A stretch of 64,000 nt of DNA, from the NCBI RefSeq assembly GCF_949628265.1, contig NC_088787.1, forward strand, positions 34,708,844 through 34,772,843, written 5' to 3'. How positions within the stretch are numbered: position 1 is the first letter of the stretch; each line of letters opens with the position of its first letter. The position numbers and the translations under genes are program-made. This DNA is from Cloeon dipterum (lineage: Eukaryota; Arthropoda; Insecta; Ephemeroptera; Baetidae). Shown piece by piece: positions 1 through 64,000 of this stretch. Below the pieces are notes generated by a model. The model saw nothing but the letters and a program-made list of their open reading frames with translations. It ran no database searches and had not been told where the DNA came from.

Positions 1-175
1 AAAATTATTTTTATAGCATACGGTGGCGCCATTTGTTGGCGGCTTCGAACACTAACAATAAGGGCTTCCTCAACTGCTGTATTGGGACTTTTTCATTAAT
101 TTTTAAAATTGTTTATTCATAATTAAAATGCAATTCGTTGTCACACATCATTGATTTTCTTTATTGTTATGATTT

Positions 176-3100
176 TTATATTAAAGATTCACACACCCCG
201 TTAGTCACGGACTGCACTGCTTGCATGCGGTAAGGCGGGTCGAAACTAAAAGCAATCGCGTAGTTGCTTTCCAGGGTGTCATTCGACACTTTGTTCTGTG
301 CGAGCGTGAAATCGAATTCGGCATCCGAGTAGCACCACGAGGGCCGATCCAGCTTGCCGAGGCGCGATGCAGCCACTGCGAACATTTTTCCAGTGCCCAA
401 CAAGGAAGCTACAAAATAAAATAAGTCAGGATGATTGAAACAGATTAAAAAAAAAAATCTAACCGATTCCACTCTTGATCATGCAGTCGTATTTTTCCTT
501 GGTGTCAATCGTGGCCAGTCGCATACCGTAGCCGCAACAATATTTCAAATTGAAATTCATAGATAGCTATTTAAAGGAAATAATTTAGTGATTCTTTCGG
601 CAAAAAATATATACCTGTGAAGGTGTTGTATAAACAAAAAAATTGCGGTTGCACGCATGCGTCATTTGGCCTTTATATAAAGCAGTGAAGTTATGGATAC
701 TGAAATCTATAGTAAAAATGGTGTAAATTATTGTGTTTGAAATTATTCGTATCAGAATCACTCGTCATGGTCGCTATCATAGTTTTTAATTCAGCCTGCA
801 CAAATATTTGTGATGCTTTTTTACAATTAATTTATTTAATTTCAAAAAACCTTCTCAATGCATTCAAAATCAGGACAAACGCCTTTCTCAGGTGGAAGAA
901 TGAGTGGCGTCTCCTGCATTAAGAATTATTCGAAATAGAAAAGTTACAAAATTAAACGAACTGTTATGGCTAATTCCATCGATTCCACAAATCCACTAAA
1001 AGAATCAGGGGAATTTTCCTGGCCACAAGCAAGAAGGCTGCTACATTTATCGCAAGGATCCATTCCCTCTTCAATTTTATTAGAGTTTATTAGCCAACGG
1101 TTTTTTATTTAAACCTTACTGGCTGCATTGGTGCAAAAGTCCATTGTGGATGCCATGTCAATTAATTTATCAGAGTCGTCCGACGATATTCTTTGAAATG
1201 AGGCGAATATTTTGTCTTCTGCCAGATTTCCATCGATAAACTAATTTTGTAGCTTTTTAAAATAATTATTTTTTTTAAATTTGATTGGAATAACCAATCC
1301 AGTTCCCTCGCCGTAGCATTTTAAAAAGCATTTCTCATTTAAATCGTTCGGCGTGGAGTTAAAAACGGTCTTTACTTGATCTGGAATTTATTAAAAACCA
1401 AAAATTAAAAAACCAAACATAACTTTTTAAACGCACTTCCTGTTAAATTATATTCCTTTGCGCATTCTCTTTCAACGGCATCCAATAATGAGCTAGTTTT
1501 TGCTCTCCCCTAATTAACACAAAATTTATAACTAATATTCAGTAAAGAAAATTCCAACGCACCTCGCAAGCATATCGCATTTTCGTGTTGCAATCTTCAT
1601 CGTACAAAAGTCCCTCTGAAGACACGACTAAACATGTTCCGTTTATTAATATCAGATCCGGCTGGCCTTTTGCCCATCTAAAAGAATTTTAATTATAGCC
1701 GTATGGTGATCCACTATTGGCCCAGATTTATTTTTCCCGAATTACGATTAAGGAAATTGCAGCGGGGGCCAGATGTGCGTTAAAATTGGTTCGCACTGCG
1801 CAGATCCAAGATGGCGTCTGAATGTGGGAAACAAAAAGCTCTCTTTGGATTGCCGTACGAGTGTAAAGAGTTTAATTTTACGATCCAAAAGACACAATTA
1901 GTACAAATTATGTCACAATATTGACGAAAACTTGCTTCTTTTCGAGCATTTTCACGAGACAGTTTTTTCCCGCCATACTCCACTGGACGCCATATCTGCG
2001 CGTCGCACGAATCTGGCCCCCGCTGGAAAATTGCTTCAACGATAAGAGGAAATTCCCCGCAAAAAGAATTTTTTATAACTCTGAACCATCTTTAACGAAA
2101 ATTTCGTAAATTTTGGTTAAGAATGTTTGGTATTTTCTGTTTGTGTATCATTTTTTGGGAACTTTGGGATTAGCCGTAACAAAAATTAAACTCAAAACCT
2201 AGCACTATCGCGGAGGAGTCTGTTGGATGAGCAGAATCCGAAGTTATTCTTGCATCCTTGGTCTGTGGCAGATGTCCAGAAATATTCCCCTGTGATGCTT
2301 GCATCTAAATAATATTTTAATTCAATAAAAAAATAAACTCTTGAAATTTAATACTCTTAAAGGCGCCCACTAAATGTGAGTACATCAAATCGTGGTGCAA
2401 ACTGAGCAGTTTCAATCCCACGGAACAGCAAGCAGAAAGCGAACCTAGAAACTAAACCTTTAATTAGAAATTTGATTTTATTGAATCTTTTTGGGTGACA
2501 AACAGTTCTGGAATCGTTGGGATAGCTTATCATGAGCACACGCGTGTCGTTTTTCACCCAGATCCCATGCTGCTTTGGATCTAAAATAAATATTAAAAAT
2601 AATGTTGAACCGGTTGCCATTTTTTTCATACCAATAAGAACTTTGGTGGTATTGTCCGCCAGTGATTTATCAGAAATTTTCCTAATATCACAAATTTTTA
2701 AAGTTTCTTTTTAATATATATTTGAATATTAAAACCATTTTGTTGCATGGGACATTTGGGCACACGGGAGATGTACAGGTTTGAGGTATTTTTGGTCCCT
2801 GTAACCGAATCAGACTTGATTTCATGATTAATTTTCAGTTAATTAAAAGCAAACCTGGCAGGAAAAAACGCTGAGAGTCGCACAATCTCTGTCAAAAAGT
2901 CTTAAATCTTTGTCTGCTCTTGAAATTTCCATCTGAACGCAGTTTTCCGATCCATTGGCGTAATTGGGCTCATTTGAGGCCCAGTATCTTGCCACATTTT
3001 TGCCACTGCTGCACCAATAATAGGACGATGCATTTTTCCTTCTTAAAGCAAACGTCCAATAAAATCTACTGATTCTACTTTTGTAGGCTGGAAATTCAGG

Positions 3101-4510
3101 GAGCGTTAAAGTTAAATAAAAATTACAACACTCAGAGCTCACTTTCATTAACTGTCAATGATTTTAAGCAATCGAAACTTGAGCCAAATTCTAAATCAAT
3201 AGGCTGCATTCCAATATTGCAGCAATGCTCTACATTTTGCTCCCAGTTAACCTATATAAAAAGAATTTGTTAAGTTAATTTTTAAATTTCAAAAATAAAT
3301 CTATACAAAGCGTCTGCCAAAGAGATATAATTTCCCACACATTTCCACCCAAAATCCGTATGATGATGAGTCTAAATCAGAGATTATCAATTGTGGTGAA
3401 AAATTCGTAAATTAATAACCTCTTAAAGATCCGTCAAGATTAAACAGGGACTCCTATATATACAATTAATTTCATTAAACTAAAAGGGAATACTTATTTC
3501 AGAAAAATAATCCTTTACATTTTTTACGCATGTTGCAGCACAGGAAGGAAAAGTCTTATATTTAAAATTAAAATTAATTATATTAAATTAGAGATTTTAT
3601 CACCAGAGGAGCTTTGGTAGGCGTAATTGGAGGTTTTGTTGGCGGTGTAACCTTATTGCTTTTGCTACTTGTAGGTTTTTCTGTGATTTCTTCTGTTGTT
3701 GTCTTTGGAAAAATATAAAATTGCTACGCATGTCAAATATATTTGGTGCATTTCTCGTCATGATAGTGCAGAAATTGCGCATTTCTCAACAAACTCTATT
3801 ACTGTCAAACTGATTCTTGCAATTTTTCCACTTCGAATTGGAGCACACGTGAAGGCAATAAAATAATATTCATCCGTAGGATATGACAGCGGTTGCCATG
3901 ACAACGCGTGATCGTCAATGTCTGTTTTATGGCTTTCACGCGCCGTAATTTTGTAACAAAATGTTCAAACACAATTTTTAACTACCACTATTTCGACTTG
4001 AGTAGTCGCTGGAGATTTAATATCGGTACTTTGAGGAAAAGCCGTTGTTTTATCGCTTCCTTTAATCTAAAATCACAAAATATAGTAAAAAATAAATTAA
4101 TCCGATAATTTTAAAGCTCATCACGAACAGCGTTTGTTGGTTGATTTTCAGTATTTAAAGTTGAAATTATGGAAATCATTCCTGCATCTATTTGGGACGG
4201 GTTTGTTGGAATACTTGGAATGGCGTCAGAGTTTGATGTTTGCTATTAAAATTTTAAAGAGGTTTATACTGATTAAATTTATTAATCATCCTACACTGGA
4301 AACCTTTGTAGTCAATTCATCTGTTGATTTGAGTTTGGAGAAAGTGGTCTAGAAATTAAATTAGATCGAAAGGATAATATACTTCCCATTGGCACTTTAA
4401 AAATTTAATGGATGCAAATAATCTTACGTTTGTTTTAGCAATGGACCTATTCAGTTTTGGATTTGTACACGAATCCCTTCCACAGCACTTAATTATGTAG
4501 TTCTTCCTCC
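176..4510 (-). CDS. CTLD-OBP fusion protein, copy A (multi-exon)
   Basis: Recognised by exon-by-exon similarity to copies B and C. Read 5' to 3' on the minus strand it encodes a Cys-rich start with CCGRDSC (about 4433-4510), a Thr/Pro-rich linker (about 3600-3715), lectin-like domain 1 (about 2870-3400, with WCSSG, NEPNY and ENCVQME), a Cys-x-Cys hinge (about 2733-2807), lectin-like domain 2 (about 2360-2700, 2200-2305 and 1563-1680, with FWTSATDQGC and GQPD), an OBP domain (962-1509) and lectin-like domain 3 (about 614-701, 464-566 and 176-408, with YCCGYG, ATIDTKEKYDC and RPSWCY). Exons 464-566 and 176-408 join in phase and end at a stop at 176-178. The intron between 1.68 and 2.20 kb is enlarged by an inserted element. 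I found no convincing signal-peptide exon, so the 5' end is open; a small exon near 4592-4612 may precede. No frame break was seen in the exons read. Likely secreted. The ligand is unknown. Confidence 0.72.
962..1509 (-). other. OBP (PBP/GOBP-like) domain exons of copy A
   Basis: Four exons encode the six-cysteine pattern. C1 lies in ERECAKEYNL, C2 and C3 in EKCFLKCYGEGTGL (three residues apart), then FIDGNLAEDKIF, C4 in MDFC, C5 in GMDPC and C6 eight residues after C5. An extra cysteine follows C5 (CDKC), as in the other two copies. This is the signature spacing of insect odorant-binding proteins, including the Gly/Asp-Gly turn after C3. Confidence 0.72.
1755..2035. mobile_element. MITE-like element, family 3, in an intron of copy A
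   Basis: The element is bounded by the inverted ends CAGCGGGGGCCAGA (left) and TCTGGCCCCCGCTG (right). It sits in the intron between the two halves of lectin-like domain 2 of copy A. A diverged copy in the opposite orientation lies at about 20018-20296; both contain the stretch AGATCCAAGATGGCGTC or its complement. There is no transposase, so it is a non-autonomous DNA element by inference. Confidence 0.7.
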
Positions 4511-5260
4511 TGTTTAGACTGTGACGTTTCCATTGATCTATTTAAATTTAATCCCAATTAAGCTAGCAATTTTAATTAATTTAATTATTTACTTCTGCCT
4601 CTGATGGCGCCTCCTGCAAAAATCTTAAACGCCAAAATACGATGCTAAAAATAATTAATTTTACGAGCAAATAGTTTTACCATGCTTGCGAGGGAAAGAA
4701 AAACCAGAATTTTGTGCCTGGCTACCATGGAGAATTCGGCGATGCAAAAGTTGGTTGTGTGAAGCTTGTTTCCCAACTAGCTGAAAACGGGCCAGTGCAA
4801 ACTTCCTGAAAAATGTGTCATGTATGTTGTCGGTTCCACCAGCGAAACATTTTATTACCATACAGCTGGTGTGAAAATGTTTGCAATATTTCACAAAGTT
4901 GGGAAGGAATGAAAACAACAGGCATCGTAATTAAAATCTTTAAATTTCCAAGTTGATTGTTCATATTAAATTGTTACCTTTACCTGTTCAAGGTTTTTTC
5001 GTTACCAAAAAATGTTAAATTCATTTAAAAATATTTTATTAGGTTTCTATCAAATCTCAATCATTACAAATGTTCGTTTAAAAAATTTGAAATAAAAAAG
5101 GACCGGTAGTGCGCTTAAAAAATTTTAAATACCACACCTTGCAAAATGGATTGCCAATTTTCCACCATATAAAAAATTTCGTACATTACTTTAACTATTT
5201 TTCCCACAACTTACTACCATAAAAATTAGAAAAATCGGATATTTAATTCGATAATTTAAC
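4511..5260. other. Spacer upstream of copy A
   Basis: Mostly AT-rich. A stretch at 4661-4920 is less AT-rich and is open on both strands for up to about 85 codons, but I recognise no domain in it and see no clear splice sites. No tRNA, rRNA or other RNA gene was noticed. Confidence 0.4.
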
Positions 5261-5261
5261 G

Positions 5262-7265
5262 TTGTTAAAAATACAACTGCCAATGAGCAGTTATTTGCGA
5301 GATTGGAGGTCGATTGGACGCGATTTTTCAGCGTGGAAATTTTTAGGTGGCAGTCATATTTGCTTAAAGTACTTGTTAATAGATGGTGAAATTCCAAATT
5401 TGAAGCTCGGGAATGGGGGCATTCCCTATTTTTTCGGTATCTAAAAAATACCCAAAAAACGAATTATGTTAATGAATTCTAAACTGCAACTCTTGACTGC
5501 GTTAAGTTATCACCTTGAAATTTTCACCGCCTAACCTAGTTTTTAATCCTGAACAACTTTTGCATTTACAAAAAATTCGCAGGTCGAAGGTCAAGGTCAC
5601 CTTTCGCGACCTTTTTTTGAAAATTCAAAATTAAGGGATGATAGCCCCCTACGATTTTTTTGGGGTTCAGGGCTGAAATGTAGCCCGTGAAATTCTGCAC
5701 AAGCACACCAAGTTTCATAGGTGCAATCGCGATACTTTTGCTGCAATTCGAATTTGAAGTTTGAAAACCTGCTCGAGGCCGCTTTACCGCGCATGCACTT
5801 TGAGCGGCGAGTTCGCCTCTTGTTCGTCAAGTTGATTTTTTTCGCATTTCACTTGCTTAGAAACACCAAGAGGGCCTAGGGTAGACCAAGGAAGGTCGAA
5901 ATCGACCTTCAGGGTCTGTCCCTGACGTGACCCTGAGATACAAAATTTCTAAAATTTCCAATTTCATCGAACTTGGTGTCTTTTTATAGGTTTTCACCAC
6001 TGTACAGCTCAAATATACAGCCAAAACTGCCGAATAAAAATCCTGAAACCGGTTCTTGAAGTAATTGTGGTAGACATTCATCCAGACGTGATGTGCAAAA
6101 TGGTCAAAATTTTAAAATCTTAAACTTATGAAAAGTTGCTTCTATTTTGCACACATGAAGTTCATAATATGTGTTGATAATAAAGGATCTTATGCTTAAT
6201 ACTATGAAAAAATGTTATTAAATGCACTGGCAAATAAGCTACTTTTAAAAACCAAAAATTTTTGTTTCCTTTCTTTTTCAAATAAAAAATTTTAAACATG
6301 TAATTTTTTTGTTATTTGCTCAAAATAAATATTTTCACTTTTTTTAAAAAAAAACAATCGTTAATTTTTAACACTCAATATGAACTTTGTGTGTACAAAA
6401 CAGAAGAATCATATCATAAATTAAAGATTTCAAAATTTGACCATTTTTAACGTCTGGATTTTTGGCTAGTACCCCAATTATTTCAAGAACATGTTTCAGG
6501 ATTTTCATTCGGCAGTTTTGGCTGTATATTTGAGCTGTACAGTAGTGAAAACCTATAAAAAGACACCAAGTTCGATGAAATTGGAAATTTTAGAAATTTT
6601 GTATCTCAGGGTCACGTCAGGGACAGACCCTGAAGGTCGATTTTGACCTTCCTTGGTCTACCCTAGGCCCTCTTGGTGTTTCTAAGCAAGTGAAATGCGA
6701 AAAAAATCAACTTGACGAACAAGAGGCGAACTCGCCGCTCAAAGTCCACGCGCGGTAAAGCGGCCTCGAGCAGGTTTTCAAACTTCAAATTCGAATTGCA
6801 GCAAAAGTATCGCGATTGCACCTATGAAACTTGGTGTACTTGTGTAGAATTTCACGGGCTACATTTCAGCCCTGAACCCCAAAAAAATCGTAGGGGGCTA
6901 TCATCCCTTAATTTTGAATTTTCAAAAAAAGGTCGCGAAAGGTGACCTTGACCTTCGACCTGCGAATTTTTTGTAAATGTAAAAGTTGTTCAGGATCAAA
7001 AACTAGGTTGGGCAGTGAAAATTTTAAGGTGATACCTCAATGCAGTCAAGAGTTGCAGTTTAGAATTCATTAACACAATTCGTTTTTCGGGTATTTTTGA
7101 GATACCGAAAAAATAGGGAACGCCCCCATTCCCGAGCTTCAAATTTGGAATTTCACCATCTATTAAGAAGTACTTTAAGCAAATATGACTGCCACCTAAA
7201 AATTTCCACGCTGAAAAATCGCGTCCAATCGACCTCCAATCTCGCAAATAACTGCTCCAATAAAT
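5262..7265. repeat. 2-kb near-perfect palindrome (fold-back element)
   Basis: The left arm (about 5262-6180) is repeated as its reverse complement on the right (about 6370-7265). For example, the segment with TTATTTGCGAGATTGGAGGT at 5291 reappears complemented near 7235, and the two arms contain the same 77-codon frame on opposite strands (5597-5830 minus, 6712-6945 plus). The centre, about 190 bases, is AT-rich. There is no transposase. The mirrored frame is a by-product of the symmetry, not evidence of a gene. Confidence 0.9.
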
Positions 7266-10200
7266 TTCAGACTTGGCAGAAGATATGGCTGAAAAGATAA
7301 AAAAGTTCATTTCATTTAATAAAAGCGGAAGAAATAGATTAAAGATCTCCATCTGGGATGCTGTGCGGAACGTGCTGCTAGGTCCATAAATTATGTGCAC
7401 AGAAATACTATTTGCGCGCGTTTCAATCTCTCGCGATTCTCAAGGCAGTCACGTGACGCAGTTGGCAGCACCGTGGCCTGCTGATCCAAGCAGTGACGTC
7501 ACTTTCAAAACTGGCAGTTAGATGGCGCAAAATTCACGCATGCGCACCACGAAACTTTCTCTTCTCTTGCTTGGTTTGTTGTTGCTGCCGCCATTGTGCT
7601 TGTGAACACCGCTTCTACATAATTTTCGCGCACTCCTTCGGCTTCGTTTTTGAACGGATTTCAGTCGCCTAAGTGCTGAATTTTGGCAGCATTTTACTCT
7701 GGACAATCTGTGCTTTGCGTTGATGGTAAGTTAAGGGGATTAATTCACGTGATTCTTTCTCCAGAAGCGAGAAAAAGTGCGGCCCGGTTACCATTAAATG
7801 ATCACGTCCGTGTCTGATCATCGTATTTTTCGTATTTTTGTTGATAAATTTGGGAAATTGCCTACGCACAGATAGATTTTTGGTCATATTTCGTTGCGGG
7901 GAGTTAACCAGCAGTGCCCTGCTGGACCTCACATTGCCGACGCGTTTGTCTGACTTGACTAAAAAGACTAAAAATGAATGAATTTTTGTTTTGGCAGGTG
8001 TTGGATGTCGTGCAGATTAGATGCCTCATTCCTTCAAAAAGTTGCGGCAGAAGCCTTTTGTGATGACTTCTTCAGGGTGCAGCCTGCTTCAGCGGGCCTC
8101 CAAGGGGAGGATAGGCGGTCTGCGTGTGGACATAGTCGCGTTGCCACACGCATTCCAGAGCTGGACGCCCGTGCCCTGGGTCCTGCTCCCTTCGGAGGCC
8201 ACCGAGGAAAACCTCTAAGAGACCCTGAACCTGAACCACGCTTGGTTGCTGGTCGCTCCCAATTTTACAGTCACAGAACAACAAAACATCTTTATTTGCT
8301 CGCCAACAGGTTTCCTCCCAGGTGACATTTTACTTGCTATAAAATTTTGAGTTTTTCTAAATTTTCTTCAAATGCTGGTCTGCAAACTGATGGTGCAGGG
8401 TTTGCATTTGCATCAAACCCTTTTTAAAAATTCTGGACCAGTTATGACTGTGCAAAAAGTACCGCCGGCCAACAAACAATAACATTATTCTTAATTACGG
8501 CAAGCCGAGGAACTTAAAATGCTAAAAAAGTGCTTTTAACCAAATAATTGTTGGTTAGATTATCGGCTTCAATGCTCATAGACGTGTTTTGTAATTTTTC
8601 TATATAATTCTGCTTTAAAACCGTTGAAAATACTGATTTTTTGCGTTGCACCTCTTTCCTTTTAGATTTTAATTTTCACGTAGATGGCTCATTATTATTC
8701 TTGCCTGTTTCAGCGACTTGAAGATCGCCTTCTGGCCTTTGTTGAAATGGAGTCGCTACGTCGGGAGACAAGAGACGTTCGTAAATTATTGAGCAGCCTG
8801 AGCAGCAGTTAATGGCCAAGCTGCTGTGTCGAGGGCTGTGCGAATCAGTTAATAAATACGAGGCACCGCAGACTGGGCGCAGACGTGGATACGTTTCTTG
8901 CGCTGGACCACCTGCACCATGACGATAGAATCATCTTTCATAGCTGCTCGCACCATAGGACGCGTTGACCACCTCAAGGAAGACTAGGCCAGTGCCATTG
9001 ACAACCTTTGGAAGGTGAAACACCTCCTTTCTAAGAGAACTGCTGCTTTGATTTAGATATTTGAACGATTTTATGAAGTCTATTAATCTTAATATGCTTG
9101 AAGTTCTTTAAAAAAACTGCTAATTTGAAACAAAAATATTGAAATTCTAATTTAATTTTATGTTCAAATGTTTTATTTAACAGTAAACGCAGAGCTAGAC
9201 TAGCTGTACCCCAAGAAACGCACAAAGGAACTGGAGAAGCCAGCGTTTTGGCGCAATTGGTGTTGCCAATCAGCTCGGCGAGGCCAGTCTTGATTCTCGG
9301 CGTCCCCGGCCCTTGAGTCTGGGTTGCCGTCGCTCGTTTCTCTTTTAATTTTCAGCAATTTAACCACGTTAAAAACCTCCAATCGTTTAGCTAGGTCCAA
9401 CCAGTCGAGGGAACCACCTGGCCAGGGAACCTGTTTCTCTGAGGCTAAAGCGTGTAGACGTGGCGCCAGTTGAAAAGACTCAACGCCGTCATTGCGTGCT
9501 GAGCGTGACGCCGAAAATTTTCAAGACCGACGAGGGCCTCTTCAACACCTAACTGGTGGCGCCCAACATAAAACAAGAGGCCTGGCCGCCACTTCCTGCC
9601 GCAAGCTCAACCACGCCCCAGTTTTTTTCCTGGCATCTGTTGCATAGGCGCAGAATGCTAGTTACAGGCATCCTCGAAGCCATTTTTAGTTGTAAGTTCC
9701 GAGTTTTTTTAATAAATTCTTAACTAATGGCCATGTTGTTTCTGAAAGTGACCTATTTTTCAATTCTAGCTGTAGCTTTGCACGAAGGTGCTGATGAAGT
9801 AGCCAGAATAGACGTTATAGACGAACAGTTCTTTTGAGGAGGCGTTGAACCTTTCCTTTTGTCAGAGATGCTGGAGGACCACGCAATTGCGCTGCTGCAG
9901 CGCCACATCATCACAATTTGTTTGTCTTGTACATTTTTTGTCTGGTAAACCGAGTGGCGCAGGCGGGAGCAGATGAGATACAGACTGCACAGGGCAAATA
10001 ATGCAGGTGGATGAACTCACCATGTTGTCTGTCAAGGCCCCACGTCAAGGATGCCGACAATAGCTTGACGTTTAAGAAGCCTTTGACGACAGCTACATGG
10101 ACAAAATGTCCCCTGATTTGTTGAATTTGACCTTTCAAGCTTCAGTTTATTTTTTATCATCAGCTAATGACTATAAATATTTTTAATTGAAAAATTATTA

Positions 10201-10619
10201 TATTTTCAATTGGACGAAGGCGCAACTGGCCCAAAATCTCGTATATTCTTCGTTAAACAAAATAATCGGACAAAAGGTAAGAAAGGGCCGTGGTAAGGCT
10301 GCCGGAAGGTGTTCCTGGCGGCGCTGCCATACGTGTTGATGACCTGAGCCCTATGGCCATCGATGCGGATGTCGAGCAGTGCCGCCGGCTCAAAGTCCAT
10401 CTCTTAGGCGCTGATGTCGGCTGTGTCGAGGCAGCGGCCGCCCCTGCGCTGTTCACATCATCACCCGTCAAACTGAAATTTCGACTTCTGAAATCCTGTT
10501 ATTACTTTTTATGTAATCTTCTTTTCTCAATACAAATATAACTTTCAATCTGAGATAATTATTCGTTTTATTATTATTTCAACAAGATTATATTAACTCA
10601 AAGGAATGAGTGAATCACA

Positions 10620-11450
10620 GCGATCTTGAGAAATATCGGTCGATACTGGGCGATGTATTGAAATCGCACCGTGATTACGGATAAGAAAATATCGATTAAT
10701 CGCCCAGTATTGACGCGTTCAAAGGTTGCGTTGCAGTGAACCGTCCCCCCTTAATATCCTACTTCATCAGGCCTTTGGTATCAGGTAAGGAGGGGAAAAT
10801 AGTTGTTAAAAGTACCTCCTTGCATCGCATGCCATCCTGGTATCAAGTGCCTTATTTTGAAGAGAAAGCAACTCCTTCTAGCGTGAAAATGCCCCACTTG
10901 TATCAGGTTAGCAGGCTAGAGGAGGAGGTACTCAGAATACTCCTTTTGATACCTTCTACAGCCACATGCTGACCGCGTACACAACCTCGATTAAAGCGGT
11001 TTTAGCACAGGGATCCCGTTACATTAAAAATTGAGCGTGTTGTATCCAGCCGGCAGGAGATCGTTGAGGGTATCAAGCGGTGTTTATACCTCCTTTTGCT
11101 GCCTGCGTACCTGATACAAAAGCCCGATTTTAACGGAAGAAAGACGTAGTAGATACTGATGCTTATTATATTTTCAGGCGAAAACAGCTGGTACCTCCTC
11201 CGCTAGTTGGTGTTCTTTCAAATAAATACTTCATTTTTGCGTAATATTTGTTTATTCTTGAAAATGCTTTACAAATAATAATATAATAGCAAAAGAGTAA
11301 TTTCAAGCAATAATTATTAAAAAGTACAAAATTTTGCATTTGAAAGCGTTTTACAAATATGTCAATACTGGGCGATATATCGATACTTCCCTATTCTTTA
11401 ACATGGCGCGTTGTCGATTTCTCGCCCAGTATTAACCGATACTTTTTTAC
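10620..11450. repeat. Nested block bounded by two hairpins
   Basis: Each end holds a short inverted pair built from ACTGGGCGAT and ATCGCCCAGT, at about 10640-10715 and 11357-11435. Between them are scattered TATCAGGT and TACCTCCT motifs in both orientations. The block lies at the centre of the larger inverted-arm element and may be a separate insertion. I see no coding sequence in it. Confidence 0.5.
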
Positions 11451-12433
11451 AAACGCTTGCCGTGATCAGCCCCCTCTTTCGGGAACCATCAAAATCTGTC
11501 CTAATGTCAAAAAAGGTGCAGCCTTTCACGCTTACGAAAAACTGTCCACACAAGTGTGATCTCCACCTACATAGGCACCTTGCCCACCAGCTTGCCGTCC
11601 TCGATGGCCGTCATGTCCATTTCCTGATGCGAGCCAAAGACAGGTCTGAAACACATCAGTGGAGGCTGGAACAGGTCTAGCGGGTGTGTTTGCCCTGTTC
11701 TAGGTATTCGTGGTGTATTTTTAGTGGAGGAGCATGCAGGTGACGCGCACCAGCACCTCAAAAAGAGAATGCGCGTTGAAATCCAGCATCCGAGAAAAAA
11801 TTTATTGCGAGGTCGTACTTTAGCTCCTTCTTCAGCATCTCGGCTGCAGGAAGTGAGCTTCCTTCTCCAAAGCTCAGATGCCAATCCTGGCTTTTCATCA
11901 GCGCTTCACGTACAGCTCCAGCTGAAATTGGAAAAATAGCGCAATTTCAGACACAACATATTATTACATAGCATTGGTATAAAAATTTATTAAAAAACAA
12001 TCTAATGCGCATGCGCAGAAAGCCATGAACTTGACTACGCTAGCGCAATCAGCTTGGGCGCCTGCCCAGCAAATAATATAATAAGTGTAATTACATACGC
12101 GCAGATGCCAGGGAAAGAAAGGGACGTGGTTGAGCTTGAGGCATGAAGTGGCGGCCAAGGACAGGGAGAAGGCCTCGGGTTTCCTGTTTGGCGCCGTCAG
12201 GTAGCGGTTGAAGAGGCCCTCCTAGGTCTCAAAAGTTTTCGGCACCAGCTCAGCACGCAATGACGGCGTCAAGACTCGACGCTCTAATCTCGGAAGAACA
12301 GGTTTCCTTGGCCCATGCCGCCAGGTCAGGAGGTTCGCTTGACCTGGCCACACAATTTGAGGTTTTGATTAAGGATAAAAAAAGAGAAACACTCACTAAG
12401 CGACGGCAGCACAGAATGTAGGGCAGTGGACGC

Positions 12434-12566
12434 CGAGAATGGCCTCACGCGGCTGAACGGCGACACCATTGGCGCCGGAACGCTGGCCGCCAGCAGCTTC
12501 TCCAGTTCCTTAGTGCGTTTCTCGCGGTACAGACAGTCCGCACGTATGTCCAGCCAGATTGAACCT
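12434..12566 (-). pseudogene. Exon-like coding fragment inside the inverted-arm element
   Basis: On the minus strand a segment after a good acceptor (TTTATTTCAG) and before a donor (GTGAGTG) reads SIWLDIRADCLYREKRT and then KELEKLLAASVPAP without a stop. The opposite arm (about 9200-9310, plus strand) has a degraded version of the same peptide. A possible next exon at about 12100-12270 resembles 9490-9590 but contains a stop. I do not recognise the family. It is probably a captured or transposon-derived gene fragment. Confidence 0.35.
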
Positions 12567-13974
12567 GAAATAAATTTTTTTTTTTGTTATTTTCTTGATT
12601 TTTATTAAAGAGTTTATATTCTTCCACTTTAACTTTAATACAACTCTATGAAATGTGGTGTTTCACCTTCTAAAGGGCATCAATGGCGCTGGCGAAGGTG
12701 GTCTGATGGTGAGAGCAGCCGCGAAGAATTATTTTATTGTCGGGATGCAGGCGGCCCAGCGCACGTATCCAATCCAAATCTGCACACTGTCTGCGGTGCC
12801 TCCTATTCACAGATTCACGCGAACAGCAACTAGGCGTGGTTTGCGGTCTTTTGGAGGTTTTCCTCAGTGGCCTTCAGAAGGAGCGTCTAGCTCTGATTTG
12901 GGTTCGGGGATGCTTCTGAAAACGACGTGGCTCCTGTCCACGTGCAGGCTGCCTGTCCTTCTGCTGGCGGCCCACTGGAGCAGACTGCGCCCTGAAGAAG
13001 TCATCACCACAGACTTGGGCCGCAGCCTGAGGAAGGAACGAGGCTTCTGCACGACAACCAACGCCTGAAAAAACAAAAATACAAACATGTCAAGTCAAGT
13101 CAGACAATACGCGTCGGCAATGAGAGGTCCAGCAGGGCACTGCAGGCCAATTCCCGCATCCCGCAATAACATAGCACCAAAAATCCCTCTGTGCGTTGGC
13201 TATTTTCCTAATTTCTCCACAAAAATACGACGGTCGTGGTCATTTAATGGTATAACCATAAGCCGCACTCCGCACTTCTCGCTTCTAGAGAGCGAATGGA
13301 GCAAATTAATCCCCTTAACTTACCATTAACGCAGAGCGCAGGTTCTCAAGATTGAAATGCTGCGAAAATTCAGCGCCCATGCGACTCAAATCCTTTCAAA
13401 AACGAAGGCGAAAGAGCGCAAGAATTAAGCAGATGAGGTGTTTTCGAGTGCAATGGCGGCGCGCCGCATTCGCAGCAACAGCCAAGCAAGCAAGAAAGAG
13501 AAAGTTCCACGGTGCGCATGCGTGAGAGCCTGCCAAGTGAATTATGCGCCATCTACCTGCCAGTATTGAAAGTGACGTCATCGCTTGGATTAGCCGGTCT
13601 TGGCGCTGCACCTGCATTGTCACGTGGCTGCTTGGAGAATCACGAGAGACTGAAGCGCGCGCAAAAAGAGTGCAGCGCGCGCCGCACAGCATCCCGGATG
13701 GCGATTTTTTCTTTTTCTTCCGCTCTATTTTAATGAAACGAACAGCACTGACCTGCTATAATCTTTTTCTTTTCAGGCAAATCAGCCGAATCAAAAATTT
13801 TTGTAATTATTTTATTTAAATAACCTAAAATTAGTGAATTAAATAACCAATTTTTCTTTTTTTACGGTTCGATGTTAAAAGCCAAATTAATGGGGAACTG
13901 GAACTGTGCGAAATTTTAATCAATCGAATCAAATATTTGCTTAAGTGTTTAGGCAAAAAAATTCTAAATTTTAT

Positions 13975-16900
13975 TCAAACTTCACAAACAATATTTGAAA
14001 CAGTTTGATTCGCCTGCATTTTGAAAGGCGGATCAAAGCTGAACGCAATTGCGTAGTTGTTTTCCAAAGTGTCACTAGATAAAAAGTCCGGTGCAAGAGT
14101 CAGGTCGAATTCTTTGTCCGAGTAGCACCACGTGGGCCGATCTAATTTTCCAAGACGAGAAGCAGCCACCGCGAAAAGCGTTCCAGATGTGACATTAAGA
14201 AGGGAAACTATGCAAATTTGAAGAATATAATAGTCGATGCAAGAATTTTAAATATGAATTAAACCAATTTTGCTCTGGACCATGCAGTCATATTTTTGTT
14301 TAGAGTCGATTGTGACCAGCCGCATTCCACGGTCACAGCAAAATGCCATATTTGCGGCCAGGGATCGCTGTAAAAATTTTAAAATTGCTGCGAAATTGTG
14401 AAATGGTATTCGGTTCGTACCTTTAAGGTGGTTGAATAGGCAAAGAATTTTTTATTGCACGCAAACGTCGCTTGATAAACATTTGAGGATCCGTAGGGGT
14501 AAAGGGTGAAATCTATTTTAAAAGTATGTATAAAAGACCGTCTTTTACGAAGTTTCTGACCACACCAGTCGATTCTTGAGGGTCGAATTAGGTAACATAG
14601 ATGTTTTCCGGCCAAAAGGTCCAGCACGACGTGCGAACTTTTTTCCCGCCAAAACAATATCAACGTAAATGCGATAACTGCGCATGCGTCAGAGCTGGTT
14701 TGAGCATTTGTAAAGAGACCGTCTCTAGGAATGACTTGTTTGTCAGGTCCAGCCAGCTCCCACGCATGCGCACTTCTCGCATATACGTTCATATTGTTTT
14801 GGCGGGAAAAAAGTTCGCGCGTCGCGCTGCACTTTTTGGCCGGAAAAAACATACATTTTACCTAAATCGACCCTCAGGAATCGATTGGTGGGCTCAGAAA
14901 CTTCGTCAAAGAAGGTCTTCAAACATTTTAGTTAAAAATTCATTTTAGCATACTCTGGGCCGTAGTCACATAAACTGCTAGCTCGGCCTAAATAATGAAC
15001 TTTGATTAAAAATTTAATATAAAATCATTTGGAACTTTTCTGTAGCACTCGTATTCAGGGCAGACTCCTTTCACAGGAGGCAAGAAAAGAGGAGATTCCT
15101 TAATTTCAATTTTTTATAAAGCTGTGAAAATTAATAAGAATGATTTTATACTGTTATTGATGATTCTACGGTTTCCACAAAATCATTTATAATATTTGGA
15201 GAATTTTCCTGACCGCAATGGAGTAGACTGGCACAAACATCGCACGGATCCATGCCCTCTGAAAATTAAGATTTAATTTTTAACCAAGATTTAAATCAAG
15301 GTAAAAAATTACTAGAAGCATTTGTGCAGAAGTCAACCGTCGAGGACATGTCTAGCAATTTTTCAGTGTCGTCCACCGTGATTTTTTGAAAAATGGAAAA
15401 TATAGTGTCTGTTGCAAGGTTTCCATCAACGATCTGGAGGAGAATTTAATTTTTTAAATGGAATTTGTGCTTATTTTAATCACGAACTAGTCCAGTTCCC
15501 TCGCCATAGCATTTTAAGAAGCATTTTTCTCTTAATTCCTCTGGCGTCGAGTTGAAAAGTCTGTTCACTTCGCCTGGACAGTTATAATTCTTAAATTTCG
15601 ATTAATTTTCACAATTATTAATCGCACTGCTCGTCAGTTTATACTCCAGAGCGCATTCTCTTTCCACCGCATCGAATAATGAGGTCGTTTGAACCCTTCC
15701 CTAATTTTATTTTAAATAAAATTCCGGAATTTATGCAATTTAAGTCAGTTTATACCTCGCAAACGTATCTCATTTTTGTGGTGCACATTTCGTCGTGCAA
15801 AAACCCGTCTGTGGACACGGCCAGACAGGTTCCGTACGCTTCTTTCAGGTCAGGTTGCCCTTTTGCCCATCTGGCACGAAATTTAATTTATTATTAAACA
15901 AAAAAATAATATATAATATAAACCTAGAGTTATCGCGGAATAGTCTACTGGACGAGCAGAAGCCGTAAATCTTTTTGCACCCTTCGTCAGTCGCTGCGGT
16001 CCAGAATTTCTCCCCTCGGATGCTTGCATCTGGGCCGAGATTATTATTAAAAATAAATTTAAAATATGTTTCAAACTGTTAAAGGCGCCGACGAGAATCG
16101 AGTACAACACATCCTGATGCAAACTCAAAAGCTTCAATCCCACGGCACAGCACGCTTGAAGGGAGTCTACAAACTGATTTAATTTTTTTATTAAGAATGA
16201 GTGAAAATCGTTTTTGCAACGCACAGATCTTGCATCATTTGGATGACTTATCATGAAGACACGTGTATCGTTTGTAATCCAAACTCCGTATTTTGTCGGA
16301 TCTAAATTTAAAAAATTTTAACATGGCTGGCAAAATAGTGAAAAAATACCTATCAAAACCTTAGTACGTTTGTCTGCCAGCGTTTTAAAATAAGTATCCT
16401 GTTGAAATATGTTATTTAAAGACCATCCTTGAAGAGTTTTTGAGCACGCCAATCAATTTCTGAGGGTCGAATTAGGTAGAGTGGATGTTTTTTCCGAACA
16501 AAAAGTCCAGCGCGATGCGCGAACTTTTTCCCACCAAAACAATACGAACGTAAATGAGATCTGCGCATACGTGAGAGCTGAATGGATGTGACAAAGAAGT
16601 CATTCGTCTCTCTGCAAGTGCTCAGCAAACCAGCTCTGACGCATGCGCACTTCTCACATTCATTTTGTTTTGGCGGGAAAAACATCAACTTTACCTAATT
16701 AGACCCTCAAGAATTGATTGGTGTGCTCAGAAACTTCGTCAAAGGTTGTCTTTAACACGTAAAATCTTTGTAATAAATTAGTAAAAACCTTTTTTAAGCA
16801 CGGATCTTTTGGGCAGACTGGAGAATCGCAATTTCTAGGAATTATCGGTCCCTATGTTCATTTAATTTGTAATTTCAAATAATAATAATTAGCACGATCA

Positions 16901-19590
16901 AACCTGGCAAGATAAAACACTGACTAAAGCACAGTTCTTGTCTGCGAGATAAACCGTGTTTTCTGATCTGTCCATTTCCATCTGAACGCAGTTTTCAGAG
17001 GCGTTTTTTACGTAGTTGGGCTCGTCAGCGGCCCAATTCGTCAAAATATTGTTTCCGCTTCCGCACCAGCTATACGAATCGACCTTTCTTGACCTTCTCA
17101 AACCGTGCGTCCAATAAAATCTGCTGATTTTTTTCCTGTAGTCTTAAGATTAGAAAAATTAATACCGGAAAATAAATTCTTTAAGCGCTGTTCAAACTTT
17201 CTTCTTCAAATAAAGAACTAAGACAATTCACGTTTGTCTCCAGCTCGATACTCATAGGTGCCATTCCGATTTTACAACATTCCTCAACGTTTTGCTCCCA
17301 GTTAACCTGGAAAATAATGTAGTTGCGAGTTTTCTTTCATATTTAATTAAAGATGAGTAATAACAAATCTTCTGCCGAATAGAATCAACTTTCCACACAT
17401 TTCCACCCAAAATCCGTAAGCAGACATGTCTAAAAATTGTTACTAATAAAAGGAACTAGTTAAAATTATATAAATTATACCTTTTAACGATCCATCTTGA
17501 TTGAATAGGGATACCTACAAAATTACGGGGTAATATAACCTTTTTTAGCTAAATTAAAACATGTTTTCAAACATCTTTCCTGCACGAAGAAGTGTTGCAT
17601 GCTGGTGAAACCTTATACACGCATACATAAAATTAAATATTAATTTCAAGTTGCGGATTCTCAGCACCTGTGGAGTTTTTGTTGTTGAACTGGGTGGTTT
17701 AGTTCCCTTTACCATCCATGGGGGTGGAACGTATGTAGTTTTAATAGACGATTTTTCACTAGATGCTTTTATTGTTGTTGTTGTTGTCTTTTAAGGGTAA
17801 AATATTCTCTTAGTAGTTTTTAAGGTACTTTTCCGTATCAATTTGCTCCTCTTAAAATGATTTATAATTTCTTATGATGCGTTGAAAACAAAAATCAGTA
17901 AACTCCAAAGATTTTTGTATTATTTGAGAAGCTTTTTTTGTTTTGTTTTTTTTACGGAGATTTTTTGGTTTTAACACATCAAAAGAAATTAATTTAAGAG
18001 CAGATTGAGTGTTAAATCGCAGTGGGAGAGCTTAAAGACCCTCTTTGAAGAAGTTTCTGAGCACACCAATCGATTCCTGAGGGTCGAATTATGAAAAAAG
18101 TGGATATTTCTTCCGGCCACAATGTGCAGCGCAAAGTGCAAACCTTTTTCCCGCCAAAACAATATGAACGTATATGCGGGAAGTGCGCTGGATCTGACAA
18201 AGAAGTCATTCGTACACGCGGAATCTCTGCAAGTGCTCAAACCAGCTCTCACGCATGCGCAGTTCTCGCAAATACGTTCATATTGTTTTGGCGGGGAAAA
18301 AGTTCATATGTTGCGCTGGACATTTTGGTCGCGAGAAAAATCCACTTTACCTAAATCGACCTTCAAGAATCGATAGGTGTTCTCAGAAATTTAGTTAAAC
18401 ACGGTCTTTAAATTAGAAAGTAACCACTTGCGCCATATCTATTGGTAATTACTAATTAAACTATAATACCAATGGAATTTGTGTAGATGATGCACTACTT
18501 GGTAATTTTGTGCTCGGAAAAGTAGAAACAGCAGTAGTTGAGGTCTGTGAATCGATTCGTAACGAGTTAGAATAGTGAAACAGAATCGCGTCCAACTCAA
18601 CAGCAGCTCATTTTTAAGCGGAAATAAAAACGGTTGCCATAGCAACACAGCAATGGCTTCCAACATACAATTCCTAGAATTGCTGAATCATTTGAAACGT
18701 TGCTCGCCTCTGCAGCTTTTTAATATTTTTTTACAAGTTGGGAAAAATACTGAATTTTTAAAAATTTGAAAAAAAATAAAAGAGTCGCACTCATTTTTGT
18801 TGCTTTACTTGAAGATTAATAATTGGTGCTCGGAGACAAATTGATATTTTTGAAATAAAATACAAATTTCATTTGTGCCATACACTTAATTAAAAAAATT
18901 CTAACCTCCAGAGGCGTATCCAGGGTGGTTTTGACGTCACCGGGAATTGGAATAATCGCCGGAATAATCTCACTACTTCCAAATAAAGATGAAGACGTGG
19001 CAACCTAAATTAAACAATAAAAATTATAAAAATTAAAAAAAAAATACTGACATTGTTTTTTGTAGTTGACTCAAGCTGAATACGAAATGTGTCGTCTGCA
19101 CTTGCTAGATTTGTGTCAGCTAAACTGGCAATGAATTCTGCCTTAAAATAATACATAATATAATAGAAAAAGTAGAATTTTTTAATTTAAATAAATTGAT
19201 ACTGGCGGAGTATATTGTGTGTATTGTGGAACGACAGTGGGCTGCGTTGCTTCAAATATTTCATCCGCGGCCATTTCTCTGGAGTTTATAGTCCCTGCTG
19301 AAGATAATTCCGTTGGGGAGGTCGGAATAAAGTTATTTGCTTCAGTGACGTCGTTGGAAGCTTGAAAAGACGAACTTGAATTTAAGATCGTCAATTTCTC
19401 CACCTTAAAATTAATTTTTTAAAAGAAAATAAATCTTTAATTTTCCAAAATCTTACAAACAATGTTGTAGATGCTGGAGAAGTCCTTTTAAATTTCGGCG
19501 TTATGCACGAATCCTTGCCGCAACATTTGATAATGTAGTTTTTCCTCCTATGCGTGATTTGTTGTTTTCGGCGCCCTTTAAAATATCAAC
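13975..19590 (-). CDS. CTLD-OBP fusion protein, copy B (multi-exon)
   Basis: This has the same exon series as copies A and C. The 5' part holds the Cys/basic exon with CCGKDSC (about 19460-19580), then Ser/Thr-rich linker exons (19185-19400 and others down to about 17670, with TTTTIKASSEKSS). Lectin-like domain 1 is at about 17515-16900 (SWCGSG, DEPNY, ENCVQME), domain 2 at about 16405-15755 (ACCAVGLKLLS, GQPDLK, a YVCE-type end), the OBP domain at 15152-15700, and domain 3 at 14421-14516, about 14270-14370 and 13975-14207 (AFCCDRG, ATFACNKKFF, RPTWCY). The stop is at 13975-13977. A signal-peptide exon was not found, so the 5' end is open. Three hairpin MITEs sit in its introns or linker region. 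Exons read are in phase; function is inferred from the domains only. Confidence 0.75.
14533..14920. mobile_element. Hairpin MITE, family 1, copy 1
   Basis: Imperfect palindrome. The left half reads GTTTCTGACCACACCAGTCG, then GAGGGTCGAATTAGG, then CCCGCCAAAACAATAT; the right half is the complement, ending CTCAGAAACTTCGTC. The loop holds ACTTGTTTGTCAGGTCCAGC-type sequence. It lies in an intron of copy B. Confidence 0.85.
15152..15700 (-). other. OBP (PBP/GOBP-like) domain exons of copy B
   Basis: Exons at 15629-15700, 15486-15580, 15314-15436 and 15152-15260 (approximate borders) give ERECALEYKL (C1), EKCFLKCYGEGTGL (C2, C3), IVDGNLATD, DFC (C4), GMDPC (C5) and the C6 of SLLHC eight residues after C5. 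Codon phase is continuous across the joins checked. Confidence 0.73.
16418..16754. mobile_element. Hairpin MITE, family 1, copy 2
   Basis: Same palindromic family: AAGACC start, GAGGGTCGAATTAGG, two CCCGCC/GGCGGG motifs beside AAAACAAT, and CTCAGAAACTTCGTC near the right end. It lies in the intron after the ADKT-KVLI exon of copy B. Confidence 0.85.
18034..18410. mobile_element. Hairpin MITE, family 1, copy 3
   Basis: Same palindromic family, with GAAGTTTCTGAGCACACCAA on the left and its complement near 18375-18395. It lies in the linker-exon region of copy B. Confidence 0.85.
18905..19403 (-). other. Ser/Thr-rich linker exons of copy B
   Basis: Short minus-strand exons here encode a low-complexity extracellular linker rich in Thr, Ser, Pro and acidic residues, for example NSSSSFQASNDVTEANNF and EATQPTVVPQYTQYTPP at 19185-19400. 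This composition is typical of O-glycosylated, mucin-like spacers. It corresponds to the linker exons at 24.2-25.7 kb in copy C. Confidence 0.5.
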
Positions 19591-20017
19591 CGCTAGTATC
19601 GGCATTTAATTCATATTAAGAAATATTACAACTGCTTCTTTCCCGACTAGTGGCTTGCGCGAGAATCTAGAATTTTAAATATTTTTTATGAAAAGAAATT
19701 TTAAAAAAAATTTCATCACCGAAAATGTAAAAATCAGAACCAAAATTAATGTATTCCCATCTGCCTGCATATTGGTGTCTCTCTACTGCAAAATTCGCTG
19801 TGTGCGACGAGAGCAACGCACAACGATATAGTTGAAAATTATTAAATTAATAGGAATTGAATCAAGGTTGGTAAAACATCCTGCTTTCGGTCGAGCACCA
19901 AATAAAAGTGGGTCACAACATTGACATTAAAAATATTAAATTTTAAATCTAAAACACAGTAGTGACTGTGACGACTTGGGGAGTTCGGAGTTCGTTAAAC
20001 ATTGTCTTTGCTATCGG

Positions 20018-20296
20018 TTTACCAGCGGGGACCTTGATTCATGCGACGCGCAGATATGGCGTCCGGTGGAGACTAGCGCGAAACATGGTCACAAGAAAAT
20101 GCGCAAAAAACAAGTTTTCGTGACGTATAATTTGCATTACTCTTAACTAATTGTGTCTTTTGGATCGTAAAAACAAAATCTTGACACTCAATACGCACGG
20201 CAATCCAAAGAGAGCTTTTTGTTTCCCGCATTCAGACGCCATCTTGGATCTGCGGAGTGTAAACCAATTTTATCCCACATCTGGCCCCCGCTGCGG
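20018..20296. mobile_element. MITE-like element, family 3, second copy
   Basis: Diverged reverse-complement copy of the element at 1755-2035. The left end is CCAGCGGGGACC and the right end TCTGGCCCCCGCTG. It lies between copies B and C, just downstream of the stop of copy C. Confidence 0.7.
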
Positions 20297-20378
20297 TTTA
20301 CCTATATGTTGAGATGAGCAAAATTTAGATAAACTCGAATAAAAATTTCAAATTCCGAATTGTTTCATTTTATTTTGT

Positions 20379-23300
20379 TCATTTTTCACACACAACATGC
20401 AAACTAGTTTCGTAAGCCTTCATTATTAAAGGCGGCTCGAAACTGATCGCAATTCCGTAGTTGGTTTCTAATGTATCGTTTGAGACAAAATCCTCCGCAA
20501 GATTAAAGTCGAATTCGGTGTCAGAGTAGCACCACGAGGGCCGATCCAACTTTCCCAAACGCGTAGCACCCACTGCGAACGTCGTGCCGGGGGGCAGATT
20601 CAGAAAAGTTGCTGCCATATTCAAGTAATTTTATTGGAAAAGAAGAGATTATAGGGTAAAAACTAACTAATTCTATTCTGGACCATGCAGTCATATTTTT
20701 CTTTCGTGTCGATTGTGGCCATACGGTATCCGCGGTCGCAGCAAAACGCAAGATTTCTGGACAAGGTTCGCTATGCAAAACAAATTTATTCTGTTTATAG
20801 ATAAATAAATTGACAGGAAAGTTGCAAGATTCTGTATTAAAGACTGGTTTGAGGTACTTTCTGAGCTCACCAATCGATTCTTGAGGGTCGAATTAGGTAA
20901 AATGGGAGATTTTACGACCAAAAAGTGCAGCGCACCGTGCGAACTTTTTCCCGCCAAAAGATAATATGAACGTATTTGCGAGAAGTGCGCATGCGTCAGA
21001 GCTGGTTTGAGCACTTGCAGAGAGACCGCCTGTACGAATGACTTTTGTGTCATAAGTTCCAGCCAGCTCTCACGCACGCGCACTTCTCGAATTAACGTTC
21101 GTATTTGTTTGGCGGGAAAAAAGTTCGCACGTCGCGCTTCACTCTTTGGCTGGAAAAACATCTACTGTACCTAATTCGACCCTCAAGAATCGATTGGCGT
21201 TGTTAAAAACTTCGTAAAATATGGTTTTAAAGGATAAGAATGAATTAAATTTGATTTTATAATTCAATTAATTCACAGAAAAAAACATCGATACTTATCG
21301 TACTTCCACGTTAGTCGCAAAAACGTAGAATTTCTTGTTACACACAACTGTTAATTGGAGGACAAAAGGAAGTACAACTGCTTGGCCAATGAAACGCGTG
21401 AAATCTAGAAAGATAATATTTCGCAAATATCCGTTACGCATCAAATAATTAATTAATAATACTTTTGGCAGTAGCCAATAATTTCACTTGATCAGGCTAA
21501 AATGGAGAGATTAAAATTTTAATCATAAATTTTTTATAGAACATTTTTAAAAATACTTTTTTGATGCACTCATACTCAGGACAGACGCCTTTCACAGGTG
21601 GCAAAATAAGAGGCGATTCCTGAAATGTAAGGTTATAGGAAAAGGCTTTTAGATAATTTTTATCCCAACTGTTATTGTCAGCTGCACTGTTTCCACGAAT
21701 TCCTCAAACTCCTCCGGCGAGTTTTCCTGGCCGCAATTCAATAAACTGCCACACTTATCGCATTCGTCCATGCCCTCTGAGTTTTCAATCCTTGATCATG
21801 AAATTCAAGGAAATAAATTGGTTTTATACTCGAGGAGTTGGTGCAGTAGTCCATTGCGGAGTACATGTCAAGTAATCTTTTTGTGTCGTCAAACGTGATC
21901 CGTTGAAAAGCAGCAAAAATACTGTCCATTGCCAAATTTCCATCAATGAACTGGAGGATCAATTATTAATGATTAAAATGATTTATTTTTATTTGGTCCC
22001 ACGAACCAATCCCGTTCCCTCGCCGTAACATTTCAAGAAGCATTTTTCTCGTAATTCGTCTGGCGTTGAATTAAACAGGGCTTTTACTTCACCTTTGTAA
22101 GAAATGATTTGGTATTTTAAATAATTTTTAAATGAAAAAATTATACTTCTCGTCAGTTTAAACTCGGCAGCACATTCTCTTTCAACAGCGTCCAATAAAG
22201 ACGGAATTTGGGCTCTCCCCTGTTTAAATTAATTATTTTGGGTCTTTTAAATTAATAATTTTAAAAACCTCGCAAACGTATCTCATCTTTGTGTTGCACA
22301 ATTCATCGTGCAGAAGTCCGTCTGAGGAAACGGCCAGACAAGTTCCGTTTGAGGTTGACAAATCGGGCTGTTCACTCGCCCATCTTATTAAAATAAATAT
22401 GAAAAATGAATTAAAATCCTTAAAATTTACCTAGCATTATCGCGGACAAGTCTGTTTGTGGAGCAGAAACCGAAATTCTTCTTGCATCCTTGGTCTGTGG
22501 CTGCGGTCCAGAATTTCTCCCCTCGGATGCTTGCATCTGGGCCAAAATTTAAATAAAAACAGTCTTTGATGAAGTTTGTGTTGACACCAATCGATTCTTG
22601 GGGGTAGAATTAAGTAAAGAGGATGTTTTTCGCGACCAATAAGTGCAGCGCGACGTGCGAACTTTTTCCCGCCAAAACAATTTGAACGAATAAGCGAGGA
22701 CTGCGCATGCGTCAGAGCTAGCTGGTTTTGACAATGAAGTCATTCGTACATGCAGTCTCTCTGCGAGTGCTTAAACCAGCATTAAACCAGCATGCGCAGT
22801 TCTCGCAGTCATATTATTTTGGCGGGAAAAAAGGTTCGCACGTTGCGCTGCACTTTTTGGGCGGAAAAATATCCACTTTAACTAATTTGACCCTCAAGAA
22901 TCGATTGGTGCGCTCAGAAACTTCATCAAAGACGGTCTTTAATATAAAAATTTCATTAAAAAATATTTCCAACTGTTAAAAGCGCCGACGAGAATCGAGT
23001 ACATGACTTCTTGATGCAGACTCAGCAGTTTCAATCCCACGGCACAACAAGCCGCAAGCGATTCTACAAACTGACTCAATATTTGTGAAAATTAAAAGAA
23101 TTTCTTTAATAAGTAAGCAACGCACAGTTTTTGTATCACTGGGGTAACTTATCATGAAGAGGCGTGTATCGTTTGTAACCCAAATTCCGGATTTTGATGG
23201 ATCTAGATTAAATTAAAGAATTAAAATCCCGTTTGCGTGAATTGATGTAAAATATACCTATCAAAACCTTGGTTGCTTTGTCTGCCAACGTTTTAAAAAG

Positions 23301-26112
23301 AGCGTCCTGTTATAATAAACCGTTAAATTTTCTTTTTGGGTTATTATTTAAAAAATAACTCTTTTCCTGCAAGTGTAAACTGGGCAAACTGGTGAATCAC
23401 AAGTTTTTGGAATTATCGGTCCCTATATACAATTAAATTAGGTATAAATTAATTTTGATCATATTTATCAAACAAAAACTTCGAACCTGGCAAGAGAGGC
23501 CGCTGACCAGTCCGCAATTGCTGTCCAAAAGATATAGCATGTTGGTTGCTCTGCCAAATTCCATCCGGACGCAGTTTTCTGAAGCATTTTTTACGTAATT
23601 TGGCTCACCTCCGCTTCCCCAATTTCTAGTAATATTTGCTCCACTGCTGCACCAATAATATGAGGAAACGACTTCCTCCGTCTTTCTCAAACCAAAAGTC
23701 CAATAATATCTGCTGAATCTATTCCTATAGTCTTGAATTTTTTATTAATTTAAGACGTTAGTAAAGTTTTGCCTTTATTTATAATTACCATCATCTCCAA
23801 TTAGAGAATTTATACACTTGACGTCTGTTGCAAGCTCCAAATCGATCGGCGTCATTCCGATTTTGCAACACTCCTCAACATTTTGCTCCCAATTAACCTT
23901 GAAAATTATTCATGACTTGATTTTTTGTGTTTTAAATTAATTAAAAATAATTTACGAATCTTCTGCCAAAGAGGAACAGCTTTCCACACATTTCCACCCA
24001 AAATCCGTATGAACCCAAATCTAAATCAATGTTCCTATTCAAATTTGTAATTAGAAGCGTTTGTTTGACTATTAACCTTTTAATGAGCCGTCCAGATTGA
24101 ACCGAGACATCTTTTGTTAATTGTTTTATTTTTTATGCAATTATTCAATCAGATTTTAAACGAACCTCTTTGTTGCACGATGGAGGGCATGTTGGGAACA
24201 CCTTTTAAGACAGGATTTAGTAATAATTAAAGTGAAAAGATAGATAATTTTCACCATTGGAGCTTTAGTTTCAGGAACTTTCCACGGGGGAATGAACAAC
24301 TTTTTAGTAGTTGTTGACTTTGAAAAATTATCAGATTGAGAAATAATTTTTCGTGTGAAATTTACCAACAATGGAGGTGCCACAGTCGTACTGTCACTGG
24401 TTACCTCAATGCTAAACTGTTTGTTTGGAGTAGACAACATAGTCTGCGAAATAATTTGTTTAAGAAAGGTAGACACGCGCAGTTGCGGAAAGCTCGATCG
24501 ACTGAATTCGTGTGATTAACACAGACAATACATATTATAAAATATGCATTTTTGACGAGGTTTCTGAGCACATCAGTCGACTCTTGAGGGTCGAATTAGG
24601 GACAGTGAAAATTTTTTCCGACCAAAATTCAGCGCGACGTGAGATTATTTTCCCGCCAAAACAATATGGACATATATGCGATAAATGCGCATGCGTCAAG
24701 AGCTGGCTGAATGTGATAAAGAAGTCGTTCGTATAGGCGGTCTCTGCAAGTGCTCCAATCAGCTCTCACGCATGCGCACTTATCGCATATGTGTCCATAT
24801 TGTTTTGGCGGGAAAAATATCACTTTTACCTGATTTGACCGACAGGAATCGATTGGTGTGCTCAGAAACTTCGTCTCTTAATGGTTTGTCCTGTTTTTTG
24901 CTCGATTTCGATTCCTTTTTATCATATTTCAACGGAATATGTTTATAATCTAAGGTAGAACTGAAATTTTCTTATGAAAAAGGTTAGAAAAATTTACCAA
25001 AGTAGTCGAAGTTGCAGATTGATGGGCAACATTAGGAAAAGCAGTAGTTTTTATCTGTAAAACAATACATTTTTTCATACGAATAGGTACAAGAATTTTT
25101 GAAATATCGAATTCGTGCCAGACATATCGTTCTCATCCGCAGGAAACGGGAATAAAACACAGCGTCAGCACATTCATTTTCTCGTGACTCATTTGAAACA
25201 AGTTGGAAAACGGTGCATAAAAACGGCAAGTGGATGTCATTTTCAATATTAAATTATTTTTTAAGCAAATTTAGAAAAAAATCTAACCTCAACGGTTGTA
25301 GTCATGGGATGGACGGGGATATTCGTTTCAGTTCTTATAATTTCGGTTTCATAATTTCCTTCAGCCTGTAATTTTAGCACGTTATAATTATCTAGGTAAT
25401 TCGTCGCTCAACAAAGTTCACATTAGTGTTCGCAATCGTTAACACCTCGCGTCGAGCCGTGGGAAACGTTACAGCCCCATCCGGTTGCTGCAAAAATGAG
25501 TGAAATTTTTTTATTTTAATATTACATCATGAAAATACTGAGTCAGTCGTAGTTTTAGTTTCGCTATTAAGCTGGAGAGATGCGAGTTCTCCAGATATTG
25601 ACTCGGTTGTGACATCAAAAGTCTGTATTAAATTGTTATAGAATTGATTAATTCATCATTCAAGCAACTCTCGTCTCGCCTCTTTTTCCGGAATATTCAC
25701 GAGAGACGGACTGGCGGTGGACGAATCTTTCCTTGTCTTAAAATTCAATTGTATTTATTTTATTTTAAATTAGTATAAATAACCGCAATAAAAACTTACA
25801 GTCACTGATTGTGAGGGAGTTTTTGCAGTCCGTCTTCTTGCAAGGGAAGAGTTATTCGATTTCGGATTGATGCAAGAATTTTTTCCGCAGCATTTAATTA
25901 TAAAATTATTTCTCCTGTTCTTACTGCGTTGCTCTGTAAATTTAAAATTTAATTCCAACTGGAAATTGCGCAATTAAAAAATACTTTTTTTAAATTTGTT
26001 GCCCTCTGCGCAGATCTGAAATAAATTTATGTGAAAAATAGGGTTTTTTGTTCAATACTGTTACCATGAGCACAAGAACGAGAATTATTGCTGTTTTGCA
26101 TCCAAAATTCAT
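20379..26112 (-). CDS. CTLD-OBP fusion protein, copy C (most complete)
   Basis: Exons read on the minus strand: 26065-26112 (signal peptide, MNFGCKTAIILVLVLM), 25985-26015, 25800-25933 (CCGKNSC), about 25689-25737, 25539-25622, 25422-25487, 25288-25365, 24998-25054 and 24255-24443 (Thr-rich linker), 24166-24201, 24077-24110, 23956-24020, 23789-23897 and 23487-23731 (lectin-like domain 1, GGEPNY and ENCVRM), 23360-23422, 23258-23306, 23126-23202, 22974-23070, 22431-22536 and 22269-22383 (lectin-like domain 2, FWTAATDQGC and EQPD, ending YVCE), 22147-22219, 22007-22092, 21830-21950 and 21670-21776 (OBP), 21557-21619, about 21300-21405, 20668-20770 and 20379-20611 (lectin-like domain 3, ending VVCEK). 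Phases agree at nearly every junction; one tiny exon near 21.45 kb and one donor near 25.69 kb are unresolved. Each lectin domain is preceded by a short paired-Cys hinge, as in long-form C-type lectin domains. A secreted multidomain recognition protein is inferred. Three MITEs interrupt its introns. Confidence 0.82.
20838..21230. mobile_element. Hairpin MITE, family 1, copy 4
   Basis: Same palindrome family, starting AAGACTGG and containing GAGGGTCGAATTAGG and GGCGGGAAAAAAGTTCGC. It lies in the intron before the ATIDTKEKYDC exon of copy C, a different intron from those occupied in copy B. Confidence 0.85.
21670..22219 (-). other. OBP (PBP/GOBP-like) domain exons of copy C
   Basis: Joined exons give the spacing C1-x25-C2-x3-C3-x42-C4-x9-C5-x8-C6, within the classic OBP range. 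Landmarks are VERECAAEFKL, STPDELREKCFLKCYGEGTG, FIDGNLAMDSIF, MDYC, GMDEC and SLLNC. One extra cysteine (CDKC) follows C5. All introns fall inside the domain and are shared by the three paralogues. Confidence 0.78.
22557..22941. mobile_element. Hairpin MITE, family 1, copy 5
   Basis: Same palindrome family, with GAACTTTTTCCCGCC on the left and GGCGGGAAAAAAGGTTCGC on the right. It lies in the intron between the two halves of lectin-like domain 2 of copy C. Confidence 0.85.
24551..24877. mobile_element. Hairpin MITE, family 1, copy 6
   Basis: Same palindrome family, with the arm variant AATATGGACATATATGCGAT on the left and a near-complementary variant on the right. It lies between linker exons of copy C. 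Confidence 0.85.
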
Positions 26113-27230
26113 GATGAATTCAGCAGCTGATAGTCTCACTTTTTCCCAACAGCGACCACAGCATCGCTTTTCTGCTTTCCATCTGTAAGCGGATGAATGT
26201 TTCAGCTTCCTGTGAAGCTTGCGTGGTGGTGGTATCGGTGACTTTCAGCACATGAAGTGGGGAAATAATAATAAATAAATTATTGCTGTTTATTTTTCCA
26301 TAAATAATATACTTTGTTTTCAATAGTTAAATATTTAAAACTTAAAAGCCTTCTTTCTTCTGTTTTTATTGATTAGCACCTGAAAATCTTCAGGATTTAC
26401 CAGGTCTCTTGCAAAAAAATCTGAAAACCCTCAAATAATCCGAAAAATCATTGCTTCACGAGTTGTGATTAAGAGTTTGAATTTTAACAAATTTGTTCCA
26501 TATACTGTCATCCCATGATGCTTAGTTTGTGTGCGCGGTGCTGCAGTGGCCGCAATTCTGACGGAAGTTTCGAAACAAAAACTACGCGGGTACGCGGCTA
26601 CTGCCATACTTTCATGCAAACCAAGGCTAAAACTCGATCCTGTTGAAACGTACCGCTGATGAACAGAAAAATGCAACATTTTTTTAAAAATTGATGTAAA
26701 ATGTATAACTTTGAAGGAATAAAAATCAGTTTGTATTTCACCTTTTAATTTTTATTTCGAATTGAAACATTAGTTTGTCGATCGCCTGACTAAAACACAC
26801 CGTTCTTAGATATTTAAAGCTAATAACGTACAAACAATGTAATTAATATTATTTATCTACTATTATATGATACCAACAATAACGCAATAGCATATACCAG
26901 CAAATCGAATCATTAAAAATTTATATTTTAAAGTTGACGAATTTACATGAAAACATAAACAGCAGCGGAAACAACCATATCTGCATAATTTCGCTGTTAT
27001 CCGGAAAGATTTTTTGGAGTGGATGGAGAGTGTAAGAGCAAATACATTCGATTAGTAAATTTACACGAGTTAAATTTATTTTACAAGGGCCTGACACACT
27101 GTTAAAACCGTTCAGTGATCAAGAGTTCCGAGTCCTCTGATCCGCACATGAAAAATAATAAAGATTATCCAAATTAAGAAGTTAATTAAGAGAAAAAGGG
27201 CTTAAGAATGCATAATTTGCCTCATTTTTC
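26113..27230. other. AT-rich spacer upstream of copy C
   Basis: Would hold the promoter and 5' UTR of copy C, but no reliable TATA or initiator element can be singled out in such AT-rich DNA. I see no coding exon. Minus-strand open frames at 26120-26323 and 26431-26679 lack recognisable domains. Confidence 0.35.
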
Positions 27231-28330
27231 TATTGCGCAGGCATACAAGCGTTCTGCGCACGCATAAAGTGCATAAGAATCAACTGCGCTTGCGTGAAGT
27301 GGAATGAAATGCATGCAATCAAGATGTACTAACAGCTTTCTCGGGGGACATCGCATGCGCAGATGTTATGTAGTTGCGCCCAAAAACCTTCACTGCGCAT
27401 GTGCTTGATTGTCTGAAAGTAACCGCGCAGGCGGTTTCTGAGCACCAACCACAAGAGTGTGGGCGTGAGACCAAATTTAATATATGCACGTTGCGATAGA
27501 CAGTGTGCACATAAGGTTTAGATACCTACTGCGCATGCGTAGTTACTGTCAACTCATGCGCAGTAAATTGCAGCTGGGATTGACGAGAAAGACATGGTGA
27601 GGTAGTGCATATTCCCTATGCGCATGAGTTAGATTGTCGAATTAGGCTGCGCAGACGGTTTCTGCGCATTTAGGGCGTGCGCAGTTTGTGGAATTTAAAT
27701 TTAAATAGCATCTGGATTGCCAATACCATTAATTCGCTAATTTTGGATAATTTCATGCTCTGTAACTTGATTTGGAAAACATTTGCGTGCTATTGCGCAT
27801 GCGCAGTAGATTTCTCCGCTGATAAAGCAGCCTAAAATATTTAAAACGAGGTTTTCTGGTTGTCAGATTTTCAGTTTCTGCGCATCTTAGGCATGCGCAG
27901 ACAGTTTCTGTGGAGACAGTTTCTGCGCAGACAGTTTCTGCGCAGACAGTTTCTGCGCAGACAGTTTCTGCGCAGACAGTTTCTGCGCATCAAGGGAATG
28001 CGCAGTTTGTGAATTTGAAATTAAGAGAACCTTTGGACTGCCAGTAACATTGATTTGTGCATATTTTACGGTTCCATGCTCTGTAAACTTATTTTCGAAA
28101 TGTTTGCGTGCTATTGCGCATGCTCAGTAGATTTCTGCGCTGATAATGCGGATAATGCAGGAAATGTTAACGAAAAATTTATGAGAGTGAGGTATTCTGG
28201 TTGTCAGAGAGAAAAGATTAATTTTTATCTGGCTGCGCAGAAGTTTTCTGCGTATATAACGCATGCGCAGTGCCTCAAATTGTACAAATTGCATGATTTT
28301 AATGCATTTTTCCCTGAATTCATGTTGCGG
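27230..28330. promoter_or_regulatory. Cluster of GCGCATGCGC-type palindromes
   Basis: At least ten matches or near matches to TGCGCATGCGCA occur here, at about 27352, 27396, 27530, 27554, 27617, 27797, 27891, 28114 and 28259 among others. The palindrome matches the binding motif of NRF-1 and of its fly relative Erect wing. The cluster lies between the divergent ends of copy C (5' end) and the EGF-repeat gene (3' end). Regulatory function is inferred; it could equally be a decayed repeat array. Confidence 0.4.
27896..27992. repeat. 15-bp minisatellite
   Basis: About six tandem copies of a 15-base unit, CAGACAGTTTCTGCG, with one variant first unit (GTGGAGACAGTTTCT). The unit also occurs singly nearby (27655-27670 and 28240), suggesting local expansion from the GCGCA-rich sequence. 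Confidence 0.92.
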
Positions 28331-29119
28331 ATCAGGGCGACTTTGCAGTGAATTCCCTTGGACACAGTTAACGATTCCCTCGGCCAGTGTGCCAGAGTTT
28401 GACGGAGGCTGACATTCATTTAAGGGCATAAGTACTTTCGTCGAACCAAATTTCACACGTCCTTTTTGCGTGCATTTTAAGCCTAAATTTAATTTTTTTA
28501 ATTTAGCGTGGCGATTTTAAAATCCTAAAAAAGTGTCTTCGTGAGCAGAGAGGTTATTTTCATCCGTGATTAGTTTAGAAACATTTAGTTTAAGCGGTGT
28601 TTTTATAATAATATGTATTATTTACACAAATAACAACATCACATGAGTGGCCAGCATTATTTCGGAAACAGTTCTAGGATTTGGCACCGGAAAACGGCTA
28701 GAAAGTGCGCGTGCCAACGTTAAAATCTTAAAAAGCCAAGCGACTTTTTATTTTTACAAAGCAGCAGGCTATGTGTAATTTCTGTTAAATCTGCTCACAC
28801 ACGCGAAAGAAAATAAAAATACAAAATCTCTGTCACACACGATGCTAAAAACAGATTTTATGCTGAGCTCAATTACGACGGTATTATTATATTTAATTTC
28901 TAATTCTGTTGTTCTCCCTTACACCAAATTTGTTACATCTACTCGTAATTAAAATTAACGAATCTGTGAAATTCCTAATTTGTCTCCGCGCGCATCTCCG
29001 ACCGCGCTGGCGGCCGAAGAAGCGATTTACAATTATTTATTTATTTACTCTCTATCACAAAACGAAAGATGAAGCGCACGTGTACACGCAAAAATTTGAT
29101 TCTTCAGCACACAGCACGT

Positions 29120-32100
29120 CTACTGGATCAAAGGTGAGCTCTGACTGTCACTAAAGTCCAACGTGTAGTACATGTCCGAGTCTGCGAGCGGCGGGAACGC
29201 GCGGTTCGACGCCAGCGGCCGCCCCTTGTCCGGCACCGACAGCTTGTTCAGCGGCGCGCACGGACTGAAATCATCACAAAACGGCGTTCACGAATAGTGA
29301 ATTTAAAAATTTTAAACTTAAATTTTATTTTAAAGAGGTGATAAAATTAGGAAAATTATTTTTTTATAAATAAATGCATGCTTTATCCCTTTGTTTAATT
29401 TGCAGCGCTTTTATTGTCACTCAGAACAACATGAGGACGTTTTTAGGGAGGGAAAAAGGGAAATTTTAATTAAACTCTAGACTCGTTTTGAAATTTTTAA
29501 CCCCTTTATGCTGGATTCACTCTTATAGACCTTCTTTGATGATGTTTCTGAGTACACCAATCGATTCTTGAGGGTCGAATTAGTTAAAGTAGTTATTTAA
29601 ACTCACCAAAAAGTACAGCGTGACGTGCGAACTTTTTCCCGCCAAAACAATATGAATGCGTGGAGTGCGCATGCGTGAGAGCTGGTTTGAGCACTTGCAG
29701 AGAGACCGCAGCTGTACGAATGACTTCTTTGTCAGATCAAGCTAGCTCTCACGCATGCGCACTTCTCGATATTGTTTTGGCGGGGAAAAGTTCGCACGTT
29801 GCACTTGACTTTTTGGTCTGAAAAATGTCCTTATTACCTAATTTGGACCTTCAAGAATCGATCGGTGTGCTCAGAAGTGATGTTTTGCGAAGGTGTAACT
29901 TTCAGGTATTTAAAAACGGGGCGTGGGAAAAATATCTTTAAAATGGGGCGTGGCAGGTGCCAAAACCCGCAGGAATGTCGACAAATTTCTTTTTTGTGAG
30001 ATTTTGATAGTGGAATCACGAATGAGGTAAAGAATAATCACTTTTTCGACATAAAAAACGGAAATAATCGATTTGAATATTGTATCTAAAGCCAAAAATA
30101 TCTTAATTCGTGTTTATTTGATGGTCTAAAAAATACGAACATGAGAAATATCGTTTATGAGTAAAAAATAATTACTCAAAGGGAATGTTCCAGGATTTAT
30201 TTCATTAATAAAATAAATTTAAGATTAATTTATGTTCTAAAAACTGAAAATTTATTTATTCTCGGCTAGTTTTGCATGCCAGTCAAAATTTTCTTTGTGT
30301 TTTAATCGACAAAAATATGAATTTATTCAAGTTAAAAATTAATTAATTTTCCAAAATATAATCGATTAATCAGCTCAGAAAATTTATAGTAATTATTTCC
30401 AGCCATTTACATAAAAATATAGAGTTTTCCCAGCAAATTGCTTAAAATAGGAGTATTTCAGAAATTTAAAGATAAATCTAAATAGGATTTTAATTTTAAT
30501 CACAGCTCAGAATTTAATTATGAATTTAAAAATCATAATTAAGTGGAAATTAATCTGATTAATTTAAATAAATTAATTTCAAAATTAAAAATGATTTCTT
30601 ACCTCGAAGGACAATGTTCCTCTCTGAGTCTGCTACTCCTGAAGGGCAAAACCGAGCAGTTCCTGTACGTTTTGTGCAGTCGGCAGTGGCACACGGTCAC
30701 CTGAAACATTTTTTTAATTAGTTTTAAAATTATTTTTCTCATTTTTTATTATTCTTACTGTGATGGAGACGATGAGGAGGGCGCAGGCGAGGGTGCCGAC
30801 GGCGATGTAGACGCTGTGCAGGTGGTCCAGGTGGATCGAAATCGGGATGTCCAGGGTGGAGGAGACAGGGGAGGCCGGCATGTACGGATCGGACGGGTGC
30901 TGCGGCGTCGGAATCGCCTCCAACACGAACCGATCTGAAATATAAATCAGGCAGGAATTAAAATTTGATTAGAGGAAAATTAAAAAACAATATATTATGA
31001 GAAAAATAATAAATTATCATCAACGGTGAAGCTTTAAAAATGAATCTGAAAGGCTAGCGAACCGGTGTAGCGGAAAGGACCGACGCGTTGCATACCCTTT
31101 GCCCCTGCAGCCGTAATAAAATCATGAAAAAAATGCCAAGGAATTTTATATATATTTATTTCGAAAGAGGAAACAGGCCAGGAAATTTAAAATTATCATA
31201 GAAAAGAGGGCGAAGCCGGAAAATCCAGTTTTTCGATTTTTACCGGCTACGCCCCCTTTTTTAGCAAAAGAAAATTAATTGCTTCCGGGGTGAGAAAAAT
31301 TATGAAAATTTAATAGTAAGAAGATAAAAAATATTACTTTTGAGTTTTGAAATTAATTTTTTTAAAATTGCAGATTTTCAAAAGGGGTTTGTGTTTTGCC
31401 TCATTAAAATTCATTAGTTGGTAGTAGCGTAAAAAACTGCCTAAATTTAGAAAGCTGATTACATTTCCAGTTTTTTATTATTGAGCAAAATTTTTCTCAA
31501 ATTCACCATTTTCGCACAAATATTCTTTTGAAAATTTAAACTGGCCGTTAGAGAACCTTTAAAATTTTTGGGGAAAATCAAAATAACAAAAGTTAAGTTA
31601 AATTATTTGAGAATCTTCTCAGACAAATTTTGTGATAGTGAACACGTAATTAACAAATGACAATTAAGATAAATTAATTGTCCCCTCGTGTATCAAAGCG
31701 ACAAGCGAAAGCGGGAAATTGCGTGCCACGCCCCCTCTGTTAGCCAATCAGATGGTTTTTGCCAATTTTCTCTGAAATTTCCAGCGCTAGACCATGTTTT
31801 CTCACGTGATTTGGAATCCTATGATTGAGATCTATCTCAAAGTGTGAGTCATTCTTTGGGGAAATATGGAAATTCAGTGAAAATCGCGATTTCAACATTC
31901 CTTTGCGAACTCTCCATTTAAAACAATGCTAACTTTAAGGCCGATTTTATCTCAAATTTACACCGCTACCTGTCTATTTCTTAAACTGTACATGATCTTT
32001 ATTACTATCATCCCTCTTTAAAAGCAGAATAAAAAATGAACAGAGTGTTGAAAGTGAAATATAGTTGGATCATTCCCCCGATTGCGCGAGGCAGAGTATG

Positions 32101-35100
32101 TGTGTGTGGGTTGCATTTTATTTATTTCCCCGTGGAAGCGGCGCCCGCGAGACGCGACACGAATATAGCTCGTTCATGTGTCTTTGTCAGGGGAGACACG
32201 CGGCCGTAAAAGGCTGCGGTCGCCGCGCTGCTTTATATTTAATCCGAGAGAGCAGAGCAGAGAGCATTACCTTGGCATGTTTTGCCCGTGAATCCGGGCC
32301 GACAGGCGCAGTAGAAGGTGTTGGCCGAGCTCCAGCAAGTGCCGCCGTTCCTGCAAGGCTTTCCGCTGCAAACCTACACAAAAACAACAATAATGCGTTG
32401 CTGTTATTTTTGTTAAAGCAGAGTAATAATAAATAAGTTTATTATTTGTGAAATTAAGGACTGAGGAACAGTTAAATTTAGAATTTGCCTGATTTCTAGA
32501 AAAATTAAATATTTTTTCGCTTAATTTTGATCTATTTCGTCGCGATCTATCATTTGGTGCGCGAATTGTGAGGAAAATTTGCCAAAAATGTTCAAATTCT
32601 ACATGCAATATTGCATTTTCACACATTTTCTGCAAAAAGATTTACTCTAAAGAATTTTTCTATTTTTTCTATAAATTTAAAACGTCTTTGACGCAGTTTC
32701 TGAGCACACCAATCGATTCTGGAGGGTTGAATTAGGTATAAAGTGGATGTTTTTTGCACTCAAATAGTCCAGCAAGACGTGCGAACTTTTTTCCCGCCAA
32801 AACAATATCGAGAACTGCGCATGCGTCATAGCTGGTTTGAGCACTTGCAGAGATTACGACTGCACGAATGACTTCTTTGGCAGATCCAGCCTGCTCTGAC
32901 GCGTGCGCAGTTCTCGCATTCATATTGTTTTGGCGGGAAAAAGAGTTCGCGCGTGGCGCTGGACTTTTTGGACGGAAAAATGTCCTTTTTACCTAATTGG
33001 ACCTTCAAGAATCGATCGGTGTGCTCAGAAACCACGTGAAAACAGTCCTTAAGATAAGAAAGTAATAAGGGCTGCACGCTTTATTTATTTTATCTTGCGA
33101 AATTGTTAGCTGGATATTTTAAATCAATATAGACAGTAGTTTTGACAAGTTTCAGCGAATATTGGACGGTTTTTAGTCACTTTAATTAATGAAACGATTT
33201 TTCTTGGAACAATTTACTCAAGTTCAAGTAGTGAAAGTAAAAATGTAGACACTTTAATTGTTTAATTTGATATTTTATGTATTTAAAGGATTCAGAAAAT
33301 AATTCCAAAACTGCACAGGTTTCCTTCTATGAAACAAAAAATGGATTTTCATTTTATATTGAATCATTCTAACCAGGCAGAAAGAAGAAAAAAAATATGT
33401 ATCTGTAAAATTTGCCGAAACAGCATAATTTTACGTGAAAATGAAAAATAAAAAACACAATTTGGCAGCAATATTACTGACAAAAAAAAGTTGCAAGTCA
33501 ACAATGAATCCTTACGGATGGGTAAATTATTTACACTTGACTAGGAGGTTTAGGATTCCAGACCTGCAACTATTTGAATCGTGCTATTGATTAGTGGAGA
33601 GTGAATACATTTATTGAAAACTTGAGCTGTCTGAGACAAATTTATGAGCAAACTACCTTTAGAGCGTTTTATTCCGCTTCAGTTTAATGACCTACATAAT
33701 AAGGTTTCCAAAATATTCAAAATTTTCTCTATTTTATCAAATAAAATTTTATGAAAAATTTAATTTACAAATATTTTTTCAAGTCGTTGTAAAAATGTCG
33801 TTCATTTGAGTAAACATATTTATTTATTCCGCCTTGCGGTGCGGCTGACGTGAGTGACACGTGACTCCGCCGACTCAACACGTTCTCTCTCACGGGGACG
33901 AGAGGCGAAAGAAAAATGGAGCTCACCGACTTGGTTGGCTGCATGCACTCAGGGCCGGTGAAACCCTTGGGGCACTCGCACGTGTAATTGTTGCCGCGGT
34001 CCAGACAGTAGCGGTGCTCGGCGCATGGATTCGGGTCGCACAGGTCCACCTGCACTCGAAAAAAGCAAACAGGAAAATGAAAAAATTCTTAAAGGAGCAG
34101 TAAACTCTGAAATTTTTATTTTCCAATCTGATTTGGAATGATCCCAGGCTTAATGGGAGTGGTTTTTTGCCTCTGTTCCAATTGTATCGTGCTGCGCAAT
34201 GCCATTAGTTTCAATTTGGAGGCTTACCTTGACGTGGCAGCGCTTGCCTGAGTAGCCGCGGCCGCACTCGCACGAGTAGCCGCCGATGTGGTCGGTGCAC
34301 GTGCCGCCGTTGATGCACGGAGAGCTCTCGCACTCGTTGTACTCGTACTCGCAGTGCTCGCCGGCGAAACCTGACCGCAAAATCGGCACACCAATTAGCC
34401 GCAGGCGCGCCAACAAACCTCGCAGACCCAATTAGGCCGCGCAATGGGGTTAATGAACCAATTATTCAATCGTGAGCGAGAAATAATTCTATTTGGAACG
34501 GCTGGCAATGATAAATCAAATATTTTCTAAGCTGTATTGTGAATTTTGGAAATTATCTATTGATAAATTTATATTAATAAAAAAATCAATCAAAATGGTT
34601 AAATTCGGTTGGTAAACGTGTGTGACGTTAAGCTATTTGATTTTTTTTTATTAAAAACAATCTTAGACGAAGTTTCTGAGCTCACCAATCGATTCCTGAG
34701 GGTCGAATTAGGAAAAATTGATATTTTTTCCGACAAAAAAGTGTAGCGCAACGTGCGTACTTTTTTCCCGCCAAAACCATATTAACGTATATGCGGGAAG
34801 TGCGCATGCGTCAGAGCTGGTTTGAGCACTTGCAGGGATACCACATGTACGAATGACTTCTTTGTTAGATCCAGCCAGCTCTCACGCATGCGCACTTCTC
34901 CATATCGTTTTGGCGGGAAAAAAGTACGCACGTTGCGCTACACTTTTTGGTCGGAAAAACATCCATTTTACCTAATTCGACCCTCAGGAATCGGTTAGTG
35001 AGCTCAGAAACTTCGTCAATGACGATTTTAAATAATAAAATAATAAACAAATTATAAAATTCAACGGTTTTTTAAAAAACAAAAAAAATAAATTTACCTG

Positions 35101-35322
35101 GTTGGCAGAAGCAGCGGTAGCCGTCCTCCTGGTCAACACAGATGCCGTGGACGCAGGGGGCGCTGGCGCATTCGTCTCGGTTATGTTGGCACAACTGACC
35201 GACGAACCCGGCCGCGCAGGCGCATTCGAAGTGCGTTGCGTTGCCGCCGCACGTGCCGCCGTTCAAACATGGCGACGAGTCGCACGGGTCCGCCTGCTGC
35301 TCGCACACCTTGCCAGTGTAGC
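29120..35322 (-). CDS. wry: EGF-repeat single-pass membrane receptor, weary/DNER-like, 3' part
   Basis: Seven minus-strand exons join in phase: 35098-35322, 34228-34370, 33927-34049, 32271-32373, 30759-30934, 30603-30700 and 29120-29264. The product has consecutive EGF-like modules (SSPCLNGGTC, CVHGICVDQEDGYRC, CEYEYNECESSPCINGGTC, DLCDPNPC and KPCRNGGTC, each closing in a CxPGFxGxxC-type motif), then a short Pro/Ser stalk, one membrane helix (YIAVGTLACALLIVSITVTV) and a cytoplasmic tail of about 75 residues ending YYTLDFSDSQSSPLIQ before the stop at 29120-29122. The HGxC module followed by CExEYNEC resembles DNER, whose fly counterpart is weary, a Notch-pathway ligand-like protein. The first exon here needs one base from an upstream exon, so the signal peptide and further EGF modules lie upstream and were not found. 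MITEs lie in three introns. Assignment to weary rather than another EGF receptor is inference. Confidence 0.78.
29525..29892. mobile_element. Hairpin MITE, family 1, copy 7
   Basis: Same palindrome family, with GAGGGTCGAATTAG on the left and CAAGAATCGATCGGTGTGCT on the right. It lies in the last intron of the EGF-repeat gene. The inner right arm is shorter than the left. Confidence 0.8.
31277..31600. repeat. Left arm of a distant inverted repeat
   Basis: The reverse complement of this segment recurs at about 36300-36620. Matching landmarks are GCTTCCGGGGTGAG (left) with CTCACCCTGCAATGGAAGC (right), and GGCCGTTAGAGAACC (left) with GGTTCTCTAATGGCC (right). It lies in an intron of the EGF-repeat gene. 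Confidence 0.8.
32682..33054. mobile_element. Hairpin MITE, family 1, copy 8
   Basis: Same palindrome family, with CCCGCCAAAACAATATCGAG on the left and CATATTGTTTTGGCGGG on the right. It lies in an intron between EGF exons. Confidence 0.85.
34656..35031. mobile_element. Hairpin MITE, family 1, copy 9
   Basis: Same palindrome family, from GACGAAGTTTCTGAGCTCAC to the complementary CTCAGAAACTTCGTC. It lies in the intron after the exon 35098-35322. Confidence 0.85.
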
Positions 35323-36300
35323 CTGCGAAACAGAAAAATTGACACAAATTTTTTAATATTTATTGCTAAATTAATTAAAAACGAATCTTAAATTTTAAAA
35401 TGCATGCCTGGGTGAAATATTTTCAATAATGGCCAATTTAAATGTCGTTTAATGGTTCCAGAACGGTTAAAAATCTAAAATTTGTTATTTTAAATTTTTT
35501 AATCCGTTTAAAATTTAAAAAAATGAACAGTTGGGACCTTTAAAAGCGTAAAATTAAACTAATTCATTTTCTAATGTTTAATTTCACACCAATTTTGGTC
35601 CAAATTCTTCTTTAAATCAAATAATTCAGGCTAAAGACAAGTCTGAACTCCAAATTAAGCACGTTTTTAATTAAATCCCCGTTCCAGCGTTTCTCACAAA
35701 GAAAGCAGGAAAAAAGGGTTGTTGGTGGCGCATCGTCATTCCCGGCACATATTTGACTCGACAAGAAAAATGTCAGCCGACAAAGAGAGAGAGAGAGAGA
35801 AAGAGACGCGGGCTTTGATAAAAGAACAAAACAAAAAGCTGGGTCACCGCTGCGCGCTCGGCTCGTCTCGTCAGATTCAGCGCGGCGCCGTGTGTTATGC
35901 TGGTCACGTGCCAAAAGGTGTGAAAAGGGACGCGCGACACACAGAACGGGCGCAGAATTATTACAAATTCCTCGAGCAAAATATTCCGGCGTCCACTCGG
36001 AATTCTAATCCAGGCTGCCAGACGATTGATCGTTTAGACCGTGTTTGGGTTTGGACTCTCGCAAAATCATCCATTGTGATTTATTTTAAAGCAAATTTAA
36101 CTACTACAAAGGAAAAAAAACTCGTAATTTACTTGCGTGAGAATAACATACACTCCTCTTGATCAAGTAAATAAATTTATTTTTGATGAAATTTGATCAA
36201 TTGTTTGCTAAAATGGGATTAAAAAGTTGAAAATTAATCAAATAAATATTAGTTTTTTAATTTAAATTGAAAATATCACCAATTAATTTCCAAAATGCAC
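35323..36300. other. Intron or upstream DNA of the EGF-repeat gene
   Basis: No coding exon was recognised on either strand. A short AG-run (GAGAGAGAGAGAGA near 35787) lies in a less AT-rich patch (35690-36010). The missing upstream EGF and signal-peptide exons may lie between here and 44 kb, or beyond the window. Confidence 0.35.
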
Positions 36301-36620
36301 ACTTTTGAGTATTTTTGTTTTTCCCAAATAAATTAAAAAGGTTCTCTAATGGCCAGTTGGAATTTTCAGACGAATTTTGTGCGAAAATAGTACCTTTTAG
36401 AAAAATTTGTTCAATAGGAAAAAAACTGGAAATTTAATCAGCTTTCTGAATATAGGCAGTTTTTGACGCTACTATCAACTGCTGAATTTTAATCAGGCCA
36501 AACACACACCCCTTTCGAAAATCTGCAATTTAAAAAAATAACTTTCACAACTCAAAATCACCATTTTTTATCTTCTCATTATTTTATTTTTATAAATTTC
36601 CTCACCCTGCAATGGAAGCA
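36300..36620. repeat. Right arm of a distant inverted repeat
   Basis: Reverse-complement partner of 31277-31600, similar along its whole length. The two arms lie about 5 kb apart and bracket three EGF exons of the weary-like gene. Confidence 0.8.
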
Positions 36621-37259
36621 ATTAATGTCATTTGCTTCAAATTAAATTAATCGAATAAATATTAATTTTTTTTTAATTTAAATTGAAAGATCACAAATAA
36701 ATTTAATCTAAATGCGGACTTTTGTCACTTTGATGCGTTCGAAATCGAAATTGGCGCGTACGTGTCACGGCGAGAGTGGGCGAGCGAGCGAGTGAGTGAC
36801 GGCCGCCACGCCGATCGACCTTCTGCGCGCGTTTTGCAATTTGAATAATCAGCGCCGCGTCAAAATGTCACCGCTCTCATTTGCATGTTCGAATTTATTA
36901 TTGCGATTCGACGAGCTGTTGCGTAAAATTGCTATTCCTCCTCCGCTGATCTCGACAGGCAAAAAGCCTAGGCAGAAAATTGTGATTTTTTTAAAAAAAA
37001 AAAAATTAATTGGAAATTTGAACAAATATCTCGTTGAAGGATTTAATCTTTACAAAATGCATTTCTATATGTTGGTACAAACTTAGAAATTTGTAGTTCA
37101 TAAATAAATTCAGAATATAATATTTTAAAATTAAGATAGAAAATTAACAAAAATAGTAAAATACTGTAATTTAAAATTCTACTTAGATTTAATAAAAAAA
37201 TCTCACTTTAATTAGTATACCAAACATAAATTAAAACTATTAAAATTTTATAATTAATG

Positions 37260-38170
37260 GAAAATTCGTGGAAATGTTCAGCAGATTTTACAGTTTTTCG
37301 GAAAATCTGATTATTAGGGCCTTTCAGCATTTATTAAAATGAGAAAATCTCCAATTATAATTATATTTGTGCCACAGAATCCCAGCTAAACAGCCTGCTA
37401 TACTTTTTAATTCAATCCTTAATTTGTATGAAAAAAATTCCACTCATTTTTTATTTTTAATTATCTCTGAAAAGATTTTTTAATTATATATCATCAAGAA
37501 AAAACATCAAAACAGGTCAGAAATAAAACCCTGGCGTCAGGGTAGTCTAAGAGCAATCGATTTCATTTATTTATATTATTTTTAATTTTTTTTAACTTTG
37601 ACGACGCCTGACGAGCTTTTTAATGGCTCCAACCGTGAGATTTGCACGCGATTGGAACGGCCAAATCAAGAGCTTTCAGAATATGTGCAAAACGACCCTT
37701 TGGAAGCCATCAGGGCGCTCAAGCAACGCCCTGATTATGTGCCCAAAATCTTGTGGAAATTTCCAGCAGATTTTGCAGTTTTTCCGGAAAATCTGGAGTA
37801 ACGAGTGTCTCGGTGTTTATTAAAATGAGAATATCTCCAATTATAATTATGCTTGAGCTCAGCAACTTTTAAATCCAATATATTTTTCATTTTTAAACAA
37901 TTAAAATATTTGTTAAAGTATCGTTAATGTGCATAACATGCCTAAAAATAGCTTCAAAACTGGTCAGAAATAAAACCCTGGCAATCGAATTAATTTATTT
38001 TATATTTTTTTCAAACTTTGACGACGCCTGACGGGGTTTGTAATGGTTCCAATTCTGAGATTTCCAATCCTTTTGCACAGCAAAGTCGAGAGATCTTTAA
38101 GAATATATGTGCAAATTTTACCCTTTGGAAGCTGCCCGGGCACTCAGGCGACGGCCTGGTGCGCCCTGAA
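37260..38170. repeat. Tandem repeat, unit about 410-490 bp, roughly two copies
   Basis: TTTGACGACGCCTGACG recurs at 37596 and 38015, AGGTCAGAAATAAAACCCTGGC near 37513 with a close match near 37962, and AAAATCTCCAATTATAATTAT near 37344 with a match near 37828. The plus-strand open frames at 37598 and 38018 begin with the same residues but diverge, so I treat them as repeat, not gene. Confidence 0.75.
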
Positions 38171-38799
38171 GTGCATTTTTTCTCTTTAAAAATCAGATAA
38201 TATTCGATTTGCCGTTTTCCATCAGATTTATTTATGTCAATTTGCTCTGTTCTTTTCCTGCCAGGTGGAGAGGCGCGAGATAAAAAAAGACGTACGCTTT
38301 TTCGTCGTGTGCGTATTTATTCTTTTGCGATTGGCTCGGCGGAAGAGGAAGACGCGCGAGCGGAAAAGGGCGTAAGTGCTGTTGACACACGCAGATTTGA
38401 CTTTTTAACGAGGTCGGCAGCGGCGCAACGGCGGCAACGGCGGTGGCTGCGAAATGGAATTTCGGATCGCGCGCTACGTCAAATTCACTTTCCGGATTAT
38501 TTCCAGCGCAAATCGAATTTCCGCCGAAGCCTTATTTGCATGCCAAAGACGCAAAACCACTTCCCGCTCGCGCACTATAAATAAATCTCGACGAAAAATT
38601 ATTCACTGATAATAATGCTTTTTATTTACACAAGAGAGAAAAAAGGTTTAAAAAAATTCCAACATGTCTCTAGTAGGCAAATTGATAAGAATGGAAGTCG
38701 AAATATAAATATTTTTATTACTCCACGTAAAATGAAATTGGCTTGAAAAATTGATCAAGAAAATAGATTCAGCGCAATGATTATTTTCTTCGTATTTCT

Positions 38800-39350
38800 T
38801 TAAAATCAGCTGATTAGCCCGGTAATTGGCGAATCGACCGTTAGATGGTACATCAGGCCAATGGAAATGTAACAAATATTAGTAACAAATATATTATAAG
38901 ATCGGCACGCCTTTTTTTACGCTTCTGATTGGCCGCTGGACTGTCTCGATCCTGATTGGCCTCCAGTATTTCGACGCCATATTGACTTCTGACGCGCGGG
39001 AACAGACACAAATCGCAACCCGGCCCCCGATGGGAATTACGACTGCGCAGAAGGTTTTAATTTGTGTCACGCATGCGCAATGATGAGATTGAGCCTCCCT
39101 GTCAGATTTAGAAGCGATCTGAACATACTGCGCATGCTTAAGATGCGCACAATTTTACTGCTAAGCTTCAAAATCGAACTTTTCATGCAGACTGATATTT
39201 TTGTTGTTATTTCTTTACAAACAGCTGATTAGCCCAGTAATTGGCGAATCGACCGTTAGATGGTACATCAGGCTAATGGAAATGTAACAAAATGCGCGGG
39301 AATGAAATTATTAGGTCGGCACGCCCCTTTTTTACGCTCCTGATTGGCCT
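38800..39350. repeat. Repeat family 2, two plus-oriented copies
   Basis: A full copy (38806-39190) and a partial one (39215-39345) share CAGCTGATTAGCC, GCGAATCGACCGTTAGATGG and AGGTCGGCACGCC-type segments. The full copy ends with ACTGCGCATGCTTAAGATGC. Related copies occur at 40.9-41.6 kb (inverted) and 42.5-43.2 kb. No transposase was seen. Confidence 0.75.
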
Positions 39351-39482
39351 GCGTTTTATTCATTTTTTTATGATGCAAAATAATGCTTTTAATTTCGGTG
39401 TATTTTAAATAAAAAATAGTCCAGCCCACGGCATTTTGTAGCTGTTCAATATCCGAAAGAAAAAGTTTGAACCGAGAAGTGC

Positions 39483-39485
<3 letters not shown>

Positions 39486-39517
<32 letters not shown>
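39486..39517. repeat. (TG)n microsatellite
   Basis: An uninterrupted run of about 15-16 TG units. Confidence 0.97.
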
Positions 39518-39519
39518 AG

Positions 39520-40920
39520 GAAATAAATCAGCGTCAGGTCCGAGATTTATTCACAATCGCGTGTGCTGCCGGTGCGCCATTAATAATTTTGCAGCGATAA
39601 GCGCTCGCCCGCCGTAAATACACCCTCCGCGCGACGGGGGTGGCTGCGGGGGCGAATAAAGTACAGGCAGAGAGTGAGAGAGGCGCGCGGCCAGATAATT
39701 TGCGGCCGGGAGAGCTCAAAAGCCACTTCACCCTCGACATGCATGCATGCCTTAAAAGGCACGAGGAAAAAAATAAATATAAACTCCAGAAGAATTTTAC
39801 TCTTTATTTCGGGAAATTTATTTTTGAAATGGTTAAATTAAAAATGTTTCATAATCAAAATGAGGATAACAAGCAAAAGAATATTATTGCCTTTTGTGAA
39901 GAATATTTGTAACTAGTTTATTAGCTTGATTTCGAGCAAGGAAATATTAAATTGCATTTTTCAGATCAACCAAAGGATTAAAAAACTTGTTCTTGTGTAA
40001 AATTTGAAATTTCAGGGAAAACCCTGGGCCCTTTTTTAAATTAAAATGAAATTAAAAACATTTTATGCTTATTTCACAGCCGTTTTAAAAGCAAATAAAT
40101 TTATAAAATTTAAAATTGCAAATTTTTTTAAATAATTAAACAATTGGAAATGGATTTACAGTTAGAAAAAAATCAGTCAAATCAGCTTTAGACCTCCTTA
40201 GCCTTAAAAATATAATTTTTGTCACCCAATTAACGAATTTAAATCTCATTATTTTTGCCGCCTCAGAGTATTTGAAATTAATTTTCTCCTTCTAGGAAAG
40301 GTGTGTAACTAAAGATTAATTTTAATTTAATTTAAAATGTCGAAATTTCTGTAAATCTTTGTAACAAATAAAAATTTAATAAAAAATCTGGATCTTCCTC
40401 TAAAGGAAAATTAAAAATTAAATTAGGCTGCGTCAAACAGGGTGTAAACCGGATACATAATTCGCCAGCAGAGCAAGGGGTTATGAAATTTTGAATCGGT
40501 CGTAAAAAGTAATAGCGGAGTAAAAGCCGGGCTCGCTCCTTTTCCTTTGCTACCTGCGGCGGCCGGCCAGAATGTTTATATGTGTGTTTAAAAATTGAGC
40601 CTGCAGCACTGCGCCAAAATTCTGTTTTGTCAGCGCGTGCGGAGCGGAGTGTAATCACGGCCAAAAGAAGAGAAAGAAAAGCTAATTGCGCGCCCGGCAC
40701 TTTCGCAGCTAGCAGCCAGCGTCAAAAGCGGCTTATTTTGTTTGTCGTCCAATTAAGTCTCTTCACAGACGAAACGACCTGCTCCTGTCGCCTCCAAAAA
40801 TGGTGTGCATCTCCCAGGAAAAATGTTTTGCGCAACGATAATTATTCTTTTGATGTTTTTCGTGTTCCACGAATAATTTTAATAATTCTTTAGCTGATGC
40901 CAGTTTAAGTAAAGACGAAA
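39520..40920. other. Non-coding spacer with GC-richer patches
   Basis: Patches at 39540-39760 and 40520-40800 are less AT-rich and open in several frames, but I see no domain, acceptor-donor pair and start codon that agree. The minus-strand frame 40572-40700 resembles a signal peptide but lacks an ATG. The rest is AT-rich. Confidence 0.35.
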
Positions 40921-40927
40921 TTAATTC

Positions 40928-43170
40928 TTAATAGCAACGGGGGATTGCGATCTGTGTTGGTTCCCGCGAGTCAGAATTCAATATGGCGTCGAAATTATGG
41001 AGGCCAATCAGGAGACAGTCCAGCGGCCAATCAGAAGCGTCGAAAAAGAGGCGTGCCGACCGAATAATTTCATTCCCGCGTATTTTGTTTCGTTTCCATC
41101 TACCTGATGTGCCATCTAACGGTCGATTCACCAAATACCGAGCTAATCAGCTGTTACTAAAAATAAATAATAGCAAAAATATCAGTCAGCTTGTAAAATT
41201 CGCCCATTTTAAAGCTGCGCAGTAAGCCTGTGCGCATCTTAAGCATGCTCAGTATGTTCTGATCGCTTCTTGTTCTCACAGGGAGGCTGAAACACATTAT
41301 TGCGCATTCGTGACCCAATTTAAAACCTTCTGCGCAGTCGTTATTCCCACCGGGGGCCTGGTTGCGATCTTTGTTTTGTTCCCGCCGGTCAGAAGTCAAT
41401 ATGGCGTCGAAATAATGGAGGCCAATCAGGAGACAGTCCAGCGGCCAATCAGAAGCGTCGAAAAAAAGGCGTGCCGACCTAATAATTTCATTCCCGCGCA
41501 TTTTGTTTCATTTCCATTAGCCTGATGTGCCATCTAACGGTCGATTCGACAATTTCCGGGATAATCAGCTGTCAGTACAGAAATAGAAACAAAAATATTC
41601 ATTGTTCTGAGTGATTTTTCATGATAAATTTTCCTTGCCAATTTAACTTTACGTTTGTTACTTTCCCGCCGTACTCTACCAGACTCCATATATATCTGCG
41701 CGTCGCGTGAATCCAACCCCCAACAAAGTTTTCTTTCCTTCAATTTAATTTAAATGAATATATTTTTTCACCATAAACCAACAATATCGGCCTTTTCATC
41801 TCTGAGACGAAAATTTGTTTAAAATCGATTTGAAAATTAATTCAGCAAAAAATAATTGGCTATTTTATTTTAAATCTAAAGAGACACCAAAGAACAGCTC
41901 AGCGGTGTTGAATATTTGTGCTCATTTGAAGTTCTTTAGTACAAATAATGGAAGTTCAAAAGAAAAAAAAAACAGACAAAAGGTAGTTGCTGCAAAACAC
42001 AAACAACAACAACTGTCTGAATTTCTCAGCAGAACTAAAAGAGCCAAAGGAAGGAATTTTCCGCTCCGTCCACTGTTATTACACAAGTTGTTCTTCTCAC
42101 CAAGCAGCGAGAGCAAAGTTTGCGCGTTTAGTGCGAATGCAGAAAGAGAGAAAGAAATAAAAAGAAGAGCGAGCTGTGTAAACACACTCGCGGCCGTTTT
42201 ATTTTCTTTCGAAACAGCAATCGCAATAAAATGCTTCCGAGTTGAAGAAAATCTCTCTTGCTTTTTTCAATTCAGGCCTGAATAAATAAACAAATAAATA
42301 TAAATCCGAGCGCGTGTCGTGTTTCAATGGTCTGTGATTTATCGGCGTCCGCAAATTGCGTCGGCTTTGGTTTCACTGGACCGAAATTACATCGAGTACA
42401 AATCAAGTTCAGCCGCGCAAAACCTCGATATCATTCTGAATGCGATAGCCATCAATCTCTGCGGCGGGTGTTGTCCTCCCAACGCGAAATTTCATCCACT
42501 GAATGCGGTGATGTGCAGATTTGGCGTCTGGTAGAGTACGGCGGGAAAGTTTCAAACGTAAAATGAAATTGGCTTGGAATAAAATTTATCATGAAAATAC
42601 CTTCAGCACAATTAATATTTTTTGTTGTTATTTCTTATCTAATAACAGCTGATTAGCCCGGTAATTTGCGAATCGACCGGTAGATGGCACATCATGCTGA
42701 TGAAAATGTAACAAAATTCGCGGAAATTAAATCATTAGGTCGGCACGCCTCTTTCTCGAAGCTTCTGATTGGCCTCTGGACTGTCTCCTGATTGGCCTCC
42801 ATTATTTCGACGCCATATTGACTTCTGACCGGCGGGAACTAACACAGATCGCAACCCGGACCCCGGTGGGAATTACGACTGCGCAGAAGGTTTTGATTTG
42901 GTTCACGCATGCGCAGTGATAAGTTTCAGCATTCCTGTGAGATAAGGAAGCGATCTGAACTAACTGCGCATGCTTAAGATGCGCACAAGTTTACTGCGCA
43001 GCTTCAAAATAGGCGAAATTTTCAAGCTGACTTAAATTTTTGCTGTTATTTCTTTATGAACAGCTGATTAGCTCCATAATTATTGGCAAATTAACCGTTA
43101 GATGTCACATCAGGAATGAAATTATTAGGTCGGCATGCCTCTTTTTCGACGCTTCTGACTGGCGGGAATC
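40928..43170. repeat. Repeat family 2: inverted cluster
   Basis: Copies at 40928-41150 and 41157-41575 are reverse complements of copies at 42640-43020 and 43055-43170. The symmetry continues inward: TTTCCCGCCGTACTCTACCA near 41664 is complemented by TGGTAGAGTACGGCGGGAAA near 42531. The centre (about 41745-42520) is unique sequence. The whole may be one inverted-arm element or two insertions in opposite orientation. Confidence 0.72.
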
Positions 43171-43179
43171 AACTCATCG

Positions 43180-44040
43180 ATCTCATGATCATAATTTTTC
43201 AAATTTTCAGACTCTTATGGCGGGAAATTTGAGCTTTTCGCATTGCAAAAAGAAGGAAGCAAGTTAAATGTGAAATATACTCTAGAATTGATTTTTTCGG
43301 GGGCTAAGCCATAAATAACGAGACCAATGACGGTCTAATTCTGCCTATTTTAATTTATATTCATCCCCTGGAGGTTAGGCCGGTTGATTTAAACCCCCTC
43401 ATAAGTCATAAATATTTTATAGGAATATAAAATCGAACAGAAATGTGCATGAAAATAGCGTAATTTAAATTTAAAGTCTAATTTTTGGGGTAAGAAAACA
43501 CGTATTTCATAATTTAAATTAGAATGTCTAGAAAAATAAGAATAAATCATGCCACGATTTTTTCCTATTAAATTTGGCACATTTTAGCAATCTCCAAATT
43601 AAAATTTTTAGTGAACTTGACCTTTGACCTGCGATGTTTTTAAGCGAAGCAAAGTTGTTGGGTGTTTTAGTCACCTTATTTATCAATTTTTCTCTATATT
43701 TTAAATTAGCTAAAAATTGTCCAAGTTTGAGCCCCTGTATAAATTAGGCAATTTTCCGATTTTAGGGTTGACCTTGGGTCCACTAGTGCCAACCCACCTG
43801 GTTTTAATCCTGCCAAGAACAAATCTTAAAATAAAAATGCTTGTTTTTTGTTTTTTTAATATTTGCTTTTGATCTCAATTTCATATTTGTGGAAAATAAT
43901 TCAATTCTGTAAATTCTACTGCCAAGACTAAAAATATTTTTAAAATACTTGAAAAAAGCACAAATATTTTCCATCGATTTGATGATTAACGATCGGTGTT
44001 GGCTGTTGGTTAAGGTTGGCAACAGGGCGCACGCAGAAGG
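43180..44040. other. AT-rich spacer
   Basis: No coding exon, RNA gene or clear repeat was recognised in this stretch. Confidence 0.4.
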
Positions 44041-44640
44041 AGAGGCTTACACGCTGCCGATTTCTTTAGTCTCTGCCGAGCGGCCGTGATTAGGAGGCTT
44101 TGATGCTCATCCGGCGGAGCGAGACGCGCAGCGCTCAGCGGAAAAAGAAGCTTTTATCAGTTGCCAAGTTAAACACGGTGGATTCACAAGTCGGCGCCCA
44201 ACCAACCAACCCTCCCACGATACATACATACGCACACGCGGCTGGCTGGCTGGCTTTTCGGCTCGACCGAGTTGAAAAGCTTCTCTTCTCTCCACCGACG
44301 AGAGCTGGCCCTTGTTTTTTATTTACCAAAATACGCCACGCTCGACGAGAACTTGCTGCTTTCAATTTGGACGTTTTCGACAGCGAAGGAAAGAAAGAAA
44401 GAAAGAAAGTTATTTGCCACTAAAGAACACATCAACTGCGATCCACGCCCACGCAAAGAATAAATCTCACGATCGCAGCACAATCCGAATGAGCAGGAAC
44501 TTTAAAAATTTTATTATGTGTTTGCAGCGAGATAAGTAGGTTATTATTTTTTTTCTTTCAGAACGTACACTAACATAATATTTTCAAATTAGAAACCGAA
44601 AGCAGCAGTAGTAATTGTTCAACAGCAGTCATTCGAGGAA
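44040..44640 (+). promoter_or_regulatory. Likely promoter and 5' UTR of the first DM9 gene
   Basis: GC-richer segment upstream of the first DM9 start codon, with an AAAG run (44390-44408). A possible acceptor (TTTCTTTCAG near 44563-44570) lies before the 5' untranslated end of the exon that starts with the ATG at 44648. The transcription start is not defined, and the region could also serve the minus-strand EGF-repeat gene. Confidence 0.35.
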
Positions 44641-44647
44641 TGTAGTC

Positions 44648-46374
44648 ATGGGTGCTACTGTCAGTAAATTAGGTAAAGCGGTAAAGCCTGAGCTTTTTAT
44701 ATTCATTTTTCTCGTCATAAATTGTTGTAACATCACAACAATTTGCCTCGTACCATTTTAAGGGAGAGGGCCAGGGGAAATTCTTTTCCCTTCTTACAAT
44801 TCTGGATTGGCTGTTTTCTTATATCGTTAAATTTTTTCCTTTTGTTAAAAAATACATAACTAACGTCTTTATCATTAAAGGTGGAGGAAAAAAGAAGCGA
44901 AAAAATGAGGATAAAAAGAAATGTGAAGAAATACCGGTGCCAGTTCCTCAAGCTAGCTGCAGCAACAGATATGGAACCACCGCCAAAAGTAAGACTTTTA
45001 CTATTTTTGTTCTAAAATCACCATTTGTTTGAAGCCGCCAACAAATGGACCGATAGAAGTTTATATTTTAAGACAATAATTTCCGCTGCAATCCTGTGAA
45101 TGATTTCTTTTGGTTAAAGACCGTCTTTGACGAAGTTTCTGAGCACACCAATCGATTCCTGAGGGTCGAATTAGGTACAGTTGATATTTTTCCTGACCAA
45201 AAAGTCCAGCGTGACGAAGAGCGTTTTTCCCGCCAAAACAATATGAATGCGAGAAGTGCACATGCGCAAGAGCTGGCTGGATGTGACAAAGAAGTCGTTC
45301 GTACAGGTGGTCTCTCTGCAAGTGCTCAAACCAGCTCTGACGCATGCGCGCTCCTCGCATTCATATTGTTTTGGCGGGAAAACGTTCTTCGTCACGCTGG
45401 ACCTTTTGGTTGGGAAAAATATCCACTTTACCTTATTCGACCCTCAGGAATCGATTGGTGTGCTCAGAAACTTCGTCAAAAACAGAGACAACAATGTAAT
45501 AATAAAAAAGGACCTTGCTAGAAATTTAAAATTCAATTTTTTCAAATTTCTCCAAAATTGCCAGCGCTTGACCACATTTTCCTGTCAGGTTTTGATTTGT
45601 CCCGTTGAGATATGTCCAACAGCGTATAAAACCTTATAGGAAAACTCTTAGTTAAAAAATAAAATAAGATTTCAAGTAAAGAGACAGTCCTCCCCATTTG
45701 AAAAGCATGCTAACTTTGTCAGTCGCTTTTCTAAAAAAATTACACGGCTACTTAGCTAAATTTTAGCTCCAATTGAATCCTAAGGGATGTGTTCATGCAT
45801 TGGCAACCAGCATTTCATAGGATTTTTATTTAAAATCTAAATAAACCACTATATATTGGCGTCTTTGAACTTCGAACAATCGTCGTCTGGGGTCACCACT
45901 TGCCTAAAATCAACACCCTTTTCAGGACCAGTATCATACGTAATTTGGATTGCGTGCTCGAACGGCTTCGTTCCAGACAACGCGTTGACGATCGACGACG
46001 ACGACAGCCTGGGCTACCCTGCCTACATCGGCATCGCCACCCTGAACCACGACGTCCTCCCTGGAATGCTTCTTCCTGAGGTCGGCGTCGTCGGCGTCAC
46101 GCCGTCCGGCTCGCTGTTCACGGCCAAGAAAGAGTACAAGGCTTTGACGGGAAAGGGTTTCTTCTGGCGCGCTATCGACTCCACGAAAAGAGACGTGCCA
46201 GCCTTTGCCGTGCCAGCTGGCAAAACGCGGTCCAAGAAAAAGCTGTATGTCGGGCGTACTGAGATCGAGGACGTCCAGTACGTCGGCATGGTGCACAAAA
46301 AGGAACTCATCGTGCGGTACAAGGAGAAAGTGCTCCGACTCACCACTTTCGACATTCTTTGCTGTTTTTCTTAA
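44648..46374 (+). CDS. DM9-domain protein with myristoylation signal (DM9-1)
   Basis: Three coding exons (44648-44672, 44881-44988, 45926-46374) join in phase to give 193 residues. The start reads MGATVSKLGGGKKKRK. Gly2, Ser6 and Lys7 fit the N-myristoyltransferase consensus, and the lysine cluster would add membrane attraction, so attachment to the inner face of a membrane is inferred. The DM9 region (from PVSYVIWIACSNGFVP) has repeated motifs of the family: ARTW-like positions replaced by YIGIATLNHDVLPGMLLPE, then LYVGRTEIEDVQYVGMVHKK. Known DM9 proteins in invertebrates include mannose-binding recognition proteins; here no ligand is shown. Unlike its neighbours it has no intron near the C-terminal motif. 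A family-1 MITE lies in intron 2. The stop is at 46372-46374. Confidence 0.8.
45115..45487. mobile_element. Hairpin MITE, family 1, copy 10
   Basis: Same palindrome family, with the variant GTGACGAAGAGCG on the left and its near complement CGTTCTTCGTCACGC on the right. It lies in intron 2 of DM9-1. Confidence 0.88.
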
Positions 46375-46583
46375 GTGTTTTGGAAAAATAGACTACAATA
46401 AGTGAAAACAAGGCCCTGCAAGGTCCTTTTTGTTAAGAAAAAAAACACGTGTTTTAAAAAACTGTTTTTATACATTCCTCCAAAACAAGTGAATTTGTGA
46501 TAGTAGATCTTTTACATGTCTGACTGTATGTCCAAAATATAAAAATCCAAAGTGTCATTGAATAAACAGTTTTTGTTGACATT

Positions 46584-46985
46584 TAAAGTCCACCTACGAC
46601 GAAGTTTCTGAGCACTCCAATCGATTCTTGATGGTCGAATTAGGTAAAGTGCATCATTTTTCCCACCATACAGTCCAGCACGATGTGCGTAACACAAGTA
46701 GAACTTTTCCCGCCAAAACAATATAAACTTATTTGCGAGAAGTGCGCATGCGTGAGAGCTGGCTGGATCTGCCAAAGAAGTCATTCGTACAGGCGGTCTC
46801 TCTGCAAGTGCTCAAACCAACTCTCACGCATGCACAGTTGTCGCAAATACGTTTATATTGTTTTGGCGGGAATAAAAGTTCGCACGTCGCGCTACACTTT
46901 TTGGTGGGAAAAATATCCACTTTAACTAATTCGACCCTCATTAATCGATTGGCGTGCTCAGAAACTTCGTCAAAGACGGTCTTTA
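46584..46985. mobile_element. Hairpin MITE, family 1, copy 11
   Basis: Same palindrome family, with AATATAAACTTATTTGCGAG on the left and CGCAAATACGTTTATATTG on the right. It lies between DM9-1 and DM9-2. Confidence 0.88.
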
Positions 46986-46989
46986 GATA

Positions 46990-47640
46990 GATTTATTTGA
47001 AATCTCTTTCTTGTGAATAATTCAAGGGTCAGCTAACGCACTGAAAAGCGTTAATAATGGTGAATTTTAACGCATTATTTCCGCATACTGCTGAATTGGT
47101 TAATCTGTTTGAATGAAAATTGATTGGAATTAGTGTCAAAAAGTCATTTACAGAACACGACACCACTGATGAAGGGGCTTCAAAATTTTAATTGATGAAA
47201 TTGCACCATCCGTTGAAATCTTGTTTTAAGAACCCCTGCTTAGAGATAAAAAACTTGAGCAAATTAAATCGTTGTCCAACGTTAGACTATTTACCGTTTC
47301 CTGCAATTTCGAAAGCCCCTTACAGTGCTCAAAGCTGCCAATAGATGGCGCAAGCGGTTTCTTTTTATTGTATAACACTTTCCACTGCGATTTAAGACTA
47401 AAATCACGCTAATGTGCTGAAACCAAAACCAGTTACAGGATTGAGTCTAAAAATAATAAATAAATGGTGAAACCACCTTGTTGGTGGTTCTGAACACAAA
47501 CAGTTTTCTTAAAACTATGTCAAATATTTAATTTATTTATTTAATTATTACTTAATTGTTTTTATTATTGAAAAATCGAAGGAAATTACCTTATCTTATC
47601 TTTTAAAATGAAGCAATACTTAATTAATTTCATTTCTAGA
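46990..47640. other. Spacer between DM9-1 and DM9-2
   Basis: AT-rich, no coding exon seen. It ends in a plausible splice acceptor (TTTCATTTCTAG at 47630-47641), so an upstream non-coding exon of DM9-2 may exist. Confidence 0.35.
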
Positions 47641-47648
47641 TTCTAAAC

Positions 47649-48230
47649 ATGTTTTCTGAAAAACAAAAATCTCTCCTCAAAGCAAACCAAATCCAAAGCC
47701 AGACGAGTCAACCCAAAATATATAATTCCCCAGAAATGCCGACGGCGACCTGGTTTTTCGTGCGCGAAGACATGCTCTTGACCATGGAAGACCTGAATGT
47801 GAAGCACTTCATCGACGGCGAGCCCTTCATGGTGGCCAGGGCGTGGCACGAGCAAGATTTGCTTCCAGGCCACCTGAAATTGGAGGAACACGCCGCCTAT
47901 TTCAGCTACCAAGGCCAATCGGTCCGCAAAGAGGAGTTCCAGGTGCTCCTCGGCGGTAAATTAGAGTGGCAGTTTCACTCGGAAGAAGAGCCACTGCCCG
48001 CCAACGCCCTGCAGGCAGGTCGCACCTGCGGGTATGAACCTTTGCACGTTGGAAGAATCGAAGTCGATGGCGTTAAATTGAATGGCCATGTGAGTGATTA
48101 TAGTTTTATTTTAAATTCATTTTTAATTAATTGATTAATTGAAAAATAGGTTCAAGGAGACGTTTGCTACGTTGTTGTTGATGGGCTAGTTATTGAGAAG
48201 AAATCTTTTGAAATTTTAACTTTTAAATAA
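47649..48230 (+). CDS. DM9-domain protein (DM9-2), two exons
   Basis: Exon 1 runs to 48089 (donor GTGAGT) and exon 2 from 48150 to the stop at 48228-48230, with phase 0 at the join. From the first ATG the product is 173 residues; the paralogues suggest that translation may instead start at the ATG at 47736 (MPTATWFFVRED), giving 144. DM9 landmarks: MVARAWHEQDLLPGHLKL, ALQAGRTCGYEPLHVGRIEV and VQGDVCYVV in exon 2. It is a small soluble protein without a signal peptide. The family is associated with carbohydrate recognition in other invertebrates; that role here is inferred. Confidence 0.85.
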
Positions 48231-48701
48231 AAACTCTATGTATATGTTATGAAGTAATAAATTATTTTGAGTAACGATAGAAAATATTTTTCATTCCCCT
48301 GATAAGGAAAGCTAGTCTTTTTATAATAGGGTGATTGTTTTTTATGGCATTAATTTTAAAAATTCCTGAAATATTATATGTAGCTTTATTTGTTGGGGAG
48401 TTAATTAAATAAATTCTCAAGACTGAGGAAGTGACATTTCAGCACTATTAATTTTGTGATTCAAGAGTGCCCGCATTTTCATATTTTGGTACGAAAAATT
48501 GATAATAACAGCTATTATCGATAATTTTAGCATGTGTTTATAATTAACTAACAAATTTTCTCTATTTTTAAATCATGCATAATACTTAGTTATTTCAAAT
48601 ATCTAGATTAAAAATATTCAATCCAAAATATATAGTTATATCCGAAAGTAATAAAAAAGTCATTAATTTAAACCTTTCCGCGAGGCGAGTCAGACGCTAA
48701 A
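48231..48701. other. AT-rich spacer with likely DM9-3 promoter
   Basis: No gene was recognised. The last 40 bases before the DM9-3 start resemble those before the DM9-10 start (shared GTCAG/GTAAGAC and AAAATGGTCCAG), so the duplication included the 5' flank. Confidence 0.4.
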
Positions 48702-49220
48702 ATGGTCCAGTGTCAGTGGCTGCGATTTTCGAGCCGCCGCGTAATCCAAATTTCGGAATTTGACCCTTCCAGATTTATAGACATGCAAGAAGCCGTGGTG
48801 GCCAGGACGTGGCACCAAGGGAACCTTCTGCCAGAGTACGCTCTGCTCGGACAAAACGCTGGATACTTTGTCCACGAGAATTGCGTGGTCATAAAAACGG
48901 AATTGACAGACTTGCAGATCCTTCACGGAAACGACAATATTTGGAAAACGCACCAAGAAGGCGAGGACCTGCCAAAAAACGCAATTCAGGTCGGAAAAAT
49001 GAGTAGAAACGAACCTTTGTACGTTGGATGTGTGAGTTTGGATGGAGTCATACTCTATGGAAAGGTATGAAAGGACATTTTATTTATTTTATTAATATTT
49101 TAACTTTTAATTATAAAGGTTCAAGGCAGATCGTGTTTCGTCGCCACCAAGGACAAGATTTTAGAGGCGAAGACGTTTTTCATATTAGTTGAAACTCCTC
49201 ATGGAAAGTCAAACAAATAA
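48702..49220 (+). CDS. DM9-domain protein (DM9-3), two exons
   Basis: Exons 48702-49064 and 49119-49220 join at phase 0 (AAAG before GTATGA, then GTTCAAGG), giving 154 residues. Landmarks: ARTWHQGNLLPEYALLGQ, AIQVGKMSRNEPLYVG and RSCFVATKDKI. The C-terminus is extended (VETPHGKSNK) compared with the other array members. It is closest to DM9-10 near the far end of the array; both start MVQxQWLRFSS. Probably cytosolic or released without a signal peptide. The molecular role is unknown beyond family membership. Confidence 0.85.
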
Positions 49221-49930
49221 TCGCTAAATAGAAAATTAGAAAAAGCAGTTTGATTTATATATCCTACTTGGATACATTTTTACTAGAATTTTTGTTTTTA
49301 ATGTCATATAAAAATTGTAGGAAATATTTAATTCTAATCTAGAAGAGAAAAAATATTTTTTCGTCCTAGAAAATCAAAGTTATCAACCGAGAGAATATGT
49401 TTTCTTGCTCAAATCGGCTTAAATAAAATGTTTCGTACGTTATTTTTTACTGTTATTCGTCATTTGTACTTTTTTAGAAAATAAAATCGATCTAAATAAA
49501 TATCTTTATCCATTTAAATCTTTTTCATTAAACAAAGGAGCGAGTAAATATCGGAAATAAATTCGTTGTTTTATTATAAATAGCGCTTTTCTTTTAATTC
49601 TTTATTTAGCCCTTTAACACAATTATTTACAGAGAAAAAAAAATGAAATAATTTATTTGTTTCCCGAAAATTTTAACAGACCATTATGCGAGATATTCTC
49701 CGATAAAATTAAACGGATTATATATTCTGTTTATTCCCACAAATTAGTCATTAATACATTAATTAACTTTGTCCTAAAAAATGACAAATATTGCACTTTT
49801 TACCGGAACCCCTTTTTTTATTTAGTTTAATCAAAATTTATTCAAATACATCGGAAATAATGTGTAATATTTAAAGCTGGTTATATGGGAGAGCATTTTT
49901 GAGGCAGGTACAAAGTGCAAAGGTTGTTAT
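49221..49930. other. AT-rich spacer
   Basis: No coding sequence was recognised. It separates DM9-3 from DM9-4. Confidence 0.4.
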
Positions 49931-50563
49931 TTGTTTAATCCTAAACAAACAACCTGTATACACAGCATCGAGTCGATTTCTCAGGGCCATTCCTTGACCA
50001 GCAGCCAACCTCCTCGCATTTCCCGATCTCGACACAACTCCCGACTCATCTCATCAACCAACATGTCGACGATCAGGTGGCTCAATGTAAGAGGAGGACG
50101 ATATTTAGACGCATCCAAAGTCGACCCTGCCTACTTCGTGAACGGCGAGGCCCCAAAGTGTATCGCCCGAGTTTGGCATGGCGGCCACCTTCTGCCAGGG
50201 TACGTCCGGCTGGGCAGCCATGTCGGATACTTCGTCCACAAGCGAGAGGTGGTGAAGAAGACGGAGTACCAGCTGCTCTTCGATGGAAACCTGGGCTGGC
50301 ACGAGGTTGGAGAAGGAGACCCCGTGCCAGAGAACGCCGTCAAAGTAGGACGAACCTGCCGCGAACCACTGTTCCTCGGGAAAGCTGTTGTCAACGGAGA
50401 GGAACTATACGGAATGGTAGGAAAATTTAGTTTTTAAAAAAAAATATTAGCTTCAATGTTTTGTTTTGTTTTAAAGGTCACAGGAAGCGTCTGCTCCATT
50501 GCGACAGATGAGAGGGTGTTCGAGACGAGGCGATTTTCAATTTTGGTGCGAGTGAGGGACTGA
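49931..50563 (+). CDS. DM9-domain protein (DM9-4), two exons
   Basis: Exon 1 ends at 50416 (GTAGG donor) and exon 2 is 50477-50563. The open frame begins at 49931, but the conserved start is more likely the ATG at 50063 (MSTIRWLNVRGG), giving 146 residues; the upstream 44 codons are Ser/Arg-rich and not conserved. Landmarks: CIARVWHGGHLLPGYVRL, AVKVGRTCREPLFLGKAVV and VTGSVCSIATDERV. The intron position is identical to DM9-2, -3, -9 and -10. The GC content of the exon is clearly above the spacer. The DM9 family is well supported; the function is inferred only. Confidence 0.85.
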
Positions 50564-50569
50564 GAAGAC

Positions 50570-51140
50570 TGCCAAGATGTTCCCGAGGCTTAGGAGAAAC
50601 AAAATTTAATTTGTTTTTATGTTTTTCTTGGGGGTGATCTTGAGTACAATTAACTTTTGGGATATCAATTCAACCCTTTTTGATATGATAATGATGTTCA
50701 TAGCTTTGGTTATAATAAATTAAAAGTGACCTGAATGTGAATAAAATTTGTTAATATTAATTAATTGCATATAAAGTAGTTTAATTATTTATTAATCTTT
50801 ATTAAGCAAAGGAAAATATTTATAAATTTTTTAAAGTTATTCATAAAATGATTTGAATAAAAATAAATTTTAAATTCAAACAAAACTTTAAAATATTTTT
50901 TATTTAAATTTAATTTAATCACTTATTTCTACGTTCAAAAATGTAAAGATTAATACAGAAACAATGTTATTAAACTTTTTGGAATCTTGAACTTCACACA
51001 AGTTCAATATTACTAGACAAAAGGTCTAGAGTTCAACATTTAATGAACAGTAGCAGAGATATTGTTTAATATTTTGTTTGTTTTTTTCGTGTAAACAAAT
51101 ATTATGTACTGTTTAGTGTTATTTCAAATTTAAACAAGTA
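50570..51140. other. AT-rich spacer and start of the duplicated unit
   Basis: From about 51000 the sequence resembles 56095 and 59880 onward (shared GTCCAGAGTTCAA-like and GCAGAGATAT motifs), marking the 5' flank of the three duplicated genes. Confidence 0.5.
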
Positions 51141-51275
51141 CAAGCAGTGTCGCAGGATGGTAATAAAAGGAAAGGTTTACCTGCTGGACCTTTGCCCCAG
51201 AAACAAAAATCTATACACAACTCGAATCTCCTTCCTTCATTCAGCAATTCACCACAAACCGAGCCACACGCAACT

Positions 51276-51719
51276 ATGGCTTCGATGACTTCGTGGTTGA
51301 ACATTCGAGCGGACAGAAAGTTGGACGCGTCGAAAATCCCACCTGAATTTTGGGTCAACGGAGAGGAGCCGATTTGGATGGCCAGGGCGTGGATCGGCAG
51401 AAGCCTCGTGCCAGGGTACATGGTGCTGAGCAGCCAGGTCGCCTATTTCGCCCACGAAGGCCAGGTAGTCACCAATAAGGAATTTCAACTGTTCATCAGC
51501 GGAAAACTCGAGTGGTTGGAATACGAGAAGGGCGATCCTTTTCCCTTCAAGGCCCTTCAGGTCGGCAGGACTGCCCATAATGAGCCTTTGTTCATCGGAA
51601 GTGTCGAGGTGGAAGGCGTCGATTTGTTTGGAAAGGTGCAGGGAAACGTCTGTTACGTTGCGACCGACCGAGGCGTCATCGAGAGGACAACGTTTTTGGT
51701 CTTGGCGATTATGGACTGA
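51276..51719 (+). CDS. DM9-domain protein, single exon (DM9-5)
   Basis: An uninterrupted frame of 147 codons from the ATG at 51276 (an earlier in-frame ATG at 51147 is not conserved). Landmarks: WLNIRADRKLDASKIPPE, MARAWIGRSLVPGYMVL, ALQVGRTAHNEPLFIGSVEV and KVQGNVCYVATDRG. The position where DM9-2, -3, -4, -9 and -10 carry an intron (after the GK/GE residue before VQG) is continuous here, so the intron has been lost. It is followed at about 5-kb spacing by near-identical DM9-6 and DM9-7. The ending VLAIMD is shared by the three. The role is inferred as carbohydrate or surface recognition. Confidence 0.87.
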   Translation: MASMTSWLNIRADRKLDASKIPPEFWVNGEEPIWMARAWIGRSLVPGYMVLSSQVAYFAHEGQVVTNKEFQLFISGKLEWLEYEKGDPFPFKALQVGRTAHNEPLFIGSVEVEGVDLFGKVQGNVCYVATDRGVIERTTFLVLAIMD

Positions 51720-52619
51720 AATATGACCGCGACGAGGGAAAATCTGCTGATGGAGCTTTGAATATTGAGAGAGGAAGGCTCTCCTGGACATTTCCTGGAC
51801 AGAGCGCAGGAATATGGAAACTCTTTTTCGATCTCCGTTTCCGCATCTGCTAAATATTGTTTTTAGCTTACTTTTAATTGTTGCCTTTTGTTGTTCTTGA
51901 AAGTTTTTGTCGGAGCGCAATTTATGTTTCACCATTCAACCGCACTGAAGTTTAGTTGCAAGTGTGTTGAGCACCCGAAACAGACTGCCCTCTATATTCA
52001 CACATTTCCGAGTGTTTTGTTTTTGGACAAAAAAGATATCATTCCGGCTTTATTAAATCGTTTAAAGAAAAATGGTTTCTTGTCCGATTGTGAACAAGTT
52101 AAAATTAGGAGTTCATAATTTTGTAAACTGTTCTTCATAGTTTTTTTGTACTTTTAAAAATGTCAAAAAGTTGAAATTTACAAGGTACAGTTATTTTTTA
52201 GTTATTTTTCCTGACCAAACAATGCCCTATTAAAATCAAGTTTTTGTGTAACGCTTAACATTCCGTTTTTTATTTACCATTGCAACCGTAATATTTATTT
52301 TTTAATCAGCACATCGGAAATATTAATATTTTGTGGATGGATATTTATGTTTTTGGAGTTGCATACAATTTTTGTTTTTTCATGAAGGGGAAATAAATTA
52401 ATAAATAGAAAACTATATGGACATAATTCCGCAAAACTTTCAAATTGTGTCAGAAAATGAGGTTCATATTATTTAGAGTAAAATGTAAAAGTCTAATTTC
52501 ATTTTTTAGTATTATTTTAATATATAGCAAACATGTTTATTTTTTTCCAATCGCATAAGTGTGAGCTTTGCAACAAAAAAACAGTGATGATTTTTTTTAG
52601 AAATTCCACTCGACAAAAT

Positions 52620-54260
52620 AGGAATTTTTCACATTTCTTAATTTTTGCAACTCCAAATCTCGGGTTCTAAGCGTCGGAATTGCAAAAACAACCCACCCTT
52701 AGACTTGTCTCAATCTCCTCTGAGCAGCTGAAGGATTTAGCGGGTCATGTTATCCACCCTTAAGTTGCCTTACACCTTGAAAGATGCAAAAGAGAGCGGT
52801 TGCGAATAAAAGGCTGTCGCTTATTATAAAAATTGTAGCAATGGGGATGAAAGGGGATGGAGGTAGGCACCCTCTAAATACTTTCGTTGGTTAGTGGAGA
52901 CTGAGGCGAGTCTAACGGTGGTTAGTTTTTGCAATGCTGATGGTTAGAATCCGAGAATTGAAGTTCAAAAATTAACAAAATGTGTAAATTTTGCTATTTT
53001 TTCGACATTTTGTAATTTTTGCAAATCCAAATCTCGGGTACTAAGCATTTAAATGAACCACCGTTGAACTCATCTCAATCTCTTTTGAGGAGCTGATGGG
53101 TTCAGGGGGTGCATAATACCCATCTAATTTCATCCTCTTTGCTGCGATTTTGACAATAAGTGACTATCATTCCTGGCGCCACGCTCTCTGTTGCATTTTT
53201 AACGCTGTATGTTAACTTAGGGGTTGAGAGCAAACACCCCTTAATCTTTCATTTGCATAGAAGAGATCAAGACGAGTTCAACGGCGGGCAGTTTTTGCAG
53301 ACGAGACACTCAGAACTCGAGATATAGAGTTGCAAAATGGAAAAAAACGCGAAATAAGGCCAATTTTTTTTTAATTTTCGTGATTTTTACAAATCCTTAT
53401 ATCCGGTTCTAACCATCAGAACTGCAAAAACTATCCACCGTTGAATTCTTCTCGACCTCCTTTGAGCATCTGAAGGGTTCAGGGGGTGCAAATACCCATC
53501 TCAATTCATGCTCTTTGCTGCAATTTTGATAACAAGCGACTACCGCTTGTGGCGCCACGCTCACTGCCACATTTTTAAAGCTTTTTGGTAACTTAGGGGT
53601 GGAGAGCAAACTTCCCTTAACCTTTCAGCTACTTTAAACTAGTTTAGTCAAATCCAACGACGTTTATTTTTTGCATTTGAGATGCTTAGAATCAGAGATA
53701 TAGCGTTGCAAAGTTGAACAAAAACGCGAATTAAAGGAATTTTTCACTTTTTGTGATTTTTGAAAATCGATATCTCAATGTTTTAACATTTAAAATTGCG
53801 TGAACTACCAATCTTTAGACTCTTCTTAAACTATTGAAACAACAGATGGGCATTGGGGTGTTTTATCTGCACCCCAAAGTTGCCATAGAGCTTTCAAGAT
53901 GCAACTGTGAGCGTGGCAGCGCCAGGAACGGTAGTCGCTTATTATCAAAATTGCAGCAGAGATGGATGAAAGGGGGTGAATATATGCACCCCCTGAACCC
54001 TTCAGCTGCCCAAACGAGGTCGAGACGAATCTAACGGTGGGTAATTTTTTAAATTCTGATGCTTAGTACCCGAGATTTGGGTGTGCGAATTATCCAAAAA
54101 TGTCGAAATATTAAACATTTCTCACATTTCGTTAATTTTGCAACTCCAAATCTCAGGTTCTGACCATCAGATTTGCAAAAGCTACCCACCATTGGACTCG
54201 TCTCAACCTTCCCTGACCTGCTAGAGGTTTTAGGGGGTGCTAACAACCCTCCACCCCAAG
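52620..54260. repeat. Repeat block with 300-400-bp internal units in both orientations (copy 1)
   Basis: Units share AAGGGTTCAGGGGGTGCA, AATAAGCGACTACCGCT-like and GGCAACTTAGGGGT-like segments. One unit (about 53840-54060) is inverted relative to the others, with AGGAACGGTAGTCGCTTATT. The block recurs about 5.0 kb downstream. Short open frames inside it are by-products. Confidence 0.85.
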
Positions 54261-56100
54261 TTGCTTTACTTCAAACCCCTCGAAAAAAGCATTGATTTTA
54301 AATCTCTGAATGTGTATGTCAATTTACAATTATTTTAAAAATATTTTTTGTTAGGTTTGATGAAATGGACGGGGTCGTAATTTAGGAGAGGATTTTAGGA
54401 TAATTTAAAAACAAATGGAAGCATGTTAAATATTTAAATCAAAATTATAGCTAGGGTCAAAAGGTGATGAGGGTAAACAAAGCAACCCCCTGAACAATGT
54501 GCCCAATGTGGTTGATTAGTGCAGGTCATGACGAGTCATATTGTGATTTTAGTTTTCAACATTTATTATATTTATATCTGATCGTACAGCAAATTTTTTA
54601 TATTTTAAAATTGCAGTAAAACCAAAAACTGGAAATTATTTTATTATTTTCTTAACTAAATATAGAAATATTTCATTTGTATTCTTCTTGATAAAGAGGA
54701 AAAACTGAAAATATTAATAAACTTTAAGTAATACATTAAATAAAATAAAATAAAATTGAATAATAATAATTTATTTACTACAAAGAAAATATTATAAGAA
54801 AGTAACTATTTAAATATTATTAAAACTAAAAACAACGCCAATATAAAATTTTAAGCTTGCTTTTTTACAGTGGGCACACTTTTAACGTGCACGACCACTA
54901 ACAGGCCAACTACATTGATGATGCATGTTTTTTATAATCTTTCTTGTACACTTGGACCACGTTGGAGCGTTCCCATGTAAATTTATATTGTTTTTCATTG
55001 CTAATTTTATGTTTTTGTCGCGGAAAAAAGGGGGGTTATTGGTTATATATTCTTCGGCAGTACAATTTTTTTAGTAAAAGTAAAAAAATGCTCCATTTTT
55101 GCGCAATGCAAAATTCAAGACCTAGGTGCGGGGAGGCGAAAAGATGGCAACATTGGGCCCAAGCTCCTTTGCGGCCACTCGGGCCACTCAGGCATAAAAA
55201 AATAGCGATCACTGACTCAATTCAAATACAAAAACAGTCGCTCTAAAAGTGGTTATTTTTGCGTTTGCGTTTTTGTTGCAGTTGCAAAAAACTGCAATCG
55301 CAACTCGACGAAATTTTTTTAACCACATCTGCCAGGTGTGGTGTCAGTTTGCTTTTTTTGTACAAATACGCAAACACGCAGTGACAAAAATAATAGTTTT
55401 TTTCAAACAAAACCCTCTTATTATTAATTTAATTAAAATTTAGTAAAATTTTTTGGAAATAATGCAAATACTGCTAATAATAAATTTAAAAGTGTTTCTC
55501 ACTGCTCACAGATAAGCAGGAAAAATTCCTCTGGCCAATTTCAAGCATTTCAATATCGGAGAATTCGAAAAAACATTTTGCTACGTGCCAGTCGACGGTA
55601 GAATTAACCGGTAAATGAATTTCTAATCCTGATTTTGAAGAAATCAAGAGCAATCTGCTACGATCCAAAATTGAAAACAAATTTAGTAAACTTACTGGTA
55701 ATATCTTATTTTTATAAATTATATTTATATTAACTATCATTGCCAGGTTTTTGTCTCACTAAATTTAGTAAGCAGCACGTTAAATTAAATGAAATACTGT
55801 CGGGAAGCTGATTAAGTGATTAAAATTGTAATAATAATAATTTAAATTGTATATAAAGTAATTAAATTTGTTATTCCTGTTGATGTGCGTAGGGATATAT
55901 TAATAGCTTTAGTGTAAAATATTAAAAATAGATTGAAATAAAATAAAACTTTCAAATTAAAATTAATTAATAAAATAATATTAAAAAATCTAGTCATAAT
56001 TTCATCAACGAATTTTACGTCTAAAAATCTTTAGATATAATTTACTGAAGCGATAAATAAATATATTTTTTTAAATATTATATCTTAAAATATTGACAAT
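54261..56100. other. AT-rich spacer
   Basis: 54261-54700 belongs to the duplicated unit (similar to 59260-59730). From about 54900 to 55300 there is a less repetitive patch with a short plus-strand frame, but no recognisable domain. No RNA gene was seen. Confidence 0.4.
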
Positions 56101-56360
56101 GTCATATTCTACGTCGTTGAACAGAAAGTCCAGAGTTCAATATTTAACTGACGGTCGCAGAGATATCGTTTGCTGTTGTGTTTGTTTTCTTCATTTAAAT
56201 AAATTTTACGTACTGGCTTTATAGATATTTCCTGTTCAAACAAATAGAAGCAGCGCTGCAAGATGTTAATGTCACCTTTGGCCCAGAAACAAAAATTTAT
56301 ACACAAACTCGAATCTCCTTCCTTCATTCAGCAATTCACCACAAACCGAGCCGCTATATC

Positions 56361-56795
56361 ATGGCTTCGTGGTTGAACATTCGAGCGGACAGAGAGTTGG
56401 ACGCATCGAAAATCCCACCTGAATTTTGGGTCAACGCAGAGGAGCCGATTGGCATGGCCAGGGCGTGGATCGGCAGCAGCCTCGTGCCAGGGTACGTGAG
56501 GCTCAGCAGCCACGTCGGTTACTTTGTCCACGAAGGCCAGGTTGTCACGAAAGAGGAATTTCAACTCTTCATCAACGGAAATCTCGAGTGGTTGGAATAC
56601 GAGCAGGGCGATCCTTTTCCCTTCGAGGCCCTTCAGGTCGGCAGGACTGCCCAGAACGAGCCTTTGTTCATCGGAAGTGTCGAGGTGGAAGGCGTCGATT
56701 TGTTTGGAAAGGTGCAGGGAAACGTCTGTTACGTTGCGACCGACCGAGGCGTCATCGAGAGGACAACGTTTTTGGTCTTGGCGATTATGGACTGA
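56361..56795 (+). CDS. DM9-domain protein, single exon (DM9-6)
   Basis: A frame of 144 residues, intronless, with nearly the same protein as DM9-5 (WLNIRADRELDASKIPPE, MARAWIGSSLVPGYVRLSS, ALQVGRTAQNEPLFIGSVEV and the identical ending). Shared 5' flank (from about 56105) and 3' flank (GCGACGAGGGAAAATCTGCTG) show a tandem DNA duplication, not independent retroposition. No signal peptide. A lectin-like role is inferred from the family. Confidence 0.88.
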   Translation: MASWLNIRADRELDASKIPPEFWVNAEEPIGMARAWIGSSLVPGYVRLSSHVGYFVHEGQVVTKEEFQLFINGNLEWLEYEQGDPFPFEALQVGRTAQNEPLFIGSVEVEGVDLFGKVQGNVCYVATDRGVIERTTFLVLAIMD

Positions 56796-57629
56796 AATAT
56801 GACTGCGACGAGGGAAAATCTGCTGATGGAGCTTTGAATATTGAGAGAAGAAGGACTGGAACAGCAGTCAGGGTGCAGCAATGGAATTTATTTATTTCCA
56901 TTAGCGTTTCGGCATCTGCTGTATATTGGTTTTTTACGTTTTTGTTACCTTTTATTGTTATTGAAGGTTTTTGTTAAAGCGCAATATAATTTCAACGTTT
57001 AGTTGCACTGCAGTTTAGTAGCGAGAGGCTCCAACACCCAAAACAGATGGTCCTCTATAATCACACATTTCAGATTGTTTGTGGACAAAAAAAGATAACT
57101 TTCTGAATAAAAAATATTGGTTTTATGAAAAATGTATTATTTTCTGTTAGTGAGCTGAGTTTTTAGTTGATTGTAAACCGTTCATCGAAGTTTTGTACTT
57201 AAAAATGTATAATTTTAAAAATTTTAAATGCAAAAGATGTATAAATTTGACAATAATTAAATAATTGTTGAGTTTAGACTTATTTTTGTATGAACAAATA
57301 ACACCGTAATAAAGTGAAGAAGTTTATTTGTTACGCATAACATTCCCGGTTTTTTTTATTTACGATCGCAGCCGTCAACAAAAATACATATTTTTTAAAC
57401 AGCACTTTTGCATTTGTTTTCTGAAATTATAATAATTTGAATGGATATTACAGTTAGAGGATGAGCATATCTTTTACCGGTTAAGTATTAATATAAAGGG
57501 GAAATAAATTAAGTAGCAATTATACAGAGATAATTCCTCAAACTTTGAAAATATGTGTCAAAATGGAAGATTCAAATTGTTTAGAATAATAAACCAGTTT
57601 TCTTTTTTAATACGATTTTGAAATTTAAA

Positions 57630-59255
57630 CATTTCGTAATTTTCGCATCTCCATATCTTCGGTTCTAACCATTAGAATTGCAAAAACAAACCACCGTTAG
57701 ACTTGTCTCAACCACTTCTAAGTAGCAGAAGGGTTTGGTGGTTCTTGCCCTTCACCCTTAAGTTGCCTTACGGCTTGAACATTGCAACAGAGCGCGGCGG
57801 CAGAAACGGCGGTCGCTTATTATCAAAATTGTGGCAAAGGGGATGAAAGGGGATGGTGGTAGGCACCCTTTAAATAGTGTCATTGGTTAGAGGAGATTGA
57901 GACGAGTGCAACGATGGGTAGGTTTTGCAATTCTGATGCTTAGAACCCGAGATTTGGAGTTGCAAAATTACCAAAAAATGAAAAATGTACTATATTTCGA
58001 CATTTTATATAATTCGCACTTCCACATTAAATACTAAGCATTTAAATAGCCAAAATTAACCACCGTTGGACTCATCTCGATCTCCTTTAAGCAACTGAAG
58101 GGTTCAGGGGGTGCATAGACCAATCTTTTTTCATCATTTTTTGCCGCAATTTTGATAATAAGCGACTACCGCTCCTGGCGCCGCGCTCACTGATGCATTT
58201 TTAACGCTGTATAGCAACTTAGGGGTTGAGAGCAAACACCCCTTAACCTTTTATTTGCATAGAAGAAATCATGACGAGTTCAACGGCGGGTAGTTTTTGC
58301 AATCGAGATACTCAGAACTCGAGATACAGAGTTGCAAAATTTCGAAAAACGCGAAATAAAGTCATTTTTTTATTTTTGTGATTTTTACAAATCCTAATCT
58401 CCGGTTCTAACCATCAGAACTGCAAAACTACCCACCATTGGATTCTTCTCGACCTCATTTGAGCACCTGAAGGGTTCAGGGGGTGCAAATACCCATCTCA
58501 AATCATCCTCTTTGCTGCAATTTTGATGGTAAGCGACTACCGCTCGTGGCGCCACGCTCACTGCCGCATTTTCAAAGCTTTATGGCAACTTAGGGGCGGA
58601 GAGCAAACATCCCTGAACCTTTCAGCTGCTTAGAACTTTTTAATTTAAATCCAACGGCGTGTAATATTTGCATTTGAGGTACTTATAACCCGAGATATAG
58701 AGTTGCAAAGTTGAACAAAAACGCGAATTAAAGGAAATTTTTTTCCCTTTTTGTGATTGAAATCTCAGGTTCTAACATTGAAAAGTGCATAAATTACCAA
58801 TCGTTAGACTCGTCTTAAGCTATTTTAAACAACAGATGGGCGTTGGGGTGTTTTATCTGCACCCCAAAGTTGCCATAGAGCTTTCAAGACGCAACTGTGA
58901 GCGTGGCAGCGCCAGGAACGGTAGTCGCTTATTATAAAAATTGCAGCAATGATGGATGAAAGGGGGTGAATATATGCACCCCCTGAACCCTTCAGCTGCT
59001 CAAAAGAGGTCAAGACGAATCTAACGGTGGGTAATTTTCGAAATTCTGATACTTAGTACCCGAGATTTGGGTGTGCGAATTATCCAAAAATGTCGAAATA
59101 TTGCACATTTCTCACATTTCGTTAATTTTGCAACTCCAAATATCAGGTTCTAATCATCAGAATTTCTTCAACTGCCAACCATTGGACTAGTCTCAACCTT
59201 CCCTGACCTGCTAGACGTTTTAGGGGTGCTAACGACCCTCCACCCCAAGTTGCTT
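57630..59255. repeat. Repeat block, copy 2 of the 5-kb duplication
   Basis: Unit-by-unit match to 52620-54260, including the inverted unit with GCCAGGAACGGTAGTCGC at about 58910. The offset to copy 1 is about 4.99-5.0 kb. Confidence 0.85.
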
Positions 59256-60120
59256 TACTTCTAACCCCTCAAAAAAAGTATTTATTTTATATCTCTGAAT
59301 TGTATATCAATTTGCATTTAATGATTTAATTCAAAAATATTTTTCTGTTTTAATTTTGATGAAATGGACGGGCTCGTAATTTAGGAGAGGATTTTAGGAT
59401 AATTTAAAAATCAAATGGAAGCAAGTCAAATATTTCTATCAAATATATTGTAGCTATATAGGGTCTAAAGTGTAAAGGTGATGAGGGCAAGCAACCCCTG
59501 AACAATGTGGTTGGTTAGTGCAGGTCAGGTCGAGTCAACAGGTATTATAATTTTCTTTTTGAACATACATTAAATAACATAAAACACAGCAGTATTTTAT
59601 ATATTTTAAATTGCAGTAAAACAAAAAATACTGGAAATATTTTTCCTAACTAAATATAAAGAAATTTAATTCTTATTCTCTTTGATAAAGTAAAAAATTA
59701 ATAAACTTTAAATATTAAATAAAATAAAATGAAATTAAGTTAAATGATTTAATTTAATAAAAAACAATATATTTCTAATCTGAGAAATAAGTTTATACAG
59801 ACTAGAAACAACGTCAATTTAGTAACGTTATTAAAGCAATAAAAAAATTAATATATCATACATTTTAAACATTATCATGATCTACGTCGTTGAGAAGAAA
59901 GTCCAGAGTTCAATATTTAACTGACGGGCGCAGAGATATTATTTGCTTTTGTGTTTGTTTTCTTCGTCTAAATAAATTTTACGAACTGTTTTATTGATAT
60001 TTCCTGTTGAAACAAATAGAAGCAGCGCTGCAGGATGTTAATAAAAGGAAATATTTGCCTACTGGACCTTTGCCCCGGAAACAAAAATCTATACACAAAA
60101 TCGGCTCTTCTTTCCTTCAT
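59256..60120. other. AT-rich spacer upstream of DM9-7
   Basis: 59260-59730 matches 54260-54700. From 59880 the sequence matches the 5' flank of DM9-5 and DM9-6. Confidence 0.5.
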
Positions 60121-60155
60121 TCAACAATTCAGCACAAACCGAGCCACACGCAAGC

Positions 60156-60578
60156 ATGGCATCTTGGATGAATATACGAAAGGGCACAACCGCTGTCGAC
60201 ATCTCGAGCATCGCAAACGAATTTCCGATTCGCATGGCCAGGGCTTGGATCGACAGCAGCCTTGTGCCAGGGTACGTGCGACAGAGCAATCACCTCGGTT
60301 ATTTTGTCCACCAAGGCCAGGTTGTCGCGAAAAAGGAATTCCAGATCTTCCTCGACGGAAATAAACTCGGGTGGTTGGAATGCGAGCAGGGAGAACCCTT
60401 GCCCTTCGAGGCCCTCCAGGTCGGCAGGACTGCCCAGAACGAGCCTTTGTTCATCGGACGTGTCGAGGTGGAAGGCGTCGTGATGTATGGAAAGGTGCAA
60501 GGAAACGTCTGTTACGTTGCGACCAACCGAGGCGTCATCGAGAGGACATCGTTTTTGGTCTTGGCGATTATGGACTGA
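60156..60578 (+). CDS. DM9-domain protein, single exon (DM9-7)
   Basis: 140 residues, intronless. The N-terminus has diverged (MASWMNIRKGTTAVDISS), but the core is close to DM9-6 (MARAWIDSSLVPGYVRQS, ALQVGRTAQNEPLFIGRVEV and KVQGNVCYVATNRG). No repeat block follows it, so the duplicated region reads gene, repeat, gene, repeat, gene. Family assignment is strong; the ligand is unknown. Confidence 0.88.
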   Translation: MASWMNIRKGTTAVDISSIANEFPIRMARAWIDSSLVPGYVRQSNHLGYFVHQGQVVAKKEFQIFLDGNKLGWLECEQGEPLPFEALQVGRTAQNEPLFIGRVEVEGVVMYGKVQGNVCYVATNRGVIERTSFLVLAIMD

Positions 60579-60799
60579 AATCTGACTGCGACGAGGGAAA
60601 ATCGGCTGATGGAGCCTTGAATATTGAGAGAAGAAGGACTGGAATAGCAGTCAGGGTGCAGCAATGGAATTTATTTATTTCCATTAGCGTTTCGGCATCT
60701 GCTGTGGATATTTGTGTTTTTAAGATTCTTTTGTTGTTCTCTAAAAGTGAATATTTTGTCAAATCGCAGTCATATTTAACCATTCGGCCGCACTAGAGT

Positions 60800-61540
60800 C
60801 TGGCTTTCCGGAGAAAATACATTCTTTTTGAGAAATATGATAAAAATGTATTATTTTCTGGTTGTGAGCTGAGTTCTTAATTGATTGTAAACCGTTCTTA
60901 ATAGTTTTGTACTTAAAATGGTCAAAACTTTGAATTTTTAAATTCAAATGGTGCATAAAGTTGACAATAATGAAATTTTATTATTTAGTGCAGAGTTATT
61001 TTTCAGGGTTTTTTGGAACAAATTAAGCCCTAATAAAAATTGAAAGAAGTTTTTCTGTTACACTATACATTCCCTGAATTTTATTTACGATTGGTCTACC
61101 AACAACTAAAATATATGACGTATTTTAATCGGCAAATTTGTAATTTATCGCTTTCAGTCTAAGAAAATTTAAATTTTTGGTACTTATCCTCTCGGCTGAA
61201 CAAACGGCAAAGGGACTCACCTGAAACAAGAGATAAAAATTATCATTAGCAAAAAGATTATCACAGTAAGCGAAAGGAAACAGGTTTCCACAGGAACATC
61301 GACTTTTTTAATTTAAAAAACACTGGCGGGAAGGAGATGCAATTATTTTATTTTTAATTTAAAATTGTTTTTAAATTTTTAGTGACTCATAAACAGCTTG
61401 ATATTTAATTTGTTGAAAAAGAAAATAAATATAACCCTCGATTTAACTGGAAGTAGATGGGTCAGTAAATTTCGGAGCCTCGTCGATCAATAAATTCAAC
61501 GTTCGAAATATTTAGCCCGGTATATTTTTCTAGATCATAA
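60800..61540. other. AT-rich spacer
   Basis: No gene was recognised. The first part continues the 3' flank shared with DM9-6 (for example TGAGCTGAGT near 60867 and 57152). Confidence 0.4.
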
Positions 61541-61683
61541 TATGCCAGGAACGAAAATAGTCCAGATTGGGAGCATAGTCAAGAATAAATTTCAGCACGT
61601 TTGGAATTATTTGACGACACTGATTTATTTGGACGGGTACCACAGGAATTTTTTAACGAATTTTAATTATTTTTCTAATCAAC

Positions 61684-61751
61684 AGGTTCGTGGAGAAGGA
61701 GATCTCGTTTGTTCCGTCGTTGCTACAGAGACAAGGTCATATTTCAACTGA
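61684..61751 (+). pseudogene. DM9 exon-2-like remnant
   Basis: After TTTTTCTAATCAACAG the sequence reads VRGEGDLVCSVVATETRS and a stop, which resembles the DM9 second exon (VQGDVCYVV, VRGSDVHIIC). The open frame upstream (from 61542) starts with MPGTKIVQIGS and has no recognisable DM9 first-exon core. It is either a decayed gene or a stray alternative exon. Confidence 0.5.
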
Positions 61752-62094
61752 AAAGCTTTCTCATTCTCGTAAAAACTGAAAATTAAGAAAAGGATGAAGA
61801 CATCAGCAGAACTTCAACTGATAAAATTTTTTAGAAAGAATTTAAATAAAAAAAAGCGTTTTATAGAAGTAAAAAATTGTTTCTTTTTTAATTTAATTTA
61901 ATTTTTATCCAACCCTAGCGTATATTTAAAAATATCAATTTTTGATATTGCTGCGAGGAAATAAATCATTAAAAAATAAAACGCAAACGCCATCTGTGTG
62001 ACGCCATAAACACACTAATAAATCAGAAAAGTGGGATTCCATAAATTTCTGGCATATTTAAACGCCAGTCTTCCTTCAATAATCAAGCGAAAAC

Positions 62095-62571
62095 ATGTCT
62101 GCTGAGTGGATTTTCATTCGGGACTTCTCCAAAATCGATTTTGGAGAGGAATCAACTCTGCTGGCCAGGACGTGGCACGAGGGAAACCTTCTGCCAGGGT
62201 ACGTCAGTTCAAACAAAAGGGTCGGCTTCTTCACCCACGAAGGACAGACTCTGAAAAAACAGTCCGAGTTCGAGATTTTCAAAGGTGGCAGCCAAATTTC
62301 GTGGGTGCCCAAAAGGGTCGGCCAATGTTTCGACGCGAAGGCTTATCAGGTCGGCAAGACGGCGGACAACAAACCTTTATACGCCTGCAGGGCCAGCATC
62401 AACGGAACTTATATTTACGGAGAGGTGAGGCGATTTATTTTAATTTGAATTTCGACGCATTTACAGAGGAAATTTGTACGTTTTCAGGTCCGTGGAAGTG
62501 ATGTCCACATTATTTGCAACAATGAGAGGATTTTAAAGCTGCAAACGATCGACCTTCTGGTTCGCAACTGA
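62095..62571 (+). CDS. DM9-domain protein (DM9-9), two exons
   Basis: Exons 62095-62424 and 62488-62571 join in phase to give 137 residues. Landmarks: LARTWHEGNLLPGYVSS, YQVGKTADNKPLYACRAS and VRGSDVHIICNNERI. It is the most diverged intact member (YACR replaces the usual FIGR). The intron position matches DM9-2, -3, -4 and -10. No signal peptide. Family membership is clear; the role is inferred. Confidence 0.83.
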
Positions 62572-63072
62572 CAATGAGGAAAAAATGAATTTATTTTCTA
62601 GCAAAAATGCATTTGATATTTTTTCACCTCTTAATTCTGCAACGCGAATAAATTTAGTTTTAACCACTATATGCTTTAGGTACTTTACGAAAAAATAAAT
62701 GTGTTAATGAAATTCTACCAAAATTAGCCGTTTCTTTAAAAAAAACATGAAAATCCCAGGATTTATTAAATTAAATTAAACGGATTTGTACGACAAAGAA
62801 AAAGCGACATTTTTCTTGCTTGGATTGAAGGTAATTTGTGAATCGAGAGAGACCAATTTCCAAATTTAATAAGAAAAATAAAAAAGCGGCTTTTATATCA
62901 ATAAATTTAGCATTTGTTTATTTTCAACAAACAAATTTTCTCTATTTGCTATTTCATAATATTTGGATATGTCAAATATCCAGTTTAAATATTGAATTTG
63001 TAAATAAAGTTGTGTCCAAAAGAATTAAATTCGTCATTTCCATCCTCACCGGCAAACGAGTAAGACATCAAA

Positions 63073-63593
63073 ATGGTCCAGTTTCAGTGGCTGCGTTTTT
63101 CGAGCCACCGCGTAATCCCGATCGCGGAATTTGATCCTTCCAAGTTTGTAAACGTGCAAGAGGCCGTGTTGGCCAGGACGTGGCACGAAGGAAACCTCCT
63201 GCCAGGGTACGCCCTGCTCGGACAAAACGCCGGATATTTTGTTGACGAGCAGAACTGCCTGATCGTAAAAGCAGAATTGACAGACCTTCAGATCATCAGC
63301 GGAAACAACAATATTTGGAAAAAGCACCAAGAAGGAGAAGCCCTGCCCGAAAATGCTATTCAGATCGGAAAGACTAGCAGAAACGAACCTTTGTACGTCG
63401 GATGTGTGAGTTTATTGGGCGGTGTCACGGTATACGGAAAGGTATGAAAAGGTCATTTTTGTAAATTTTTAATATATTTTAATTTAAAAAGGTTCACGGT
63501 GAAACATGTTTCGTCGCTACCAAGGACATTATTTTAGTGGCGAAGACGTTTTTCATTCTCGTCGAAGCTCCTCGTGGCCAAACAGACGAATAA
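63073..63593 (+). CDS. DM9-domain protein (DM9-10), two exons
   Basis: Exons 63073-63441 and 63492-63593 give 156 residues. Sister copy of DM9-3: starts MVQFQWLRFSS, then ARTWHEGNLLPGYALLGQ, AIQIGKTSRNEPLYVG and ETCFVATKDII, with the same style of extended C-terminus (VEAPRGQTDE). Shared 5' flanking sequence shows duplication with its promoter. The family is certain; the ligand is unknown. Confidence 0.86.
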
Positions 63594-63683
63594 ATGGTTG
63601 GAAGAAAATTAGAAAATGCACGGGATAATCAAGAGTAAGGTACCAGAGGATTATTTTAAGGGTTTTTTTCTATTTTTCTAATC

Positions 63684-63765
63684 AACAGGTGCGTATGGAG
63701 ACGGAGAAGTCGTTGGTTCCAACAGACAAGGCCATAATTCATCTGAAGAAAAAAGCCGATTTGTT
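63684..63765 (+). pseudogene. Second DM9 exon-2-like remnant
   Basis: Preceded by the same TTTTTCTAATCAACAG tract as the remnant at 61684, then GTGCGTATGGAGACGGAGAA and a run similar to GTTCGTGGAGAAGGAGATCT, but with small length changes. It follows DM9-10 in the same relative place as the first remnant follows DM9-7. Confidence 0.4.
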
Positions 63766-64000
63766 CAAATTGTTTATATTTTTTGTTGTTCTTATGATCT
63801 TTAATACAACTATAATTAGTTTATGTAATTGACAATTTTACATATTAAATGATATATAATCATTTCTAATTAAATAACAATTAATTGACCAAAATAAACC
63901 AAGCATTTATTTATTAATTAAAAATAAAAAACATATTTTTCTTGATTTGCGATGGAAAAAATTAGTAAATTTGTTTTAAAATTCAGAGTAAAAGAAATGT

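Follow-up and report, generated by a model that had tools for sequence, protein, structure and literature searches.

The mayfly Cloeon dipterum encodes a protein in which an odorant-binding protein (OBP) domain is enclosed among three C-type-lectin-like domains (CTLDs). We regard the existence of this fused gene as virtually certain, and on the evidence of the genome and its annotation the joining of CTLD and OBP is real. The preliminary description of this DNA had taken the gene for one odd fusion; instead it belongs to a large family that is present in two mayfly genera. The lectin-OBP fusion is a novel combination of two known domain families, and its chief interest lies in the scale on which mayflies have it. 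The window referred to below is the whole 64,000-nucleotide stretch that was analysed (C2:34708844-34772843), which lies within a searched genome of 190 Mb in 10 contigs.

A single gene encodes lectin-like and odorant-binding domains

On the minus strand, positions 26112-20379 of the window hold 30 exons that have AG/GT borders, agree in phase and join into a single open frame, running from an ATG at 26112 to a stop codon at 20379 and encoding 863 residues. Exon borders were picked by eye, as was the signal peptide call. The order of the parts, a signal-like N-terminus, a CCGKNSC segment, a Ser/Thr-rich linker, CTLD1, CTLD2, OBP and CTLD3, agrees with the order first proposed by joining exons (signal peptide, Thr-rich linker, two CTLDs, OBP, third CTLD). 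The features of the gene are as follows.

26065..26112, minus strand: exon 1, carrying the start codon and a segment resembling a signal peptide (MNFGCKTAIILVLVLM); the N-terminus resembles that of P0004 and is absent from RefSeq P0001
25800..26015, minus strand: exons 2-3, basic segment and cysteine motif CCGKNSC (CCGKDSC in P0004; CCGKNSC in P0005 and P0007)
24166..25736, minus strand: exons 4-11, a linker rich in Ser and Thr whose exons are all phase 0-0, plus a short cysteine exon; borders of exons 4-8 set by eye, with no outside support
23487..24110, minus strand: exons 12-15, CTLD1, retaining EPN and ENC; family profile against PDB 1e-11 (mosGCTL-1), hhalign to CTLD2 98.6%
22269..23422, minus strand: exons 16-21, cysteine linker and CTLD2 with a QPD motif; PF00059 4.8e-8
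21670..22219, minus strand: exons 22-25, OBP (PBP_GOBP), residues 558-686, a phase 0-0 cassette; PF01395 2.4e-10 and PDB OBPs
20379..21619, minus strand: exons 26-30, second cysteine linker, diverged CTLD3 and stop codon

Serine and threonine make up 32% of residues 49-225, compared with 14% of the remainder of the protein. The RefSeq model P0001 (LOC135936163, Cloeon dipterum) is 99% identical from CTLD1 through CTLD3 and begins within exon 9; exons 1-8 are based on manual joining together with the similar N-termini of P0004, P0005 and P0007. The end of exon 25, at 21670, was set from P0001, and spliced alignment gives the same border, an agreement that is not independent because P0001 is included in the spliced-alignment profile. 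Three similar inverted-repeat copies lie in the introns of the gene (window 20837-21230, 22554-22941 and 24554-24875), with arms of 41-123 nt and 74-93% complementarity within each copy; we take this element to be MITE-like.

The introns that bound the OBP segment are very short, 49 bp between CTLD2 and OBP and 50 bp between OBP and the CTLD3 linker, and both are in phase 0. Neither the gene model nor spliced alignment gives the OBP exons a start exon of their own. Together these features argue against separate OBP and lectin mRNAs. RefSeq, an earlier annotation of Cloeon and related genes all show this CTLD-OBP order as well.

Profile searches recognise both kinds of domain

The hallmark of an OBP is a set of six cysteines with C2-x3-C3 and C5-x8-C6. 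The spacing given in the preliminary description, C1-x25-C2-x3-C3-x42-C4-x9-C5-x8-C6, was found exactly, together with one additional cysteine between C5 and C6 that is present in 3 of 17 family proteins. The six OBP cysteines themselves are invariant in all 17, and mean column identity across the domain is 59%. Taken alone, the OBP piece scores 40.9 bits against PF01395 (E 2.4e-10, cut-off 22) and the CTLD2 piece 34.1 bits against PF00059 (E 4.8e-8, cut-off 22.6), which excludes the lack of a PBP_GOBP match that had been foreseen as one possible outcome; with the whole protein as query the two families score 36.1 and 31.6 bits, respectively. PF01395 is likewise over its cut-off in each of the six proteins P0001-P0006.

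OBPs of known structure are matched at 3.6e-5 with the single sequence and at 3.7e-9 with the family profile, and the predicted model of a paralogue superposes on the pheromone-binding protein ASP1. The VIA list for the paralogue model has OBPs at ranks 37-38, and OBPs are absent from the best 50 matches listed by Foldseek. The OBP-only spliced score of the gene at 26112-20379 is 270, which is partly a self-match, compared with no more than 20 in 18 shuffles; four control stretches of the window reached at most 21.

CTLD1 and CTLD3 of the 863-residue protein fall below Pfam detection. Their family profiles match C-type lectins in the PDB at 1e-11 and 1.6e-5, respectively, in both cases with mosquito mosGCTL lectins as the best matches, and profile-profile alignment joins CTLD1 with CTLD2 and CTLD3 with CTLD1. 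A full Ca2+/sugar site comprises EPN or QPD, a glutamate preceding a cysteine, and WND. CTLD1 retains EPN, ENC and one aspartate, and CTLD2 retains QPD and one aspartate and is missing the glutamate before the cysteine; neither has the WND asparagine, so that the site is incomplete in both domains. The WND asparagine was found in none of 27 domains of database proteins (0 of 11 CTLD1, 0 of 16 CTLD2). CTLD3 is strongly diverged; mean column identity is 61% for CTLD2 (n = 15), 57% for CTLD1 (n = 11) and 41% for the CTLD3 region (n = 15).

The fused gene belongs to a large family in the Cloeon dipterum genome

The genome was searched with fused OBPs as queries at E up to 1, using 68 + 72 OBP matches, and the pairing count drew on 150 of 164 CTLD2-like matches. 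There are 49 OBP-like clusters, and at least 47 of them have a CTLD2-like match upstream on the same strand at a distance of 50-2386 bp. Because the query was a fused OBP, this proportion does not extend to the genome's OBPs in general; standalone OBPs may be too distant for such a query to match. Among the CTLD matches listed, none of the 49 clusters has one downstream or on the opposite strand, and two (C1:8289105 and C3:13742288) have no CTLD pair. One CTLD is common to two OBP matches. The CTLDs paired with an OBP thus make up at least 46 separate loci, spread over five contigs, out of at least 124 CTLD clusters overall. The unpaired C1 locus (L057) gives an OBP score of 34 and a CTLD2 score of 29.

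Spliced alignment was applied to 28 of the 46 paired loci, and all 28 carry both CTLD and OBP. Their OBP-only scores range from 40 to 285 and their CTLD2-only scores from 46 to 246, against null values (18 shuffles and four control stretches) of at most 21 and 22, respectively. The profile consisted of the 17 family proteins, some of them encoded by the tested loci, and close members partly match themselves because it includes proteins of the same loci; L032-L049 score no more than 284, compared with 584-767 for L050, L051 and other close loci. The absence of stops is partly built in, because the scoring penalises them. All six OBP cysteines are in register in 24 of the 28 loci; the first is out of register or missing in L037, L038, L041 and L047, in three of them because the first OBP exon was not found. 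A single freak fusion is ruled out by the paired clusters and by the presence of both domains in every modelled locus.

The window itself contains three family members, the other two being:

15036..15700 (C2:34723879-34724543), minus strand: second CTLD-OBP paralogue, OBP and adjoining linker exons; spliced CTLD2-OBP-CTLD3 score 767, cysteine spacing kept
851..1509 (C2:34709694-34710352), minus strand: third CTLD-OBP paralogue, OBP and adjoining linker exons; spliced score 699

A minus-strand open stretch with KCCGKDSC at window 19391-19585 is probably the N-terminus of the next downstream paralogue. Elsewhere in the window there are two tandem repeats, one of a 15-bp unit (TGCGCAGACAGTTTC, 6.4 copies, 27894-27989) and one of a 371-bp unit (1.9 copies, 78% matches, 58051-58758).

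Among the matches listed, 78 of the 124 CTLD clusters lack an OBP match. Fifteen of these (L052-L056 and L058-L067), picked by eye and several of them short stretches, were subjected to spliced alignment: the OBP-only score exceeds 30 in ten, is 24-29 in three (L055, L065 and L067) and is at the null level in two (L059 and L064). A total of around 100 genes in C. dipterum is a guess, because these loci were chosen by eye and several of the stretches are short. An OBP-like exon at L001 1501-1671 (C3:3625495-3625665) scores 28.8 bits against PF01395, with no CTLD signal within the 3.2 kb examined, and is perhaps a standalone OBP.

Relatives in a second mayfly genus and the origin of the fusion

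A search that used aligned fused proteins as its query gave 17 proteins, seven from Cloeon and ten from Neocloeon triangulifer, both members of the Baetidae. All 17 contain PF01395 and 12 also contain PF00059. The same architecture, which the preliminary description proposed to seek in other insects, was found in a second mayfly genus and not beyond the Baetidae: the word-based alignment search returned only Cloeon and Neocloeon, and a search for relatives of the OBP alone found none among 341 candidates. Absence outside the Baetidae is weak evidence, because the search found only seven Cloeon proteins, far below the number of loci in the genome.

In 22 of 28 loci the intron at the CTLD2/OBP junction falls at one shared profile position, with one shared phase. 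Across 39 sequences, CTLD2 and OBP distances correlate at 0.83, a value reached in none of 2000 permutations, every pair having at least 41 shared columns. Six proteins (P0001, P0002, P0003, P0005, P0006 and P0014), taken as duplicates of fetched loci, were omitted from this test and from the tree, and P0004, which probably represents the gene at L023, was retained in both. In the unrooted tree of the 39 sequences one Cloeon locus joins two Neocloeon proteins with support of 98/95, and for this reason the fusion most likely preceded the split of Cloeon and Neocloeon. Two long branches, L048 and L049, group together. One fusion followed by duplication is, in our judgement, highly probable; given a tree without a root or any standalone OBP, repeated fusion may still apply.

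A possible role for the fused proteins

The explanation that we favour, by a modest degree, as a whole is a single fusion, duplication, and secreted, surface-held capture of ligands. An OBP exon cassette, phase 0 at both ends, would have been joined once between the second and third CTLD before the Cloeon/Neocloeon split, and the fused gene would then have been duplicated many times. The protein would be secreted, with its signal-like start and a Ser/Thr-rich, probably O-glycosylated stalk; lectin modules and stalk might anchor it to a glycan-bearing surface or matrix, where the OBP cup could trap amphipathic or hydrophobic small molecules. The many diverged copies may each suit a different ligand or surface and serve the aquatic nymph in chemosensation or in defence. 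The surface-tethered trap, taken by itself, is plausible at somewhat less than an even chance. The idea in the preliminary description that sugar capture is paired with a small-molecule pocket fared unequally in its two halves: the pocket accords with the invariant OBP cysteines and with the paralogue model on a pheromone-binding protein, and the sugar-binding half appears weaker, given the incomplete Ca2+/sugar sites and the diverged CTLD3. At the level of sequence, OBP conservation shows constraint on the predicted fold, not on the pocket.

It is also conceivable, although rather unlikely, that these proteins are secreted for immune recognition, with CTLDs and OBP pocket binding microbial glycolipids and with copies that diversified as microbes in the water exerted selection. 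A recognition repertoire would be expected to have numerous, strongly divergent members that are secreted and lectin-like, and the mosGCTL lectins that head the CTLD1 and CTLD3 matches also suit it; however, among annotated C. dipterum OBP genes, whether fused or not, 121 of the 152 that were clustered fall into four nymphal or pre-nymphal clusters, and 82 of 167 are expressed in gills (PMC7250882).

We consider it unlikely that the proteins are a structural or secretory component of a matrix, such as mucus or a gill or cuticle coat, with the OBP bundle as a ligand-free, disulphide-rich stabilising module. The Ser/Thr-rich stalk, the many cysteines, the incomplete calcium site and the diverged CTLD3 would all fit such a component, but the six OBP cysteines never vary and the domain is better conserved than the CTLD3 region, at a level that CTLD2 and CTLD1 share. 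Finally, that adjacent OBP and lectin genes were wrongly linked through exon chaining is very improbable indeed for a gene known here from genome and annotation: phase-0 introns of about 50 bp flank an OBP that has no start exon, and many loci repeat the identical order, which both genera and more than one annotation of Cloeon share.

A family of such fused genes would affect how the mayfly OBP repertoire is understood. The genome paper describes, in the part available, 191 OBP genes from this same species, the largest repertoire then known (PMC7250882), and the fused genes probably overlap with it in part. A tentative and more far-reaching proposal is that a large share of the mayfly OBP repertoire consists of mayfly-specific lectin-OBP chimeras, perhaps about 100 in C. 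dipterum, acting as surface-tethered traps on water-exposed organs of the nymph, a type of capture protein unknown in other insects. Part of the mayfly 'odorant-binding protein' set may then be a different kind of protein. Counts made with OBP profiles may mix carriers with multidomain proteins, which would change how the reported expansion reads, and the OBP expression on which the case for chemosensation in gills is based may belong in part to that different kind. OBPs are usually treated as small free carriers, a view that an OBP cup fixed among lectin modules would alter.

Comparison with known systems

The preliminary description knew of no lectin-OBP fusion, and a literature search, mostly among papers outside subscription, likewise found none described. 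Term look-ups in the accessible text of PMC11634025 and PMC7644658 gave no occurrence, and the word 'lectin' is absent from the main text of PMC7250882 as available.

The nearest known relatives differ in architecture. With classical insect OBPs (AGAP005208 and AGAP010489 of Anopheles, honeybee ASP1) the mayfly domain shares the six-cysteine pattern, the Pfam score and the PDB matches, and it is on ASP1 that the paralogue's predicted model superposes. Classical OBPs are small and have a signal peptide of their own, whereas the mayfly domain is internal to a chain of 863 residues. With insect C-type lectins (PF00059; mosquito mosGCTL-1, -3, -6 and -20) it shares the CTLD family and the best profile matches of CTLD1 and CTLD3; the mayfly protein differs in its extra cysteines, in the absence of the WND asparagine and in carrying three CTLDs and an OBP in one chain. 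Two-domain OBPs and the D7 salivary proteins are multidomain proteins built from repeated OBP-type units, and in being multidomain with OBP units they resemble the mayfly protein. However, the 863-residue protein, like each of P0001-P0006, has a single PF01395 stretch, and so sets one OBP unit among lectin units.
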